From a virus, in IMG/VR virus record IMGVR_UViG_3300045970_000684, positions 1 through 40,358 of that record: a DNA stretch of 40,358 bases. One strand, given 5' to 3'. Under the pieces are notes generated by a model that made no database searches, was not told the origin of the DNA, and saw nothing but the letters and a program-made list of their open reading frames with translations. Shown here in pieces: positions 1 to 40,358 of this stretch. Position numbers and translations under genes: made by a program. Positions within the stretch are counted from its first letter, which is position 1; every line of letters begins with the position of its first letter.

Positions 1-12
1 ATTGCGCCTCTG

Positions 13-98
13 GCCGGAGTGGCGGAACGGTATACGCGGCGGTCTCAAACACCGCTGGCCGAAAGGTCTTGTGGGTTCGAGTCCCACCTCCGGTACCA
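13..98 (+). tRNA. tRNA-Leu (anticodon CAA), 3' end rebuilt by the phage
   Basis: The acceptor stem GCCGGAG (13-19) pairs with CTCCGGT (88-94) with one G-U pair. Anticodon stem GCGGT/ACCGC encloses the loop CTCAAAC, giving anticodon CAA (reads UUG). The T-arm GTGGGTTCGAGTCCCAC is standard, the variable arm has the class II form of tRNA-Leu, and CCA is encoded at 96-98. Bases from 39 onward are shared with the right end of the prophage, so the 3' half of the working gene is phage-derived and the gene stays functional after integration. Confidence 0.95.
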
Positions 99-99
99 G
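39..99 (+). repeat. attL: attL: left copy of the 61-bp attachment repeat
   Basis: Bases 39-99 equal bases 40232-40292 at every position; the match breaks at 38/40231 (G vs A) and 100/40293 (T vs C). The repeat starts at the anticodon stem and runs to one base past the CCA of tRNA-Leu. The strand-exchange core lies inside it, probably at the anticodon or T-arm as in other tRNA-targeting tyrosine integrases, but the exact crossover cannot be placed. Confidence 0.93.
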
Positions 100-134
100 T
101 CTTCACGCTTGGAGTCCACCACGGGCGACTGCCT

Positions 135-155
135 GATGGCAGCGGAGATGGCAGC
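135..155 (+). other. Candidate integrase arm-type sites, left side
   Basis: Two direct copies of GATGGCAGC start 12 bases apart (135-143 and 147-155), 36 bases inside attL. The same doublet with the same 12-base spacing lies just outside the integrase gene at 40178-40198. In the circular phage the two doublets flank the attachment core at similar distances and in the same orientation, the arrangement expected of arm sites bound by the integrase N-terminal domain. The role is inferred from position and repetition. Confidence 0.7.
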
Positions 156-268
156 GTCCTATCTTGCCCCCTAGGCAGGACCGCCCAGCGGCCCGACGAT
201 TCACGGGTGGACACTCCCTCCTCCACCAGGCGCACAGGCCCCGTTGCTCCCGGGGTCAGCGCCGCTGT

Positions 269-340
269 CGCAGGATGGTCCGGTGACCGGCCCGGCCCCA
301 TAAGCCGCGCAGCGGGGTCCGACTCCCCGTCCTGCAACCA
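269..340 (+). tRNA. tRNA-Met-like structure (anticodon CAT), possibly initiator-like or degenerate
   Basis: Bases 269-275 (CGCAGGA) pair with 330-336 (TCCTGCA) at six positions. The C-A mismatch at the first pair is the hallmark of bacterial initiator tRNA. A T-arm follows the usual plan: stem CGGGG/CCCCG with loop TCCGACT. The anticodon loop CCCATAA shows CAT, flanked by four pairs. Discriminator A and an encoded CCA end at 340. Weak points: U33 is replaced by C, the T-loop second base is C not T, the D-arm is short (three pairs, 8-base loop) and one anticodon-stem pair is missing. It is either a divergent phage tRNA or a tRNA-like relic. Confidence 0.42.
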
Positions 341-381
341 CATGCTGACAGCGCGCACTCGTTCCCTGTCGCTGTCCGGCC

Positions 382-405
382 TGGCCCGGTCCGATATCCG
401 GGCCA
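382..405 (+). terminator. Perfect hairpin ahead of the lysis genes
   Basis: TGGCCCGG (382-389) and CCGGGCCA (398-405) form an 8-bp perfect stem around an 8-base loop. It lies after the tRNA-like structure and before the first lysis-like gene. There is no T tract, so termination or RNA processing is only a suggestion. The rest of 100-450 shows no convincing gene. Confidence 0.3.
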
Positions 406-450
406 CCTCCCCGATCCCGGCGCGCCCCTGGCCCCGGATGACGTGGTCGC

Positions 451-786
451 ATGGCTGACCAGACCCCTGCCGCGCAGGCGTCGGCCCAGTCGATCGCGGC
501 CGGGCAGATGGCGATCGACAGCGGCCAGATGGTCATCAACGCCGGGCAGCTCGTGCTCGACCACGAGAAGCGGCTGACGTCCGTGGAGCGGTTCGCGGAC
601 AAGGCGGGCCCCGCGCTGTTCGACCCCGAGCGCGGCCTGATCGTCGTGGTCCAGGACCTGCACGACCGGATGGCGACGCGCGACGCGCAGATCAACCTCA
701 TCCGCTGGACGCTCGGCCTCGTGGGGGTCGGCCTGCTCCTGAGCGCCGCAGACATCTTCGGGCAGGCGATGGGATGGCTGCCGTGA
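451..786 (+). CDS. Coiled-coil membrane protein of the lysis cassette (XhlA/holin-like)
   Basis: A 111-residue protein. The N-terminal third contains three consecutive 7-residue units of the pattern (A/S)GQ(M/L)xI(D/N), so an amphipathic helix or coiled coil is expected. One hydrophobic segment near the C-terminus (about residues 84-103) could span the membrane. This layout, next to a lytic-enzyme candidate and a two-TM holin-like gene, recalls XhlA-type holin partners, but no family can be named with certainty. Its TGA overlaps the GTG of the next gene. No strong ribosome site precedes the ATG. Confidence 0.7.
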   Translation: MADQTPAAQASAQSIAAGQMAIDSGQMVINAGQLVLDHEKRLTSVERFADKAGPALFDPERGLIVVVQDLHDRMATRDAQINLIRWTLGLVGVGLLLSAADIFGQAMGWLP

Positions 787-1739
787 CCACGACGATGGAC
801 GACGCCCAGGTGTTCGGCCTCGGCGCGCTCGACTCCCCCGACGACCCGAGGGACTGGCCCGCCGCCCGCCTGATGGCGCTCGCGGACGCGCCGGAGGCCG
901 ACGCCGCGCCCCCTGAGTCGTGGCTGGCCCCCGACCCGCAGGCCCCGACATACCTTCAGGGGTCGAGCCCGATGTGCGTGTCCTACGGCACGGGCGGCGA
1001 CAAGGTCTACGACGACCTGCGCGACACGGGCCTGTTCGCGCCCGACTTCCCGCTCTTCTTCAGCCAGATCGGCGGCACCCAGTACGGCGCCGTCCCCCGC
1101 ACCGCCCTGCAGCGCCTCGTGGACGCCGGCTACCCAGTCGACGGGCGCCCGGAGCTCGCCGCGCGCCACCGCATCGCGTCCTACGCCCGCGTCGAGCCCG
1201 ACCGCGCCAGCCTGTGCGAGGCGATGCCGGTCCTCGGCCCGCTGCTCCTCTCGCTGCGCTGGCACTACAGCTGGTTCCGACCGGTGGCCGGCGTCCTGCC
1301 CGCGCCGTCGGGCGCGATCGGCGGGCACCTGGTGCGCTGCGTCGGCTGGACCGCCGCCGGCCTCGTCTGCGTCAACTCGTGGGGCACGGCGTGGGGCGAC
1401 CACGGGCGCTTCACGATCCCCTGGGCGTACCTGTCCGAGGTCAAGGAGGCGTGGGCCACCAGCGACCTGGTGGAGCCGCCCGCCCTCAAGTGGTCGCTCC
1501 GCGTCGCCGCCCGCGCCAGCGTCCGCCATTCCTCGCGGAACGCCGCCGGGCTCTACGTGATGCCCGACAGGCTCCGGGTCTGGGGCCCCAAGGCGTCCTC
1601 CGCGGCGTGCTGGGCGCCCAAGCGGATCCGGACCACCAAGGGCCAGACGATCACCGCCGTCGCCGTGACGTCCGGCGTGTTCGCCGGGCGGACCGTCCAC
1701 CTCGGCCCCGGCGTGACTGCGACAGCCAAGGAGGCATGA
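783..1739 (+). CDS. Papain-like (C1 family) cysteine protease, candidate lysis enzyme
   Basis: About 318 residues from the GTG that overlaps the previous stop (an ATG at 774 is the alternative). The papain layout is clear: oxyanion Gln59, catalytic Cys65 six residues later in SSPMCVSY, His182 in GGHLVRCVGW and Asn198 in NSWGTAWGDHG. The C-terminal 80 or so residues form a separate segment of unknown role, perhaps surface binding. No signal peptide is seen. It sits between two membrane proteins in the place where a phage endolysin is expected, and no other peptidoglycan hydrolase is recognisable in the prophage. A role in breaking the host envelope, or in processing a virion protein, is inferred. 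Confidence 0.85.
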   Translation: MTTTMDDAQVFGLGALDSPDDPRDWPAARLMALADAPEADAAPPESWLAPDPQAPTYLQGSSPMCVSYGTGGDKVYDDLRDTGLFAPDFPLFFSQIGGTQYGAVPRTALQRLVDAGYPVDGRPELAARHRIASYARVEPDRASLCEAMPVLGPLLLSLRWHYSWFRPVAGVLPAPSGAIGGHLVRCVGWTAAGLVCVNSWGTAWGDHGRFTIPWAYLSEVKEAWATSDLVEPPALKWSLRVAARASVRHSSRNAAGLYVMPDRLRVWGPKASSAACWAPKRIRTTKGQTITAVAVTSGVFAGRTVHLGPGVTATAKEA

Positions 1740-2035
1740 CCGTGCAGACCGACCAGATCAAGATGATATTCACGTACCTCGTCGCCATGATCCTGATCGT
1801 CGGCGGCGGGCTGATGCTGTACGCCATCCGCCTCGACCCGCCCGAGTCCGGCTCCGCGACCCTCTCGCTGGCGGTCGTCGGCCTGATCGGCGCCGCCGTG
1901 CAGTTCGTGTTCAGCTCCGAGAGCGCGACCCGCGCCACCCGCGCGGCGCAGTCGAGCGCGGCGGGCGGCGCCAGCGCGGCGCTGTCCGTGCCGCCGACGC
2001 TCTCGGCGACGCCAGACCCGCAGGACGGCGCGTGA
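1736..2035 (+). CDS. Small two-TM membrane protein, probable holin
   Basis: 99 residues starting at an ATG that overlaps the preceding stop (ATGA). Two hydrophobic segments, roughly residues 10-27 (Leu/Ile/Val/Met/Gly-rich) and 40-58, are separated by a short charged turn containing RLDPPES, and a polar Ala/Ser-rich tail follows. Size, topology and position directly after the protease gene fit a class II holin that would release a leaderless lytic enzyme. No sequence-specific holin signature was recognised. Confidence 0.72.
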   Translation: MTVQTDQIKMIFTYLVAMILIVGGGLMLYAIRLDPPESGSATLSLAVVGLIGAAVQFVFSSESATRATRAAQSSAAGGASAALSVPPTLSATPDPQDGA

Positions 2036-2036
2036 C

Positions 2037-2324
2037 ATGCCCTGCTCGGCGTGTCATCGGGCCCGCCCGCTCGATGAGCTCCTGGCGTTCTGGCCGGTCG
2101 GCGACCCCGACCGGCGCCGCCATGTCTGCCGCCCGTCGCTCAGCCTCCCCGGCCCCGACGGCGCCCGCGGCGGCTGCTTCTCGGCCGTCGTGGGCCTCGC
2201 CAGCAAGCAGGCGATCGCGCTCGCCGCTCCTGCCGCGCCGCCCGAGCTCGTGCGCCCCGTCCGCCCTGACACAGCTGGCTGGTTCCGCCTGCTCTCCGAA
2301 GCCGGCGTGAGGGCGGCGGCATGA
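2037..2324 (+). CDS. Small protein with N-terminal CxxC, unknown function
   Basis: 95 residues. It opens with MPCSACHRARP and has two further cysteines, so a small zinc-binding fold is possible. The rest is Ala/Pro-rich with no motif I know. It starts one base after the holin-like gene and its TGA overlaps the ATG of the HGG-motif gene, so it belongs to the same transcript and is translationally coupled. Being next to the terminase genes hints at DNA contact, but nothing in the protein shows it. Confidence 0.6.
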   Translation: MPCSACHRARPLDELLAFWPVGDPDRRRHVCRPSLSLPGPDGARGGCFSAVVGLASKQAIALAAPAAPPELVRPVRPDTAGWFRLLSEAGVRAAA

Positions 2325-2902
2325 CGATCACCTTCGATCCCGCGGCGCACTGCGGGGCCGCGACCAATCCGCTCAACGGCGCCACGCCCTGCCGGATGCG
2401 CAAGGGCTTCGCCACGGACCACGTCGGGTCCGGCCACTGCAACCTGCACGGCGGATCCAGCCCCAACGGCCGGAAGGCGGCGGGCAGGGAGGCGGCCGCC
2501 CAGGCGCTCGCGAAGCTCGGCGTCCCGGTGGGCACCGGCGACCCGTTCATCCTGCTCTCCAAGACCGTGAGCCACGCGGAGGGCTACCTCGAGGCGACGG
2601 CGCAGCTGGCCCGCGAGGCGAGCGGCGCCCGCACGCCGATCGCCGGACTCGAGGCCGTCGCGGAGCTGTACGAGCAGGCCATCCGGACGGCCGCGCGCAC
2701 CGGCAAGGCCGCGGTGGACGCCGACGTCGCGGACCGCCTGGCCACGCTTGACGAGCGCGTCGACTCCCTGCTCTGGCGCTTCGTCGCCGAGCTGCTCGAG
2801 CGCGTCGTGCCGAAGGCCCAGCGGCCGGCGGTCGAGGCCTGGGCGTCCGGCCGCCTGGGCGAGCTCGCGGCCGAGTACGAGCACCCGGCGGCGGTGCACT
2901 GA
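2321..2902 (+). CDS. HGG-motif protein, probable small terminase subunit
   Basis: 193 residues. The N-terminus has a zinc-finger-like pattern: C11, then GATPCR, then a region ending GHCNLHGG. This C...PCR...C..HGG pattern is common in actinophage-type proteins encoded just ahead of the large terminase. The C-terminal two thirds are helical, rich in Ala, Glu and Leu, as expected for oligomerisation. Position one short ORF upstream of the large terminase supports a DNA-recognition role in packaging. The assignment as small terminase is by context. Confidence 0.65.
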   Translation: MTITFDPAAHCGAATNPLNGATPCRMRKGFATDHVGSGHCNLHGGSSPNGRKAAGREAAAQALAKLGVPVGTGDPFILLSKTVSHAEGYLEATAQLAREASGARTPIAGLEAVAELYEQAIRTAARTGKAAVDADVADRLATLDERVDSLLWRFVAELLERVVPKAQRPAVEAWASGRLGELAAEYEHPAAVH

Positions 2903-2982
2903 TGCGCCTGCGGCTGCGCCGCCACTCCCTCCTCAAGCACTGGCGGGCCTGTCTCCGCCTGCGCCGGGCCAGGGCGCACTGA
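2902..2982 (+). CDS. Tiny arginine-rich ORF coupled to both neighbours
   Basis: 26 codons. Its ATG overlaps the TGA of the HGG-motif gene (TGATG) and its own TGA overlaps the ATG of the large terminase. About 40% of the residues are Arg, with several Leu and His. It could be a real basic micropeptide or only a reinitiation bridge that carries ribosomes across the 79-base gap to the terminase start. No homology is claimed. Confidence 0.35.
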   Translation: MRLRLRRHSLLKHWRACLRLRRARAH

Positions 2983-4493
2983 TGACGCTGACCGCCGCCC
3001 TCCCCCGCCGGCGCAACCCGTTCGCGCGGCTGTCCGCCCGCCTCGACCCGACCTCCGAGTCGGCCACGGCCGACCGCGAGCGCGACGCCGCGCTGGCCGA
3101 CGTCGGCACGTTCGCCCGCCACTGCAGGATCCAGGACGCCGCGGGCGCCGAGATCGCGTTCGCGACAGCCGGCTGGGTGTGGCAGTTCCAGCTGCTGGCG
3201 CTCTGGGTCATCGAACGCCTCTGCGTCGTGCTCAAGGCCCGCCAGCTGGGCGTGTCCTGGCTCGCGGCGCTGTACGCGCTGTGGGTCGCGATCCGGCGGC
3301 CCGGCCAGTCCGTCCTCCTCATCAGCCGCAGCCAGCCCGACGCCGACAAGCTCCTGGCCAAGGTCGCCTACATCTACGATCGGCTGCCGGCCTGGAGGCC
3401 CACGGCGATCGTCAACGTCACCACGATCAAGTTCCCGGGGCTCGGCAGCGAGATCGAGGCGCTGCCCGCGACAGCCAACGTCGGCCGCTCACGCACCGCC
3501 CAGCTCGTCATCCTCGACGAGCACGCGCACCAGCCCTTCGCCCGCAAGATCTTCCTCGCGATCAAGGCCGTGGCCGAGAAGGGCCAGATCCTCTCGATCA
3601 GCTCGGCGAACGGCCAGGGCGCCCTGCACTCGCAGATCTATCTCGCCGCCAAGGCGGGCACGAACGGCTGGAAGGCCGTGTTCATCCCGGCACGGGCCCG
3701 CCCAGACCGCCAGGCCGCGGGCTGGCGCGAGCGGGAGCGGTCCGCGCTCGAGCAGCTCAGCGATGCGGAGTTCGCCCAGGAGTACCCCGACAACGACGTC
3801 GAGGCGATCACCACGACCGGCCGCCCCGTGTTCCGCCACGAGGACCTCGCCCGCCAGGCGCTCGAGGTCGGCCGGGCGGGCGAGCCCGGCGTGACGTACT
3901 ACCGCGAGCCCGCCGCGGGTCGCGTGTACGTCGTCGGCGCCGACGTCGGCGAGGGCCTGACGACCTCGGACTGGAGTTCGGCGACGGTCCTCGAGCGCGA
4001 CTCCGGGGAGCAGGTCGCGCAGCTTCGCGGACGATGGACGCCCGACGTGTTCGCCACGAAGCTCGACGCCCTGGGCCGCCGTTTCGGAAGGCACGCGACG
4101 GCCGCCAACGCGTACCCCGTCATCGTCGGCGTGGAGCGCAACAACCACGGCCACGCAGTTCTGCTGGCCCTCACGAGGCTCCATGCGGGCACGGCGCCCT
4201 ATCGGATCTACCGGGCGCCCGACAAGCGCGTCGGCTGGCTCACCACGCGCGCGTCGCGGCCGGTCCTCGTCGACCAGCTCGAGGAGGCGCTGCGCACGAA
4301 GGCGCTGGTGATCCGAGACGCGGGCACGGTCGACCAGATGAGCACCTTCGCCTACAGCGACGACGGCCGGCCCGAGGCACAGGAGGGCTACCACGACGAC
4401 GACGTGATGGCCGCCGGGATCGCGGTCCAGCTGCGCCGGCGCGCGTTCGGCCGCGTCCTCGACGTCCGGCAGCCCGAGGCGGTGGCGGCATGA
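2982..4493 (+). CDS. terL: Terminase large subunit (DNA-packaging ATPase/nuclease)
   Basis: 503 residues. The ATPase domain shows a Walker A-like ARQLGVSW (residues 86-93), Walker B LVILDE (175-180) and coupling motif SISSANGQG (about 205-213). The RNase H-like nuclease domain begins with VVGADVGEG, whose Asp321 is the first metal ligand; a second acidic site lies in GVERNNHGH and a third near the C-terminal DDD of YHDDDVMAAG. The chosen ATG overlaps the stop of the preceding micro-ORF; longer in-frame readings upstream run over other genes. The enzyme cuts concatemers and drives DNA into the prohead with the portal encoded next (ATGA overlap). Confidence 0.95.
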   Translation: MTLTAALPRRRNPFARLSARLDPTSESATADRERDAALADVGTFARHCRIQDAAGAEIAFATAGWVWQFQLLALWVIERLCVVLKARQLGVSWLAALYALWVAIRRPGQSVLLISRSQPDADKLLAKVAYIYDRLPAWRPTAIVNVTTIKFPGLGSEIEALPATANVGRSRTAQLVILDEHAHQPFARKIFLAIKAVAEKGQILSISSANGQGALHSQIYLAAKAGTNGWKAVFIPARARPDRQAAGWRERERSALEQLSDAEFAQEYPDNDVEAITTTGRPVFRHEDLARQALEVGRAGEPGVTYYREPAAGRVYVVGADVGEGLTTSDWSSATVLERDSGEQVAQLRGRWTPDVFATKLDALGRRFGRHATAANAYPVIVGVERNNHGHAVLLALTRLHAGTAPYRIYRAPDKRVGWLTTRASRPVLVDQLEEALRTKALVIRDAGTVDQMSTFAYSDDGRPEAQEGYHDDDVMAAGIAVQLRRRAFGRVLDVRQPEAVAA

Positions 4494-5977
4494 CGACCCG
4501 GCCGATGCTCACGACGCTCTGGATCACCGAGGGGCCGGAGGGAGCCCGGATCGCGAAGGCCGACTCGGTCAGCCAGCAGCTGCCCGACGATCCCTTCACG
4601 TATGCGAAGGAAGCCGGCGAGGGCGGCCTGGTGCACCCGCTCTACGACCTGGACCAGTTCGCGGCCATGCTCGAGGGCAACACGCTCCACGCCCGCTGCG
4701 CCAAGCAGAAGGCGACCGACGTCGCCGGTCGCGGCTTCGATCTCCGCGTCAAGGCCGACGTCGCCGAGGGAGGCGCCGCGGCCGACCAGGCGAAGTGGGC
4801 CTCGTTCCTCGGGGCGGTCGAGGAGGACGAGCGCGGAGACGAGTCGTTCGCGCAGCGGATCACGCAGGCCCACCAGGACTACGAGTCGATTGGCTGGGCG
4901 ACGCTCGAGGTCGGCCGGGCGACCGATCGCACGCCGGATGGTCTGTGGCACGTGCCGTCGCACACGATCCGGGCCCATGCCGACGGCCGCCGGTTCGCGC
5001 AGAAGCGCGGCAGCAAGACGGTCTGGTTCAAGCGCTTCGGCATCGAGGGCACCGTCCACGCGCAGACGGGCGCCTGGTCCGACCGGACGGTTACGGGCGA
5101 CTGGACAGGCAACGAGCTGATCGTGATCAGGAACTACACGCCGCGCTCGAGCTACTACGGCCTGCCCGACCACATCCCGGCGCTGTCCGCGATCGCCGGC
5201 TGGCGCGCCCAGGCCGAGTTCAACATCCGCTTCTTCGACAACAACGCGGTGCCCTCCTACGCGGTCGTCGTCGAGGGCGGTGACGTGTCCCCTGCGTTCG
5301 AGGAGAAGATCCTCAGCCACTTCCGGACGATCAAGGGCGACCCGCACCGAACCATCGTGATCCCGGTCCCGGGCCTCCCCGGCGACGAGGCGACCAAGGT
5401 CACCGTCCGCTTCGAGAAGCTCTCGGTAGACGTGAAGGACGCCAGCTTCCGGCTCTACAAGCAGGACAACGCCCTCGAGATCTGCATCTCGCATGGCGTG
5501 CCGCCCTACCGCGTCGGCTGGCCGATCGTCGGGTCCCTCGGCGGATCCACTGCCCTCGAGATGACGAAGATCTACAACGACTCGATCGTCCAGCCGCGCC
5601 AGGAGACGTGGGAGCAGCGCCTCAACCGCGCGCTGATCGGCGCGAAGGGCCTCGCGCTCACGACCGTCGAGCTGAAGGCGAAGACCCTCGACTCCCGCGA
5701 CCTGGCCGCCGACATCGCGGCTACCTCGGCCTTCTGGGAGATGGGCGTCATCACCAAGGGCGCGATCGCGCGGTTCTACAACCTCGACGATCTGCCGCGC
5801 GATCGCGCCGGCGAGTACTTCACCGCGCCGGCCCCGGCGGCCGCACTCGGGCCCGGTGGGTTCGGCGGCCTCACCGCGATGGACGGCGGGCTGATCGCCA
5901 AGCGCTGGACCACCGAGGTCTCTGAGATCGCCGCGCTGCGCAAGCGGCTCGAGCTGCTCGTGGAGGCCGTCGCGTGA
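4490..5977 (+). CDS. Phage portal protein
   Basis: 495 residues. It starts at an ATG overlapping the terminase stop. The fold is recognised from the portal-type core: an N-terminal region with HARCAKQKATDVAGRG, the stretch WRAQAEFNIRFFDNNAVPS, and a late segment where NALEICISHGVPPYRVG leads into a GSTALEMTKIYNDSIVQPRQ helix, as in portals of SPP1/HK97-type phages. The dodecameric ring forms the DNA entry vertex and docks the terminase. The C-terminal end (about residues 470-495) looks like a short coiled coil. The stop overlaps the GTG of the next gene. Confidence 0.92.
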   Translation: MTTRPMLTTLWITEGPEGARIAKADSVSQQLPDDPFTYAKEAGEGGLVHPLYDLDQFAAMLEGNTLHARCAKQKATDVAGRGFDLRVKADVAEGGAAADQAKWASFLGAVEEDERGDESFAQRITQAHQDYESIGWATLEVGRATDRTPDGLWHVPSHTIRAHADGRRFAQKRGSKTVWFKRFGIEGTVHAQTGAWSDRTVTGDWTGNELIVIRNYTPRSSYYGLPDHIPALSAIAGWRAQAEFNIRFFDNNAVPSYAVVVEGGDVSPAFEEKILSHFRTIKGDPHRTIVIPVPGLPGDEATKVTVRFEKLSVDVKDASFRLYKQDNALEICISHGVPPYRVGWPIVGSLGGSTALEMTKIYNDSIVQPRQETWEQRLNRALIGAKGLALTTVELKAKTLDSRDLAADIAATSAFWEMGVITKGAIARFYNLDDLPRDRAGEYFTAPAPAAALGPGGFGGLTAMDGGLIAKRWTTEVSEIAALRKRLELLVEAVA

Positions 5978-6732
5978 TCGCTCCGGCCGTCCTCCTGCCG
6001 GTTGTTGACGAGATGCTCCGCTTCGCGCGCGGCCGCCTGGCCAAGGCCGCGCTGCCGGCGGCGATCGCCGCGAGGGACGCGCTCGTGGAGCCGTTCGCCG
6101 CAGACATCGCCGCCTACTTCGAGGCCATGGGCAAGCGCGTGCTGGGCACCGTGCACAAGGCGCTCGAGATCGGCTGGGATCCGGCGGACGACGTCGACTG
6201 GACGATCGAGGACGCGGAGCTCACGACGGTGCTCGCCCGCTGGTACACGACCTTGGGCGAGACCGCGTTCGCCGCCGTCGCAGACCAGCTGGCGGTCGAG
6301 CTGCGCTGGGACCTCAGCGCCCGCCCGGTCGCCGCGATCCTCGACCGCGTCGGCGCGCAGGTCGTCGGCATCAGCGAGACCAGCCGCCAGCTGCTCGCCG
6401 GCATCGTGCAGCGCGCGACCGAGCAGGGCCTCTCGATCGAGCAGCTCATCCCGCTGCTCGAGGAGGCATTCACGTCGTGGTCGACGGGCCGCGCCGCGAC
6501 GGTGGCCCTGACCGAGACGGCGAACGCCTACAACCTCGCCTCCGCGGCCGGCTACGCGGCGTCGGGCCTGGTCGACGAGGTCGAGATCTTCGACGGTGCC
6601 GAGTGCGGCTGGGACGGCCACGACGACCCGGACCTCGCGGACGGCTCAATCCGGACGCTCGAGGAGTTCACCGACATGCCGACCAGCCATCCCAACTGCC
6701 AGCGGGCCGCCGGCCCCGTGGTCGTCCGATGA
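5974..6732 (+). CDS. Mu F / SPP1 gp7-like minor head (head morphogenesis) protein
   Basis: 252 residues from a GTG overlapping the portal stop. The N-terminal part is helical. The C-terminal domain has the typical order of this family: a TETANAYN segment, then DGAECGW, a DGS turn and a final SHPNCQR. Proteins of this family bind the portal and take part in capsid assembly or DNA ejection. Position directly after the portal agrees. In some relatives this domain is fused to other enzymes; here it stands alone. Confidence 0.88.
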   Translation: MIAPAVLLPVVDEMLRFARGRLAKAALPAAIAARDALVEPFAADIAAYFEAMGKRVLGTVHKALEIGWDPADDVDWTIEDAELTTVLARWYTTLGETAFAAVADQLAVELRWDLSARPVAAILDRVGAQVVGISETSRQLLAGIVQRATEQGLSIEQLIPLLEEAFTSWSTGRAATVALTETANAYNLASAAGYAASGLVDEVEIFDGAECGWDGHDDPDLADGSIRTLEEFTDMPTSHPNCQRAAGPVVVR

Positions 6733-6866
6733 CATCGCACATGAGGCGGGCCAGCGGTGACCGTACTCGCGAACCCCGCCGAGCCGCACGTCGCGAAGAC
6801 GCCGCCCACGGACCGGCATCGGATCCCACTGGCCCGGCCACGATGGTAGTCGAGGTCGTCCGATGA
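6729..6866 (+). CDS. Short basic ORF between head genes
   Basis: 45 residues, ATG overlapping the previous stop and TGA overlapping the next ATG, so the gene chain is unbroken only if this frame is used. It is Arg-rich and has no motif I know. An alternative frame from GTG 6757 gives a 30-residue peptide ending at 6849. Which, if either, is made cannot be decided from sequence. Confidence 0.4.
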   Translation: MTSHMRRASGDRTREPRRAARREDAAHGPASDPTGPATMVVEVVR

Positions 6867-7294
6867 CCGCCACCCCGGCCACCTTCGCCATGCCCGCCCG
6901 GATCGTCAAGAGCGACGGCGCCCGGCAGATCGCCTATGGCGTCGTCCTCGAGCCGTGCACGGCGGAGACGACCCGTGACAGCCAGGGCGACTGGTACACG
7001 GCCGAGGACATCGAGAAGGCGGCCCACGGCTTCCTCGTGGGCGTGGCGAAGGGCAACGGCGGCGCCGACCTCATGCACGCCGACGACGGCGAGGGGCCTC
7101 TGGTGGGCTACCCCGTCGAGAGCTTCATTGCCCCCGTCGACTTCGTGTGGGGCGAGGGCGATCGCACCGAGATCGTCAAGGCAGGCTCGTGGGTCATGGG
7201 CGTGCACTACCCGGACCCGGAGATCTGGGCGGGCGTGGTCAAGGGCGAGCTCGGCGCGTTCAGCGTCTGGGGCAAGGGCATGAGGGTCTTCTGA
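6863..7294 (+). CDS. XkdF-like phage serine protease domain (prohead protease candidate)
   Basis: 143 residues. The order of motifs matches the N-terminal part of XkdF-type proteins of PBSX-like phages: IAYGVVLEPCTAETTRDSQG, then EDIEKAAHGFL, a central His-containing LMHADDGEG, ESFIAPVDF, KAGSWVMGV and GELGAFSVWGKGM. XkdF is thought to be the maturation protease of such phages. The protein ends just after the GAFSVWGKG segment, where longer relatives continue into a VSLVDKGAN segment that here begins the next gene. One base separates this stop from the next ATG. Confidence 0.8.
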   Translation: MTATPATFAMPARIVKSDGARQIAYGVVLEPCTAETTRDSQGDWYTAEDIEKAAHGFLVGVAKGNGGADLMHADDGEGPLVGYPVESFIAPVDFVWGEGDRTEIVKAGSWVMGVHYPDPEIWAGVVKGELGAFSVWGKGMRVF

Positions 7295-7295
7295 G

Positions 7296-8345
7296 ATGAC
7301 ACAGCGACTGACGGACCTCGAGATCACCCGGGTCTCCCTGGTCGACAAAGGGGCCAACGCGAGGCGCCTGGCCGTGCTCAAGCGAGATGAGGAGGGATCC
7401 ATGACCGACCCGGCCGACGCGCCCGCCGGCGTGATCGCCTGGCTGCGCAAGGCCCTGGGCATCGACAGCGCGCCCGTGGACAGCGCGCCCGTGGTCAAGA
7501 GCGCCATGCCGACCACAGACGCCGCGATGCGCAGCCACCTGGCCGCCAAGACGCCGGGCGGCCACGGGATGGGCGACATCGCGGTCGCGAACATGTCGAT
7601 GGCCGCGATGACGAAGAGGCACACGGCCGACAGCGGGGCCGACCACAGCCACACGGTGGCCAAGACGGCCACGTTCGCCGAGGTCGTCGCCGGGCAGGAG
7701 CTGCGCGATGCGCTCTCCGACTCCTGGTACACGCTCGACGACGCCCTCCGGAGCGCCATCTACGGCTACGACGAGAACGGGCAGCCGCTCTCGGTCGAGG
7801 CCAAGAAGGCGCTCGTGGGGCAGAACCTCGACGAGTTCAGGGCGTACCTCCTGGCGCAGATGGACAGCGGGATCAGCAAGCGCGACGGCGGCCCGGCCGA
7901 GGCCGCCGCCCGGCACATCGCCGCGGTCGTCGCGAAGGCCGGCAAGAAGATCAGCGGCGATCGGCTGGTGCGGCTCAATGCCGCAGCCGAGGCACTCAAC
8001 AGCGTCCTCGCCGAGGTCGCAGATGTCGTGGCAAGCGAAGCGGCCGATACGGCCAAGGAGATCGAAGTGGACAAGGCCGAGATGGTCGCGGCGTTCACCG
8101 AGGCGATCGAGCCGATCGCGAAGCGCATCGAGGCGCTCGAGGCGAAGCCCGGCGTGAAGGGCGAGGCTGCCGCCAGCGAGGGCGGCGAGGATCCGGTGAC
8201 GCTCGAGACGGTCGTCGCCGTGGTCGAGAAGCTGGCCGATCGCCTCGCAGCGGTCGAGGGCTCGGGCGGCGTCCGCAAGAGCCTGGCCGGCCAGGACGGC
8301 GGGGTCGAGGTCAAGAAGGCCTCTGTCTTCGCCGGGATCATGTGA
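7296..8345 (+). CDS. Scaffold-like head protein with N-terminal VSLVDKGAN motif
   Basis: 349 residues. The first 22 residues hold the LTDLEITRVSLVDKGAN motif that in XkdF-type proteins follows the protease domain. Downstream come a His-rich segment near residues 100-110, then a long helical region with Glu/Ala/Lys heptads (about 200-330) typical of scaffolding proteins. It sits between the protease and capsid genes, the usual place for a scaffold. A function as internal scaffold cleaved by the upstream protease is inferred. Confidence 0.72.
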   Translation: MTQRLTDLEITRVSLVDKGANARRLAVLKRDEEGSMTDPADAPAGVIAWLRKALGIDSAPVDSAPVVKSAMPTTDAAMRSHLAAKTPGGHGMGDIAVANMSMAAMTKRHTADSGADHSHTVAKTATFAEVVAGQELRDALSDSWYTLDDALRSAIYGYDENGQPLSVEAKKALVGQNLDEFRAYLLAQMDSGISKRDGGPAEAAARHIAAVVAKAGKKISGDRLVRLNAAAEALNSVLAEVADVVASEAADTAKEIEVDKAEMVAAFTEAIEPIAKRIEALEAKPGVKGEAAASEGGEDPVTLETVVAVVEKLADRLAAVEGSGGVRKSLAGQDGGVEVKKASVFAGIM

Positions 8346-8346
8346 G

Positions 8347-8886
8347 ATGACGATCGCGGCCCCCACGGCGTCCGGCGTTGAGTCTCCGGACGGTCTCGCC
8401 TATGACGTCAAGAGCAAGGTCGAGGAGCTCATCACGCAGAGCAACGCCGACGGCGTCCTCTTGGGGGCGACCGCCGGCGCGGCCTCGGCATCGAAGGCCG
8501 TGGTCCTCGACGCGAACAAGCAGGTCAGCGGGATCCGGCGCGTCGTCAACCTGGCGGCCGCCGCGCAAGACCTGACAGCCGCCCAGAGCGGCCAGAGGTT
8601 CGTTGGCGCCGTCGACGCGGTCTTCACCCTGCCGGCGGCCGCGGCTGCGACGAAGGGCGTCTCGTACGAGTTCGAGACCGGCGCGGTCAGCGGCGGAACG
8701 GGCCTCTCGATCAGCCCTGCTGCCGCAGACCACATCCGTGGCAACGGCCTGACCTCGACCGACGACAAGGACCTCGTCAACACCGGGGCGACCGATCGCC
8801 TCGGCGACAGCGTCCGGATCTACTGCGACGGCGTCGACGGCTGGGTCATCGATGCAGTCGTCGGCACCTGGGCCAAGCAGGCATAA
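8347..8886 (+). CDS. Probable capsid decoration / head-fibre protein
   Basis: 179 residues starting two bases after the scaffold stop. The first 70 or so residues contain GATAGAASASKAVVLDANKQVSGI, a pattern common at the start of phage head-fibre and decoration proteins. The remainder is rich in Gly, Ala, Asp and Thr and alternates as expected for beta structure. No catalytic motif is present. Position before the major capsid gene supports a virion surface role. Confidence 0.6.
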   Translation: MTIAAPTASGVESPDGLAYDVKSKVEELITQSNADGVLLGATAGAASASKAVVLDANKQVSGIRRVVNLAAAAQDLTAAQSGQRFVGAVDAVFTLPAAAAATKGVSYEFETGAVSGGTGLSISPAAADHIRGNGLTSTDDKDLVNTGATDRLGDSVRIYCDGVDGWVIDAVVGTWAKQA

Positions 8887-8921
8887 GCGCGGGCGACCGC
8901 GAGAAACAGGAGACCACTCAC

Positions 8922-9326
8922 ATGGCCGGTTCCCAGCGCACCCGTCCCTACCATGCCGGCGCGGCCGGCGCCACGTCCATTGCCGAGGCGGAGATCACGT
9001 TCTCGGCCGCCGCGGCCCGCCAGCTCATCTGCTCGCTGCCGGCCCTCTCGGTCGTCCTGCGGGCCTGGGTCGAGGTCCTGACGGCGTTCAACGCCGGGAC
9101 GTCGAATCTGCTCACGGTCGGCTGGGGCGCGATCGCCGCAGCCACGGCCGACGACTATGTCGCGACCGTCGACGAGAGCCAGGCGAGCCTGGCCGCGGCG
9201 ACTGGGCCGTTCGCAGCCGAGACGGCGGCCAAGGACGTGTACGTCTACTACACGCCCGGCGACGCGGCGGCCAGCACGGGCAAGGCCCGGGCGTTCGTCG
9301 AGTACGCCCGCCTCGCGACCGAGTAG
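8922..9326 (+). CDS. Small virion-type protein before the capsid gene, unknown
   Basis: 134 residues, ATG preceded by a fair ribosome site (AGGAG about 10 bases upstream). The composition is Ala/Thr-rich with alternating hydrophobics such as AWVEVLTAFNAGTSNLLTVGWG, suggesting a small beta-rich protein. It lies between two structural genes and has its own Shine-Dalgarno, as expected for a well-expressed decoration protein. No family recognised. Confidence 0.6.
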   Translation: MAGSQRTRPYHAGAAGATSIAEAEITFSAAAARQLICSLPALSVVLRAWVEVLTAFNAGTSNLLTVGWGAIAAATADDYVATVDESQASLAAATGPFAAETAAKDVYVYYTPGDAAASTGKARAFVEYARLATE

Positions 9327-9373
9327 CAGGCCACCAGGAAGGCGGCCACGGCCGCGAGAAGGAGAACACGAAC

Positions 9374-10318
9374 ATGCTGACCAATGCGGCACTGCTCCGC
9401 AAGGCGGCCGGACCGATCGGGACCGGCGACTTCACGGCGGCCTCGGGCCTCCTGTCCGCCGAGCAGAGCTCGGCGTTCCTCGATCGGGTCTACGTCTCGA
9501 CCCCGTTCACGCAGCTCCAGCGGAGCGAGCGTCGCCGGGCGATGGTCGGGACGATCGCGAAGATGGGGATCGGCGGCCGGATCCTGCGTGCCAAGCACGC
9601 CGGCGTCGACGACTCGGTCCTCGTCAAGCCGACGTTCGGCGACGTCGCCTACGCGATTGCCCGCTACCGCGTCGACAGCGAGATCGAGGAGGAGGTCCTC
9701 GAGGAGAACATCGAGCAGGAGGGCTTCGAGGACCACTGGCTGAACACGGTCACCGGCCAGGTCGGCCGCGACCTCGAGGACCTGCACTTCAACGGCGACG
9801 AGACGAGCCTCGATCCGTTCCTGAACCTCAACCGCGGCTGGCTCCGCCAGCTGGCGCTGAGCTCGACGGCCCATCGGATCAACGGCGCGACGATCACCGC
9901 CGGCGCCCTCAGCAAGGGGCACTTCTTCGGCGCCTACGAGGCGCTCCCCGACCAGTACAAGGCGCAGTCGGACCAGATGCGCTGGCTGATGAGCCCGACC
10001 AACGAGGCTCGCTGGCTCGAGTACCTGACCAACCGCGCCACCGGCGCGGGCGATGCCGCGCTCTTCGGCACCGGCGCGGTCAAGGGCCCGCTCGGGATCG
10101 CCATCACGACGATCCCCTCGATGCCGAACGACCGGATCCTCCTCTCGGCCACGAAGAACTTCATCGTCGTCTACTCCCGGGAGATCCGGTACCGCAAGAC
10201 GACCGAGGGCCGCGAGGCGATCCGCGAGGACAAGCGGTTCTACGCGTGGTTCATCAGCGACGACCCGATCATCGAAGAGGATGCCGGCATCGCCGACATC
10301 TACGGCCTGACGGCGTAG
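9374..10318 (+). CDS. Major capsid protein, HK97-like fold
   Basis: 314 residues, ATG preceded by a strong ribosome site (GAGAAGGAG). Features of the HK97 class include the segment RVDSEIEEEVLEENIEQE (spine helix/E-loop region), a P-domain-like LHFNGDET segment, and a C-terminal YSREIRYRKTTEGREAIRED strand-loop. No long N-terminal delta domain is fused, which agrees with the separate scaffold candidate at 7296-8345. The strong ribosome site suits a protein needed in hundreds of copies per particle. Confidence 0.88.
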   Translation: MLTNAALLRKAAGPIGTGDFTAASGLLSAEQSSAFLDRVYVSTPFTQLQRSERRRAMVGTIAKMGIGGRILRAKHAGVDDSVLVKPTFGDVAYAIARYRVDSEIEEEVLEENIEQEGFEDHWLNTVTGQVGRDLEDLHFNGDETSLDPFLNLNRGWLRQLALSSTAHRINGATITAGALSKGHFFGAYEALPDQYKAQSDQMRWLMSPTNEARWLEYLTNRATGAGDAALFGTGAVKGPLGIAITTIPSMPNDRILLSATKNFIVVYSREIRYRKTTEGREAIREDKRFYAWFISDDPIIEEDAGIADIYGLTA

Positions 10319-10320
10319 TC

Positions 10321-10749
10321 ATGGCCCCCACGCTCGTGTACCTCGGCGGCGCGTCCCTGACCTTCGGGTCAGGGGCCGGCCGCCAGATCGTCAAGCGGGG
10401 CGAGCCGTTCGAGGTCAGCGCCGAGCTGGCCAAGGTCCTGCTCGAAGACCCGCACGTCACGGCCTACGCGGCGCCTCCCGAGGTTTCCGCGCGGAACGTT
10501 GCAGCGACCGATCCGGCGCCGGCCCGGGCGCACTCCACGTCCGGACTGGACGCCATCAAGGCGCTTCGGGACAGGGCGAAGGAGCTCGGGATTCCGGCCA
10601 CGGGCAAGGCCCCAGCCCTCACCGCGGCGATCGCGGCCGCGGAGAAGCGGCAGGTCGTCGCACCCGGCGGCGTCAAGACCGACGCGCCGCCCGCGCCGGG
10701 GGCCATCACGCTCGGCGATTTGCCGCCGAGCGCCAAGGTCGGGTCCTAG
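10321..10749 (+). CDS. Small head protein with SAP/HeH-like C-terminal motif
   Basis: 142 residues, starting two bases after the capsid stop. The first 50 residues suggest a small beta fold. Near residues 75-105 the helix pair IKALRDRAKELGIPATGKAP plus a second helix ending AAIAAAEKR looks like the SAP/HeH/Rho-N type nucleic-acid-binding helix-extension-helix found in small phage head proteins downstream of the capsid gene. Exact role unknown; possibly a head-tail joining accessory. Confidence 0.6.
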   Translation: MAPTLVYLGGASLTFGSGAGRQIVKRGEPFEVSAELAKVLLEDPHVTAYAAPPEVSARNVAATDPAPARAHSTSGLDAIKALRDRAKELGIPATGKAPALTAAIAAAEKRQVVAPGGVKTDAPPAPGAITLGDLPPSAKVGS

Positions 10750-10752
10750 ACC

Positions 10753-11382
10753 GTGGGAGCCGTCATCGAGTTCGAGGTCTTCCGCGACTCCCTTGGGGTG
10801 GCCGCGACAGATCCCGAGGTTGACGCTGTCAGCCTGCTGTTCAACGCGATCAACGCGGAGATCCGCCGGCTGACCCATCGCGCCTTCGAGGGCGACGGTG
10901 GCGGCTCCTACGACCAGGTCATCCGGATCCGCGGCGAGCGCGAGTTCACGCTGCCGTGGGGCCCGGTCGCCTCGATCACCAGCATCGCCCGGGTCCACTT
11001 CGACGCGACCGAGGACGATCCATACGAGACGACCGACTGGCGCCTCGAGGATGCCGATCGCGGCCGCGTCCTCCTCCGGTCCGGGTCGTCGGCGTGGGCT
11101 TCTGCGGCGCCCTTCTTCTACCGCGATCACCGTCGCGGCGGGCCCGAGTACGTCCATGTCATCTGGACCACCACCGGCGAGATCCCGGCCCAGCTCCCCC
11201 AGGCGTGCCTCGAGTGGGGCAAGAGCCGCTGGGACAGCCGCGACCGGGATCCGGCGATGGCCTCCTACCAGACCGGCGACGACGCCGAGAGCTACTTCGC
11301 CTCGCTCGCCGGCAAGCCGCCGCACGGCGTGCTGCTCGCGATCATGGGCGTGGCGCATCTGACCGGCGGGGGTGTGGTGTGA
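10753..11382 (+). CDS. Head-tail connector (adaptor) protein, gp6/gp15-like
   Basis: 209 residues from GTG. The start is helical (a segment holding AVSLLFNAINAEIRRLTHRAF), followed by beta strands around REFTLPWGPVASITSIARVH and a late helix LPQACLEWGKSRWDSRDRDP. This helix-strand-helix order with a conserved LPxxx(I/V)SITS-like segment is typical of HK97 gp6-type adaptors that plug below the portal. Gene order (capsid, this gene, closure protein, gp10-like) agrees. Confidence 0.78.
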   Translation: MGAVIEFEVFRDSLGVAATDPEVDAVSLLFNAINAEIRRLTHRAFEGDGGGSYDQVIRIRGEREFTLPWGPVASITSIARVHFDATEDDPYETTDWRLEDADRGRVLLRSGSSAWASAAPFFYRDHRRGGPEYVHVIWTTTGEIPAQLPQACLEWGKSRWDSRDRDPAMASYQTGDDAESYFASLAGKPPHGVLLAIMGVAHLTGGGVV

Positions 11383-11726
11383 GCATCGCCGCGCGCTTCC
11401 GCCACGAGCTCGTGATCAGCCGCTTCGGCGAGAGCGGCACCCCCAACGCCCGCGGCAACCTAGCGGCGGGCTGGGTCGACGACGCCGCGGCGCTCATGGG
11501 CAACCTCCAGGAGCGCAAGGCGCGCGAGGTGTCCACCGGCGAGCTCGGCGGCGTGGCGCTCAGCGACGCGATCGCGTTCCTGCCGATCACCGCGGCGACG
11601 TCGAGCCTGCGGGCGCCCGACCGCCTGCTGCACGCGGCCCGCGTCTACGAGCTCGTCGGCCTCCCGCGCGACGCCGGCGGCCGCGGCCGCCACCTCGAGG
11701 CGGACCTCCGCCGGGTGACCGCATGA
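11379..11726 (+). CDS. Head closure / head-tail stopper protein
   Basis: 115 residues, GTG overlapping the connector stop. It is a compact beta-rich protein with the segment QERKAREVSTGELGGVALSD and a late LHAARVYELVGLPRDAGGRGRH, which recalls SPP1 gp16/HK97 gp7-type stoppers. Size and place between the adaptor and the gp10-like gene are as expected. Assignment is from order and size more than from a signature. Confidence 0.68.
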   Translation: MSIAARFRHELVISRFGESGTPNARGNLAAGWVDDAAALMGNLQERKAREVSTGELGGVALSDAIAFLPITAATSSLRAPDRLLHAARVYELVGLPRDAGGRGRHLEADLRRVTA

Positions 11727-12178
11727 GCGCCAGCTTCCGCACCCGCCCGCGCGAGCTCGCGAAGCTGCGCGAGGCCGTGGCCTATGGGTTTCTCAACTTC
11801 GGCCACGCGGTCGAGACCGACGCCAAGCGCGACACCGTCGTCCGCGGCGGGCACCGCAGTTTCATGACCATGAAGAACGCCGACGGCTCGGCGCAGGTCG
11901 GCGGCACGCTGCGGCGGTCAGTGCACACCGCGGCCCACCTCGACGGCCAGCAGATCGGCGGCGTGGCCACCGACGAGAACGGCGCTGCGACGCCCGCCTA
12001 CGCGGCAGGCCCCGGGATCAGGGTCTTCGTCGGCACCAACTCCGGGTATGGCTTCTGGGTCGATCAGGGCACCAGCAAGATGCCGGCCCGCCCGGCCCTG
12101 GTCCCGGCGCTGCTCAAGAACAAGGGCGACGCCCCGGCGCTCATCGCCGCGGGCGCCAGGAAGAAACTCGGCCAGTGA
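11723..12178 (+). CDS. HK97 gp10-like tail completion protein
   Basis: 151 residues. The ending carries the best signature of the family, Y-GFWVDQGTSKMPARPALVPAL: a GT...MPARP(F/A)L motif. The middle has RDTVVRGGHRS and GGTLRRSVH segments that also fit. The start ATG overlaps the closure gene stop, and the stop overlaps the next GTG. The protein belongs to the neck of siphoviruses. Confidence 0.85.
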   Translation: MSASFRTRPRELAKLREAVAYGFLNFGHAVETDAKRDTVVRGGHRSFMTMKNADGSAQVGGTLRRSVHTAAHLDGQQIGGVATDENGAATPAYAAGPGIRVFVGTNSGYGFWVDQGTSKMPARPALVPALLKNKGDAPALIAAGARKKLGQ

Positions 12179-12591
12179 CGACCACGTACGCCGACCCGGT
12201 TGCAGCGTTCCGCGACGCCCTGCTCGCGCTGGCGCCGGCGACGGCCATCGCGGGTGTCGACGTGCGGACGAACAAGCGCCACGGCGGCGACTCGCCGCCG
12301 TACTTCATCGTCTCCGAGGGGGGCGACATCCAGCACCGCACGGCTGCGGTCTACAACCCGGCCCGGGTCAACGTCTCCGCCTACGGCCTCAATGCCGACC
12401 AGGCGGTCGACCTCTTCCGGACGGCGTCGCAGCTGGTCCACCGCACGGGGCCCCTCATCCGCAACGGCGTCGGGATCTTCCGGATCTTCGCCGAGACCGG
12501 GCTCCAGCAGCCACTCGAGGACCCCGACACCGGATGGTGGCGGGCGTTCGGCGTGTTCGACCTGGTCATGGTCGACCGCCCAGTCAGCTAG
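12175..12591 (+). CDS. Tail terminator-like protein
   Basis: 138 residues, GTG overlapping the gp10-like stop. A short N-terminal helix (DPVAAFRDALLAL) is followed by alternating strands and a second helix (NADQAVDLFRTASQLVH), the alpha/beta arrangement of gpU/gp17-type tail terminators. It lies directly before the major tail protein, the expected position. Function by order and fold impression. Confidence 0.7.
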   Translation: MTTTYADPVAAFRDALLALAPATAIAGVDVRTNKRHGGDSPPYFIVSEGGDIQHRTAAVYNPARVNVSAYGLNADQAVDLFRTASQLVHRTGPLIRNGVGIFRIFAETGLQQPLEDPDTGWWRAFGVFDLVMVDRPVS

Positions 12592-12612
12592 GAAGAAGGA
12601 GGCTCGAAACCG

Positions 12613-13650
12613 ATGACGACCACGATCCAGCCCGACCGCATGTTCTTCGGGGCGCCGGCGTCGCTCACCGTCGACGGCGTGGAGTCGGGCACGTCGTTCG
12701 ACGCGCCCAAGGTCACGATCGAGTACACGACCAACGCGGACAAGACCATGCCGCAGGGCGCCCGGTCCAAGATCAAGGGCCTCCTGTTCGTCAAGTCGGC
12801 CGTCTGCAAGGTCGTCTTCAAGGTCAACGAGTGGACGGCCGTCAAGCTCGGCTGGGTGATGCCCGGCGCGACCGCCACGTCCGCGGCGTCGGTCGGCGTC
12901 CCGGTCGCGGGACTCGACACCACCCTCGGCGCGGACCCCGCGCTCGGGGCCACGACGTTCCGGTTCGCCTCCGTCACGACGGTCGCGGCCGGCCAGTTCG
13001 TCAGGGTCGCGGCCGCAGGCGTGGCGGCAACCGAGGCGAACAGCGAGGTCATGCGCGTCGTGACCAAGGGCACCGCGGGAGGCACCGACACGGTCCTGGA
13101 GAACAGCGCCGGCGGCGGCGCCCTGCTCGACCACGCCAACGCGGCAGAGGTCAAGACCGTCATCGGGACGCTCCTCGCGGCTCCTGCCGTCGCGGGCGAC
13201 GTGAACGTCAAGGTCGACGCGGTGACGGGATCGTCCGCCCTCGCCCCCGGCGACATCGTCCGAATCGGCTACGCCAGCCACTACGAGACCCGGACGCTCA
13301 CCGCCGTCGGCACGGCGGGCCCATCGGGCACCGGGATCTCGTTCGCCGTGCCCCTCACCCGAGACCACGGCCTCGACGAGTGGGTCGTGGCGGTCACGTC
13401 GCTCGGCCTGACCACGATCCAGCCGGTCGCGGGACGGGTGCCCTCCTCGGCCCACCACGACGTGATCCTCACGGGGATCGGCCTCGACGGCCTGCCGCTG
13501 TACGTCGAGCTCGACGACGCGCTCTCGCTCGTCAACCAGGACATCGCCTTCAGCGACGACGACTGGTCGGGCTTCTCGGTCGAGCTCGAGGCGTACGGCG
13601 ATCCGCTCACGCCGTCCGTCCTCCCCTGGCGCATCAAGTACGGCGCGTAG
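12613..13650 (+). CDS. Major tail (tube) protein with an inserted repeat module
   Basis: 345 residues; the ATG has a good ribosome site (AAGAAGGAGG). The first 95 residues and the last 75 read as the tail-tube fold, with the ends SLTVDGVESG and GIGLDGLPLYVELDD. Between about residues 95 and 260 lies a module of two similar halves with GQFVRVAAAGVAAT and GDIVRIGY motifs. The same module occurs in the Dit-like gene at 16667-17542, and 59 bases are identical between the two genes. The insert probably decorates the outside of the tail tube. Confidence 0.82.
   Translation: MTTTIQPDRMFFGAPASLTVDGVESGTSFDAPKVTIEYTTNADKTMPQGARSKIKGLLFVKSAVCKVVFKVNEWTAVKLGWVMPGATATSAASVGVPVAGLDTTLGADPALGATTFRFASVTTVAAGQFVRVAAAGVAATEANSEVMRVVTKGTAGGTDTVLENSAGGGALLDHANAAEVKTVIGTLLAAPAVAGDVNVKVDAVTGSSALAPGDIVRIGYASHYETRTLTAVGTAGPSGTGISFAVPLTRDHGLDEWVVAVTSLGLTTIQPVAGRVPSSAHHDVILTGIGLDGLPLYVELDDALSLVNQDIAFSDDDWSGFSVELEAYGDPLTPSVLPWRIKYGA
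12970..13028 (+). repeat. 59-bp perfect repeat, copy 1 (in major tail gene)
   Basis: Identical to 17111-17169. It encodes the SVTTVAAGQFVRVAAAGVAA part of the shared tail module. Flanking positions diverge at once (C vs G before, A vs G after). Confidence 0.95.
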
Positions 13651-13655
13651 ACGCC

Positions 13656-14135
13656 ATGCCGAAGCTGACCGCTGCCGAAGAAGAGGCGATCGTCACCCGG
13701 GCCGGCCTGCCGGTCGTCCTGGGCGGTGCCGAGCGGACCGTGCTGCCGCTCGTGATCGCCGACAACCGGGCCTGGAAGAGCAAGGTCGTCGACGCGATCG
13801 CCGAGCGCTGGGGGGCGCTCGGCGGCGTGGGCGACTGGAAGGACGTCGTCAGGCTCCTCGCGTCCTCCGAGGACGCCCTGCTCGACCTGCTCCTGGCCTA
13901 CGACGCCGGCGCGACGCTCGGCGGCCGCGAGTGGATCGAGCACCACGCCACGGCCCGCGAGCTCCTCGAGGCCTTCAAGGTCGTCGCTAGAGAGGCCTTC
14001 CCTTTAGAGCACAGCGCGCTGGAGTCCTGGCCGGCCCTGGTCGGGATGCTCGTGCGCGCAGCGGGAGAGCGGATGTCCGGGCTGCCGGAACCGGACGGGC
14101 TGCCGGACCCGGAGAGCTCTACGAGTTCCTCCTGA
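13656..14135 (+). CDS. Tail assembly chaperone (gpG-like), 0-frame product
   Basis: 159 residues. It occupies the lambda G position: after the tail-tube gene and before the tape measure. Segments such as LLDLLLAYDAG and a central helix-rich body fit this class of short chaperones. Codons GCT AGA ... CCT TTA near 13987-14006 are unusual for this GC-rich gene and contain a CCCTTTA heptamer in the right frame for -1 slippage. The C-terminus after about 14079 is a low-complexity Pro/Glu/Asp then Ser/Thr tail, read only if no slippage occurs. Confidence 0.78.
   Translation: MPKLTAAEEEAIVTRAGLPVVLGGAERTVLPLVIADNRAWKSKVVDAIAERWGALGGVGDWKDVVRLLASSEDALLDLLLAYDAGATLGGREWIEHHATARELLEAFKVVAREAFPLEHSALESWPALVGMLVRAAGERMSGLPEPDGLPDPESSTSSS
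14000..14006 (+). promoter_or_regulatory. Candidate -1 ribosomal frameshift site CCCTTTA
   Basis: The heptamer reads C CCT TTA in the frame of the upstream chaperone, the canonical X XXY YYZ form. After slippage the frame is open without stops to 14434. CCT and TTA are rare choices here, so the sequence seems kept for another reason than protein. A later slip, near the end of the 0-frame ORF (14079-14132), is the alternative. Confidence 0.55.
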
Positions 14136-14434
14136 GCGAGTGGGGGCGCTTCCCGCGCGAGATCGACGAGGCGCTCACCGATGCGCAGCTGGTGCTCCTG
14201 GTCGAGAAGCGGGCCGAGCGCCGGCGGCGCGAGACGGACGAGGAGGCTGACCAGATGACGGTCGCGATGGCCAACGGCTACGTGATCGCCTTCGACGAGA
14301 AGGCGCGCGAGCACTGGATGAGCGCGCGCGAGCGCCGGTCCGGCGCGGCCGCCGAGGTGCAGACGGTCGGCGAGTACCGGGCCACCATGGCCCGCCTCGC
14401 TTCCCGGTTCCCCGACAACGTGGGGGTCAACTGA
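14003..14434 (+). CDS. Second tail chaperone frame (gpT-like), made as a -1 frameshift extension
   Basis: The -1 frame is open from the heptamer to the stop at 14432-14434. From about 14114 it reads ELYEFLLSEWGRFPREIDEA then LTDAQLVLLVEKRAERRRRE, a convincing coding stretch that begins well before the first start codon of this frame (GTG 14192). That is best explained by entry through frameshifting. The 35 residues between 14007 and 14113 are Arg/Gly/Ala-rich and less gene-like, which leaves the slip point open. The fusion product would be the gpGT equivalent that loads tail-tube subunits on the tape measure. Confidence 0.65.
   Translation, partial: FRAQRAGVLAGPGRDARARSGRADVRAAGTGRAAGPGELYEFLLSEWGRFPREIDEALTDAQLVLLVEKRAERRRRETDEEADQMTVAMANGYVIAFDEKAREHWMSARERRSGAAAEVQTVGEYRATMARLASRFPDNVGVN
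14079..14114 (+). repeat. 18-bp tandem repeat at the chaperone frame junction
   Basis: Two units, 14079-14096 and 14097-14114, 16 of 18 bases alike, both starting GGGCTGCCGGA. They encode GLPEPD/GLPDPE in the 0 frame and lie just where the -1 frame becomes gene-like. Confidence 0.7.
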
Positions 14435-14435
14435 C

Positions 14436-16670
14436 GTGCCCGGCCTGACCATCGCCGACGCCGCGATCGCCATCGGCGGCGACCTCGCGGGCTTCGACAA
14501 GAGCCTGGACGTCGCCAAGGGCAAGGCGACGACGCTGGGCGGCACGCTCAAGGGCATCTTCAGCCCGAAGAACATCATGGCCGGAATCGGGGCAGCCGGC
14601 GGGGCGGCGCTCGGGGCCGCCCTCAGCGGCGCGAACCAGCTCGACGCGGCGGCCCGCCAGCTGCAGGCGGACGCCGGCCTCACGGCGGTCGAGGCGAAGA
14701 AGGCCGAGCACGCGCTCGCCGGCATGTACAGGAACAACCTCCAGGGCTTTGACGAGATCGGCGCGGCGATGGCGGCGGTCCACAACGACCTCGGCCTGGC
14801 CGGAGACGCAGCGGACGCGATGACCGCGAAGTTCCTGAAGTTCGCCACGGCAACCAAGCAGGATGCGGCGGGCGCGGTCATGGCCTTCGACGACATCCTC
14901 GACGCCTGGAACCTCACGGCCGCCGACGCCGGCGGGATCATGGACAAGCTGATCGTCTCGCACCAGAAGTTCGGCGGGGTGATCAGCGAGAGCCAGGCGG
15001 CCCTCAAGACCATGGCGCCCGCGATGCAGGCCGCCAACATGTCGATCGACGACGGGATCGCGCTCCTCAACCTGTTCAACGCCGCCGGCATCGACGCTGC
15101 GAAGGCGCCGGCCGCTCTCGCCCGGGCCGTGGCCCAGCTGAAGCCGGGGCAGTCGCTCGACGACCTGATCGCGCAGATCGCCTCGATCGAGGACCCGACC
15201 ATGCGCGGGCAGAAGGCGATGGAGATCTTCGGCGTCCGGGGCGGCATCCAGCTGGCGCAGGCGTTCAAGCCGGGCATCCAGAGCCTCGACGACTTCGCGG
15301 TCAGCGCGGCCGGCGCTGCCGGCGCCACGGACGAGGCCGCGAAGGCCATCCAGGAGGGCTTCGGCAACAAGTTCAAGCAGCTCATGAAGAACGCCGGCGG
15401 CTTCCTGGCCGAGTTCGGGACCAACTTCGGCGATGTGGTCATGATCGCCTCGGCGTTCGGACCCCAGCTGGCCAAGGCCATCGGTGCAGGGCTCGCCGGG
15501 CTCGCCGGGCTGCTCATCCCCAAGATCGCCGCAGAGCTCGGCCAGACGCTCCCCGCGTGGATCGCGGGCGGCAAGGCGGGCGGCGCCGCGGCGGGCGCTG
15601 CGGCCGGCACGTCGTTCGCCGGGCAGTTCATCATGGGCGCGACCGGGGCCGGCATCGCGGTGTGGCTCGGCGACCTGATCCGCGACGCGCTGAACAAGGC
15701 GATCCCCACCGGGGCGCCGACCGCGCCAGGCTTCTTCGACATGCTGTTCAGCGGCGGCAAGTCTCTCGAGGACCACGTCAACAGCATGGGCTCCAAGGCG
15801 GCAGCCGCAGGCGCGGACGCCGGCGCGGCTGCTACGGAAGGCGTCAAGTACGGGCTCGTCTCGGGCAAGCCCGGGGTCGCGAACGCGGCAGGGAAGGTCG
15901 GGGACGCGATCCGGGACCCGATCGCGAGCGCCGCGCGGTTCGTCTACAAGACCTTGTTCGACACCATGCAGCTGACCGCCGACGAGTTCCGGTCGAAGTG
16001 GGCCGAGCTCACGTCGATCGGCAACGATGCCGCGGCCGCGATCTACGGTGTCCAGAACCGTGCCTCGGCGCTCGCCGCGAACGGGCGGGAGATCGCGGCG
16101 CAACAGGAGATCCTCGCGTCGAAGAAGTCCACCGGCGCCCAGAAGCAGGACGCCCGCGACCGGCTGCTCGCGCTCCAGCAGGAGGGCTTGGGGATCCGGA
16201 TCGAGATGGCCGGCCGCGGGGAGCTCTCAAAGAAGGCGTACGCCACCCTGATCTCCACGCTCCAGAAGCAGGCGAAGTCCGGCAACGCCGAGGTCGCGAA
16301 CGCAGCGCGCCTCGCGCTGGCCGAGCTCGAGAAGCTCCTGTCGGCGTGGTCCGCGCTCCCGCCGACGCTGCGCCGGGACTTCACCGGCGGCCAGGGCAAG
16401 GGCGGCTTCGCCACGGGCACGCCCTACGTCCCCTACGACATGGTGGCCCAGATCCACCAGGGCGAGATCATCGTGCCCCGCGCGCAGTCAGACGCGATCC
16501 GGGCCGGGCGGGCGACGCTCGGCGCCGGCGGCGACACGGGCGGCTCTCTAACCGTCAACATCTACCCGGACCGCGACACGTCCCTCCAGACCGCGGGCCG
16601 GTTCGGGCAGGCCGTCCTCGATGTGGTCGCCAATGGGCTCCGCGAGCAGCGCGCCCGGAGCGCGTCATGA
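14436..16670 (+). CDS. Tail tape measure protein
   Basis: 744 residues from GTG, one base after the chaperone frame stop. It starts with a helix-rich region and a TP901-type minor tail domain (about residues 60-300), recognisable from segments like AGDAADAMTAKFLKFATATK and SQAALKTMAPAMQAANMSID. A hydrophobic Gly/Ala-rich stretch (about 345-415) holds possible membrane-spanning segments used at DNA injection. The C-terminal part is charged and helical and ends in QIHQGEIIVPRAQSDAIRAG. By the usual 0.15 nm per residue, the tail would be about 110 nm long. Confidence 0.92.
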   Translation: MPGLTIADAAIAIGGDLAGFDKSLDVAKGKATTLGGTLKGIFSPKNIMAGIGAAGGAALGAALSGANQLDAAARQLQADAGLTAVEAKKAEHALAGMYRNNLQGFDEIGAAMAAVHNDLGLAGDAADAMTAKFLKFATATKQDAAGAVMAFDDILDAWNLTAADAGGIMDKLIVSHQKFGGVISESQAALKTMAPAMQAANMSIDDGIALLNLFNAAGIDAAKAPAALARAVAQLKPGQSLDDLIAQIASIEDPTMRGQKAMEIFGVRGGIQLAQAFKPGIQSLDDFAVSAAGAAGATDEAAKAIQEGFGNKFKQLMKNAGGFLAEFGTNFGDVVMIASAFGPQLAKAIGAGLAGLAGLLIPKIAAELGQTLPAWIAGGKAGGAAAGAAAGTSFAGQFIMGATGAGIAVWLGDLIRDALNKAIPTGAPTAPGFFDMLFSGGKSLEDHVNSMGSKAAAAGADAGAAATEGVKYGLVSGKPGVANAAGKVGDAIRDPIASAARFVYKTLFDTMQLTADEFRSKWAELTSIGNDAAAAIYGVQNRASALAANGREIAAQQEILASKKSTGAQKQDARDRLLALQQEGLGIRIEMAGRGELSKKAYATLISTLQKQAKSGNAEVANAARLALAELEKLLSAWSALPPTLRRDFTGGQGKGGFATGTPYVPYDMVAQIHQGEIIVPRAQSDAIRAGRATLGAGGDTGGSLTVNIYPDRDTSLQTAGRFGQAVLDVVANGLREQRARSAS

Positions 16671-17542
16671 CGCTGGGCACACTCTCGCTCGGCGCCGTGG
16701 ATCCCGTGTGGAGCAAGTCGTTCAGCGGGTTCGACTATCCGAACACCGCGCAGCTCCTCCCGGTCCTCGGCGACGGCACCAGCGCGCGCAACGCCGTCCT
16801 CCAGCAGTCCGCGCCAACCGTCCGCCAGGGCTCGCTCGCCTGCACGCTTGAGACGGCGGACATGCTGACAATTCGCGGGTACTACGAGTCCCGCGAGGCC
16901 GTGGTGTTCACGGACGCGGACGGGTCCGTGAACACCTGCAGAGTGTTCGACTTCACGCGGACCTTCGGTGATCCCGACTGGGACGTCACCATCGTCCTGC
17001 TCGAGACAGACGCGGTTGCGGAGGGCCCCGGCGTTGGCTTCCCCGTGGCCGGGCTCGACACGATGCTCGCCGCGGACCCGGCCGCCGGGGCGGTGAACCT
17101 CAAGGTGGCGTCCGTCACGACGGTCGCGGCCGGCCAGTTCGTCAGGGTCGCGGCCGCAGGCGTGGCGGCGACTGCGCTCAACTCCGAGGTCGTCCTGGCG
17201 ATCACGGTCGGCACCACCGGCTCCGGCGGCACCGGGCTCGGGATCGAGAGCGACACCGGCGGCGGGATGGTCCTCGACCGCGCCAGCGCCGACGAGGTGA
17301 AGACCGTCACCGGCACCCTGCTCGCGGCGCCCGCCGGCACCGGGGCAACCACCGTCAGGGTCGACAGCGTGACCAACCTCGCCATCGGAACGGTCCTGCG
17401 CATCGGCTACCTCGGGCGGTACGAGCGCCGCGCCCTCACCGCCGTCGGCACCGCTGGGCCGTCCGGGACCGGGGTGTCGTTCACCGCGCCCCTGCTGTTC
17501 GCCCACGGCCACAACGAGTGGGCCGTCGTGGTGGTCCCCTGA
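16667..17542 (+). CDS. Distal tail (Dit)-like protein carrying the duplicated module
   Basis: 291 residues, ATG overlapping the tape-measure stop. The first 125 residues (SLGAVDPVWSKSFSGFDYPN onward) take the place of a Dit protein. The remaining 165 residues are a two-part module closely related to residues 95-260 of the major tail protein, with the same VAGLDTML/VAGLDTTL opening and TAVGTAGPSGTG near the end. The protein stops right after the module, so the module is an appended C-terminal domain here but an internal insertion there. Confidence 0.68.
   Translation: MTLGTLSLGAVDPVWSKSFSGFDYPNTAQLLPVLGDGTSARNAVLQQSAPTVRQGSLACTLETADMLTIRGYYESREAVVFTDADGSVNTCRVFDFTRTFGDPDWDVTIVLLETDAVAEGPGVGFPVAGLDTMLAADPAAGAVNLKVASVTTVAAGQFVRVAAAGVAATALNSEVVLAITVGTTGSGGTGLGIESDTGGGMVLDRASADEVKTVTGTLLAAPAGTGATTVRVDSVTNLAIGTVLRIGYLGRYERRALTAVGTAGPSGTGVSFTAPLLFAHGHNEWAVVVVP
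17111..17169 (+). repeat. 59-bp perfect repeat, copy 2 (in Dit-like gene)
   Basis: Identical to 12970-13028 and in the same orientation and reading context, 4.1 kb away. The identity covers third codon positions too, so the two modules exchanged sequence recently, by duplication or gene conversion. Confidence 0.95.
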
Positions 17543-19923
17543 TGCAGGCGATCAGCGGCGACCTCGCCGCGCTGCTCGTCTCGGAGCTGCAGGCGGGGCC
17601 GTCGGGGTTCCGCGGCCGGGTCGAGGTGGACGAGGTCGTGCCGGTTCCCGAGTTCATCATCAGCGTCGCGGGCGGGTCGGGCAACGGGTGGCTCACTCCC
17701 GATCCCGCACTGGTGGCGTTCGACGACCACCCCGGCCTGTACGGCGCGGCCGTGGATATCGACTGGGTGTACGACAAGACGGTCGGCTCCATCGGCTCCA
17801 CGGCGGCCTTCGGGCTGGCCCAGCGCGCCGTGTCCACGTCGGAGGCCGCCGTCCCGATCGGCGGCGACAACAGCGCCGTGACGCTCGACAATGGCGGGGT
17901 ACACACGGGGTCCATCTCGGGCGTGGTGCTGGCGTATATGGCCGATCCGCACGGCTGGCTGCGGGGGGCGGTCAAGCCCGGCTACCTGGGCACCATCGGC
18001 CCGTCCTTCATCCGCATCCGCGTGAGGCAGTGGGGCACGGGCGAGGCAGCCGGGGTTACCACCCACGCGTACCAGCCCACCCGGCTCGACATCGAGCAGT
18101 CGCTTGCCATCAGTGCCGGCCAGCTCTCGGCCGCGTTCGCAAACGAGGACCTGCCGCTCGGGTGGGGGCCGTCGAGCGTGTTCCCGACCAACTCCCGCAT
18201 CCGCGTCTACCAGTGGTATGGAGACGCCGCGAACGAGGTCAGGACGTTCACCGGCGTGGTGGACCGGGTGGCCGACTCCAGGGACCCGCTGACCACGGTG
18301 ATCGCCTGCCGCGACATGATGGCGCTGCTGATCGACACGACGTTCAGCGCGACGGCCCCCCAGGGAGCGGACGAGGCCGGAGCGGTGAGGACCGAGGCGA
18401 ACGGCGTCTACCTCAACCGCGAGGTGTCGTACATCGTCAACGACATCCTCGACCGGTGGGGCTGGCCGTCGGCCGACCGGGCGGTCACCGCGACCTCCTA
18501 CACTTTGGCCGAGTACGCCCTCGTGGACGGCGAGTCGGGCGCCGGGGCGATCATCGGGCAGGACAGGCTCGGCGGCCTGGTCGGATACGACGCCTGGGCT
18601 GACGAGCTGGGGGTGTTCCACTTCGCGCCCAGCGTCGCGTCGCGCTCGCTGACCGGTGCCGAGACCGCCTCCTACACCTTCCGCACCGGCGTCGACATCC
18701 TGTCCCTGAGCGACTCCACGGACCAGTACGACCTCCGGACGAGGGTGAAGGTGCGCGGCCCGCTGACGACCGAGACGCTGACCGACACGTGGCGCGAGGT
18801 GTGGCGCACCACGAAGATCCGCTACCCGGTCGGCATCTGGCACGACCCCTCTGACGCCGGGAACATCCGCGTCATCGACCGGGGGACCAGGCGCCTGTAC
18901 AAGCTGCGCCAGTCCGACCGCGTGGTGCTGTCGTCCGTCTACCTCGGCGGCGTGATCCCCAACCCGCTGGGCGTGAGCGGCGACCCGTCGGACTCGACGG
19001 TCTACTGGGTGCTCAACGCCCCGTGGATGTGGGGGTCCGGCACGGCGAGCAGCGTCAAGAAGGTCCGCAAGTCGGACAACGTGGTGCTCGCGACCTACAC
19101 CCTCACCACGGACCACTGGTCGTCGGTCAAGGTCTCCGGCTCCTACATCTACCTCGCCAACCTCACGGCCGACCGCGTCTACCGCCGGAACAAGGCGACC
19201 GGCGCCGCAGTGGACAGCTTCAGCCACACCTACGGCGGCGCCACGCAGCTGAACCCGTCCGGGCTGATGGTCGACGGGGCCACCATCAGCGTGATGTGGA
19301 ACAACAGCGGAACGACGGCGCGGTTCCTCCAGTGCGCCGAGGGCGCTCCCGGCACCGTCACCAAGGTCGTCAAGACGGCCGGCACCGTGCTGGTCGGGGG
19401 CGAGATGGACACCACCACCCACACGGAGTGCTGGGGCGGATCAGACGGTCTCGGCATCGTGGCCAAGTTCACCCTCGTGGACGTCGGCTCCATGACGACC
19501 ACCGTTTCCCGCGAGGCCGTGGACACCGCGCTGGAGGACGAGCTGGGGCTGCTTGCCCAGGTGGAGCCGCGGGTCCACGACACGCACTCCGGGGACGCCG
19601 CCCACCCCTGGGTGGCCCGGCGCGACACGGTCACCCTCGACGCCGTCATCTCGCTCTCGCAAGCGTACGAGACGGCGGCGCGGAGGCTGGACGCGCTTGC
19701 CCAGAGGACTAGGGTGCTGGACGCGGGCATCATCGGCAACCCGGCGCTGCAGAAGACCGACATAGTCCGTGTGGAGGACCCGGTCACGGGCATCTCCGAG
19801 GACTGGCTGATAGACACGCACCGGACCTCGATGGCCGCCGGAGGAACCTGGGTGGGGACGCTCGCGCTCGTCCCGGCAGTCGCGCCGACAGACGTCGTGG
19901 CTGACGACGGGAGCGCCTCGTGA
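17542..19923 (+). CDS. Large tail hub / tail-associated protein with beta-propeller-like insertion
   Basis: 793 residues. The chosen ATG overlaps the preceding stop (TGATG). Residues 1-390 form the hub-type part, with segments like TRLDIEQSLAISAGQLSAAF and AGVVDRVADSRDPLTTVIACRDMM-type strands. Residues about 430-650 hold repeated blade-like units: an IRVIDRGTRRLYKLRQSDRV stretch, then SVKKVRKSDNVVLATY, then DRVYRRNKATGAAVDSFS, each with a trailing YxLxxxG/D pattern of a propeller. The end (LIDTHRTSMAAGGTWVGTLAL) returns to the hub fold, so the propeller appears inserted. It probably contacts the host surface. Confidence 0.78.
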   Translation: MQAISGDLAALLVSELQAGPSGFRGRVEVDEVVPVPEFIISVAGGSGNGWLTPDPALVAFDDHPGLYGAAVDIDWVYDKTVGSIGSTAAFGLAQRAVSTSEAAVPIGGDNSAVTLDNGGVHTGSISGVVLAYMADPHGWLRGAVKPGYLGTIGPSFIRIRVRQWGTGEAAGVTTHAYQPTRLDIEQSLAISAGQLSAAFANEDLPLGWGPSSVFPTNSRIRVYQWYGDAANEVRTFTGVVDRVADSRDPLTTVIACRDMMALLIDTTFSATAPQGADEAGAVRTEANGVYLNREVSYIVNDILDRWGWPSADRAVTATSYTLAEYALVDGESGAGAIIGQDRLGGLVGYDAWADELGVFHFAPSVASRSLTGAETASYTFRTGVDILSLSDSTDQYDLRTRVKVRGPLTTETLTDTWREVWRTTKIRYPVGIWHDPSDAGNIRVIDRGTRRLYKLRQSDRVVLSSVYLGGVIPNPLGVSGDPSDSTVYWVLNAPWMWGSGTASSVKKVRKSDNVVLATYTLTTDHWSSVKVSGSYIYLANLTADRVYRRNKATGAAVDSFSHTYGGATQLNPSGLMVDGATISVMWNNSGTTARFLQCAEGAPGTVTKVVKTAGTVLVGGEMDTTTHTECWGGSDGLGIVAKFTLVDVGSMTTTVSREAVDTALEDELGLLAQVEPRVHDTHSGDAAHPWVARRDTVTLDAVISLSQAYETAARRLDALAQRTRVLDAGIIGNPALQKTDIVRVEDPVTGISEDWLIDTHRTSMAAGGTWVGTLALVPAVAPTDVVADDGSAS

Positions 19924-20648
19924 GCGTCAGGGACCACGCCATCGACTACACCGGCAGGGCCGGTGCCGCGTCCAGGACCGCAGGTGGAGGCACCGTGGCC
20001 CTGACGTCCGGGGCGCACCAGCTCGACGGGCCGGAGCACCTGTCCCCATCGGACACGACGGCCCTCAACGCCACGGCGTCGCGCCACGGGCTCCTACCGA
20101 AGCTGTCAGGGGCAGCGACGGACGCGCTCCTCGGCGACGGGACCTGGGGCGCGGTCGTCGCCAACCTGTTGAGCGCGCAGGACGACATCATCATCGGCGG
20201 CGTCTCCGGCGCTCCGGCACGCCTCGCCAAGGGGTCGGACGGCCAGGTGCTCACGGTCGACCCGGCAACGCACCACCTGGTCTGGGCGAGTCCCGCAGGA
20301 GGGGCTGCCGGCAGGATCGGAGCAGGGTGGACGGCTGCGGCAGCGCTGACTGCCGGCGGCATCGTCGAGGTGACCGCCAAGTCCACCGGCACGATCACCG
20401 GCTGGACGATCATCGGCGACGCCACCGGCTCGGCGTCGTTCAGCGTCGCCAAGTCGGCCTACTCGGCCTACCCCACTGTGGCGTCCATCACGGCGGCCGC
20501 GGCGCCGTCGGTGTCGGCAGCCGTCAAGGCGCAATCGTCCACGCTCACCGGCTGGACGACGGGAGTCACGGCCGGCGACGTCTTCAGGTTCACGCTCGAC
20601 ACGGTGAGCGGCTTCAGCCGCGTCCTCCTCCTCCTCGACTACGCATAG
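19920..20648 (+). CDS. Tail fibre protein
   Basis: 242 residues, GTG overlapping the hub gene stop. It contains the fibre signature ASRHGLLPKLSGAATDALLG followed by DGTWG, found in many phage tail fibres, preceded by HQLDGPEHLSPSDTTALNA. The C-terminal 100 residues are Ala/Thr/Ser-rich beta structure ending in RVLLLLDYA, a likely trimer tip. It would form part of the host-recognition apparatus. Confidence 0.75.
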   Translation: MSVRDHAIDYTGRAGAASRTAGGGTVALTSGAHQLDGPEHLSPSDTTALNATASRHGLLPKLSGAATDALLGDGTWGAVVANLLSAQDDIIIGGVSGAPARLAKGSDGQVLTVDPATHHLVWASPAGGAAGRIGAGWTAAAALTAGGIVEVTAKSTGTITGWTIIGDATGSASFSVAKSAYSAYPTVASITAAAAPSVSAAVKAQSSTLTGWTTGVTAGDVFRFTLDTVSGFSRVLLLLDYA

Positions 20649-20657
20649 GAGTCCGCG

Positions 20658-21665
20658 ATGGCAGTCATCTTCATGGACGGCTTCGACTCGTACCAGACCG
20701 CCGACATCCTGAAGCGGTGGTCTGCACTGGTCGGCGCCCCGGTCATCAGCAGCGCCAGCGCACGCGGAGGCGTAGGGCAGGGGCTGCAACTGCCACCCGG
20801 GAATTCTGGGAACACCCTCACCAAGGCGTTCGGGGTCAACTACGCCAAGATCGTGTTCGGCATCGCCGCGTACGTGCCGGGCGTCCAGAGCCGCGGCCTC
20901 TGCTACGTGTGCGACGGAGCCACCGAGCAGTTCCATGTCGGGACCAGCGCGACCGGGGTGCTGGAGATACGGCAGGGCGCGACGCTGAAGGCCACCGGCA
21001 CGACCGTCCTGTCCACCGGCTGGCACTACATCGAGGTGAAGGCGACGGTCCACGGCTCAGCCGGGGTCGTCGAGGTGAAGCTCGACGGCGGCGCGGAGAT
21101 CGCGTCCACGGGGTCGCTCGACCTCACCGGCACGGCCAACAACTACTGGAACACGTTCGGGTGGCCGGGGAACTACACCAACAGCGTGCAATGCGACGAC
21201 ATCTACGTCATCGACCCCGACACCGGAAGCAACACGACGTTCCTCGGCCCGGTGAGGATCGGCATGCTGCTTCCTGCCGGTGCCGGCAACTACGCGCAGT
21301 GGACGCCCAACGGGGGCTCCAACATGGGCAACGTGTCCGAGCCGGCGGAGGACGGGGACAACTCGTTCAACCAGTCCAGCACCGCCAACCAGGTCGACAC
21401 GTTCGTCATGCAGGACCTGCCTGCGGCAAGCGGTTCGGTGCTCGCGGTGCAGCACCTCATCACCGCGAGGCAGGACACTGGCGCCGCACGGACTATCGCC
21501 TCCGTGACACGGATCAGCGGCACGGACTACGCGGGAACGGCGCAGGCCCTCACCTCGTCCTACTCGACGCTGGTGCAGGTGTACGACGTGTCGCCAGCCA
21601 CCTCGGCGGCGTGGTCCATCGGCGCGGTGAACGGCCTCGAGGCCGGGTACAAGCTGGTCTCGTGA
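20658..21665 (+). CDS. Lectin-like (concanavalin A-fold) tail protein, receptor-binding candidate
   Basis: 335 residues, ATG preceded by AGGAG. The opening MAVIFMDGFDSYQTADILKRW and the following pattern (GQGLQLPPG, GWHYIEVKATVHGSAGVVEV, then LDGGAEIASTGSLDLTG and DDIYVID) are typical of LamG/ConA-like jelly-roll domains of phage tail-tip proteins. Residues 195-335 form a second beta-rich part. It is a candidate for binding surface sugar. Confidence 0.75.
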   Translation: MAVIFMDGFDSYQTADILKRWSALVGAPVISSASARGGVGQGLQLPPGNSGNTLTKAFGVNYAKIVFGIAAYVPGVQSRGLCYVCDGATEQFHVGTSATGVLEIRQGATLKATGTTVLSTGWHYIEVKATVHGSAGVVEVKLDGGAEIASTGSLDLTGTANNYWNTFGWPGNYTNSVQCDDIYVIDPDTGSNTTFLGPVRIGMLLPAGAGNYAQWTPNGGSNMGNVSEPAEDGDNSFNQSSTANQVDTFVMQDLPAASGSVLAVQHLITARQDTGAARTIASVTRISGTDYAGTAQALTSSYSTLVQVYDVSPATSAAWSIGAVNGLEAGYKLVS

Positions 21666-21946
21666 GCGCCAAGACGACGCAGCTCCTCATCGAGGCTGCC
21701 TACCTCGCCGACGCGCGGGCCGTCGCCACGAGGTATGCCGTCGAGGTCGCCGTCCAGTTCACCGCCCCCAGCCCCACGGCCCCCACCGGCGCCGGGGTCA
21801 CCCGGGATGCCGTCGAGGTCGCGTATCTCGCCGACTCCGTCGTGCGCGCCACGTCGTATGCCGTCGAAATCGCGTATCTCGCCGACGCGCTGACGACGGC
21901 GGCTTCAGGCGGGCCCGCCCAGTCTTCCTACGGCATCTCGGAGTGA
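21662..21946 (+). CDS. Small repeat protein with YAVEVAYLAD units
   Basis: 94 residues, GTG overlapping the preceding stop. Two kinds of short unit alternate: (A/V)AYLAD at three to four places and (Y/D)AVE(V/I)A at three places, as if one 20-residue strand-turn-strand unit was multiplied. Similar short proteins with a repeating AVEV(L/A)Y pattern occur at the ends of tail operons. It is the last gene of the rightward late block and meets the minus-strand genes 4 bases later. Confidence 0.65.
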   Translation: MSAKTTQLLIEAAYLADARAVATRYAVEVAVQFTAPSPTAPTGAGVTRDAVEVAYLADSVVRATSYAVEIAYLADALTTAASGGPAQSSYGISE

Positions 21947-21950
21947 GGAG

Positions 21951-22118
21951 CTAGGCCGGACCGCCCGTCCAGCCGGCCGCAGCGTCCGTGTAGAGGCTGC
22001 AGTCGACCGCGGGCGCACTGCCCACGGCATACCCGGAGAGCCACCGCCACGCGGCGAGCGCGAGGAACGGCAGCGACAGGAGCACCATGACGGTCCGCCA
22101 GCTGGTCCTCTCGCTCAT
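21951..22118 (-). CDS. Small single-TM membrane protein
   Basis: 55 residues if started at the ATG at 22118, which has a strong ribosome site (GGGAGGGGG, 6 bases before). A longer reading starts at 22172 but that region is a conserved leader, see the shared element. Residues about 7-25 form one membrane helix (TVMVLLSLPFLALAAWRWL); the rest is short and contains one Cys. It is encoded against the late genes, so it is likely to be expressed in the lysogen. Function unknown. Confidence 0.6.
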   Translation of the reverse strand: MSERTSWRTVMVLLSLPFLALAAWRWLSGYAVGSAPAVDCSLYTDAAAGWTGGPA

Positions 22119-22165
22119 CGTCGCCCCCTCCCACATAAGCGCCGGCGAAGTTCGGCGAGCCATAA

Positions 22166-22179
22166 TCATCATGCCCCCG
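22166..22179 (-). promoter_or_regulatory. Shared moron leader element, copy 1
   Basis: TCATCATGCCCCCG on the plus strand, identical to 23901-23914. Between this block and each start codon is a CTTAT (minus strand) whose distance from the ATG is the same in both genes (17 bases). It is probably part of the promoter or leader of the minus-strand genes. Confidence 0.5.
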
Positions 22180-22242
22180 GCAACGCGGGTCGTGGACGCG
22201 ATCCCGGCTCTGCCGGCCAGCTCGAGCGGCTGCGACCGGGGG

Positions 22243-22725
22243 TCACTCGCAGGCGACCCCGTCGTTGTCGCGGTCCAGGCCCGAGCGGTAGCCCGGCTCG
22301 CCCCGGTAGAGCGGCGCCGCTCCGGTAGAGCGGACCGCGGTGCAGTTCTTGTAGTAGACCGCGGCAGGCTTCGGGGTCGGCCGGGGGGTCGCCTTGGGCG
22401 TCGGCTTGGGCGTCGGCTTGGGCGTCGGCTTGGGTGTGGGGGCGGCGGTCGGCGCGGGCCGGGCGGTCGGCGCCGCAGTCGGAGCCGCAGTCGGAGCCGC
22501 AGTCGCCAGGGGCCTCAGCGTCGCGGCGGGCGCGAGGAACGGCTGGGGGGTCTGCGTCCACGCCTCCGCGAGCGGCGTCATCCGGACCGTCGGCGCGGCA
22601 GTCGCTGCCGCCGCCATCGTCGCCATCGTCGCCACGGCCGTGTCGGCCTGGCCCGGTGCCGAGCCGCAGGCCGAGAGCGCCAGCGAGAGCGCGACGATGG
22701 TCGCGGCTGTTCCGATCCTGTTCAC
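22243..22725 (-). CDS. Secreted lipoprotein with Excalibur calcium-binding domain
   Basis: 160 residues from GTG. A lipoprotein signal peptide ends in the lipobox LSAC (Cys20). A long Ala/Thr/Pro linker follows, with TPKP units in tandem. The last 38 residues form an Excalibur domain: YYKNCTAVR, then [10 protein letters not shown] and the Ca-binding [10 protein letters not shown]. Excalibur domains occur in surface proteins of Gram-positive and related bacteria. Encoded on the minus strand inside the prophage, it is a typical lysogenic-conversion (moron) gene, and could change the cell surface, for instance phage receptor access. That role is inferred. Confidence 0.88.
22393..22440 (-). repeat. 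12-bp tandem repeats coding for the TPKP linker
   Basis: Four units of CTTGGGCGTCGG (the last diverged) encode the Thr-Pro-Lys-Pro repeats of the lipoprotein linker. A second set of three 12-bp units (GCCGCAGTCGGA) at 22472-22507 encodes its APTA repeats. Both sets are prone to length change by slippage. Confidence 0.8.
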
Positions 22726-22824
22726 GGGTTCCCCTCTTGTCCGGATCCTGGTGTGGCGGACGCCGCGCGATTGTCTGCCCCCGGACGGGCTGGCGGACCG
22801 ATCCGTTCGGCAGGTATTGGCGCG

Positions 22825-23025
22825 CTACCCGCCGGGCGGGGCGGCGTCCTGTTCATCGTCTGCCCAGGCGAGCCGCCAGAGCGCATACAGCAGGCCGACC
22901 GGCCCGAGCACGACCCCGGCCGTGAACCAGATAACCGGGTGGGCGCCCTTCCATGCCGCGATGACCGCGCAGGCGAAGGGCGCGATCACCCAGATGCCGA
23001 TGATCGCGACTCCGACGAAGTACAC
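22825..23025 (-). CDS. Small two-TM membrane protein
   Basis: 66 residues from GTG at 23025, which has a strong ribosome site (GGGGGAGGGG). Two hydrophobic stretches (about 3-22 and 31-48) with a short WKGAHPVIWF connector and a charged Asp/Glu tail. The gene starts 12 bases after the stop of the zinc-finger/PH-like gene, so they form an operon. The following 99 bases (22726-22824) hold no gene and include the upstream region of the lipoprotein. Function unknown; membrane exclusion of other phages is one possibility. Confidence 0.6.
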   Translation of the reverse strand: MYFVGVAIIGIWVIAPFACAVIAAWKGAHPVIWFTAGVVLGPVGLLYALWRLAWADDEQDAAPPGG

Positions 23026-23037
23026 CGACCCCTCCCC

Positions 23038-23859
23038 CTACAGCAGCTTCTGCGACGCCGCGTTGACCACCGCGGCGACCATCGGCCCGCTGGCCACCCG
23101 GAACATGGACGGGTTCTGGCGGTTGCTCACGTGGAACTGGATCCCGTCGGTGTAGACGTTCATGTCGACGAGCTTCGCGTACTGCACCTCGATCGACTTC
23201 CGCTCGCCCGTGTAGACCACGCGGTGGGAGGTGACGTGCAGCGCGCCGGCGTCGGCCGCGACGATCGACCGGCCCACCTCGACCATGCGGCCCCTGGTCG
23301 CCCCGACGCGGTAGCTCACGCCCTTGGCGATCCGGAACGACACGCCCTGCGGCTCGTCGAGGTGCAGGACCTCGCCCTTCTTGAGGATCATGCCGCTGCC
23401 GGGGAGCACCGGCAGCCGGCCGTCGTTCACCATCGCGATGAAGAGCTGGGCGCGGTAGGGCTCCATCGCGGCGGCGAGGGCTGCCCGGTTGCCCTCGTAG
23501 AGCGCCATGCCGAGCTTGACGATGCCCTCTTCCTCGTCCCCGCTCAGGACCTCGTCAGCGAGCGCTCGACGCAGATACGAGTTGAGGAACTCGGTCTTCG
23601 CCGCCGCCGGCTGCCCGCCGCCCTGGACGATGGCGCGCTCCAGGTCGGCGATCGGCTGGCTCGGCGGCCGACCGGCGGCGATGGCCTCCAGCGCGGCCGG
23701 GTAGGCCGCCATGGCCTGCTGGCCCGCGGCGCGGGCAGCCGCCAACAGCCTATCCGCCTCGACACGGGCGAGCTCCATGCACGCGCCGCAGCGGGATCGG
23801 CCGCGGGCGCGCTCCGTGAAGCCCAGGCCCTTGCCGCAGTCCTCGCACGCGCTGGCCAT
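23038..23859 (-). CDS. Zinc-finger protein with C-terminal PH-like domain
   Basis: 273 residues. The N-terminus has a two-CxxC ribbon (CEDCGKGL at 5 and CGACM at 24). A helical middle part covers residues 30-140. The C-terminal 130 residues have the look of a bacterial PH/GRAM-like domain: GEVLHLDEP, then ALHVTSHRVVYTGERKSIEV with the typical T-xx-R-vvy strand, then DGIQFHVSNRQNPSMFRV. Such proteins occur in high-GC bacteria without a known reaction. In the prophage it is a minus-strand gene beside an SOS-type site; a moron role is inferred. Confidence 0.72.
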   Translation of the reverse strand: MASACEDCGKGLGFTERARGRSRCGACMELARVEADRLLAAARAAGQQAMAAYPAALEAIAAGRPPSQPIADLERAIVQGGGQPAAAKTEFLNSYLRRALADEVLSGDEEEGIVKLGMALYEGNRAALAAAMEPYRAQLFIAMVNDGRLPVLPGSGMILKKGEVLHLDEPQGVSFRIAKGVSYRVGATRGRMVEVGRSIVAADAGALHVTSHRVVYTGERKSIEVQYAKLVDMNVYTDGIQFHVSNRQNPSMFRVASGPMVAAVVNAASQKLL

Positions 23860-23900
23860 CGCTCGCTCCCCTCAGATAAGCCGCGGCTAAGTCGCCGCCG

Positions 23901-23914
23901 TCATCATGCCCCCG
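23901..23914 (-). promoter_or_regulatory. Shared moron leader element, copy 2
   Basis: Identical 14-base block upstream of the zinc-finger/PH-like gene (start 23859), with the same CTTAT 17 bases before the start codon. A partial form (CGGGGGCA on the minus strand) also lies upstream of the lipoprotein gene near 22778-22785. Confidence 0.5.
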
Positions 23915-23927
23915 CGACGCACCCGCC

Positions 23928-23945
23928 TGTGCACAGGCGTGCACA
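23928..23945. promoter_or_regulatory. Inverted repeat TGTGCAC-N4-GTGCACA
   Basis: Perfect 7-base arms around AGGC, in the divergent region between the minus-strand zinc-finger/PH-like gene and the rightward small gene. A likely binding site for a dimeric repressor, perhaps the phage's own. Confidence 0.5.
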
Positions 23946-23978
23946 ACTCAGGAACATTCCGCGCGGGAATGGTGGACA

Positions 23979-23998
23979 AATCGAACGCTCGTTCGATT
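23979..23998. promoter_or_regulatory. SOS/LexA-type operator in a rightward promoter
   Basis: Perfect 9-base arms AATCGAACG / CGTTCGATT with a CT centre. The core CGAAC-GCTC-GTTCG (23982-23995) fits the Gram-positive/actinobacterial LexA box CGAAC-N4-GTTCG. It lies between a TGGACA -35-like hexamer (23973-23978) and a weak -10 near 23995-24001, so a repressor there would block the promoter. It suggests that DNA damage is sensed at this spot. Host LexA binding is inferred. Confidence 0.6.
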
Positions 23999-24046
23999 AC
24001 GCTTGCCTGCCCGGCGGCGATCGCCGGAGGAACGGAGGGGAACACC

Positions 24047-24226
24047 GTGGGGGATCCAGCCACCGACCCGCGCGAGATCAGGGTCTTCGACGATTTCGAA
24101 GATGAGCTCGCCGCGGCGACGGAAGCGGCCATCAGGCGGCTCCGTGCTCGTCTGTCTGAGCTTGATCGACACCGCGCTTCCGAGCGCGTGACAGGCGACG
24201 AGCCAGCTCCGCTTCCCGAGGACTGA
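24047..24226 (+). CDS. Small acidic helical protein under the SOS-type operator
   Basis: 59 residues from GTG with an excellent ribosome site (GGAGGGG, 6 bases before). The sequence is helical and charged: REIRVFDDFEDELAAATEAA followed by an Arg-rich helix. Its 3' end overlaps the 3' end of the minus-strand repressor gene by 95 bases. A small gene under a LexA-type box could be an antirepressor or a damage-induced regulator, but no family is recognised. Confidence 0.5.
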   Translation: MGDPATDPREIRVFDDFEDELAAATEAAIRRLRARLSELDRHRASERVTGDEPAPLPED

Positions 24227-24500
24227 GGTCCTTCGGGTTCAGCAGCTGGTCGGGGTCGTCGGGCGTGAACCTGGCGACGACCCGGCTGAGCTGGAAGGCG
24301 TCCGGTAGGCGCACGTCGTCGATGTCCTCCCAGCGCGCGTAGGTCGCCGAGCTGGTCCCCGCGAGTGCGGCGGCCTCGCCCTGCGTACCGATGCCGCTCT
24401 GCGCCCTCAGGGCCCAGAGCGTCGAGGCGAAGGCGCGCTTGAATGCCCGGCGTTGGTCGTCTTCCACACCCGTGACGGTAGACAGGCCGGTTGGGGCCAT
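24132..24500 (-). CDS. XRE-type HTH repressor (probable prophage repressor)
   Basis: About 122 residues from ATG 24500; GTG 24467 is an equally good start because a TACCGT -10-like box ends 5 bases before it and would give a leaderless transcript. The HTH covers RRAFKRAFASTLWALRAQSG, then a GTQGEAAALAGTSSATYARW helix pair, typical of Cro/CI-like proteins. It is transcribed divergently from the early rightward genes and has no peptidase domain, so inactivation must come from another factor, perhaps the SOS-controlled neighbour. Start uncertain, role by place and HTH. Confidence 0.72.
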   Translation of the reverse strand: MAPTGLSTVTGVEDDQRRAFKRAFASTLWALRAQSGIGTQGEAAALAGTSSATYARWEDIDDVRLPDAFQLSRVVARFTPDDPDQLLNPKDLSPREAELARRLSRARKRGVDQAQTDEHGAA

Positions 24501-24508
24501 CCACACGA

Positions 24509-24596
24509 CGTTCTGAGAGCGACATCGTTCTGTGCTTGTCAAAATCACATCTTGCGTGTAGTTCTCATATCTGCTAGGTTGACGCCATGCAGAACG
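24509..24596. promoter_or_regulatory. Immunity operator region with three CGTTCTG half-sites
   Basis: CGTTCTG occurs at 24509-24515 and 24526-24532, and its inverse CAGAACG at 24590-24596. They surround the divergent start region of the repressor and the first early gene. They are candidate operator half-sites for the repressor. Confidence 0.45.
24552..24587 (+). promoter_or_regulatory. Early rightward promoter, probably leaderless transcript
   Basis: TTGCGT (24552-24557) and TAGGTT (24575-24580) are separated by 17 bases. The ATG at 24587 lies 7 bases after the -10, exactly where transcription would start, and no ribosome site is present. So a leaderless mRNA is expected for the first early gene. 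A TTGACA on the minus strand (24543-24538) may serve the repressor. Confidence 0.6.
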
Positions 24597-24814
24597 GACG
24601 CAAGAGCTTCGCGAAGACAGCGGTGCGCGCTGCCACCGGCCGAGAGGTCGCGGATGTGCTCCGCGAGCTCTACGTCGATGGCCGCCACTCCGACCGCGAG
24701 ATCGCCGAGTGGCTGGCTGCCAAGCACGAGATCGAGGTCGACCGCTCGCTGATCCAGGCGTGGCGCCGCGAGTACGGCATCACCCGCGACGACCGCGCCG
24801 GGGTGTCCCTGTGA
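24587..24814 (+). CDS. Small HTH protein, first early gene (Cro-like position)
   Basis: 75 residues, leaderless start. Central helices VADVLRELYVDGRHSDREIA and SLIQAWRREYGI form a homeodomain-like HTH of the sort seen in small regulators and DNA-invertase tails. It is divergent from the repressor, where Cro or an early activator is expected. The stop overlaps the next GTG. Confidence 0.7.
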   Translation: MQNGRKSFAKTAVRAATGREVADVLRELYVDGRHSDREIAEWLAAKHEIEVDRSLIQAWRREYGITRDDRAGVSL

Positions 24815-25038
24815 GCCGCCTTCGCCTCGTGCGCCCGCCCGTCCGCCAGCTGACGCTCGACGAGCTGACGTTCGTCCCGCGCCCGGCGGTGCTGGTGCTC
24901 GTCGAGGAGGCCCTGCCCCTCGCGCGCCAGCTCGAGCTGATGGCCGGCGCCATGGGCCCGGAGTCAGAGCGCGTCGCCCGGGAGCTCGTGGATCTGCTCG
25001 CCAGCCAGGCGCCGATGCGCCCGAGGCGGGCGGCATGA
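24811..25038 (+). CDS. Small helical protein of the early operon, unknown
   Basis: 75 residues, GTG overlapping the previous stop (GTGA) and stop overlapping the next ATG. The second half reads as one helix (ALPLARQLELMAGAMGP, VARELVDLLASQ). No motif recognised. Kept as a gene because of the clean coupling on both sides. Confidence 0.55.
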   Translation: MSRLRLVRPPVRQLTLDELTFVPRPAVLVLVEEALPLARQLELMAGAMGPESERVARELVDLLASQAPMRPRRAA

Positions 25039-25253
25039 GCACGCAGGTCGCCCGCCGCTGTGCCGGACCTGACTGCCACCGCTCCCCGCTGCCGACCGTC
25101 AACGGGCTGGTCTGCGCCTATTGCGCGGACTGCCTGCAGCGGGCGCTGGCGGACATGTTCGGGCGGGCGCCCGGCCCCACCGTCACGACCTTCAAGGGAG
25201 CGGCAGGGGGGAATGCCGCTCCCTTGAGCGCCGCGGCACCCGGCCGCATCTAG
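25035..25253 (+). CDS. Small zinc-ribbon protein
   Basis: 72 residues. Cysteines in CAGPDCHRSP and CAYCADC make a treble-clef or ribbon-like pair. The C-terminal 20 residues are encoded by a perfect 14-bp inverted repeat (25192-25227), so this end may be shaped by the RNA or DNA structure and not by protein need. Confidence 0.6.
   Translation: MSTQVARRCAGPDCHRSPLPTVNGLVCAYCADCLQRALADMFGRAPGPTVTTFKGAAGGNAAPLSAAAPGRI
25192..25227 (+). terminator. 14-bp perfect inverted repeat, strong RNA hairpin
   Basis: Arms 25192-25205 and 25214-25227 (starting TCAAGGGAGCGGCA) pair at all 14 positions around an 8-base loop. The hairpin lies inside the end of the zinc-ribbon gene and 75 bases before the annealing-protein gene. 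There is no T tract after it. It could attenuate transcription, mark an RNA cleavage point, or bind a protein. Confidence 0.5.
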
Positions 25254-25301
25254 GAAGCACCGCCGCCGGAGCAACGGGCGGCAGCAGGAGGAGTGGAGCA
25301 C

Positions 25302-26423
25302 ATGGCCAGCAGCACGACGGCGGTGACCGTCATCGAGCAGTCCGCGTCGGACGCGATGGTCGAGTGGAACCTCGACGAGTTCCCCGTGGAGCAGTTCAAT
25401 CGGCTCCTCCCCACGCAGACGCTGATGCTGCCCACCGACCTGCTGCGGCCGGTGGTCCAGGTGGTCAAGCTGAACCCGGACCCGAAGAACGGCGGCGACG
25501 TCTACGCCTCCGCGGACATGCCCGAGGGGCACGCCGCGCCCACCCGCGTCGGCCTGCGCAAGCTCGCGACCGCGGCCGGGATCAGCTTCGTCGACGAGCG
25601 CCGGGTGGACGACGGGCGCGACCCCGACGTGATCGAGGTGTCGTGCCTCGCCGAGATGCTGATGCCCACGGGCCAGCGGATCCGCGCCGTCGGGTCCAAG
25701 CGGATCGACCTCAACGCCCAGGTGTGGAAGAGCCCCGCGCACCGCGGCAAGTACAGGAGCTTCTTCCAGGAGCACGTGGCGAGCCGCGCCCAGAACCGGG
25801 CGATCCGGGCGCTGCTCTCCCTCCGCGGCTCCTACCCGGCCGAGGTCTACAGCCGGCCGTTCGCGGTCGTCAGCTTCGCGCCCAACATGAACCATCCGGA
25901 GGTCCGCGAGCGGATCCTCTCCGCGATGGCGCCCGCCCTGACGGCGGGCTTCGGGCCGGCGGCGGGCAGTCCCCCCATGCTCGCCGCCGGCGCCCCTCCC
26001 GTGTATGCCGCCCCCGAGGCGCCAGACGAGGACGAGGCGCCCGCCGCCGTCACCGTGATGCCCGGCGAGCGCCTGCGCGCCGCCGCACCGCGGGCGGGCG
26101 ACGAGGAGCCGTCCTGGATCACCGGCGCCGCGGCGTCCGCCCAGCCGGCCGCCCAGCCCGCCTCCCTCGCGGACATGATCCGGTCCAGCGCCTCCGACGA
26201 GGGCGCGCCGAAGGGCAAGGCGACCAAGCCGCAGACCGACCTGCTCGCCCGCGTGTTCGCCCCGCTGGGCGACGAGGCGGGCCGGACCGCGGCGCGCGGC
26301 CTCCGGGTCCTCTTCGGGCCGGACTCGGTGGCGAACCTCACCGCGGCCCAGGCGCGCGCGATCGCGATCGCCGCCGACAGCGACAAGGACTTCCTTTCGC
26401 GCTGGCAGGAGATGGCGTCGTGA
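25302..26423 (+). CDS. Probable single-strand annealing-type recombination protein
   Basis: 373 residues; the ATG has a strong ribosome site (AGGAGGAG) and the downstream genes are coupled. The N-terminal 200 residues are compact and conserved in look, with QVVKLNPDPKNGGDVYASAD, LRKLATAAGISFVDERR and a SRAQNRAIRALLSLRGSYP segment. A Pro/Ala-rich linker follows, then a small C-terminal domain (KPQTDLLARVFAPLGDEAG, LTAAQARAIAI) like the C-terminal helix-hairpin of phage annealing proteins. No catalytic motif is seen. Being upstream of an SbcCD-like nuclease pair supports a RecT/Erf-type role; family membership is not certain. Confidence 0.6.
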   Translation: MASSTTAVTVIEQSASDAMVEWNLDEFPVEQFNRLLPTQTLMLPTDLLRPVVQVVKLNPDPKNGGDVYASADMPEGHAAPTRVGLRKLATAAGISFVDERRVDDGRDPDVIEVSCLAEMLMPTGQRIRAVGSKRIDLNAQVWKSPAHRGKYRSFFQEHVASRAQNRAIRALLSLRGSYPAEVYSRPFAVVSFAPNMNHPEVRERILSAMAPALTAGFGPAAGSPPMLAAGAPPVYAAPEAPDEDEAPAAVTVMPGERLRAAAPRAGDEEPSWITGAAASAQPAAQPASLADMIRSSASDEGAPKGKATKPQTDLLARVFAPLGDEAGRTAARGLRVLFGPDSVANLTAAQARAIAIAADSDKDFLSRWQEMAS

Positions 26424-26650
26424 GCCCGATGCGCGTCGAGACCAGGGCGGGCGAGGCGTTCGCCGACGGGATCCGCCAGACGGTCGAGGGGATCGAGGAG
26501 GAGGCCCGGGAGCGGATCGAGGACGCCGTCCGCGCCTGCGTCCGGTTCACGGCCGACCCGGACCGCCACGGCGAGCTGATGACGGCCAGGGACGGCGAGT
26601 GGCTGTCCTTCGACGACGTCGTGGCAGCCGTGAAGCGGGGGGCCTGGTGA
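26420..26650 (+). CDS. Small acidic early protein, unknown
   Basis: 76 residues, GTG overlapping the previous stop (ATG 26429 is an alternative). A central helix is rich in Glu and Arg (IRQTVEGIEEEARERIEDAV). No motif recognised. Coupled on both sides (TGATG with the next gene), so part of the recombination operon. Confidence 0.55.
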   Translation: MSPMRVETRAGEAFADGIRQTVEGIEEEARERIEDAVRACVRFTADPDRHGELMTARDGEWLSFDDVVAAVKRGAW

Positions 26651-26979
26651 TGGCGGGCCTCGTCTACATCGGGATCACGTCCGCCGGCGACGAGCTCGTG
26701 GTCCTCGACGCCGCCCGTCGCCTCTACGCCGGGCTGTCGCGGGACGGCGCCTACTGGCACGTCGTGGCGCCGGCGGTCGAGGACATGGTCAACGCCGAGA
26801 ACGCGGTCATCCGCTCGGCCGGCCAGCTGACCTGCCGCTGCCGCGGCGGCCTCTACCGCGGCACCTGCTATCGCGTCGTCGAGGCTGAGGCCTTCGAGGC
26901 CGGGCAGCTGGCACCGATCCACGGCCCGCACTGCGACGCGGACCTCCGCCGCAGCGGCTGCGCCTGCGTGCCGGCATGA
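26650..26979 (+). CDS. Cysteine-rich small protein, unknown
   Basis: 109 residues. Cys residues lie in LTCRCRGGLYRGTCYRV and near the C-terminal HCDADLRRSGCACVPA, enough for one or two zinc sites. The first 60 residues suggest a small alpha/beta fold. The gene is coupled to the SbcD-like gene (ATGA), so it may act with the nuclease. Function unknown. Confidence 0.6.
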   Translation: MAGLVYIGITSAGDELVVLDAARRLYAGLSRDGAYWHVVAPAVEDMVNAENAVIRSAGQLTCRCRGGLYRGTCYRVVEAEAFEAGQLAPIHGPHCDADLRRSGCACVPA

Positions 26980-28115
26980 CGCGCCTTGCCGTCGTCGCCG
27001 ACGTCCACTGCGACGACTTCGGATCCAAGACGGACCCGGCCACGGGCCTCAACGCCCGATGGGCGGACACCGTCGGCATGCTGCGCTGGGTGGCGCTCGA
27101 CGCCCGGGCGCGCGGCTGCGACGCCCTGGTGGTCGCGGGCGACCTCTCCGAGGCCCGGCACCCGGCCCCTTGGCGCGTCGCCCAGATCGGCGAGGCGCTG
27201 GACGCCTTCGACGGGCCCGTGGTCCTCGTGCGCGGCAACCACGACGGGCTCCGGGCGGGACGCTCGATCGCCGACGTCCTCGCCGCGGGCCGCCCCGGCT
27301 GGTCGGGGTTCTCGAGCCCCGGGATCGCGGTCGTGGGCGACACCGCCGTGGCGTGCCTGCCGTACCTCGACAAGCACCACATGCGGGCGCTGCCCGGCTA
27401 CGAGTCGGTCCCGGAGGCCGAGGTCTTCGCGGTCCTCGCCGACGCCTACATCACGATCGCCCGCGGGCTGTACGCGGAGGCCCGCGCCACGAGCGCCCGG
27501 TCGGCCGTGCTGGTGGTCCACCAGGCGCTCGCCGGCGGGTCCATGAGCGAGGCGCAGCAGGTGTTCCTGGGCGACCACGCCCTCGTCGCCGACACCCGGG
27601 CGCTGGCGGCCATCGGGTTCGAGGCGGTCCTCGCCGGGCACTTCCACAAGCACCAGGTGCTGTCGGAGTCGCCGCTGGTCGCCTACGCGGGGTCGCCCTA
27701 CCGGACCGACTTCGGCGAGGAGCACCAGGCCAAGGGGTACATGGTCGTGGACGTCGCCCCGGGTTCCGCCGCGATGGAGTTCGTGGAGTCGCCGGCGCGC
27801 CGGTTCTACACCATCGACCTCGCCAAGGTCTTCGCAGACCACGCGGTAGGCGCGGCGGAGGGAGCCGTCGTGCGCGTCGTCAACGCGCCGGCCGACATGG
27901 ACGCGGCGGCGCTGCGGAGGCGGCTCGAGGACGCGGGCGCGTTCGACGTCGTCGAGATCCGCCGGGCGCCGGTGGCTGCAGCAGCTGCTGCCGGAAGCAT
28001 GGCCGAGGGCCTCGCCCCGGCGGCCGCCCTGGCCGAGTACTTCGCCGCGGATCCGGACGCCGCTGTTTTGGTGGAGCGCGGCCGCGAGCTGCTGGCCGAG
28101 GCGGTGGCGGCATGA
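26976..28115 (+). CDS. sbcD: SbcD/Mre11-like nuclease subunit
   Basis: 379 residues. All metallophosphoesterase motifs are present: DVH (9-11), GDLSE (55), GNHD (87-90), VVHQ with His182, and GHFHKH (221-226). The C-terminal 80 residues form a capping/partner-binding part. With the SbcC-like ATPase encoded next (ATGA overlap) it should form the SbcCD (Mre11-Rad50) complex that trims DNA ends and hairpins. In phages such pairs (T4 gp47/gp46, T5) serve recombination-dependent replication. Confidence 0.92.
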   Translation: MTRLAVVADVHCDDFGSKTDPATGLNARWADTVGMLRWVALDARARGCDALVVAGDLSEARHPAPWRVAQIGEALDAFDGPVVLVRGNHDGLRAGRSIADVLAAGRPGWSGFSSPGIAVVGDTAVACLPYLDKHHMRALPGYESVPEAEVFAVLADAYITIARGLYAEARATSARSAVLVVHQALAGGSMSEAQQVFLGDHALVADTRALAAIGFEAVLAGHFHKHQVLSESPLVAYAGSPYRTDFGEEHQAKGYMVVDVAPGSAAMEFVESPARRFYTIDLAKVFADHAVGAAEGAVVRVVNAPADMDAAALRRRLEDAGAFDVVEIRRAPVAAAAAAGSMAEGLAPAAALAEYFAADPDAAVLVERGRELLAEAVAA

Positions 28116-30340
28116 GGCTCGACCGGATCGTCCTGAAGAACTTCCTTTCGCACGCCGACACGACGTGGGAGCCGGAGGGCGCCCGGCTGGTCTCCCTGGT
28201 CGGGGCCAACGGCGCCGGCAAGTCCTCGCTGCTGGATGCCGTGGCGTTCTGCCTCTACGACAGCGCCCGCGGGCGCACCGACGACCTCGTGCGGCTCGGC
28301 GCCGACGACATGAGCGCACGGGTCGAGTTCGCGTTCGCCGGGTCCCGCTACGCCGTCGAGCGCGGCCGCACCCGGCGCGCCGGCGGCAAGTCCTACCTGG
28401 AGCTCCAGATCGCCGACGGCGACGGCTGGCGGCCCCTCACGGGCGACAGCATCCGCGAGACGCAGGACGCCGTCGCGGCCCTGCTCCGGATGGACGCCTC
28501 GACGTTCTCCCAGGCGGCCCTGCTGATGCAGGGGCGGCTCAACGCCTTCGCCGACGCGACGCCGGGCGACCGCAAGCGCGTCCTCGGGCAGGTGCTCGGG
28601 CTCGACGTCTGGGCGCGCGCCGAGCAGTCCGCCCGCGTCCGCGCCCGCGACCTTGACGCCCGCCTCGCCGCAGAGCGCGGGCAGGTCGAGCGGATGGACG
28701 CCAGGCTGGCCGACCGGCCCCGCCTCGAGGACCTCTCGGCCATCGCGGCCCGGGACGTCGCCGAGCTCGACGCCGGCACGGCCGCCCAGACATCCGCGCG
28801 GGATGCCGCGTCGGCCGCGGTCGCCGCGCTGGACGCCAGGCTCGCCGCCGCGGACGCGCAGCGGGCACTCGCGGACCAGCTGGACGCCCGCGTGGCCGAG
28901 CTCGCGGGACGGTACAGGGACGCGCAGGCGCGGCGGGGATTCGCGGCCGCGGCGGCCGACCGGGCCGCACTGGCGATCGGCGCCGGCGCCGGCGCCGCTG
29001 AGGCGCTCGAGGGCCTCCCCGCCGCCAGGGCCCGGCTGGAGTCGCTCGAGGCGCTGCGCGAGCGCGACGCCGAGATGCGCGAGCAGGTCCGGGCCCGGCG
29101 CGAGGTCCACGCGGCGGCATCGGCCGAGGGCCGCCAGGCGGCCGCCGAGTGGACGGCCCGGCACACCTCGGCGCAGGCCCGGGTGGACGACCTCGCGCAG
29201 GCCGCGCAGGCGCTCAAGCCCGTCCCCTGCCCCAAGTGCGGGACGCCCGTGACGGCCGACGGGGGCGACCTGTACCGGCGCCTGGACGCCGCCCGCGCGG
29301 AGCTCCGCGCCATGGGCGACCAGCCTCCCAACACCACGGGGTGGACGCAGCTCGAGATCGAGGCGAACAAGGTCCGCGCGCTCGAGGCGCAGCGGGTGGC
29401 GCTCGGCTTCGACCCGGCCGCCGTGGCCGCGGCGTCGTCAGGGCTCCGCTCGCTGGAAGCGCTGGCCGCCCGGGCCGGCGGGGTCGCAGACGCGGAGGCG
29501 TCGCTGGCCGAGGCGCAGGGCGCGATCGCGGACGCCGAGGCCGAGATGGCCCGGGTCACCCGCGACGGGGCGGCCGCGCGCGAGGCGTCAGACGCCGCCC
29601 GCCGCGAGCTCGCGGCCCTGGACCCCGTCCGCGCGGAGCGGCTGGAGCGCTCCCTCGAGGCCGCCGCGGCCTCCCAGGCGCTCCGGGTGCTCGCCCTGCA
29701 GCTGCGCCAGGCGCAGGAGGCCGCCGCCCACGCCGCCGCCGGGCTCGCCGAGCTGGACCGGGTCCGGGACGAGCGCGACGCCGCGGTATCCGCGATCGCC
29801 GGCCTCGAGCGCGAGGGGTCTGTCCTGCGCCGGCTCGTGTCGGCGTTCGGGGTCGCGGGCATCCCCGCGCGGATCATCGAGGGGACGATCCCGGAGCTCG
29901 AGCAATACGCCAACGAGCTCCTGTCCCAGCTCCGCCCCGGGATGGCGCTGTCGATCCGCTCGCAGCGGGCCAAGAAGTCGGGCGACGGGATGATCGAGGC
30001 GCTCGACCTGGTCGTCCAGGACGACGCCGGGGAGCGGCCGCTGGCGATGTTCTCGGGCGGCGAGCGGATGAGCGCCTCGCTCGCCCTCGCGGTCGGCCTC
30101 TCGCGCCTCGTGGCGCGCCGGGCCGGCACCGCCGTTCGCACGCTGGTTGTGGATGAGCCGGACGGGCTGGACTCGGATGCCAGGCGCTCCTTCGGCCAGG
30201 CCCTCCGGGTGCTCGCCCATCTCGGCGAGCTGGAGCGGGTCGTCCTGGTCAGCCACCACGAGGACCTCGCGGAGATGGCCGACGCGGTCTACAGGGTCGA
30301 GAAGAGCGCCGGCGGGTCGTCCGTCGGGCTCGCGGCATAG
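28112..30340 (+). CDS. sbcC: SbcC/Rad50-like SMC-type ATPase
   Basis: 742 residues. Walker A GANGAGKSS is at 31-39; a long Ala/Arg/Glu coiled coil follows; a zinc hook CPKC is at Cys373-Cys376; the second coil runs to about 590; the ABC signature FSGGER and Walker B VVDEPDGLDSD (Asp681-Glu682) close the head. It is shorter than the bacterial 1000-residue SbcC, as in phage forms, and the hook lies exactly mid-chain. It works with the SbcD-like subunit. Confidence 0.93.
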   Translation: MRLDRIVLKNFLSHADTTWEPEGARLVSLVGANGAGKSSLLDAVAFCLYDSARGRTDDLVRLGADDMSARVEFAFAGSRYAVERGRTRRAGGKSYLELQIADGDGWRPLTGDSIRETQDAVAALLRMDASTFSQAALLMQGRLNAFADATPGDRKRVLGQVLGLDVWARAEQSARVRARDLDARLAAERGQVERMDARLADRPRLEDLSAIAARDVAELDAGTAAQTSARDAASAAVAALDARLAAADAQRALADQLDARVAELAGRYRDAQARRGFAAAAADRAALAIGAGAGAAEALEGLPAARARLESLEALRERDAEMREQVRARREVHAAASAEGRQAAAEWTARHTSAQARVDDLAQAAQALKPVPCPKCGTPVTADGGDLYRRLDAARAELRAMGDQPPNTTGWTQLEIEANKVRALEAQRVALGFDPAAVAAASSGLRSLEALAARAGGVADAEASLAEAQGAIADAEAEMARVTRDGAAAREASDAARRELAALDPVRAERLERSLEAAAASQALRVLALQLRQAQEAAAHAAAGLAELDRVRDERDAAVSAIAGLEREGSVLRRLVSAFGVAGIPARIIEGTIPELEQYANELLSQLRPGMALSIRSQRAKKSGDGMIEALDLVVQDDAGERPLAMFSGGERMSASLALAVGLSRLVARRAGTAVRTLVVDEPDGLDSDARRSFGQALRVLAHLGELERVVLVSHHEDLAEMADAVYRVEKSAGGSSVGLAA

Positions 30341-30358
30341 GAAAGGGAGCAGGAGCAC

Positions 30359-31399
30359 ATGACGTTCACCATGCCCGAGACGACGGTCACCCGGGCCCGG
30401 ATGGTCCGCGCCTACGCCGAGGCCCTGCAGGGGCTGATCGGGGACGCCACGCAGCAGGTCGGCGACGTCCGCGGTGAGGACGGCGAGCTCGCCATGAACC
30501 TCGGCGACTGGGACGGCGTCCCGGTGGTCACCCGCAAGCGGCTCGACGAGGCGGTCCGCGCGGCCTTCGGGCTGCCGGTTCCGGCGCCCGAGGAGCGGGC
30601 CGTCGAGGTGAGCACCCCGGCGACCGTGATGGTCTGGGCGGCCTGCCCGCGGTGCGCGATCCCGCAGGTGATCCTCATGAGCGTCCACCCCGAGCTGCTG
30701 GTCGACGACGACGGCAGCGAGCTCCGCGTCAAGGCCAAGGCCAAGGGCGTGAGCCACACGTGCGGGCAGCTGCCGCTCCCGGCCGCCGCCGATGCGGATC
30801 CGGACGGCCTGGAGCAGCTCGGCGCGATCGAGGCGATCGAGGAGCTGGCGCTGGCGGTGTCGCGCGGCCTCGAGGAGCTGCTGGGCGCCGGGCAGGCCCC
30901 CTCGATCGACGCGATCCGGTCGTGGGACCGCGCCGTGATCGACCAGGTCGACCGCTGGGCGTCCGCGAAGCGGGCCGCGCGGTCCCAGCACCCGGAGGGC
31001 TGCGGCGCCGGCGAGGACGACCTCGGCTGCACCTGCGGACTGACCGCCGCCGTCCCGCCCCTGCCGCGCGTCCTGGGCGGCGAGGCGGATCCGGAGCCCG
31101 CAGCCGCGCCGGACGATCCGGCGCTCGCCGCGCTCGAGGAGCTCCTGCGCCCGGGCGAGACGCTGGACGCGGCACTGGCTCGCCTCGAGTCGGGGCCGGA
31201 CCACCTTGACGTCATGGGCAGCGACGCCGGCCAGCGTCTCCTCTCGGAGATCAACCGCGGCCGTGGCCACGCGGTGCTCGTGCCCGTGCCCGGGTCGCAG
31301 ATCCCGTACCCGCTGCGCGACGACGACTCAGATCCGGTTGACGACCAGGACATCCCCGAGGCGCCGGACGACGACGACTCAGACCTGCTGCCCGCATGA
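30359..31399 (+). CDS. Zinc-ribbon early protein with acidic tail, unknown
   Basis: 346 residues; good ribosome site. Residues about 80-140 contain CPRC and a later HTCG, a split zinc ribbon; a second Cys/His set lies near residue 215 (HPEGCG, LGCTCG). The C-terminus is highly acidic with two DDDDSD-like runs. Between them lies a helical segment (IEAIEELALAVSRGLEELL). Possibly a DNA- or protein-binding adaptor; no family recognised. Confidence 0.55.
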   Translation: MTFTMPETTVTRARMVRAYAEALQGLIGDATQQVGDVRGEDGELAMNLGDWDGVPVVTRKRLDEAVRAAFGLPVPAPEERAVEVSTPATVMVWAACPRCAIPQVILMSVHPELLVDDDGSELRVKAKAKGVSHTCGQLPLPAAADADPDGLEQLGAIEAIEELALAVSRGLEELLGAGQAPSIDAIRSWDRAVIDQVDRWASAKRAARSQHPEGCGAGEDDLGCTCGLTAAVPPLPRVLGGEADPEPAAAPDDPALAALEELLRPGETLDAALARLESGPDHLDVMGSDAGQRLLSEINRGRGHAVLVPVPGSQIPYPLRDDDSDPVDDQDIPEAPDDDDSDLLPA

Positions 31400-31623
31400 G
31401 CGCCAAGGCACGCTGCCAGGCCGTGACCATGTGGCACGGCGAGCGCGTCCGCTGCACCGTCATGACCGCGCAGCGCCAGACCGTCGTCCGCTACGGGCCC
31501 AAGGGCGAGCGGACGTTCTCGGGCGAGGTGCTCGACGTCCTGCGCCCGGCCGTGTGCAGCAGGCACCAGGAGTGGGTCGCGTCGCACGGCATCGCGTGGA
31601 TCGCGGAAGAGGTGCCCGCGTGA
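31396..31623 (+). CDS. Small early protein, zinc-ribbon-like
   Basis: 75 residues with C7, C20, C54 and H57 arranged as in a compact ribbon (RCQAVTMWHGERVRC, then VCSRHQEW). Coupled to both neighbours by ATGA/GTGA overlaps. Function unknown. Confidence 0.55.
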   Translation: MSAKARCQAVTMWHGERVRCTVMTAQRQTVVRYGPKGERTFSGEVLDVLRPAVCSRHQEWVASHGIAWIAEEVPA

Positions 31624-31820
31624 GCTCGCAGTTCGCCGGCTGGGTATTGGTCGCCCTGGCGATCGCGTTCCTCCTGATCGGCTGCCCGCTGGCCGCGCTG
31701 TTCATCGCCCTCGGGGCCGGCCTCTGCGCCGTCCTCGGGGCCGAGACAGAGGAGCAGGCCGACGCCCGGCGCCGCAACCCCAGCCGGTACCAGGCCCACA
31801 GGAAGGCGGGGCTTCGGTGA
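31620..31820 (+). CDS. Small membrane protein
   Basis: 66 residues from GTG overlapping the previous stop. A long hydrophobic stretch (about 6-41), probably two closely spaced helices, is followed by a charged tail (EEQADARRRNPSRYQAHRK). Function unknown. Confidence 0.55.
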   Translation: MSSQFAGWVLVALAIAFLLIGCPLAALFIALGAGLCAVLGAETEEQADARRRNPSRYQAHRKAGLR

Positions 31821-32269
31821 GCCCCGACACCGCAGCCCTCCGCGCCCTGCTCGACTCGGCCACGCCCGGGCCGTGGGAGGTCTACCACGGGTACAGCGGG
31901 GCGCAGAACATCGCCCAGATGCGGAGCACTGACCGCACGGTCAGCGTGGCCGCCGAGAAGGTCATATCAACCAAGCGGGGCGACGTGCCGCCGTGGGAGC
32001 GGACGATGCCGAACGCCCAGCTGATCGTCGCGGCCGTCAACGCCCTGCCGGAGCTGCTCGACGAGATCGACCGGCTGCGGGACTCGCACAAGATGACCGC
32101 CGCCCTGCTCGAGGACGCCCTGGCGCGGAGCGGCGACCACCACGTCATCGGCAACGGCTACTGCCTCGACTGTCAGGGCGGCTGCATGCGCGGCTTCGGC
32201 AATCCGGATCCCGATGTGGCGCTGGTCGAGCCGAGCCCGTTCAGCGTCAGGGAGGCTCGCCGTGGGTGA
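31817..32269 (+). CDS. Ead/Ea22-like early protein
   Basis: 150 residues from GTG. It has both marks of the Ead/Ea22 group: the start ALLDSATPGPWEV and the later NAQLIVAAVNALPELLDEID plus RL. The C-terminus holds HHVIGNGYCLDCQGGC, an added Cys cluster. Members are common in phage early regions and have no agreed function. Confidence 0.75.
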   Translation: MSPDTAALRALLDSATPGPWEVYHGYSGAQNIAQMRSTDRTVSVAAEKVISTKRGDVPPWERTMPNAQLIVAAVNALPELLDEIDRLRDSHKMTAALLEDALARSGDHHVIGNGYCLDCQGGCMRGFGNPDPDVALVEPSPFSVREARRG

Positions 32270-33116
32270 CAAGTCCGCGATCGAGTGGACCGACGCGACG
32301 TGGAACCCCGTCACGGGCTGCTCCAAGGTGTCGCCCGGCTGCGCCCACTGCTACGCCGAGACGCTGGCCCTGACCCGGCTCCGCGGCCGAGAGGGCTACC
32401 CGGGACTGCCGTGGACGCCGGCGAACGCGGCCGAGAACGTGGTGCTGCGCCCGGCGCGCCTGGACCAGCCCCTCCGGTGGAAGCGGCCGCGCCGCATCTT
32501 CGTCAACAGCCTGTCCGACCTGTTCCACGACCAGGTGCCCAACGGGTTCATCGACGACGTCTTCGGCGTCATGGCGGCCTGCCGCTACCGGGCCGTCGGT
32601 GATGACGCGTTCGCCTGGCACACCTTCCAGATCCTCACGAAGCGGCCCGATCGGATGCGCGACTACCTGTCGACCGACCGCCGCCTCGCGTGGGCGGCCG
32701 CGGCCGTGCACTACGGCGGCGGCAAGGACCCGGACGGGATCAGCGACCAGACGGCCTTCGGCCCGGTCGCGCTTCCCAACGTCTGGCTCGGGACGTCGAT
32801 CGAGAACGACCGGTTCACGGGCCGCGCGGACGCTCTGCGCGAGACGCCCGCCGCCGTCCGGTTCCTGTCCCTCGAGCCGCTGCTCGGCCCGCTGCCGTCG
32901 CTAGACCTCGCGGGCATCGGCTGGGTCATCGCCGGGGGCGAGTCCGGACCCGGCTTCCGTGCGCCGGCAGCCGCGTGGGTGCGCGACATCCGCGACCGCT
33001 GCGTCGAGGCGGGCGTCCCGTTCCTCTTCAAGCAGTGGGGCGGGCGGACGTCCAAGGCCGGGGGGCGCGAGCTCGACGGGCGCGAGTGGCTCCAGTACCC
33101 GGAGGCGGCGTCGTGA
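32262..33116 (+). CDS. Phage Gp37/Gp68 family (DUF5131) protein
   Basis: 284 residues from GTG with GGGAGG upstream. Clear signatures: KSAIEWTDATWNPVTGCSKV, then SPGCAHCYAE, IFVNSLSDLFH, LTKRPDRM, LPNVWLGTSIEN, and the ending IAGGESGPGFRA plus FKQWGG. The C-x6-C-x2-C cluster (CSKVSPGCAHC) recalls a radical-SAM or other metal-binding site in a TIM-barrel-like protein. The family is frequent in phages of high-GC hosts; its reaction is not established. Confidence 0.88.
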   Translation: MGDKSAIEWTDATWNPVTGCSKVSPGCAHCYAETLALTRLRGREGYPGLPWTPANAAENVVLRPARLDQPLRWKRPRRIFVNSLSDLFHDQVPNGFIDDVFGVMAACRYRAVGDDAFAWHTFQILTKRPDRMRDYLSTDRRLAWAAAAVHYGGGKDPDGISDQTAFGPVALPNVWLGTSIENDRFTGRADALRETPAAVRFLSLEPLLGPLPSLDLAGIGWVIAGGESGPGFRAPAAAWVRDIRDRCVEAGVPFLFKQWGGRTSKAGGRELDGREWLQYPEAAS

Positions 33117-33364
33117 GCCGCCCCATCGCGCTCCGGGACCACGTGGCCAGCGGCATGGTCCGCGCCGAGACGGTGGACGCGCTGCTCAAGTCGGGCGAGC
33201 CCATGGTGACCGACAGCCGGGACGGCGATTGGGATAGCCGTAACGGCTACCCGTTCCGGTGCTGGATCCGCTTCCGCGACGGCGGCCGGATGTTCGGCAC
33301 GCCTGCGGGGTCCGTCCAGTCCGCGGCCGACTACCTGCTCGACAAGCTGCGTGGTCCGTCGTGA
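33113..33364 (+). CDS. Small early protein, unknown
   Basis: 83 residues, GTG overlapping the previous stop. A short helical start, then PMVTDSRDGDWDSRNGYPFR with an aromatic, DG-rich beta region. No motif recognised. The stop overlaps the LexA-type HTH gene. Confidence 0.5.
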   Translation: MSRPIALRDHVASGMVRAETVDALLKSGEPMVTDSRDGDWDSRNGYPFRCWIRFRDGGRMFGTPAGSVQSAADYLLDKLRGPS

Positions 33365-33594
33365 GCGCCCGCCGCCCGATCACCAGCGGCGACGTGCTCG
33401 AGTACATCCGCGTCCACATCGCGGAGCACGGCTACGCGCCCAGCATCCGCGAGATCGCCGCGGGCTGCGGCATGTCGTCGACGGGGCAGGCCCACTACCA
33501 CGTCGCCCGCCTCCGCGAGATCGGGGCGATCACGTTGGAGCCCGGCAAGGCCCGCACCATCAGGCTGCTCGCCGCGCCTGCGGGACCCCGCTGA
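33361..33594 (+). CDS. LexA-type winged-helix DNA-binding protein without peptidase domain
   Basis: 77 residues from GTG. It covers just the LexA N-terminal wing: DVLEYIRVHIAEHGYAPSIR, then EIAAGCGMSSTGQAHYHVAR, then LREIGAIT. The autoproteolysis domain is missing. With the SOS-type palindrome at 23982 it could bind the same sort of box, either competing with host LexA or acting as a stable repressor. That link is inference. Confidence 0.8.
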   Translation: MSARRPITSGDVLEYIRVHIAEHGYAPSIREIAAGCGMSSTGQAHYHVARLREIGAITLEPGKARTIRLLAAPAGPR

Positions 33595-34496
33595 TGGCGA
33601 TCGCCCGCACCGCGAACACGCCCTGCCGCCACGGCATCGGCTGCCCGCACGACCTCGGGCCGGCCGCGGCGCATGTGGACGGCCTGAGCGCCGCCAGCAG
33701 GCTGCAGGCGTTCGCCGTCTCCCCGGACGAGGTCGCGGCATCGGTCGCGGCCGCCGGAGTCGGCCCTGTCGAGCGCCGCCGCGAGACGCCGGAGGAGCGC
33801 GCCGCCCGCGAGATCCGCGACGCGGCGCACCAGCGGCCGCCCCAGTCCGCGCCGATCCGCGGCCACCGCCCCGCCGCCGCAGCGGGCCCCGCGATCCCCA
33901 TGCACCTGCCGCGGCCGCGCCGCTGGGCAGACGACACCGTCAAGGAGCACCCGTGGCGGGCGATGGGCTCCGCACTCGGCCCCAAGACAGCAGAGGAGGC
34001 CCCCGTGGCCGCACAGTCCGAATCTGACGGGCAGGGGCTGCCCTGCGAGTTCGCGCCCGCCCACGAGCCGTGGACCTGCATCGTCCACAGGGGCCTGCGG
34101 ATGCGCCTCGACGTGGCGGTGTGCAGCCGCGCGGCGAAGGATCCGGCACCGGCCGTCCAGCACGCGGAGGGGCTGCCTTGCGGCACGTGCGCGCACGCCG
34201 TCGTGTGCTCGCTCCGGTCCACGGCGTTCGACGCCTTCAACCTGGCCGCCGCCGGCCGCGAGCTCGCTCCGGGCCTCCGCGTCGTCTATCCAGAGCCGAT
34301 GATCGAGTGCGACCACCACCTGCCCTCCACAGCCGTGCCGGCGTCGCCCGGTGCGCTCGCGTCGGCGCCCGCCGTCACGGCTGTGGAGGCGGCCGCCGCG
34401 CCCGCCAAGCGGTGCATGAGCGAGGCCGCCCGGGCCGCGATCTCGGCTGGCCGGCGGGCCGGCATCGAGCACCGTCGGAAGGCGGCGCAGTCGTGA
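33594..34496 (+). CDS. Multi-cysteine early protein with NUMOD3-like C-terminus
   Basis: 300 residues. Three cysteine groups: CRHGIGCPHD at the start, CEFAPAHEPWTCIVH near 160, and CGTCAHAVVC near 200, followed by DHHLP. The last 30 residues (CMSEAARAAISAGRRAG) resemble the MSxEAR..IS.(A/G).(R/K) DNA-binding motif often joined to homing-type or phage HTH proteins. A DNA-binding, metal-containing protein is likely; function unknown. Confidence 0.55.
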   Translation: MAIARTANTPCRHGIGCPHDLGPAAAHVDGLSAASRLQAFAVSPDEVAASVAAAGVGPVERRRETPEERAAREIRDAAHQRPPQSAPIRGHRPAAAAGPAIPMHLPRPRRWADDTVKEHPWRAMGSALGPKTAEEAPVAAQSESDGQGLPCEFAPAHEPWTCIVHRGLRMRLDVAVCSRAAKDPAPAVQHAEGLPCGTCAHAVVCSLRSTAFDAFNLAAAGRELAPGLRVVYPEPMIECDHHLPSTAVPASPGALASAPAVTAVEAAAAPAKRCMSEAARAAISAGRRAGIEHRRKAAQS

Positions 34497-34699
34497 TCGC
34501 CGCGGCGCCGCTGATGCCGCCCCGGGCGTCCATGTCCGAGGACGCCCTCATCCGCGCCTACGCGGGCCCCGTGGTCCGACGGGAGCCCTGCGCCTGCGGG
34601 TCCGACGTCGTGCAGCGGCTGTCCGATGACGTTCCCGAGGCCGTCCGGCGGCACCAGGACACCCGCTCTCACACGGCGTGGCGCGAGAGGAACGAGTGA
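34493..34699 (+). CDS. Small zinc-binding early protein
   Basis: 68 residues from GTG; contains EPCACGSDV followed by two His in RRHQDTRSHTAW, a probable C2H2-type site. Coupled to the replication gene (TGATG). Function unknown. Confidence 0.55.
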   Translation: MIAAAPLMPPRASMSEDALIRAYAGPVVRREPCACGSDVVQRLSDDVPEAVRRHQDTRSHTAWRERNE

Positions 34700-35775
34700 T
34701 GCCGCGCGACAACGAGCCCTGGGTCAAGGTCAAGATCGGAGCGCGCCGATCCGGGAAGATCGCCGCGCTGCCCGGCGACTCAGCCCGCCTCGGGTACTTC
34801 TACCTGCTCCTCGAGGCCAAGGTCCAGCGGCGCATGGGCGTGTTCGACGGGCGCCCGCACTTCGCCGAGGTCATGGGCCGATTCGGGCGCTTCCTGCCCG
34901 ACTACATCTGCGCCGGCCTGGTCCACGAGGCGCCGGCACTCTGCCCCGCGTGCAGCGACAGGTTCGAGGTTGCGGACGGATGCGTCGTCGTGCACGACTT
35001 CCTGCGCGAGCAGCGGTCTGGGCGATCTAGCGATCAGGACGACCTGGAGGCGGGCGCCGAGACGGTGACCGGAGCCCAGCGGACCAAGCTGTGGCGTCTC
35101 AGGAGGGCCGTGTTCGAGCGCGACAACTGGACATGCCGGTACTGCGGACGCGGCGACTACGAGCGCGACTGGCTCGTCGCCGAGCACGTCGTCCCCAGCG
35201 GCCCGACCACGCTGGACAACCTGGTGACCGCCTGCCGGGGATGCAACAAGCGGAAGGGGCCGAGGACCCCCGCTGACGCCGGGATGGTCCTCCTGCCGCT
35301 GGGTGGTGACGGACCTGTGACCGGTCACCGTGACGCGTCACAGGTACCGGGTGACGAGTCACAAGCGGACGTCACGAGACGCGTCACCTCACGCGCGCCC
35401 GAATCGACGGGGACGGTGACAGTGACAGAGAGAATCCCTAAGCCGTCTAGCAGGAGGGGCGCGCGCCCGGTTGAGGACGAGGGACCTCTTCTCACCAAGC
35501 CCCAGCTCGACGCCTGGGCGTCCTTCGGGCCGGAGTGGGACGCGTTCAAGGCGGCGTGGCTCGACCGAGGCCTGCGCCTCCCGCCCTCCGGGGATCCGGA
35601 CGAGGACGGAAGCCAGCGCTCCGTCCTGCACCCGATCGTTGCCGACTGGCCCGGCGAGGTCGCCTCCTGGACCGCTTCGGCCCCCAGGGGCGCCAGCGGC
35701 CGCGACGTCGTCGGGCACGTGATCCGCTGCTACCGGGACGCGACGGGCGGCGCCCTCGACGAGGTGCCCGACTGA
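34699..35775 (+). CDS. Replication initiator-like protein with inserted HNH nuclease domain
   Basis: 358 residues. Residues 1-110 look like the winged-helix N-domain of phage replisome organisers (WVKVKIGARRSGKIAALPGD, then SARLGYFYLLLEAKVQRRMG). Residues about 118-190 are a full HNH module: WTCRYCG, AEHVVPSGPTTLDNLVTACR and GCNKRKGPRTP. A Thr/Val-rich linker (200-250) is encoded by the GTGAC/GTCAC array. The C-terminal 100 residues are DnaD-like in look (FGPEWDAFKAAWLDRGLRLP). The HNH part may be an inserted homing-type domain or part of the initiator's job. Confidence 0.7.
   Translation: MPRDNEPWVKVKIGARRSGKIAALPGDSARLGYFYLLLEAKVQRRMGVFDGRPHFAEVMGRFGRFLPDYICAGLVHEAPALCPACSDRFEVADGCVVVHDFLREQRSGRSSDQDDLEAGAETVTGAQRTKLWRLRRAVFERDNWTCRYCGRGDYERDWLVAEHVVPSGPTTLDNLVTACRGCNKRKGPRTPADAGMVLLPLGGDGPVTGHRDASQVPGDESQADVTRRVTSRAPESTGTVTVTERIPKPSSRRGARPVEDEGPLLTKPQLDAWASFGPEWDAFKAAWLDRGLRLPPSGDPDEDGSQRSVLHPIVADWPGEVASWTASAPRGASGRDVVGHVIRCYRDATGGALDEVPD
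35306..35426. other. Candidate replication origin: 11 GTGAC/GTCAC iteron half-sites
   Basis: GTGAC or GTCAC occurs 11 times in 121 bases: GTGAC at 35306, 35317, 35330, 35351, 35416 and 35422; GTCAC at 35324, 35337, 35358, 35371 and 35383. Three pairs form the perfect 12-bp palindrome GTGAC-N2-GTCAC (35317-35328, 35330-35341, 35351-35362) and a fourth has one mismatch (35376-35387). An A/T-richer run (35427-35450) follows. In lambda the origin iterons also lie inside the initiator gene. Confidence 0.6.
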
Positions 35776-35840
35776 ATCGCCGGGCCGGCGCGCGCCGAGG
35801 CCGCCGAGTCGCTCGCCGCCATCCTCGGGAGGATCACCCC

Positions 35841-36188
35841 GTGACCCGCATCGACGACCCGGCCAGCGCCGTGGCAGCCGCCCTCTGCGCCTCGGCGCGC
35901 ATGCCCGGCGGCACGGGCACGACCCGCCGGCACCCCCGGCGCTGCGGCTGGTGCGACTACCCGGTCCGCGAGCTCGCCGCGATGGTCGCGGCCTTCAACC
36001 AGGTGGCCGGCCGCGACGAGCGCCGCGGCACGTGGGCCCGCCACGACGTGCGGGTCTTCACCGGCCTGCCCCATGACGCCCAGGTGGCGCAGGTGGCCGC
36101 CGCGCAGGAGATCGAGCCCATGGGGGCCGCGGCGGCCCGCCCGGCCGATGGCGGGGCGCCCGAGGAGGAGAGCGTGCCGTGGGCGTGA
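35841..36188 (+). CDS. Early protein with CxxC, unknown
   Basis: 115 residues from GTG with GGGAGG upstream. Features: RCGWCDYPV and a middle helix ELAAMVAAFNQVAGRD, then WARHDVRVFTGL. No family recognised. It ends inside the start of the resolvase gene. The 65 bases before it (35776-35840) hold no other gene. Confidence 0.55.
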   Translation: MTRIDDPASAVAAALCASARMPGGTGTTRRHPRRCGWCDYPVRELAAMVAAFNQVAGRDERRGTWARHDVRVFTGLPHDAQVAQVAAAQEIEPMGAAAARPADGGAPEEESVPWA

Positions 36189-36664
36189 AGATCCTCGCCA
36201 TCGACCCCGGCACGGCGGAGTCCGCCTGGATGGTCCTCGAGGACGGCCTGCCGGTCGGCCGCGCATTCGCCAAGACGCCCAACCAGGACGTGCGGACCCT
36301 GATCCTCCAGGCCGCCGGCGACATCGACCTGGTCGTCATCGAGGAGGTCCGGTCCTACGGCATGCCCGTGGGTATGGAGACGTTCGACACGGTCCGCTGG
36401 TGCGGCCGCTTCGAGGAGGCCGCCGCGTCCCGCGGCATCCCCGTCGCCTGGCTCGGCCGCAAGGACGTCGTCGTCAACCTCTGCGGATCCGCCAAGGCCA
36501 AGGACGCCAACGTGCACCGCGCCCTGCTCGACCGATTCGGGGGCGACGGCGCGAAGGGCGTGAAGGCCAGCCCCGGGCCGCTCTACGGGGTCAGCGGCGA
36601 CGTCTGGTCGGCCCTCGCCGTCGGCTGCACCTGGTTCGACAAGCTCACGGAGGGACAGGCATGA
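36179..36664 (+). CDS. RuvC-like Holliday junction resolvase
   Basis: 161 residues from GTG 36179 (GTG 36185 is possible). The RNase H-like fold shows KILAIDPGTAESAW with the first Asp, then VVIEEVRSYG with the second acidic pair, and a C-terminal helix with SGDVWSALAVGCTWF supplying the last Asp. This is the pattern of phage RuvC/Rap-type resolvases that cut branched DNA before packaging. It completes a recombination set with the annealing protein and SbcCD. Confidence 0.82.
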   Translation: MGVKILAIDPGTAESAWMVLEDGLPVGRAFAKTPNQDVRTLILQAAGDIDLVVIEEVRSYGMPVGMETFDTVRWCGRFEEAAASRGIPVAWLGRKDVVVNLCGSAKAKDANVHRALLDRFGGDGAKGVKASPGPLYGVSGDVWSALAVGCTWFDKLTEGQA

Positions 36665-36954
36665 CGCTCAATCGCGGATGGACATCGGACAGCCTGGACG
36701 TGTCGCACTTCACGGACGCCGGCACCGTGACCGCCTACCACGTCGTCCACCCGGAGGACTTCGACCCCGACTGCGCGACGTGCTGCCCCCCGATGGCCGA
36801 GATGGCGTGCTGCATCGGTGACGACATCGACGAATGCCGCCGCTCGCAGCGCCGCCGTGCGGGCCTCATCGGGGCCGCGTGCTGGCTGCTGATGGTGGTG
36901 TCGCTGGTGGGCGCCGGGGTCGTGCTGGGCGCGATCTGGGGGATGACGAGGTGA
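36661..36954 (+). CDS. Small membrane-anchored protein
   Basis: 97 residues, ATG overlapping the resolvase stop. The N-terminal 60 residues contain a Cys-rich patch (CATCCPPMAEMACC). One C-terminal membrane helix (GAACWLLMVVSLVGAGVVLG). Function unknown; perhaps an inner-membrane regulator. Confidence 0.55.
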   Translation: MTLNRGWTSDSLDVSHFTDAGTVTAYHVVHPEDFDPDCATCCPPMAEMACCIGDDIDECRRSQRRRAGLIGAACWLLMVVSLVGAGVVLGAIWGMTR

Positions 36955-37154
36955 GCGAGCGAGAAGTCAAGCGCCGCATCCGCGACCTGATGCGCGAGTG
37001 GGAAGGGCTGCGCTTCGGGCTGTCCGAGACGGATGCCGCTGAGGCGTGGGCCGAGTCCATCGCCCGCCACGAGGCCGAGTGCCCGCTGCTCAAGCCGAAG
37101 CCGGTATCCGCCGAGCGGCTGGGGCTGTCTGCCGAAATCGGGAGGGGAGTGTGA
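36951..37154 (+). CDS. Small helical early protein, unknown
   Basis: 67 residues from GTG overlapping the previous stop. One long charged helix (REVKRRIRDLMREWEGLRF, ESIARHEAEC). No motif recognised. Confidence 0.5.
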   Translation: MSEREVKRRIRDLMREWEGLRFGLSETDAAEAWAESIARHEAECPLLKPKPVSAERLGLSAEIGRGV

Positions 37155-37636
37155 TGAGAGGAGGACGGGATGCGCAGGATCGCCCGGTGGTGGCTGTGGA
37201 TCACGACGCCGCGCAGGCGCCGGGGATGGGAACGGCGAAGGTGAGCGAGGCGTGGAAGGAGCTGATCGCCACAGCGATGCGCCGCAACGTCGTGGTGGCG
37301 GTCATCACGGGGCGTGCTGAACGACGCCTCGCCGCCCGCGCCGGGCAGGGCGGGGAGCGCGAGTACTGGCCGGACGGGCGCATGAAGGCGCTCCCCGACC
37401 ACAGCGAGTCGCTGTGCCGGAACGGGTCGTGCCGCTGCCCCTGCGCCGACTGCCGCGAAACCCCCGCCCCGGCGCTGGACCCGGAGCGGCTGGCGCGGGC
37501 GCTGCACGAGACGGCTGAGGTGAACCATCCCCCGATGCCGTGGGTCCGAGCCATCTGCAACGGTCCAGAACACCACGCCAAGAGAGCCGCCGACCTCGCC
37601 GCCGCATACGCCGCCGACGGGGAGGCGTCCCGGTGA
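37154..37636 (+). CDS. Cys-rich early protein, start uncertain
   Basis: 160 residues from ATG 37154, whose ATG overlaps the preceding stop. The first 29 residues are not convincing; GTG 37241 overlaps the stop of a micro-ORF (37170-37244) that has the better ribosome site, so a 131-residue protein from 37241 is just as likely. Contains CRNGSCRCPCADCRE, a metal-binding cluster, and a helical C-terminus (HHAKRAADLAAAYA). Function unknown. Confidence 0.5.
   Translation: MRGGRDAQDRPVVAVDHDAAQAPGMGTAKVSEAWKELIATAMRRNVVVAVITGRAERRLAARAGQGGEREYWPDGRMKALPDHSESLCRNGSCRCPCADCRETPAPALDPERLARALHETAEVNHPPMPWVRAICNGPEHHAKRAADLAAAYAADGEASR
37170..37244 (+). CDS. Micro-ORF with Trp/Arg-rich peptide
   Basis: 24 codons with a very good ribosome site (GAGAGGAGG, 5 bases upstream). 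The peptide has four Trp in the first 20 residues and ten or so Arg, the composition of a membrane-active peptide. Its TGA overlaps GTG 37241 of the Cys-rich gene, a usual coupling in this prophage. Could be a regulatory leader or a real peptide. Confidence 0.3.
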   Translation: MRRIARWWLWITTPRRRRGWERRR

Positions 37637-37845
37637 GCCTCACCGTGACGGTCACCGACAACGAGACGGGCGACGTCCAGACGGGCCATGTTGCCGATGG
37701 CGACTACGCGCTCGTCACCGCCTCGCCCTGCCGACTCGACGGCATCCAGACCTACCCGGCCAAGGGAACCATCGTCCTCACGATCCGGGGATGGACGAAC
37801 AAGGGGAAGCCGCAGCCCAGCCCCGAGCTGGAGGCCAAGCCGTGA
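37633..37845 (+). CDS. Small early protein, beta-rich, unknown
   Basis: 70 residues from GTG. Strands alternate in SLTVTVTDNETGDVQTG and GTIVLTIRGW. No motif recognised. Its stop overlaps the GTG of the secreted protein gene, so the two are translated together. Confidence 0.5.
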   Translation: MSLTVTVTDNETGDVQTGHVADGDYALVTASPCRLDGIQTYPAKGTIVLTIRGWTNKGKPQPSPELEAKP

Positions 37846-38369
37846 GGACCCTCGCCGCGCTCCTGCTCACCGCCTCCCTCGTCTCCCCGTCCATCGCGCC
37901 GGGCGCATCCCGGCCCCACGCCATCCAGACGGTGGCCGACCCGGTGCACCGTGCAACGGCCGCTGACCAGGACGCCATGCCTTCGGGATCAACGTTCGTC
38001 TCTGGATGGCTGGGGACCGGGGCGCCCGTCGCCCCATCGCCGGCGGTGCCGCCCGTCCCTGGAGCGGCACCCTCAAACGGGACGTCCCCGGATGAGTCCG
38101 CGCCGGCACCACTCCGCGGCGTCCTGACGTGGATGCCCGCGTCCTACGGCCCGCTCTACCTCGCTGTGCCCTCCGGCAAGGGGTCGTGGTGGCGATTGTG
38201 CGCCCAGACGTGCCTGATCGTACGCTCCACCGATGCCGGGCCGTCCCTGGCGATGCAGCGCCACCCGTACCACCGCGTGGCGGACATCGGCGTGGCGCTG
38301 TTCGAGCGGATCACGGGGCTGCCCGCCAGCGCCGGGGTCGCGTGGGTCGTCATCGAGCCCGTCCCTTGA
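37842..38369 (+). CDS. Secreted RlpA-like (double-psi beta-barrel) protein
   Basis: 175 residues from GTG. A signal peptide covers about residues 1-20 (RTLAALLLTASLVSPS). A Pro/Ala linker follows. The C-terminal 80 residues resemble a DPBB domain: GPLYLAVPSGKGSWWRLCAQ, a central valine strand, then HRVADIGVALFERITGLPAS and VAWVVIEP, like the DLS..AF..(L)...G...V.(I/V) end of RlpA. RlpA proteins act on peptidoglycan in the periplasm. Here the usual catalytic Asp is not identified with certainty. A role in the host envelope is inferred. Confidence 0.65.
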   Translation: MRTLAALLLTASLVSPSIAPGASRPHAIQTVADPVHRATAADQDAMPSGSTFVSGWLGTGAPVAPSPAVPPVPGAAPSNGTSPDESAPAPLRGVLTWMPASYGPLYLAVPSGKGSWWRLCAQTCLIVRSTDAGPSLAMQRHPYHRVADIGVALFERITGLPASAGVAWVVIEPVP

Positions 38370-38680
38370 GCGCCCGCATTCAGCGCAGCCGGGCCAAGGG
38401 GTGGCGGATGCCGCCCAACGCGGTCTACGTGGGCCGCCCGACGCGCTGGGGCAACCCGTACACGATCGGCAGCCCCGAGGCAGGGACCCGGCCCGACGGC
38501 ACCGCGTGGGACCTCGGGGACGTCATGCGCTGGTACCGGGCCTATGCCACGTTCCGGCGCATCCAGGACCCGTCGTGGCTGGAGGCTCTCCGCGGCAAGG
38601 ACCTCGCGTGCTGGTGCCCGCTGTCTGAGCCGTGCCACGCCGACGTGCTCTCGCAGCTGCTCGGGGAGGCTGTCCGTTGA
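38366..38680 (+). CDS. DUF4326-type phage protein
   Basis: 104 residues from TTG overlapping the previous stop. It has the two motifs of this phage family: VYVGRPTRWGNPY and LRGKDLACWCPLSEPCHADVL. The conserved Cys/His (CWCPLSEPCHAD) may bind metal. Members are spread in phages of high-GC hosts without known function. Confidence 0.8.
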   Translation: MSARIQRSRAKGWRMPPNAVYVGRPTRWGNPYTIGSPEAGTRPDGTAWDLGDVMRWYRAYATFRRIQDPSWLEALRGKDLACWCPLSEPCHADVLSQLLGEAVR

Positions 38681-38883
38681 CGCCCGTCTGCCCCGAGCTC
38701 ACCGACCGCGAGGAGGCGGTGCTCGTGCTGGCCGGCGACGACCTCGCGGACAAGGCCATCGCCGAGCGGCTTGGGACGACGGAGCGCGCCGTCCGCCGGG
38801 CGATGGCCCGGGCGCGCGGCAAGCTGGGCGTGTGCAGCACCAGGGCGGCCACCGCGCGCGTCCGGGAGCTGGCGCGGCCGTGA
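38677..38883 (+). CDS. LuxR-type HTH small regulator
   Basis: 68 residues from TTG overlapping the previous stop. ELTDREEAVLVLAGDDLADK, then AIAERLGTTERAVRRAMARARGKL is the LuxR/sigma-70 region 4 HTH. It stands alone, without a sensor domain, just before xis-int, so a role in controlling excision or late expression is likely. Confidence 0.72.
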   Translation: MTPVCPELTDREEAVLVLAGDDLADKAIAERLGTTERAVRRAMARARGKLGVCSTRAATARVRELARP

Positions 38884-39299
38884 CCGTCGAGCGCATGGCC
38901 TACCGCGTCGCGGAGGCGGCCGAGTCCGTCGGCCTCGACGCGGAGACCGTCCGCAGGCTGTGCGCGTCCGGGGAAATGCCCGCCCGCAAGGTGGGCGCCG
39001 TGTGGCTGATCCCGGTGGATGCGCTCCGGCACTGGCTGGCGTCTGGACAGGGAGGGCACAATGCCGGACATGACGAGGAGCTACGGGCCGGGGACGGTGT
39101 ACCAGCGCCCGGACGGGAGGTGGTCCGGCCAGTGGAGCGCGGGCCTCGACGAGTCAGGCCGAAGGGTCCGGCGGACGGTGACGGCGGACACCGAGGCGGC
39201 GGCGTGGAAGGCGATGTCCGACGCGAGGGGGAAGCCGTCGCGTGGCAGGCGCCGCCGAGGAGGCGAGTCCGTAGGCGCGTACCTCGACAGGTGGCTTGA
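38880..39299 (+). CDS. xis: Excisionase-like (MerR/AlpA-type) HTH protein overlapping integrase
   Basis: GTG overlaps the previous stop. Residues 5-55 form a wHTH typical of excisionases: MAYRVAEAAESVGLDAETVR, RRLCASGEMPARKVGAVWLI and VDALRHWLASG. The frame then stays open to 39299, adding about 80 Arg/Gly-rich residues that overlap the integrase gene by 239 bases out of frame. That tail is probably a by-product of high GC and not conserved. Xis-type proteins bend att DNA and direct the integrase to excision. Confidence 0.7.
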   Translation: MTVERMAYRVAEAAESVGLDAETVRRLCASGEMPARKVGAVWLIPVDALRHWLASGQGGHNAGHDEELRAGDGVPAPGREVVRPVERGPRRVRPKGPADGDGGHRGGGVEGDVRREGEAVAWQAPPRRRVRRRVPRQVA

Positions 39300-40179
39300 C
39301 GACGTCGTGAGGCCCACCCGCCGGGAGCGGACGCTGGTCGGATACCGGAGCATCGTTGCCAACCACCTCGTGCCCGCCTTCGGGACCCGCGAGCTGCGCG
39401 CCATGTCGCGCCGGGACGTGCAGGCGTGGGTGAGCCGCCAGACCGCATCGCCGCAGACCGTCAAGCACTGGGTGGACTGCCTCCGCGCCGCGATGGGCAA
39501 GGCCGTGCTGTGGGGCCTCATCGAGGCCAACCCCGCGTCCCGGATCGACATGCCGCGCATCGAGAAGCACCAGGTGCGGGCCATGCGCCCGGAGGACGCC
39601 AAGGCGGTCATCGCGGCCACGTCGGGGGCGTGGTTCGCGGCGATGGTCGTGGTGTCGCTCTACACCGGCATCCGCCAGGGCGAGCTGCTGGGCCTGCGAT
39701 GGCAGGACGTGGACCTCAAGGCGGGCACGCTGACCGTCCACGGCAGCCTGTCGCGCATCCCCGGCGGCGACGGGATGCGCTACGTCCTGACGCCGCCCAA
39801 GTCTGAGCGGAGCGTCCGCACCGTGCCGCTGCTGCCCGCCGCCGCCGACGCGCTCCGCGAGGTGCAGCGCAAGCAGATGGCCGGCGAGGGGACGTGGAAG
39901 GGCCTCGTGTTCGCGGCGCACGACCGTCCGCACGACGGCCCGCAGCTCACGCACGACTTCCAGGACGCGCTCAAGGCCGCGGGGATGCCCGACATGCGCT
40001 GGCACGACCTCCGGCACGGGACGGCCTCGCTGCTGATCGCGCAGGGCGTGTCGCTCGCGGTCGTGTCGAGCATCCTCGGCCACTCCGGAATCGCCATCAC
40101 AGTGGACACGTACGGGCACCTGACCGAGGACACCAAGCGCGACGCCATCGGCAGGCTGGCGGTCGTCGCGGCGGGCTGA
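39061..40179 (+). CDS. int: Tyrosine-type integrase
   Basis: 372 residues; ATG 39061 has a GGGAGGG ribosome site (an in-frame start at 39019 is less likely). N-terminal arm-binding AP2-like domain: GPGTVYQRPDGRWSGQW; core-binding SAM-like domain 68-155; catalytic domain with Arg205 (TGIRQGE), Lys247, His315-x2-Arg318 (HDLRH), His341 (LGHSG) and the nucleophile Tyr351 (DTYGHL). All six residues are present, so it should be active. It lies next to attR and targets the 3' end of tRNA-Leu. Confidence 0.95.
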   Translation: MPDMTRSYGPGTVYQRPDGRWSGQWSAGLDESGRRVRRTVTADTEAAAWKAMSDARGKPSRGRRRRGGESVGAYLDRWLDDVVRPTRRERTLVGYRSIVANHLVPAFGTRELRAMSRRDVQAWVSRQTASPQTVKHWVDCLRAAMGKAVLWGLIEANPASRIDMPRIEKHQVRAMRPEDAKAVIAATSGAWFAAMVVVSLYTGIRQGELLGLRWQDVDLKAGTLTVHGSLSRIPGGDGMRYVLTPPKSERSVRTVPLLPAAADALREVQRKQMAGEGTWKGLVFAAHDRPHDGPQLTHDFQDALKAAGMPDMRWHDLRHGTASLLIAQGVSLAVVSSILGHSGIAITVDTYGHLTEDTKRDAIGRLAVVAAG

Positions 40180-40198
40180 TGGCAGCCCAGATGGCAGC
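40178..40198 (+). other. Candidate integrase arm-type sites, right side
   Basis: Direct repeats of GATGGCAGC at 40178-40186 and 40190-40198, 12 bases apart, ending 34 bases before attR. The first copy overlaps the integrase stop codon. It matches the doublet at 135-155 in sequence, spacing and orientation. Confidence 0.7.
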
Positions 40199-40231
40199 AG
40201 CGGACACGCCCCGTTCAGAAACGCCCTAACA

Positions 40232-40292
40232 GCGGTCTCAAACACCGCTGGCCGAAAGGTCTTGTGGGTTCGAGTCCCACCTCCGGTACCAG
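40232..40292 (+). repeat. attR: attR: right copy of the 61-bp attachment repeat (tRNA-Leu 3' remnant)
   Basis: Perfect copy of 39-99. It carries the anticodon stem-loop, variable arm, T-arm and CCA of tRNA-Leu(CAA) but no acceptor 5' strand or D-arm, so it is the displaced 3' end of the original host gene and not a working tRNA. It lies 52 bases after the integrase stop codon. Confidence 0.93.
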
Positions 40293-40358
40293 CAGCTCAG
40301 CGCCACGTCCCGCAACGCCGCCGCCACGAGCACCGATGCATCGATCGTGAGCACTCAG
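40293..40358. other. Right host flank, no gene seen
   Basis: 66 bases after attR with no start-stop pair or RNA that can be supported. Together with 1-12 this is the only clear host DNA outside tRNA-Leu. Confidence 0.6.

What the first reader, a model, noticed from the sequence alone, without database searches (positions are those of the whole stretch)
12900..17540. Same ~165-residue module inserted in the major tail protein and appended to the Dit-like protein
The two modules share order, motifs and a 59-base perfect DNA identity (12970-13028 = 17111-17169). Each module itself has two similar halves (FVRVAAAG... and IVRIGY...). So an ancient internal duplication plus a recent exchange between two tail genes is visible. 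The module may be an Ig-like surface patch present along the tube and at the tip, and could bind cell surface material.
Basis: seen in the sequence. Interest (0 to 1): 0.75.

Follow-up and report, generated by a model that had tools for sequence, protein, structure and literature searches.

The report
Portable barrel cassette on phage tail
A small barrel-shaped protein module has been copied into two tail proteins of a bacterial virus and, in its relatives, moves in and out of several virion proteins like a plug-in part, which probably changes how the virus touches its host.

Summary
Observation confirmed. [quoted passage not shown] The module is two diverged copies of a ~74-aa unit. One unit is predicted with high confidence (pLDDT 94.6) as a six-stranded beta-barrel. 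Its closest solved matches are a domain of the phage Mystique tail tube, the K1-lyase 'rider' and a JBD30 baseplate domain, rather than a classical Ig domain.

New evidence: the unit is a portable cassette. Complete related MTPs carry two (12), one (4) or none (2). Module identity is unrelated to MTP-core identity (Mantel r about -0.02, against 0.95 between the core's two halves). The neck head-completion protein carries one unit in 8 of 18 loci. Homologous Dit cores carry it at opposite ends, from different donor lineages. The 59-bp tract is best read as gene conversion. Related units occur in Chloroflexota prophage and exported proteins.

Most likely role: surface decoration giving weak, multivalent host contact (inferred). 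Rival: ring-stabilising latch. New variant of a known kind.

The parts
12613..13650 (+). major tail (tube) protein, 345 aa; core = about residues 1-92 and 265-345
   Evidence: phrog_885 major tail protein, weak (E 4.6e-5); module-free relative L062 hits phrog_885 at 1.9e-10
12892..13398 (+). inserted double module of the MTP
   Evidence: empty site in L062 and L057, single unit in L021, L048, L058, L059
12916..13164 (+). unit A of the MTP module
13165..13395 (+). unit B of the MTP module
12970..13028 (+). 59-bp tract identical to 17111-17169 (inferred conversion tract)
14436..16670 (+). tape measure protein
   Evidence: PF10145 7.9e-11; phrog_991 2.6e-17
16667..17542 (+). Dit-position tail-tip protein, 291 aa; core = residues 1-122
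   Evidence: first gene after the tape measure; no Pfam, PHROG or PDB hit; core homologous to the L014 protein in the same place, 38% over 109 aa, E 6e-18
17030..17533 (+). C-terminal double module of the Dit-position protein
17057..17311 (+). unit A of the Dit module
   Evidence: groups with MTP units A (support 98/93)
17312..17533 (+). unit B of the Dit module; the unit whose structure was predicted
   Evidence: groups with MTP units B (100/99); pLDDT 94.6, pTM 0.80
17111..17169 (+). 59-bp tract identical to 12970-13028
11379..11726 (+). neck (head-completion-like) protein, here without the unit: the empty version
   Evidence: scaffold profile hit E 8.8e-5; unit present in the same loop in 8 of 18 loci

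Best explanation
The module is two tandem copies of a portable ~74-aa beta-barrel domain that sits on the outside of ring-forming virion proteins. In this prophage it lies in a loop of the tube protein, so it should be repeated along the whole tail, and it also hangs at the C-terminus of the Dit-position protein. Shown: duplication, gain or loss at the same sites in relatives, swapping between tube proteins independently of their core, independent capture by homologous Dit cores from different donors, and a recent-looking conversion tract between the two genes. Inferred: it works as a surface decoration that gives many weak contacts with host-surface polymers and so helps adsorption, and it is swapped because those polymers vary.
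For: MTP states two/one/none in 12/4/2 of 18 complete MTPs. L046 shares 85% of its core but 61% of its module with the window, while sharing 83% of its module and 43% of its core with L004. Mantel core-module r = -0.016 (11 MTPs) and -0.019 (12 MTPs), against 0.95 for N-core versus C-core. AU tests: the module tree rejects a group that the core tree supports (L005, L006, L007, L008, L013, L017, L019; p 0.0007) and the close-core pair L007+L019 (p 0.0001); the core tree rejects L003+L013 (p 0.0003) and L005+L019 (p 1e-8). Neck unit present in 8 and absent in 10 of 18 loci. Dit cores of window and L014 are homologous, with units at opposite ends; the L014 unit groups with neck units (69% to L008 neck), the window's with MTP units. 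L059 carries a CarboxypepD_reg domain on a weakly related core. Fold matches include tail-tube, baseplate and polysaccharide-lyase domains. Precedent: 936 phages carry carbohydrate-binding modules on neck, MTP and Dit, with binding shown for one from the tail and one from the neck (PMC6669499, passages); Ig-like domains of the Douge tube and capsid label M. smegmatis (PMC13033339, passages).
Against: No ligand or binding site was identified and no binding was tested. The barrel fold is common and not diagnostic of sugar binding. In YSD1 the domain inserted in the tube acts as a ring-stabilising latch (PMC7385642, passages), and in K1 lyase the rider stabilises the trimer, although it also lines a carbohydrate site (PMC8822698, passages). 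AU tests did not reject W+L003 (p 0.22) or L005+L008 (p 0.15) for the module. The module range of identities (0.59-0.83) is narrower than the core's (0.35-0.89), which weakens the correlation test; within the 7 most similar cores core-module r was 0.27 (p 0.12) against 0.65 for N-C. The Dit label rests on gene order.
Confidence: 0.55

Rival explanations
1. The unit is a structural latch: it clasps neighbouring subunits and stiffens hexameric rings (stopper, tube, Dit); any surface contact is secondary.
For: YSD1 tail-tube domain 2, inserted in the tube protein, buries 950 A2 per subunit and locks the hexamer (PMC7385642, passages). The Mystique tube domain, best fold match (Z 11.5), sits at the matching place 106-177. 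K1 lyase rider mutations lower thermal stability (PMC8822698, passages). Neck, tube and Dit proteins are ring formers (recalled).
Against: A latch tied to the neighbouring core should co-vary with it, but module and core identity are unrelated. Close relatives lack it in the neck and in the tube (L062, 64% core identity to the window). Related units occur in SecD, a TadE/VWA protein and a LamG-GDSL protein. A latch made only of unit-unit contacts would escape the first objection.
Confidence: 0.27
2. The unit is a near-neutral passenger: a stable barrel that is tolerated in exposed loops and spreads by recombination without much effect.
For: Presence/absence within close relatives, varied sites (internal, N-terminal, C-terminal), unrelated host proteins.
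Against: Open frames and conservation: module identity never falls below 0.59 among MTPs whose cores fall to 0.35; unit B motifs such as RDHGLDEW are nearly invariant in MTPs.
Confidence: 0.13
3. The 59-bp identity is a metagenome assembly or read-correction artefact rather than gene conversion.
For: The window is a virus record classed by IMG/VR, probably assembled from a metagenome (inference); no reads are available here.
Against: Both copies lie in intact frames in coherent gene order, and the flanking module sequence is about 70% identical, too diverged for correction to equalise only one tract.
Confidence: 0.05

Closest known systems
Domain inside the tail tube protein of Acinetobacter phage Mystique (PDB 9n71) and domain 2 of Salmonella phage YSD1
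   Same: Fold of Mystique residues 106-177 of 264 (Z 11.5, rmsd 1.5 over 69 residues), inserted within the tube protein as here; weak profile match E 0.01. That this stretch is the external D1 of the Mystique paper, and the counterpart of YSD1 domain 2, is inferred from the passages
   Different: One copy, no significant sequence-level link; YSD1 authors call it distinctive of chi and relatives; here single or double, swapped between cores and shared with neck and Dit-position proteins
Oligosaccharide-binding (OB) domain V of the JBD30 distal tail protein
   Same: Baseplate match 8rk3_D 252-323, Z 9.7, coincides with OB domain V, residues 252-320, of the distal tail protein (PMC11445458, passages); that chain D is that protein is inferred
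   Different: Inserted in a larger two-core Dit; no such domain reported for its neck in the passages read
Rider domain of Klebsiella phage K1 lyase (PF24149)
   Same: Fold Z 11.1 over 73 residues; weak sequence hits below cut-off (4 of 28 units, best E 0.0057)
   Different: Sits on a tailspike beta-helix, stabilises the trimer and lines a second sugar site (PMC8822698, passages)
Carbohydrate-binding modules on neck, MTP and Dit of lactococcal 936 phages
   Same: Same idea: decoration modules on the same three places of the virion (PMC6669499, passages)
   Different: BppA-like and other CBMs; the passages read do not describe sequence exchange between the three genes
Promiscuous Ig-like domains of phages (Fraser et al. 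2006, recalled; cited in PMC13033339)
   Same: Small beta domain scattered over unrelated virion proteins
   Different: Different family and, by closest matches, a barrel of rider/OB kind

Membership tests
Classical phage Ig-like families (Big_2, I-set, FN3) | Match to an Ig-family sequence model | tested here: not met
   No Ig family among Pfam, PHROG or NCBIfam hits of 28 units nor among Pfam hits of the whole proteins
Classical phage Ig-like families (Big_2, I-set, FN3) | Ig fold | tested here: inconclusive
   Top fold matches are tail-tube, rider and OB barrels; absence of Ig rows shows nothing, and YSD1 authors call the inserted tube domain a DE-variant Ig-like fold
K1-lyase Rider PF24149 | Score above the Pfam gathering cut-off | tested here: not met
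   4 of 28 units, best E 0.0057; related unit in L036 17.2 bits against 27
K1-lyase Rider PF24149 | Fold | tested here: met
   7w1d_H 142-229, Z 11.1, rmsd 1.7, 73 residues
Inserted tail-tube domain (Mystique / YSD1 domain 2) | Fold and place inside the tube protein | tested here: met
   9n71_A 106-177 Z 11.5; module inserted between core halves with an empty site in L062
Inserted tail-tube domain (Mystique / YSD1 domain 2) | Sequence homology | tested here: inconclusive
   Unit profile hits 9n71_B 108-134 at E 0.01
Inserted tail-tube domain (Mystique / YSD1 domain 2) | Latches neighbouring subunits | not testable with these tools
   No assembly model was made
Carbohydrate-binding decoration (936-type) | Binds host cells or sugar | not testable with these tools
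   Needs protein and host
Distal tail protein (Dit) | Match to a Dit family | tested here: not met
   No PHROG, Pfam or PDB hit for the 291-aa protein; called Dit-position by gene order only

The most novel reading that the evidence does not exclude
One undescribed barrel family acts as a plug-in surface layer for a whole siphophage axis: in phages of uncultured, probably Chloroflexota, hosts it has entered adaptor, head-completion, tube and Dit-position proteins, is exchanged between them within and between genomes by recombination and conversion, and is drawn from the same pool as domains of the hosts' own exported proteins, so that tube scaffold and surface specificity evolve separately.
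Probability: 0.4. Interest if true: 0.72.

Novelty: new variant of a known kind. Interest (0 to 1): 0.52.

Why it matters
It shows step by step how one decoration domain spreads between virion proteins: filled and empty sites, single and double states, donor lineages and a conversion tract can all be seen. If the units bind the host, phages of poorly cultured hosts can change the surface of a whole tail tube without touching the tube scaffold. It also points to a domain family without a model above curated cut-offs in the Pfam and NCBIfam copies searched here, so tail genes bearing it could now be annotated.

Tried and rejected
Whole-MTP structure prediction from 7 rows failed (mean pLDDT 39.8) and was not used. 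tblastn of module, MTP, L021 MTP and L005 neck against 50,697 phage records gave nothing; one query with two bacterial units against plasmids gave nothing. The whole Dit protein found no relative in viral contigs and the L014 Dit or the two-row Dit-core alignment only L014's own record; L059 was noticed later by profile (E 2.5e-4). Profile comparison of Dit core with MTP gave nothing. One row of alignment A3 was in a wrong frame (L013) and one L014 unit was missing; both were put right in A4, and A3 was not used further. L018 (truncated) was left out of MTP counts. The W-L057 identity printed rests on a truncated L057 and is not used. Low-complexity and chance explanations of the 59-bp tract were tested and rejected. 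Papers: searches for 9N71, shared tail domains, rider (66), Chloroflexi prophage tails (67), Mystique (81) and Chi (93) gave no report, in the listings, of this cassette in neck, tube and Dit; only passages of PMC13033339, PMC6669499, PMC8822698, PMC11445458, PMC10276861, PMC12013898 and PMC7385642 were read.

Full report
What was checked. The window is a 40,358-bp virus record at 72% G+C with a 61-bp direct repeat near its ends (39-99 = 40232-40292), the first copy lying in a tRNA-Leu predicted at 13-98, and an integrase at the right end, so it reads as a complete prophage. The tail genes run: head-tail adaptor (10753-11382, phrog_442), neck protein (11379-11726), tail terminator (12175-12591, phrog_123), MTP (12613-13650), tape measure (14436-16670), Dit-position protein (16667-17542).

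Observation. The MTP and Dit-position protein share a 170-residue module at 62% identity (E 4e-48) with an exact 59-bp tract. The DNA is about 70% identical over the module. The tract exceeds all 20,000 codon shuffles, and given the fixed amino-acid matches, 19 identical codons in a row arose in 4 of 20,000. In the other double-module MTPs the same stretch differs at 15-26 of 59 bases (11 of 11 examined), so the identity is private to the window's two copies. That is what a recent conversion between two older, diverged copies predicts. Module halves are themselves homologous.

What the module is. A 32-row alignment of single units gave a confident AlphaFold2 model of the Dit unit B: pLDDT 94.6, pTM 0.80, strands 2-4, 14-17, 28-33, 36-45, 52-57, 70-73, no helix. 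Foldseek gave no PDB match at E 0.001 or better but plausible ones just above, and two BFVD matches at that level, one annotated as a tail-sheath-domain protein. VIA-align of Foldseek's candidates put first the Mystique tail tube 106-177 (Z 11.5), phage Chi tail tip 236-309 (11.3), K1 lyase 142-229 (11.1), LKA1 tailspike 288-368 (10.2) and JBD30 baseplate 252-323 (9.7); T5 Dit pb9 95-169 scored 7.8, near the background that the tool warns of. So the unit is a rider/OB-like small barrel. A shared fold shows no function.

Where else it occurs. Among 18 complete MTPs (17 related records plus the window) 12 carry the double module, 4 a single unit (L021, L048, L058, L059) and 2 none (L057, L062). 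L062 has 64% core identity to the window and a clean empty site. One further record, L018, ends inside the module. The neck protein, a weak PF05521 head-completion match in unit-bearing examples (below the cut-off), has one unit in 8 of 18 loci (L004, L005, L008, L013, L014, L021, L058, L059) and none in 10 (window, L003, L006, L007, L017, L018, L019, L046, L048, L062); in L057 no neck gene was found. The Dit-position core is homologous between the window and L014 (63 bits; best of 200 shuffles 19.6), but the window has two MTP-type units at the C-terminus and L014 one neck-type unit near the N-terminus. L059 has a CarboxypepD_reg domain in front of a weakly related core. The other loci whose post-tape-measure protein I read (L003-L008, L017, and L019 cut by the contig end) carry other protein types there without the unit.

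Cassette behaviour. Among 11 double-module MTPs the two core halves track each other (Mantel r 0.949), while core and module do not (r -0.016, p 0.55); with L046 added the values are 0.954 and -0.019. Leaving out the most distant cores the contrast weakens but stays (9 MTPs 0.855 and 0.18; 8 MTPs 0.66 and 0.06; 7 MTPs 0.65 and 0.27). Topology tests agree in part: the module rejects L007+L019 and the seven-member core clade, the core rejects L003+L013, L004+L006 and L005+L019, but the module does not reject W+L003 or L005+L008. Clades were chosen after seeing identities, so these p-values are indicative. The clearest single case is L046: core 85% like the window, module 83% like that of L004, whose core is 43% like it.

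Wider spread. In a search of 400 Chloroflexota genomes, 16 held the unit at E 0.001 or better, one of them the MAG that gave L019 (title: Chloroflexi bacterium). That the window's own host is a Chloroflexota is inferred from this relative only. Ten of the other host proteins were run against Pfam, six of these also against PHROGs, and six further ones against Pfam. Assigned: SecD with the unit between its first and head P1 parts (L026), a TadE/VWA protein with two units (L024), a LamG-GDSL protein (L025), multicopper oxidases (L034, L037, L038, L045), a Phage_tube_2 tube protein with the unit inserted (L036), and head-tail adaptors (L033, L039, L041, L042; weak phrog_442 matches). L040 looks like a tube protein by eye but had no hit; L030, L031 and L035 had none.

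How it probably works. The tube has six subunits per ring (recalled), so a double module would present very many units along the tail plus a few at the tip. Swapping freely between cores fits a part whose partner lies outside the tube. Precedents for such parts binding hosts are the 936 phages and Douge (PMC6669499, PMC13033339, passages). The main rival is a latch, as in YSD1 (PMC7385642, passages). Shown: anatomy, homology, presence/absence, exchange. Inferred: exposure, binding, selective reason.

Verdict. A real and well-supported shared module; the Ig label is doubtful, the adhesion role unproven; the mobility of the cassette across virion proteins is the new part.

Noticed in passing
window 39-99 and 40232-40292: 61-bp perfect direct repeat at the ends; the left copy lies in tRNA-Leu(caa) 13-98, so the element looks like an integrated prophage with att sites.
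   Followed up: partly
window 269-340: A second tRNA gene, tRNA-Met(cat), just inside the left end.
   Followed up: no
window 22393-22434: Short tandem DNA repeat (12-bp steps) near the start of the 672-aa open frame 22087-24105, which had no family hit.
   Followed up: no
window 27059-30340: 1093-aa SbcC/SMC-like protein; family matches start only at residue ~352, so the start codon may lie further in.
   Followed up: no
L026 1141-2658: SecD of an unnamed Chloroflexota genome carries a related unit between two parts of its P1 domain.
   Followed up: partly
L034, L037, L038, L045: Large multicopper-oxidase proteins of Chloroflexota carry a related unit in similar surroundings.
   Followed up: no
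L033, L039, L041, L042: Head-tail adaptor-like (phrog_442) proteins carry a related unit: a further virion ring protein with the cassette.
   Followed up: partly
L059 12324-12941: Dit-position protein with a CarboxypepD_reg domain in place of the barrel unit, on a weakly related core.
   Followed up: partly

Follow-up and report, generated by a model that had tools for sequence, protein, structure and literature searches.

To our knowledge, experimentally mapped replication origins are few in phages, and predicting such origins is difficult. The known precedent for an origin inside a gene is provided by lambda O and ori-lambda and by the origins of Stx phages, in which repeated initiator sites lie in the middle of the initiator gene and are followed by an A/T-rich tract (PMC7466680). 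The Rac prophage of E. coli, which encodes the DUF1376 protein YdaU, has an active origin, oriJ, known here at the level of the prophage (PMC3945230). Basic helices that read short palindromic sites are typical of bZIP proteins and of bacterial bZIP-like regulators such as RptR and TodS, and bZIP-like DNA reading in bacteria has been discussed (PMC12255303).

The locus described here lies in the 40,358-base virus record IMGVR_UViG_3300045970_000684, the whole of which is referred to as the window, and, judged from sequence comparison, it appears to be an embedded origin of the lambda O kind in a new form. As in lambda O, an array of sites is clustered inside the initiator gene between the N- and C-terminal parts, with a tract adjacent to it; however, the window protein has no Phage_rep_O match, its sites are 5-bp half-sites arranged as GTGAC-N2-GTCAC rather than long iterons, its proposed reader is a basic helix, an HNH domain is inserted, and the A/T-rich tract beside the array is weaker than that of lambda. 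The DUF1376 initiators of phi297 and Rac share with it a wing domain, a basic segment, an in-gene inverted-repeat array and a tract, and the half-site word of phi297 is GTSAC, as in the window, while that of YdaU is GTTCAAAC; they differ in that the N-terminal domain of the window protein does not match DUF1376 and that DUF1376 initiators lack the HNH domain. The order N-terminal domain, basic segment, HNH domain and GTGAC array is also found in the Phage_rep_org_N loci L087/L125, whose genome, in contrast to the window, is low in G+C, whose N-terminal domain is unrelated and which have only two palindromes plus single sites. The likeness to bZIP proteins is confined to the basic helix and the short palindromic sites: the segment has no sequence match to solved structures, a leucine zipper is not in evidence, and homology is not claimed. 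The features of the locus are as follows (window coordinates):

34699..35775, plus strand: putative replication initiator gene (358 aa) containing the array; open reading frame and translation, role from the array and homologous architecture
34699..35016, plus strand: N-terminal domain, residues 1-106, probably winged-helix; conservation in L004 and L151, low-confidence model
35071..35112, plus strand: basic helix GAQR128TKLWR133LRRAVF, residues 125-138, proposed half-site reader; near-invariant R128 and R133, model helix, covariation
35134..35286, plus strand: HNH nuclease domain, residues 146-196; Pfam match, zinc cysteines and EH-N-N motif residues
35306..35426, no strand: array of 11 GTGAC/GTCAC half-sites; motif count and synonymous null
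35317..35328, no strand: perfect palindrome GTGACCGGTCAC; GTGAC-N2-GTCAC match
35330..35341, no strand: perfect palindrome GTGACGCGTCAC; GTGAC-N2-GTCAC match
35351..35362, no strand: palindromic site GTGACGAGTCAC; GTGAC-N2-GTCAC match
35376..35387, no strand: degenerate site GAGACGCGTCAC, seen by sequence; its counterpart in L151 is GAGACGCGTCTC
35409..35453, plus strand: purine- and A/T-richer tract, candidate unwinding region; A+T content, purine test, conservation in L151
35494..35772, plus strand: C-terminal domain, residues 266-358, candidate contact for a helicase or loader, a putative function

The original prediction, made from the window alone, had reported eleven GTGAC/GTCAC copies in 121 bases where less than one is expected, three perfect palindromes at spacings of 13 and 21 bases and an A/T-richer run behind them, and all three statements held. 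The half-sites start at 35306, 35317, 35324, 35330, 35337, 35351, 35358, 35371, 35383, 35416 and 35422, against a genome-wide rate of 0.22 per 121 bp and a best cluster of three away from the initiator gene. GTGAC-N2-GTCAC occurs three times in the window, each time in the array (at 35317, 35330 and 35351), compared with a mean of 0.06 in shuffled sequence. The bases 35423-35453 are 48% A+T (28% in the window), and their best 30 bp belong to the top 0.5% of the window's 30-bp windows by A+T. The half-sites encode residues 203-243 of the protein. As the VT and RD residues encoded there favour GTSAC by themselves, a stricter synonymous null was used. In 20,000 synonymous-codon redraws, the mean number of half-sites was 4.8 and the maximum 9, compared with the 11 observed, and 0.03 palindromes were expected where three are found. 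The half-sites are spread over the three codon positions (5/4/2), which, together with the excess over the synonymous null, shows selection on the DNA. The purine test on the tract 35409-35453 was borderline (p=0.05), and AGAGAGAATCC within it is kept in L151. The GC skew of the window has its minimum near 36.8 kb (p=0.39) and lends no support to an origin.

The window protein consists of the N-terminal domain, the basic segment, the HNH domain, the array-encoded linker and the C-terminal domain, in this order. The HNH domain is matched at residues 146-188 by PF01844 (E=6e-8, 33.1 bits with a cut-off of 21.4) and HNH_5 (6.5e-7), and its motif residues are intact (EHVVP, N174, CNK and four cysteines). 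The only matches of Pfam profiles up to E=0.1 were to HNH families and, below threshold, to DUF3072; the N-terminal domain did not match the Pfam profiles Phage_rep_O, Phage_rep_org_N or DUF1376, no rolling-circle Rep nickase family of Pfam matched the protein, and profile searches gave no direct match to initiator families. A search of bacterial genomes for homologs of the window protein found none, and no helicase or loader was matched among those neighbours of the gene that were searched. Genes for an integrase and for SbcD-like, RuvC-like and DUF5131 proteins were matched in the window, and the virus is therefore probably a temperate phage. The SbcD-like gene (phrog_100, 1.9e-24) lies in the stretch 26976-30340 and is overlapped by an open reading frame of 1093 aa (27059-30340), which may encode the SbcC partner; the DUF5131 gene (32214-33116, E=8.5e-87) lies upstream of the replication region, and the RuvC-like Holliday junction resolvase gene (phrog_1770, 36179-36664) shortly downstream of the initiator gene.

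Close relatives of the window protein are few in the collections searched. At 54% identity, the homolog in L151 (L151 and L159 being one contig) possesses the N-terminal domain and the HNH domain as well as an array with the same spacings of 13 and 21; 46 of 50 aligned half-site bases are identical to those of the window, compared with 83 of 107 elsewhere, and the C-terminal domain has diverged. In L004, the N-terminal domain is 75-77% identical to that of the window protein, and both the HNH domain and the GTGAC array are absent. The absence of the array from a close relative had been named beforehand as a result that would speak against an origin, and L004 does lack GTGAC sites; yet its linker carries three GTAGAC/GTCTAC and three GTAAC sites at that position, and its basic segment is changed as well, so that this objection stands for the word and fails for the array. 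The two relatives thus indicate that the position of the array is conserved, that its word is changeable and that the HNH domain is optional. By inspection, the L004 initiator (6001-7037) appears to be split, with one open reading frame for the N-terminal domain, the segment and the array and probably an overlapping second one for the C-terminal domain.

Viral contigs were scanned blind for the occurrence of two GTGAC-N2-GTCAC within 30 bases, which yielded at least 119 palindrome-pair loci, compared with two for a reversed control motif. Among the loci listed, 64 pairs lie inside open reading frames of at least 190 aa, which form 24 clusters unjoined by blastp; a few of these frames are likely artefacts of the wrong strand, and the family scan covered 50. 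Their PHROG matches are mostly to replication functions (primosomal 29, replication protein 27, replication initiation 13, others), and their Pfam matches are to DUF1376 (25), DnaT (5), HNH (3), T5orf172 (2), Phage_rep_org_N (1) and Phage_rep_O (1). The G+C content of the array-bearing loci spans 36% to 75%. GTGAC arrays inside initiator genes are thus a recurrent design across unrelated initiators. The Phage_rep_O locus, L097, has a GTGAC array and no obvious basic segment. A GIY-YIG/T5orf172 domain lies between the basic segment and the GTGAC array in L078 (9945-11198) and L085 (10636-12159), in the slot that holds the HNH domain in the window. About half of the listed pairs fall outside long open reading frames and are mostly operator-like intergenic sites; in L042, L047, L052, L058, L089, L150 and L155, such pairs have an A/T-rich spacer and form an operator-like second class. 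A purine tract after the array reached significance in no more than 16 of 45 loci, and no single tract rule is claimed since many other loci have pyrimidine or C-rich tracts. Downstream of the arrays, for example those of L160, L171, L210, L203 and L454, are strand-asymmetric repeats (AGAGAAGAGAAG, CAGATACAGATA, GGGACAGGGACA) followed by paired C-runs, for instance CCCCCCTTAACCCCCC or C7-TAAAT-C7, which are possibly unwinding or primer elements.

The alignment of the 50 array-bearing frames has three nearly invariant columns, among them R128 and R133 (window numbering) of the basic segment. The window fits the pattern R-x3-[YWH]-R upstream of an in-gene inverted-repeat array (R128TKLWR133, array of 11). 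The reverse approach, in which viral contigs encoding RQRRYRER were taken without reference to arrays, led to the same association: GTAAC, CGTTA, CGTAA and GTCAC were the top-ranked 5-mers over the 330 bases that follow the motif, and GTNAC occurred 221 times, with 33 expected, downstream of the motif in frames with at least 90 residues after it; short frames had little excess. The density of GTNAC climbs immediately downstream of the motif and returns to background within about 240 bases, and the outcome was the same in two further motif scans. The segment NAERQRRYRER presumably resembles the basic regions of Pap1 and Yap1, which we take as a lead only. Small Cys-rich proteins of about 75-90 aa in L162, L165, L175, L189 and L195 carry RQRRYRER at their start and have no adjacent array.

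The word of the array varies with the basic segment. In the motif-selected set, the ratio of GTSAC to GTWAC is 45:1 when the residue after the first arginine is Thr, 1:14 for Val and 130:110 for Gln, and the difference between Thr and Gln at matched background is significant (p=9e-4 by sites, 0.006 by loci). The N-terminal domains of L240 and L263 are 57% identical, yet L240 combines T with GTSAC (5/5) and L263 V with GTWAC (11/11). Eighty DUF1376 loci were then taken from bacterial genomes by their wing domain only, and in this family GTNAC arrays were predicted neither by a simple basic-motif rule nor by a profile trained on other phages; where motifs are good, the loci often bear other words, namely GTAGAC alongside RQ(K/A)RWR and, alongside RLxx(W/H)R, GTTTC/GAAAC. 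The word-by-segment test followed from inspection of these failed predictions, and that part is therefore post hoc. Array similarity in the DUF1376 set tracks the segment (partial r 0.27, p=0.002; 0.11 for the wing), with an array sharing of 0.027 for similar wings with different segments (n=667 pairs) and 0.486 for less similar wings with similar segments (n=71 pairs). In a dereplicated table of the loci that passed the array threshold, T goes with GTSAC (7/7, including the window and L151), L with GTTTC (4/4), Q(A/K/Q)RW, or QxRW, with GTAGAC (4/4, including L004) and V with GTWAC (2/2), the GTTTC and GTAGAC classes being partly post hoc as they were defined on part of the same data. The mutual information between segment and word is 0.94 bits (shuffled maximum 0.70, p=5e-5). 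The window itself has T129 and GTSAC in 11/11 half-sites, but its high G+C makes this agreement weak evidence when the window is taken singly. An E. coli gene in L456 (NERVTKIRELK with GTTAC/GTAAC) resembled the Val class by eye, failed the array threshold and was left uncounted. Further candidate pairings in the DUF1376 set are CARIKKHNQRH with GGGAC/GGACA (L377, L383, L400 and others), where GGGACA may partly be tract rather than array, and the segment classes DRxRKANK with the candidate word CGGAA (L386, L393, L434) and QRERAAKRWQK with the candidate word ATGCC (L414, L424, L441).

The confident AlphaFold model of a DUF1376 initiator (pLDDT 86) has the wing domain followed by a single 44-residue helix (99-142), which holds the basic segment. 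Its best Foldseek match in the PDB is 4pta, an initiator of the plasmid 'MDR initiator' type, at a non-significant E=0.12, and a peptide search of the PDB with the basic segment found no match. The model of the window protein is poor (pLDDT 51), with a helix at 125-138 and, at low confidence, the helix/strand order of the N-terminal domain. The replication protein gene of phi297 adjoins a DnaB-like helicase gene, and in one E. coli strain a replication protein P gene comes after a YdaU-type gene. The Rac ydaU gene of E. coli K-12 has the same anatomy, with an ACAGAT tract and C7-TAAAT-C7, and E. coli mosaics swap the N-terminal part together with the array while the C-terminal part is kept.

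Taken together, the array of the window is likely to be the initiator-binding part of an embedded origin, with half-sites read mainly by the basic helix and the HNH domain as an accessory. An origin inside the initiator gene as in lambda O, which the original prediction had proposed, is well supported by comparison, as mid-gene arrays recur in phage initiators and L151 keeps the spacings. This reading is favoured because of the synonymous null, the blind scan, the L151 spacings, the motif-first scans and the tracking of word by segment, and also because of the DnaB-like neighbour in phi297, the replication protein P neighbour in E. coli and the helix of the DUF1376 model; it is limited by the failed DUF1376 predictions, L097, the initiator-family searches, the poor window model and the GC skew. 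We infer binding, origin activity, the helix as reader, the residues that touch the DNA and the order of events as follows. The origin would lie inside the gene, between the DNA-binding part and the C-terminal domain, and a dimer or oligomer of the initiator would bind the GTGAC/GTCAC half-sites, which would be read mainly by the R128-T129-x-x-W132-R133-x-R135 helix after the N-terminal domain, with T129 helping to specify the half-site's G/C centre. The bound oligomer might then open the adjacent purine- and A/T-richer tract, and the C-terminal part might recruit the replicative helicase, by analogy with lambda O (PMC7466680).

Among the other explanations, a low-constraint Val/Thr/Arg/Asp linker that yields GTSAC by chance has a negligible probability: the encoded residues alone do raise the expected number of half-sites to 4.8, but the observed array exceeds every synonymous redraw, in half-sites as in palindromes, all three codon phases are in use and the spacing is kept in L151. 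A pure protein-repeat artefact was rejected, as it is contradicted by the synonymous null. The array could also be an operator through which the initiator operon is autoregulated, and the many operator-like intergenic pairs of the blind scan would fit such a role; these, however, consist of two sites with an A/T-rich spacer, whereas the in-gene class has dense mid-gene arrays far from the start codon, followed by low-complexity tracts, which makes an operator improbable. The original prediction had further considered a nicking-type origin. On such a reading, the HNH domain would start replication by cleaving the DNA within the array or close to it; alternatively, it would be a homing nuclease that targets the array. 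Its motif residues are intact, the window, L151 and L087/L125 all encode it immediately upstream of the array, and GIY-YIG/T5orf172 fills the same slot in L078/L085; but the nuclease is missing from L004 and from most array-bearing initiators, and no rolling-circle Rep family matched. Since the HNH domain is an optional insertion, a nicking origin is not supported and seems very improbable; the domain as an essential part was rejected, and it is, by sequence, best seen as an accessory inserted between helix and array.

The strongest competitor accepts the origin and assigns its reading to the winged-helix domain, as in lambda O (PMC7466680), so that the basic segment would travel with the array by adjacency. 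The lambda precedent, the weak correlation between wing and array similarity and L097, with an array and no clear basic segment, speak for it. Against it, similar wings occur with different words (L240/L263, the window and L004, the DUF1376 set), and unrelated wings with the same segment agree in their word in the cross-family table; we therefore regard it as rather unlikely. Reading mainly by the basic helix is the reading preferred here. Its generalization, that phage initiators with unrelated wings share a bZIP-like basic helix which specifies the half-site (T: GTSAC, V: GTWAC, L: GTTTC, QxRW: GTAGAC) of an array just downstream in the same gene, and that this amounts to a transferable protein-DNA code, is evenly poised between being right and being wrong, and co-inheritance of the adjacent segment and array DNA may explain part of the covariation. 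No description of the association was found in the literature searched, which is an incomplete collection.

The association between segment and word is a more interesting result than the array of the window itself. If it holds, an origin and its binding word would be readable, in many phage families, from a segment of about 12 residues and the neighbouring DNA, and changes of specificity would be testable by single substitutions. If the code is true, the origins of phages and prophages, including those of E. coli, would be predictable from sequence, phages would have a basic-helix mode of DNA reading that is coupled to its own target within one gene, and the odd Val-Thr/Arg-Asp linkers of these initiators would be explained.
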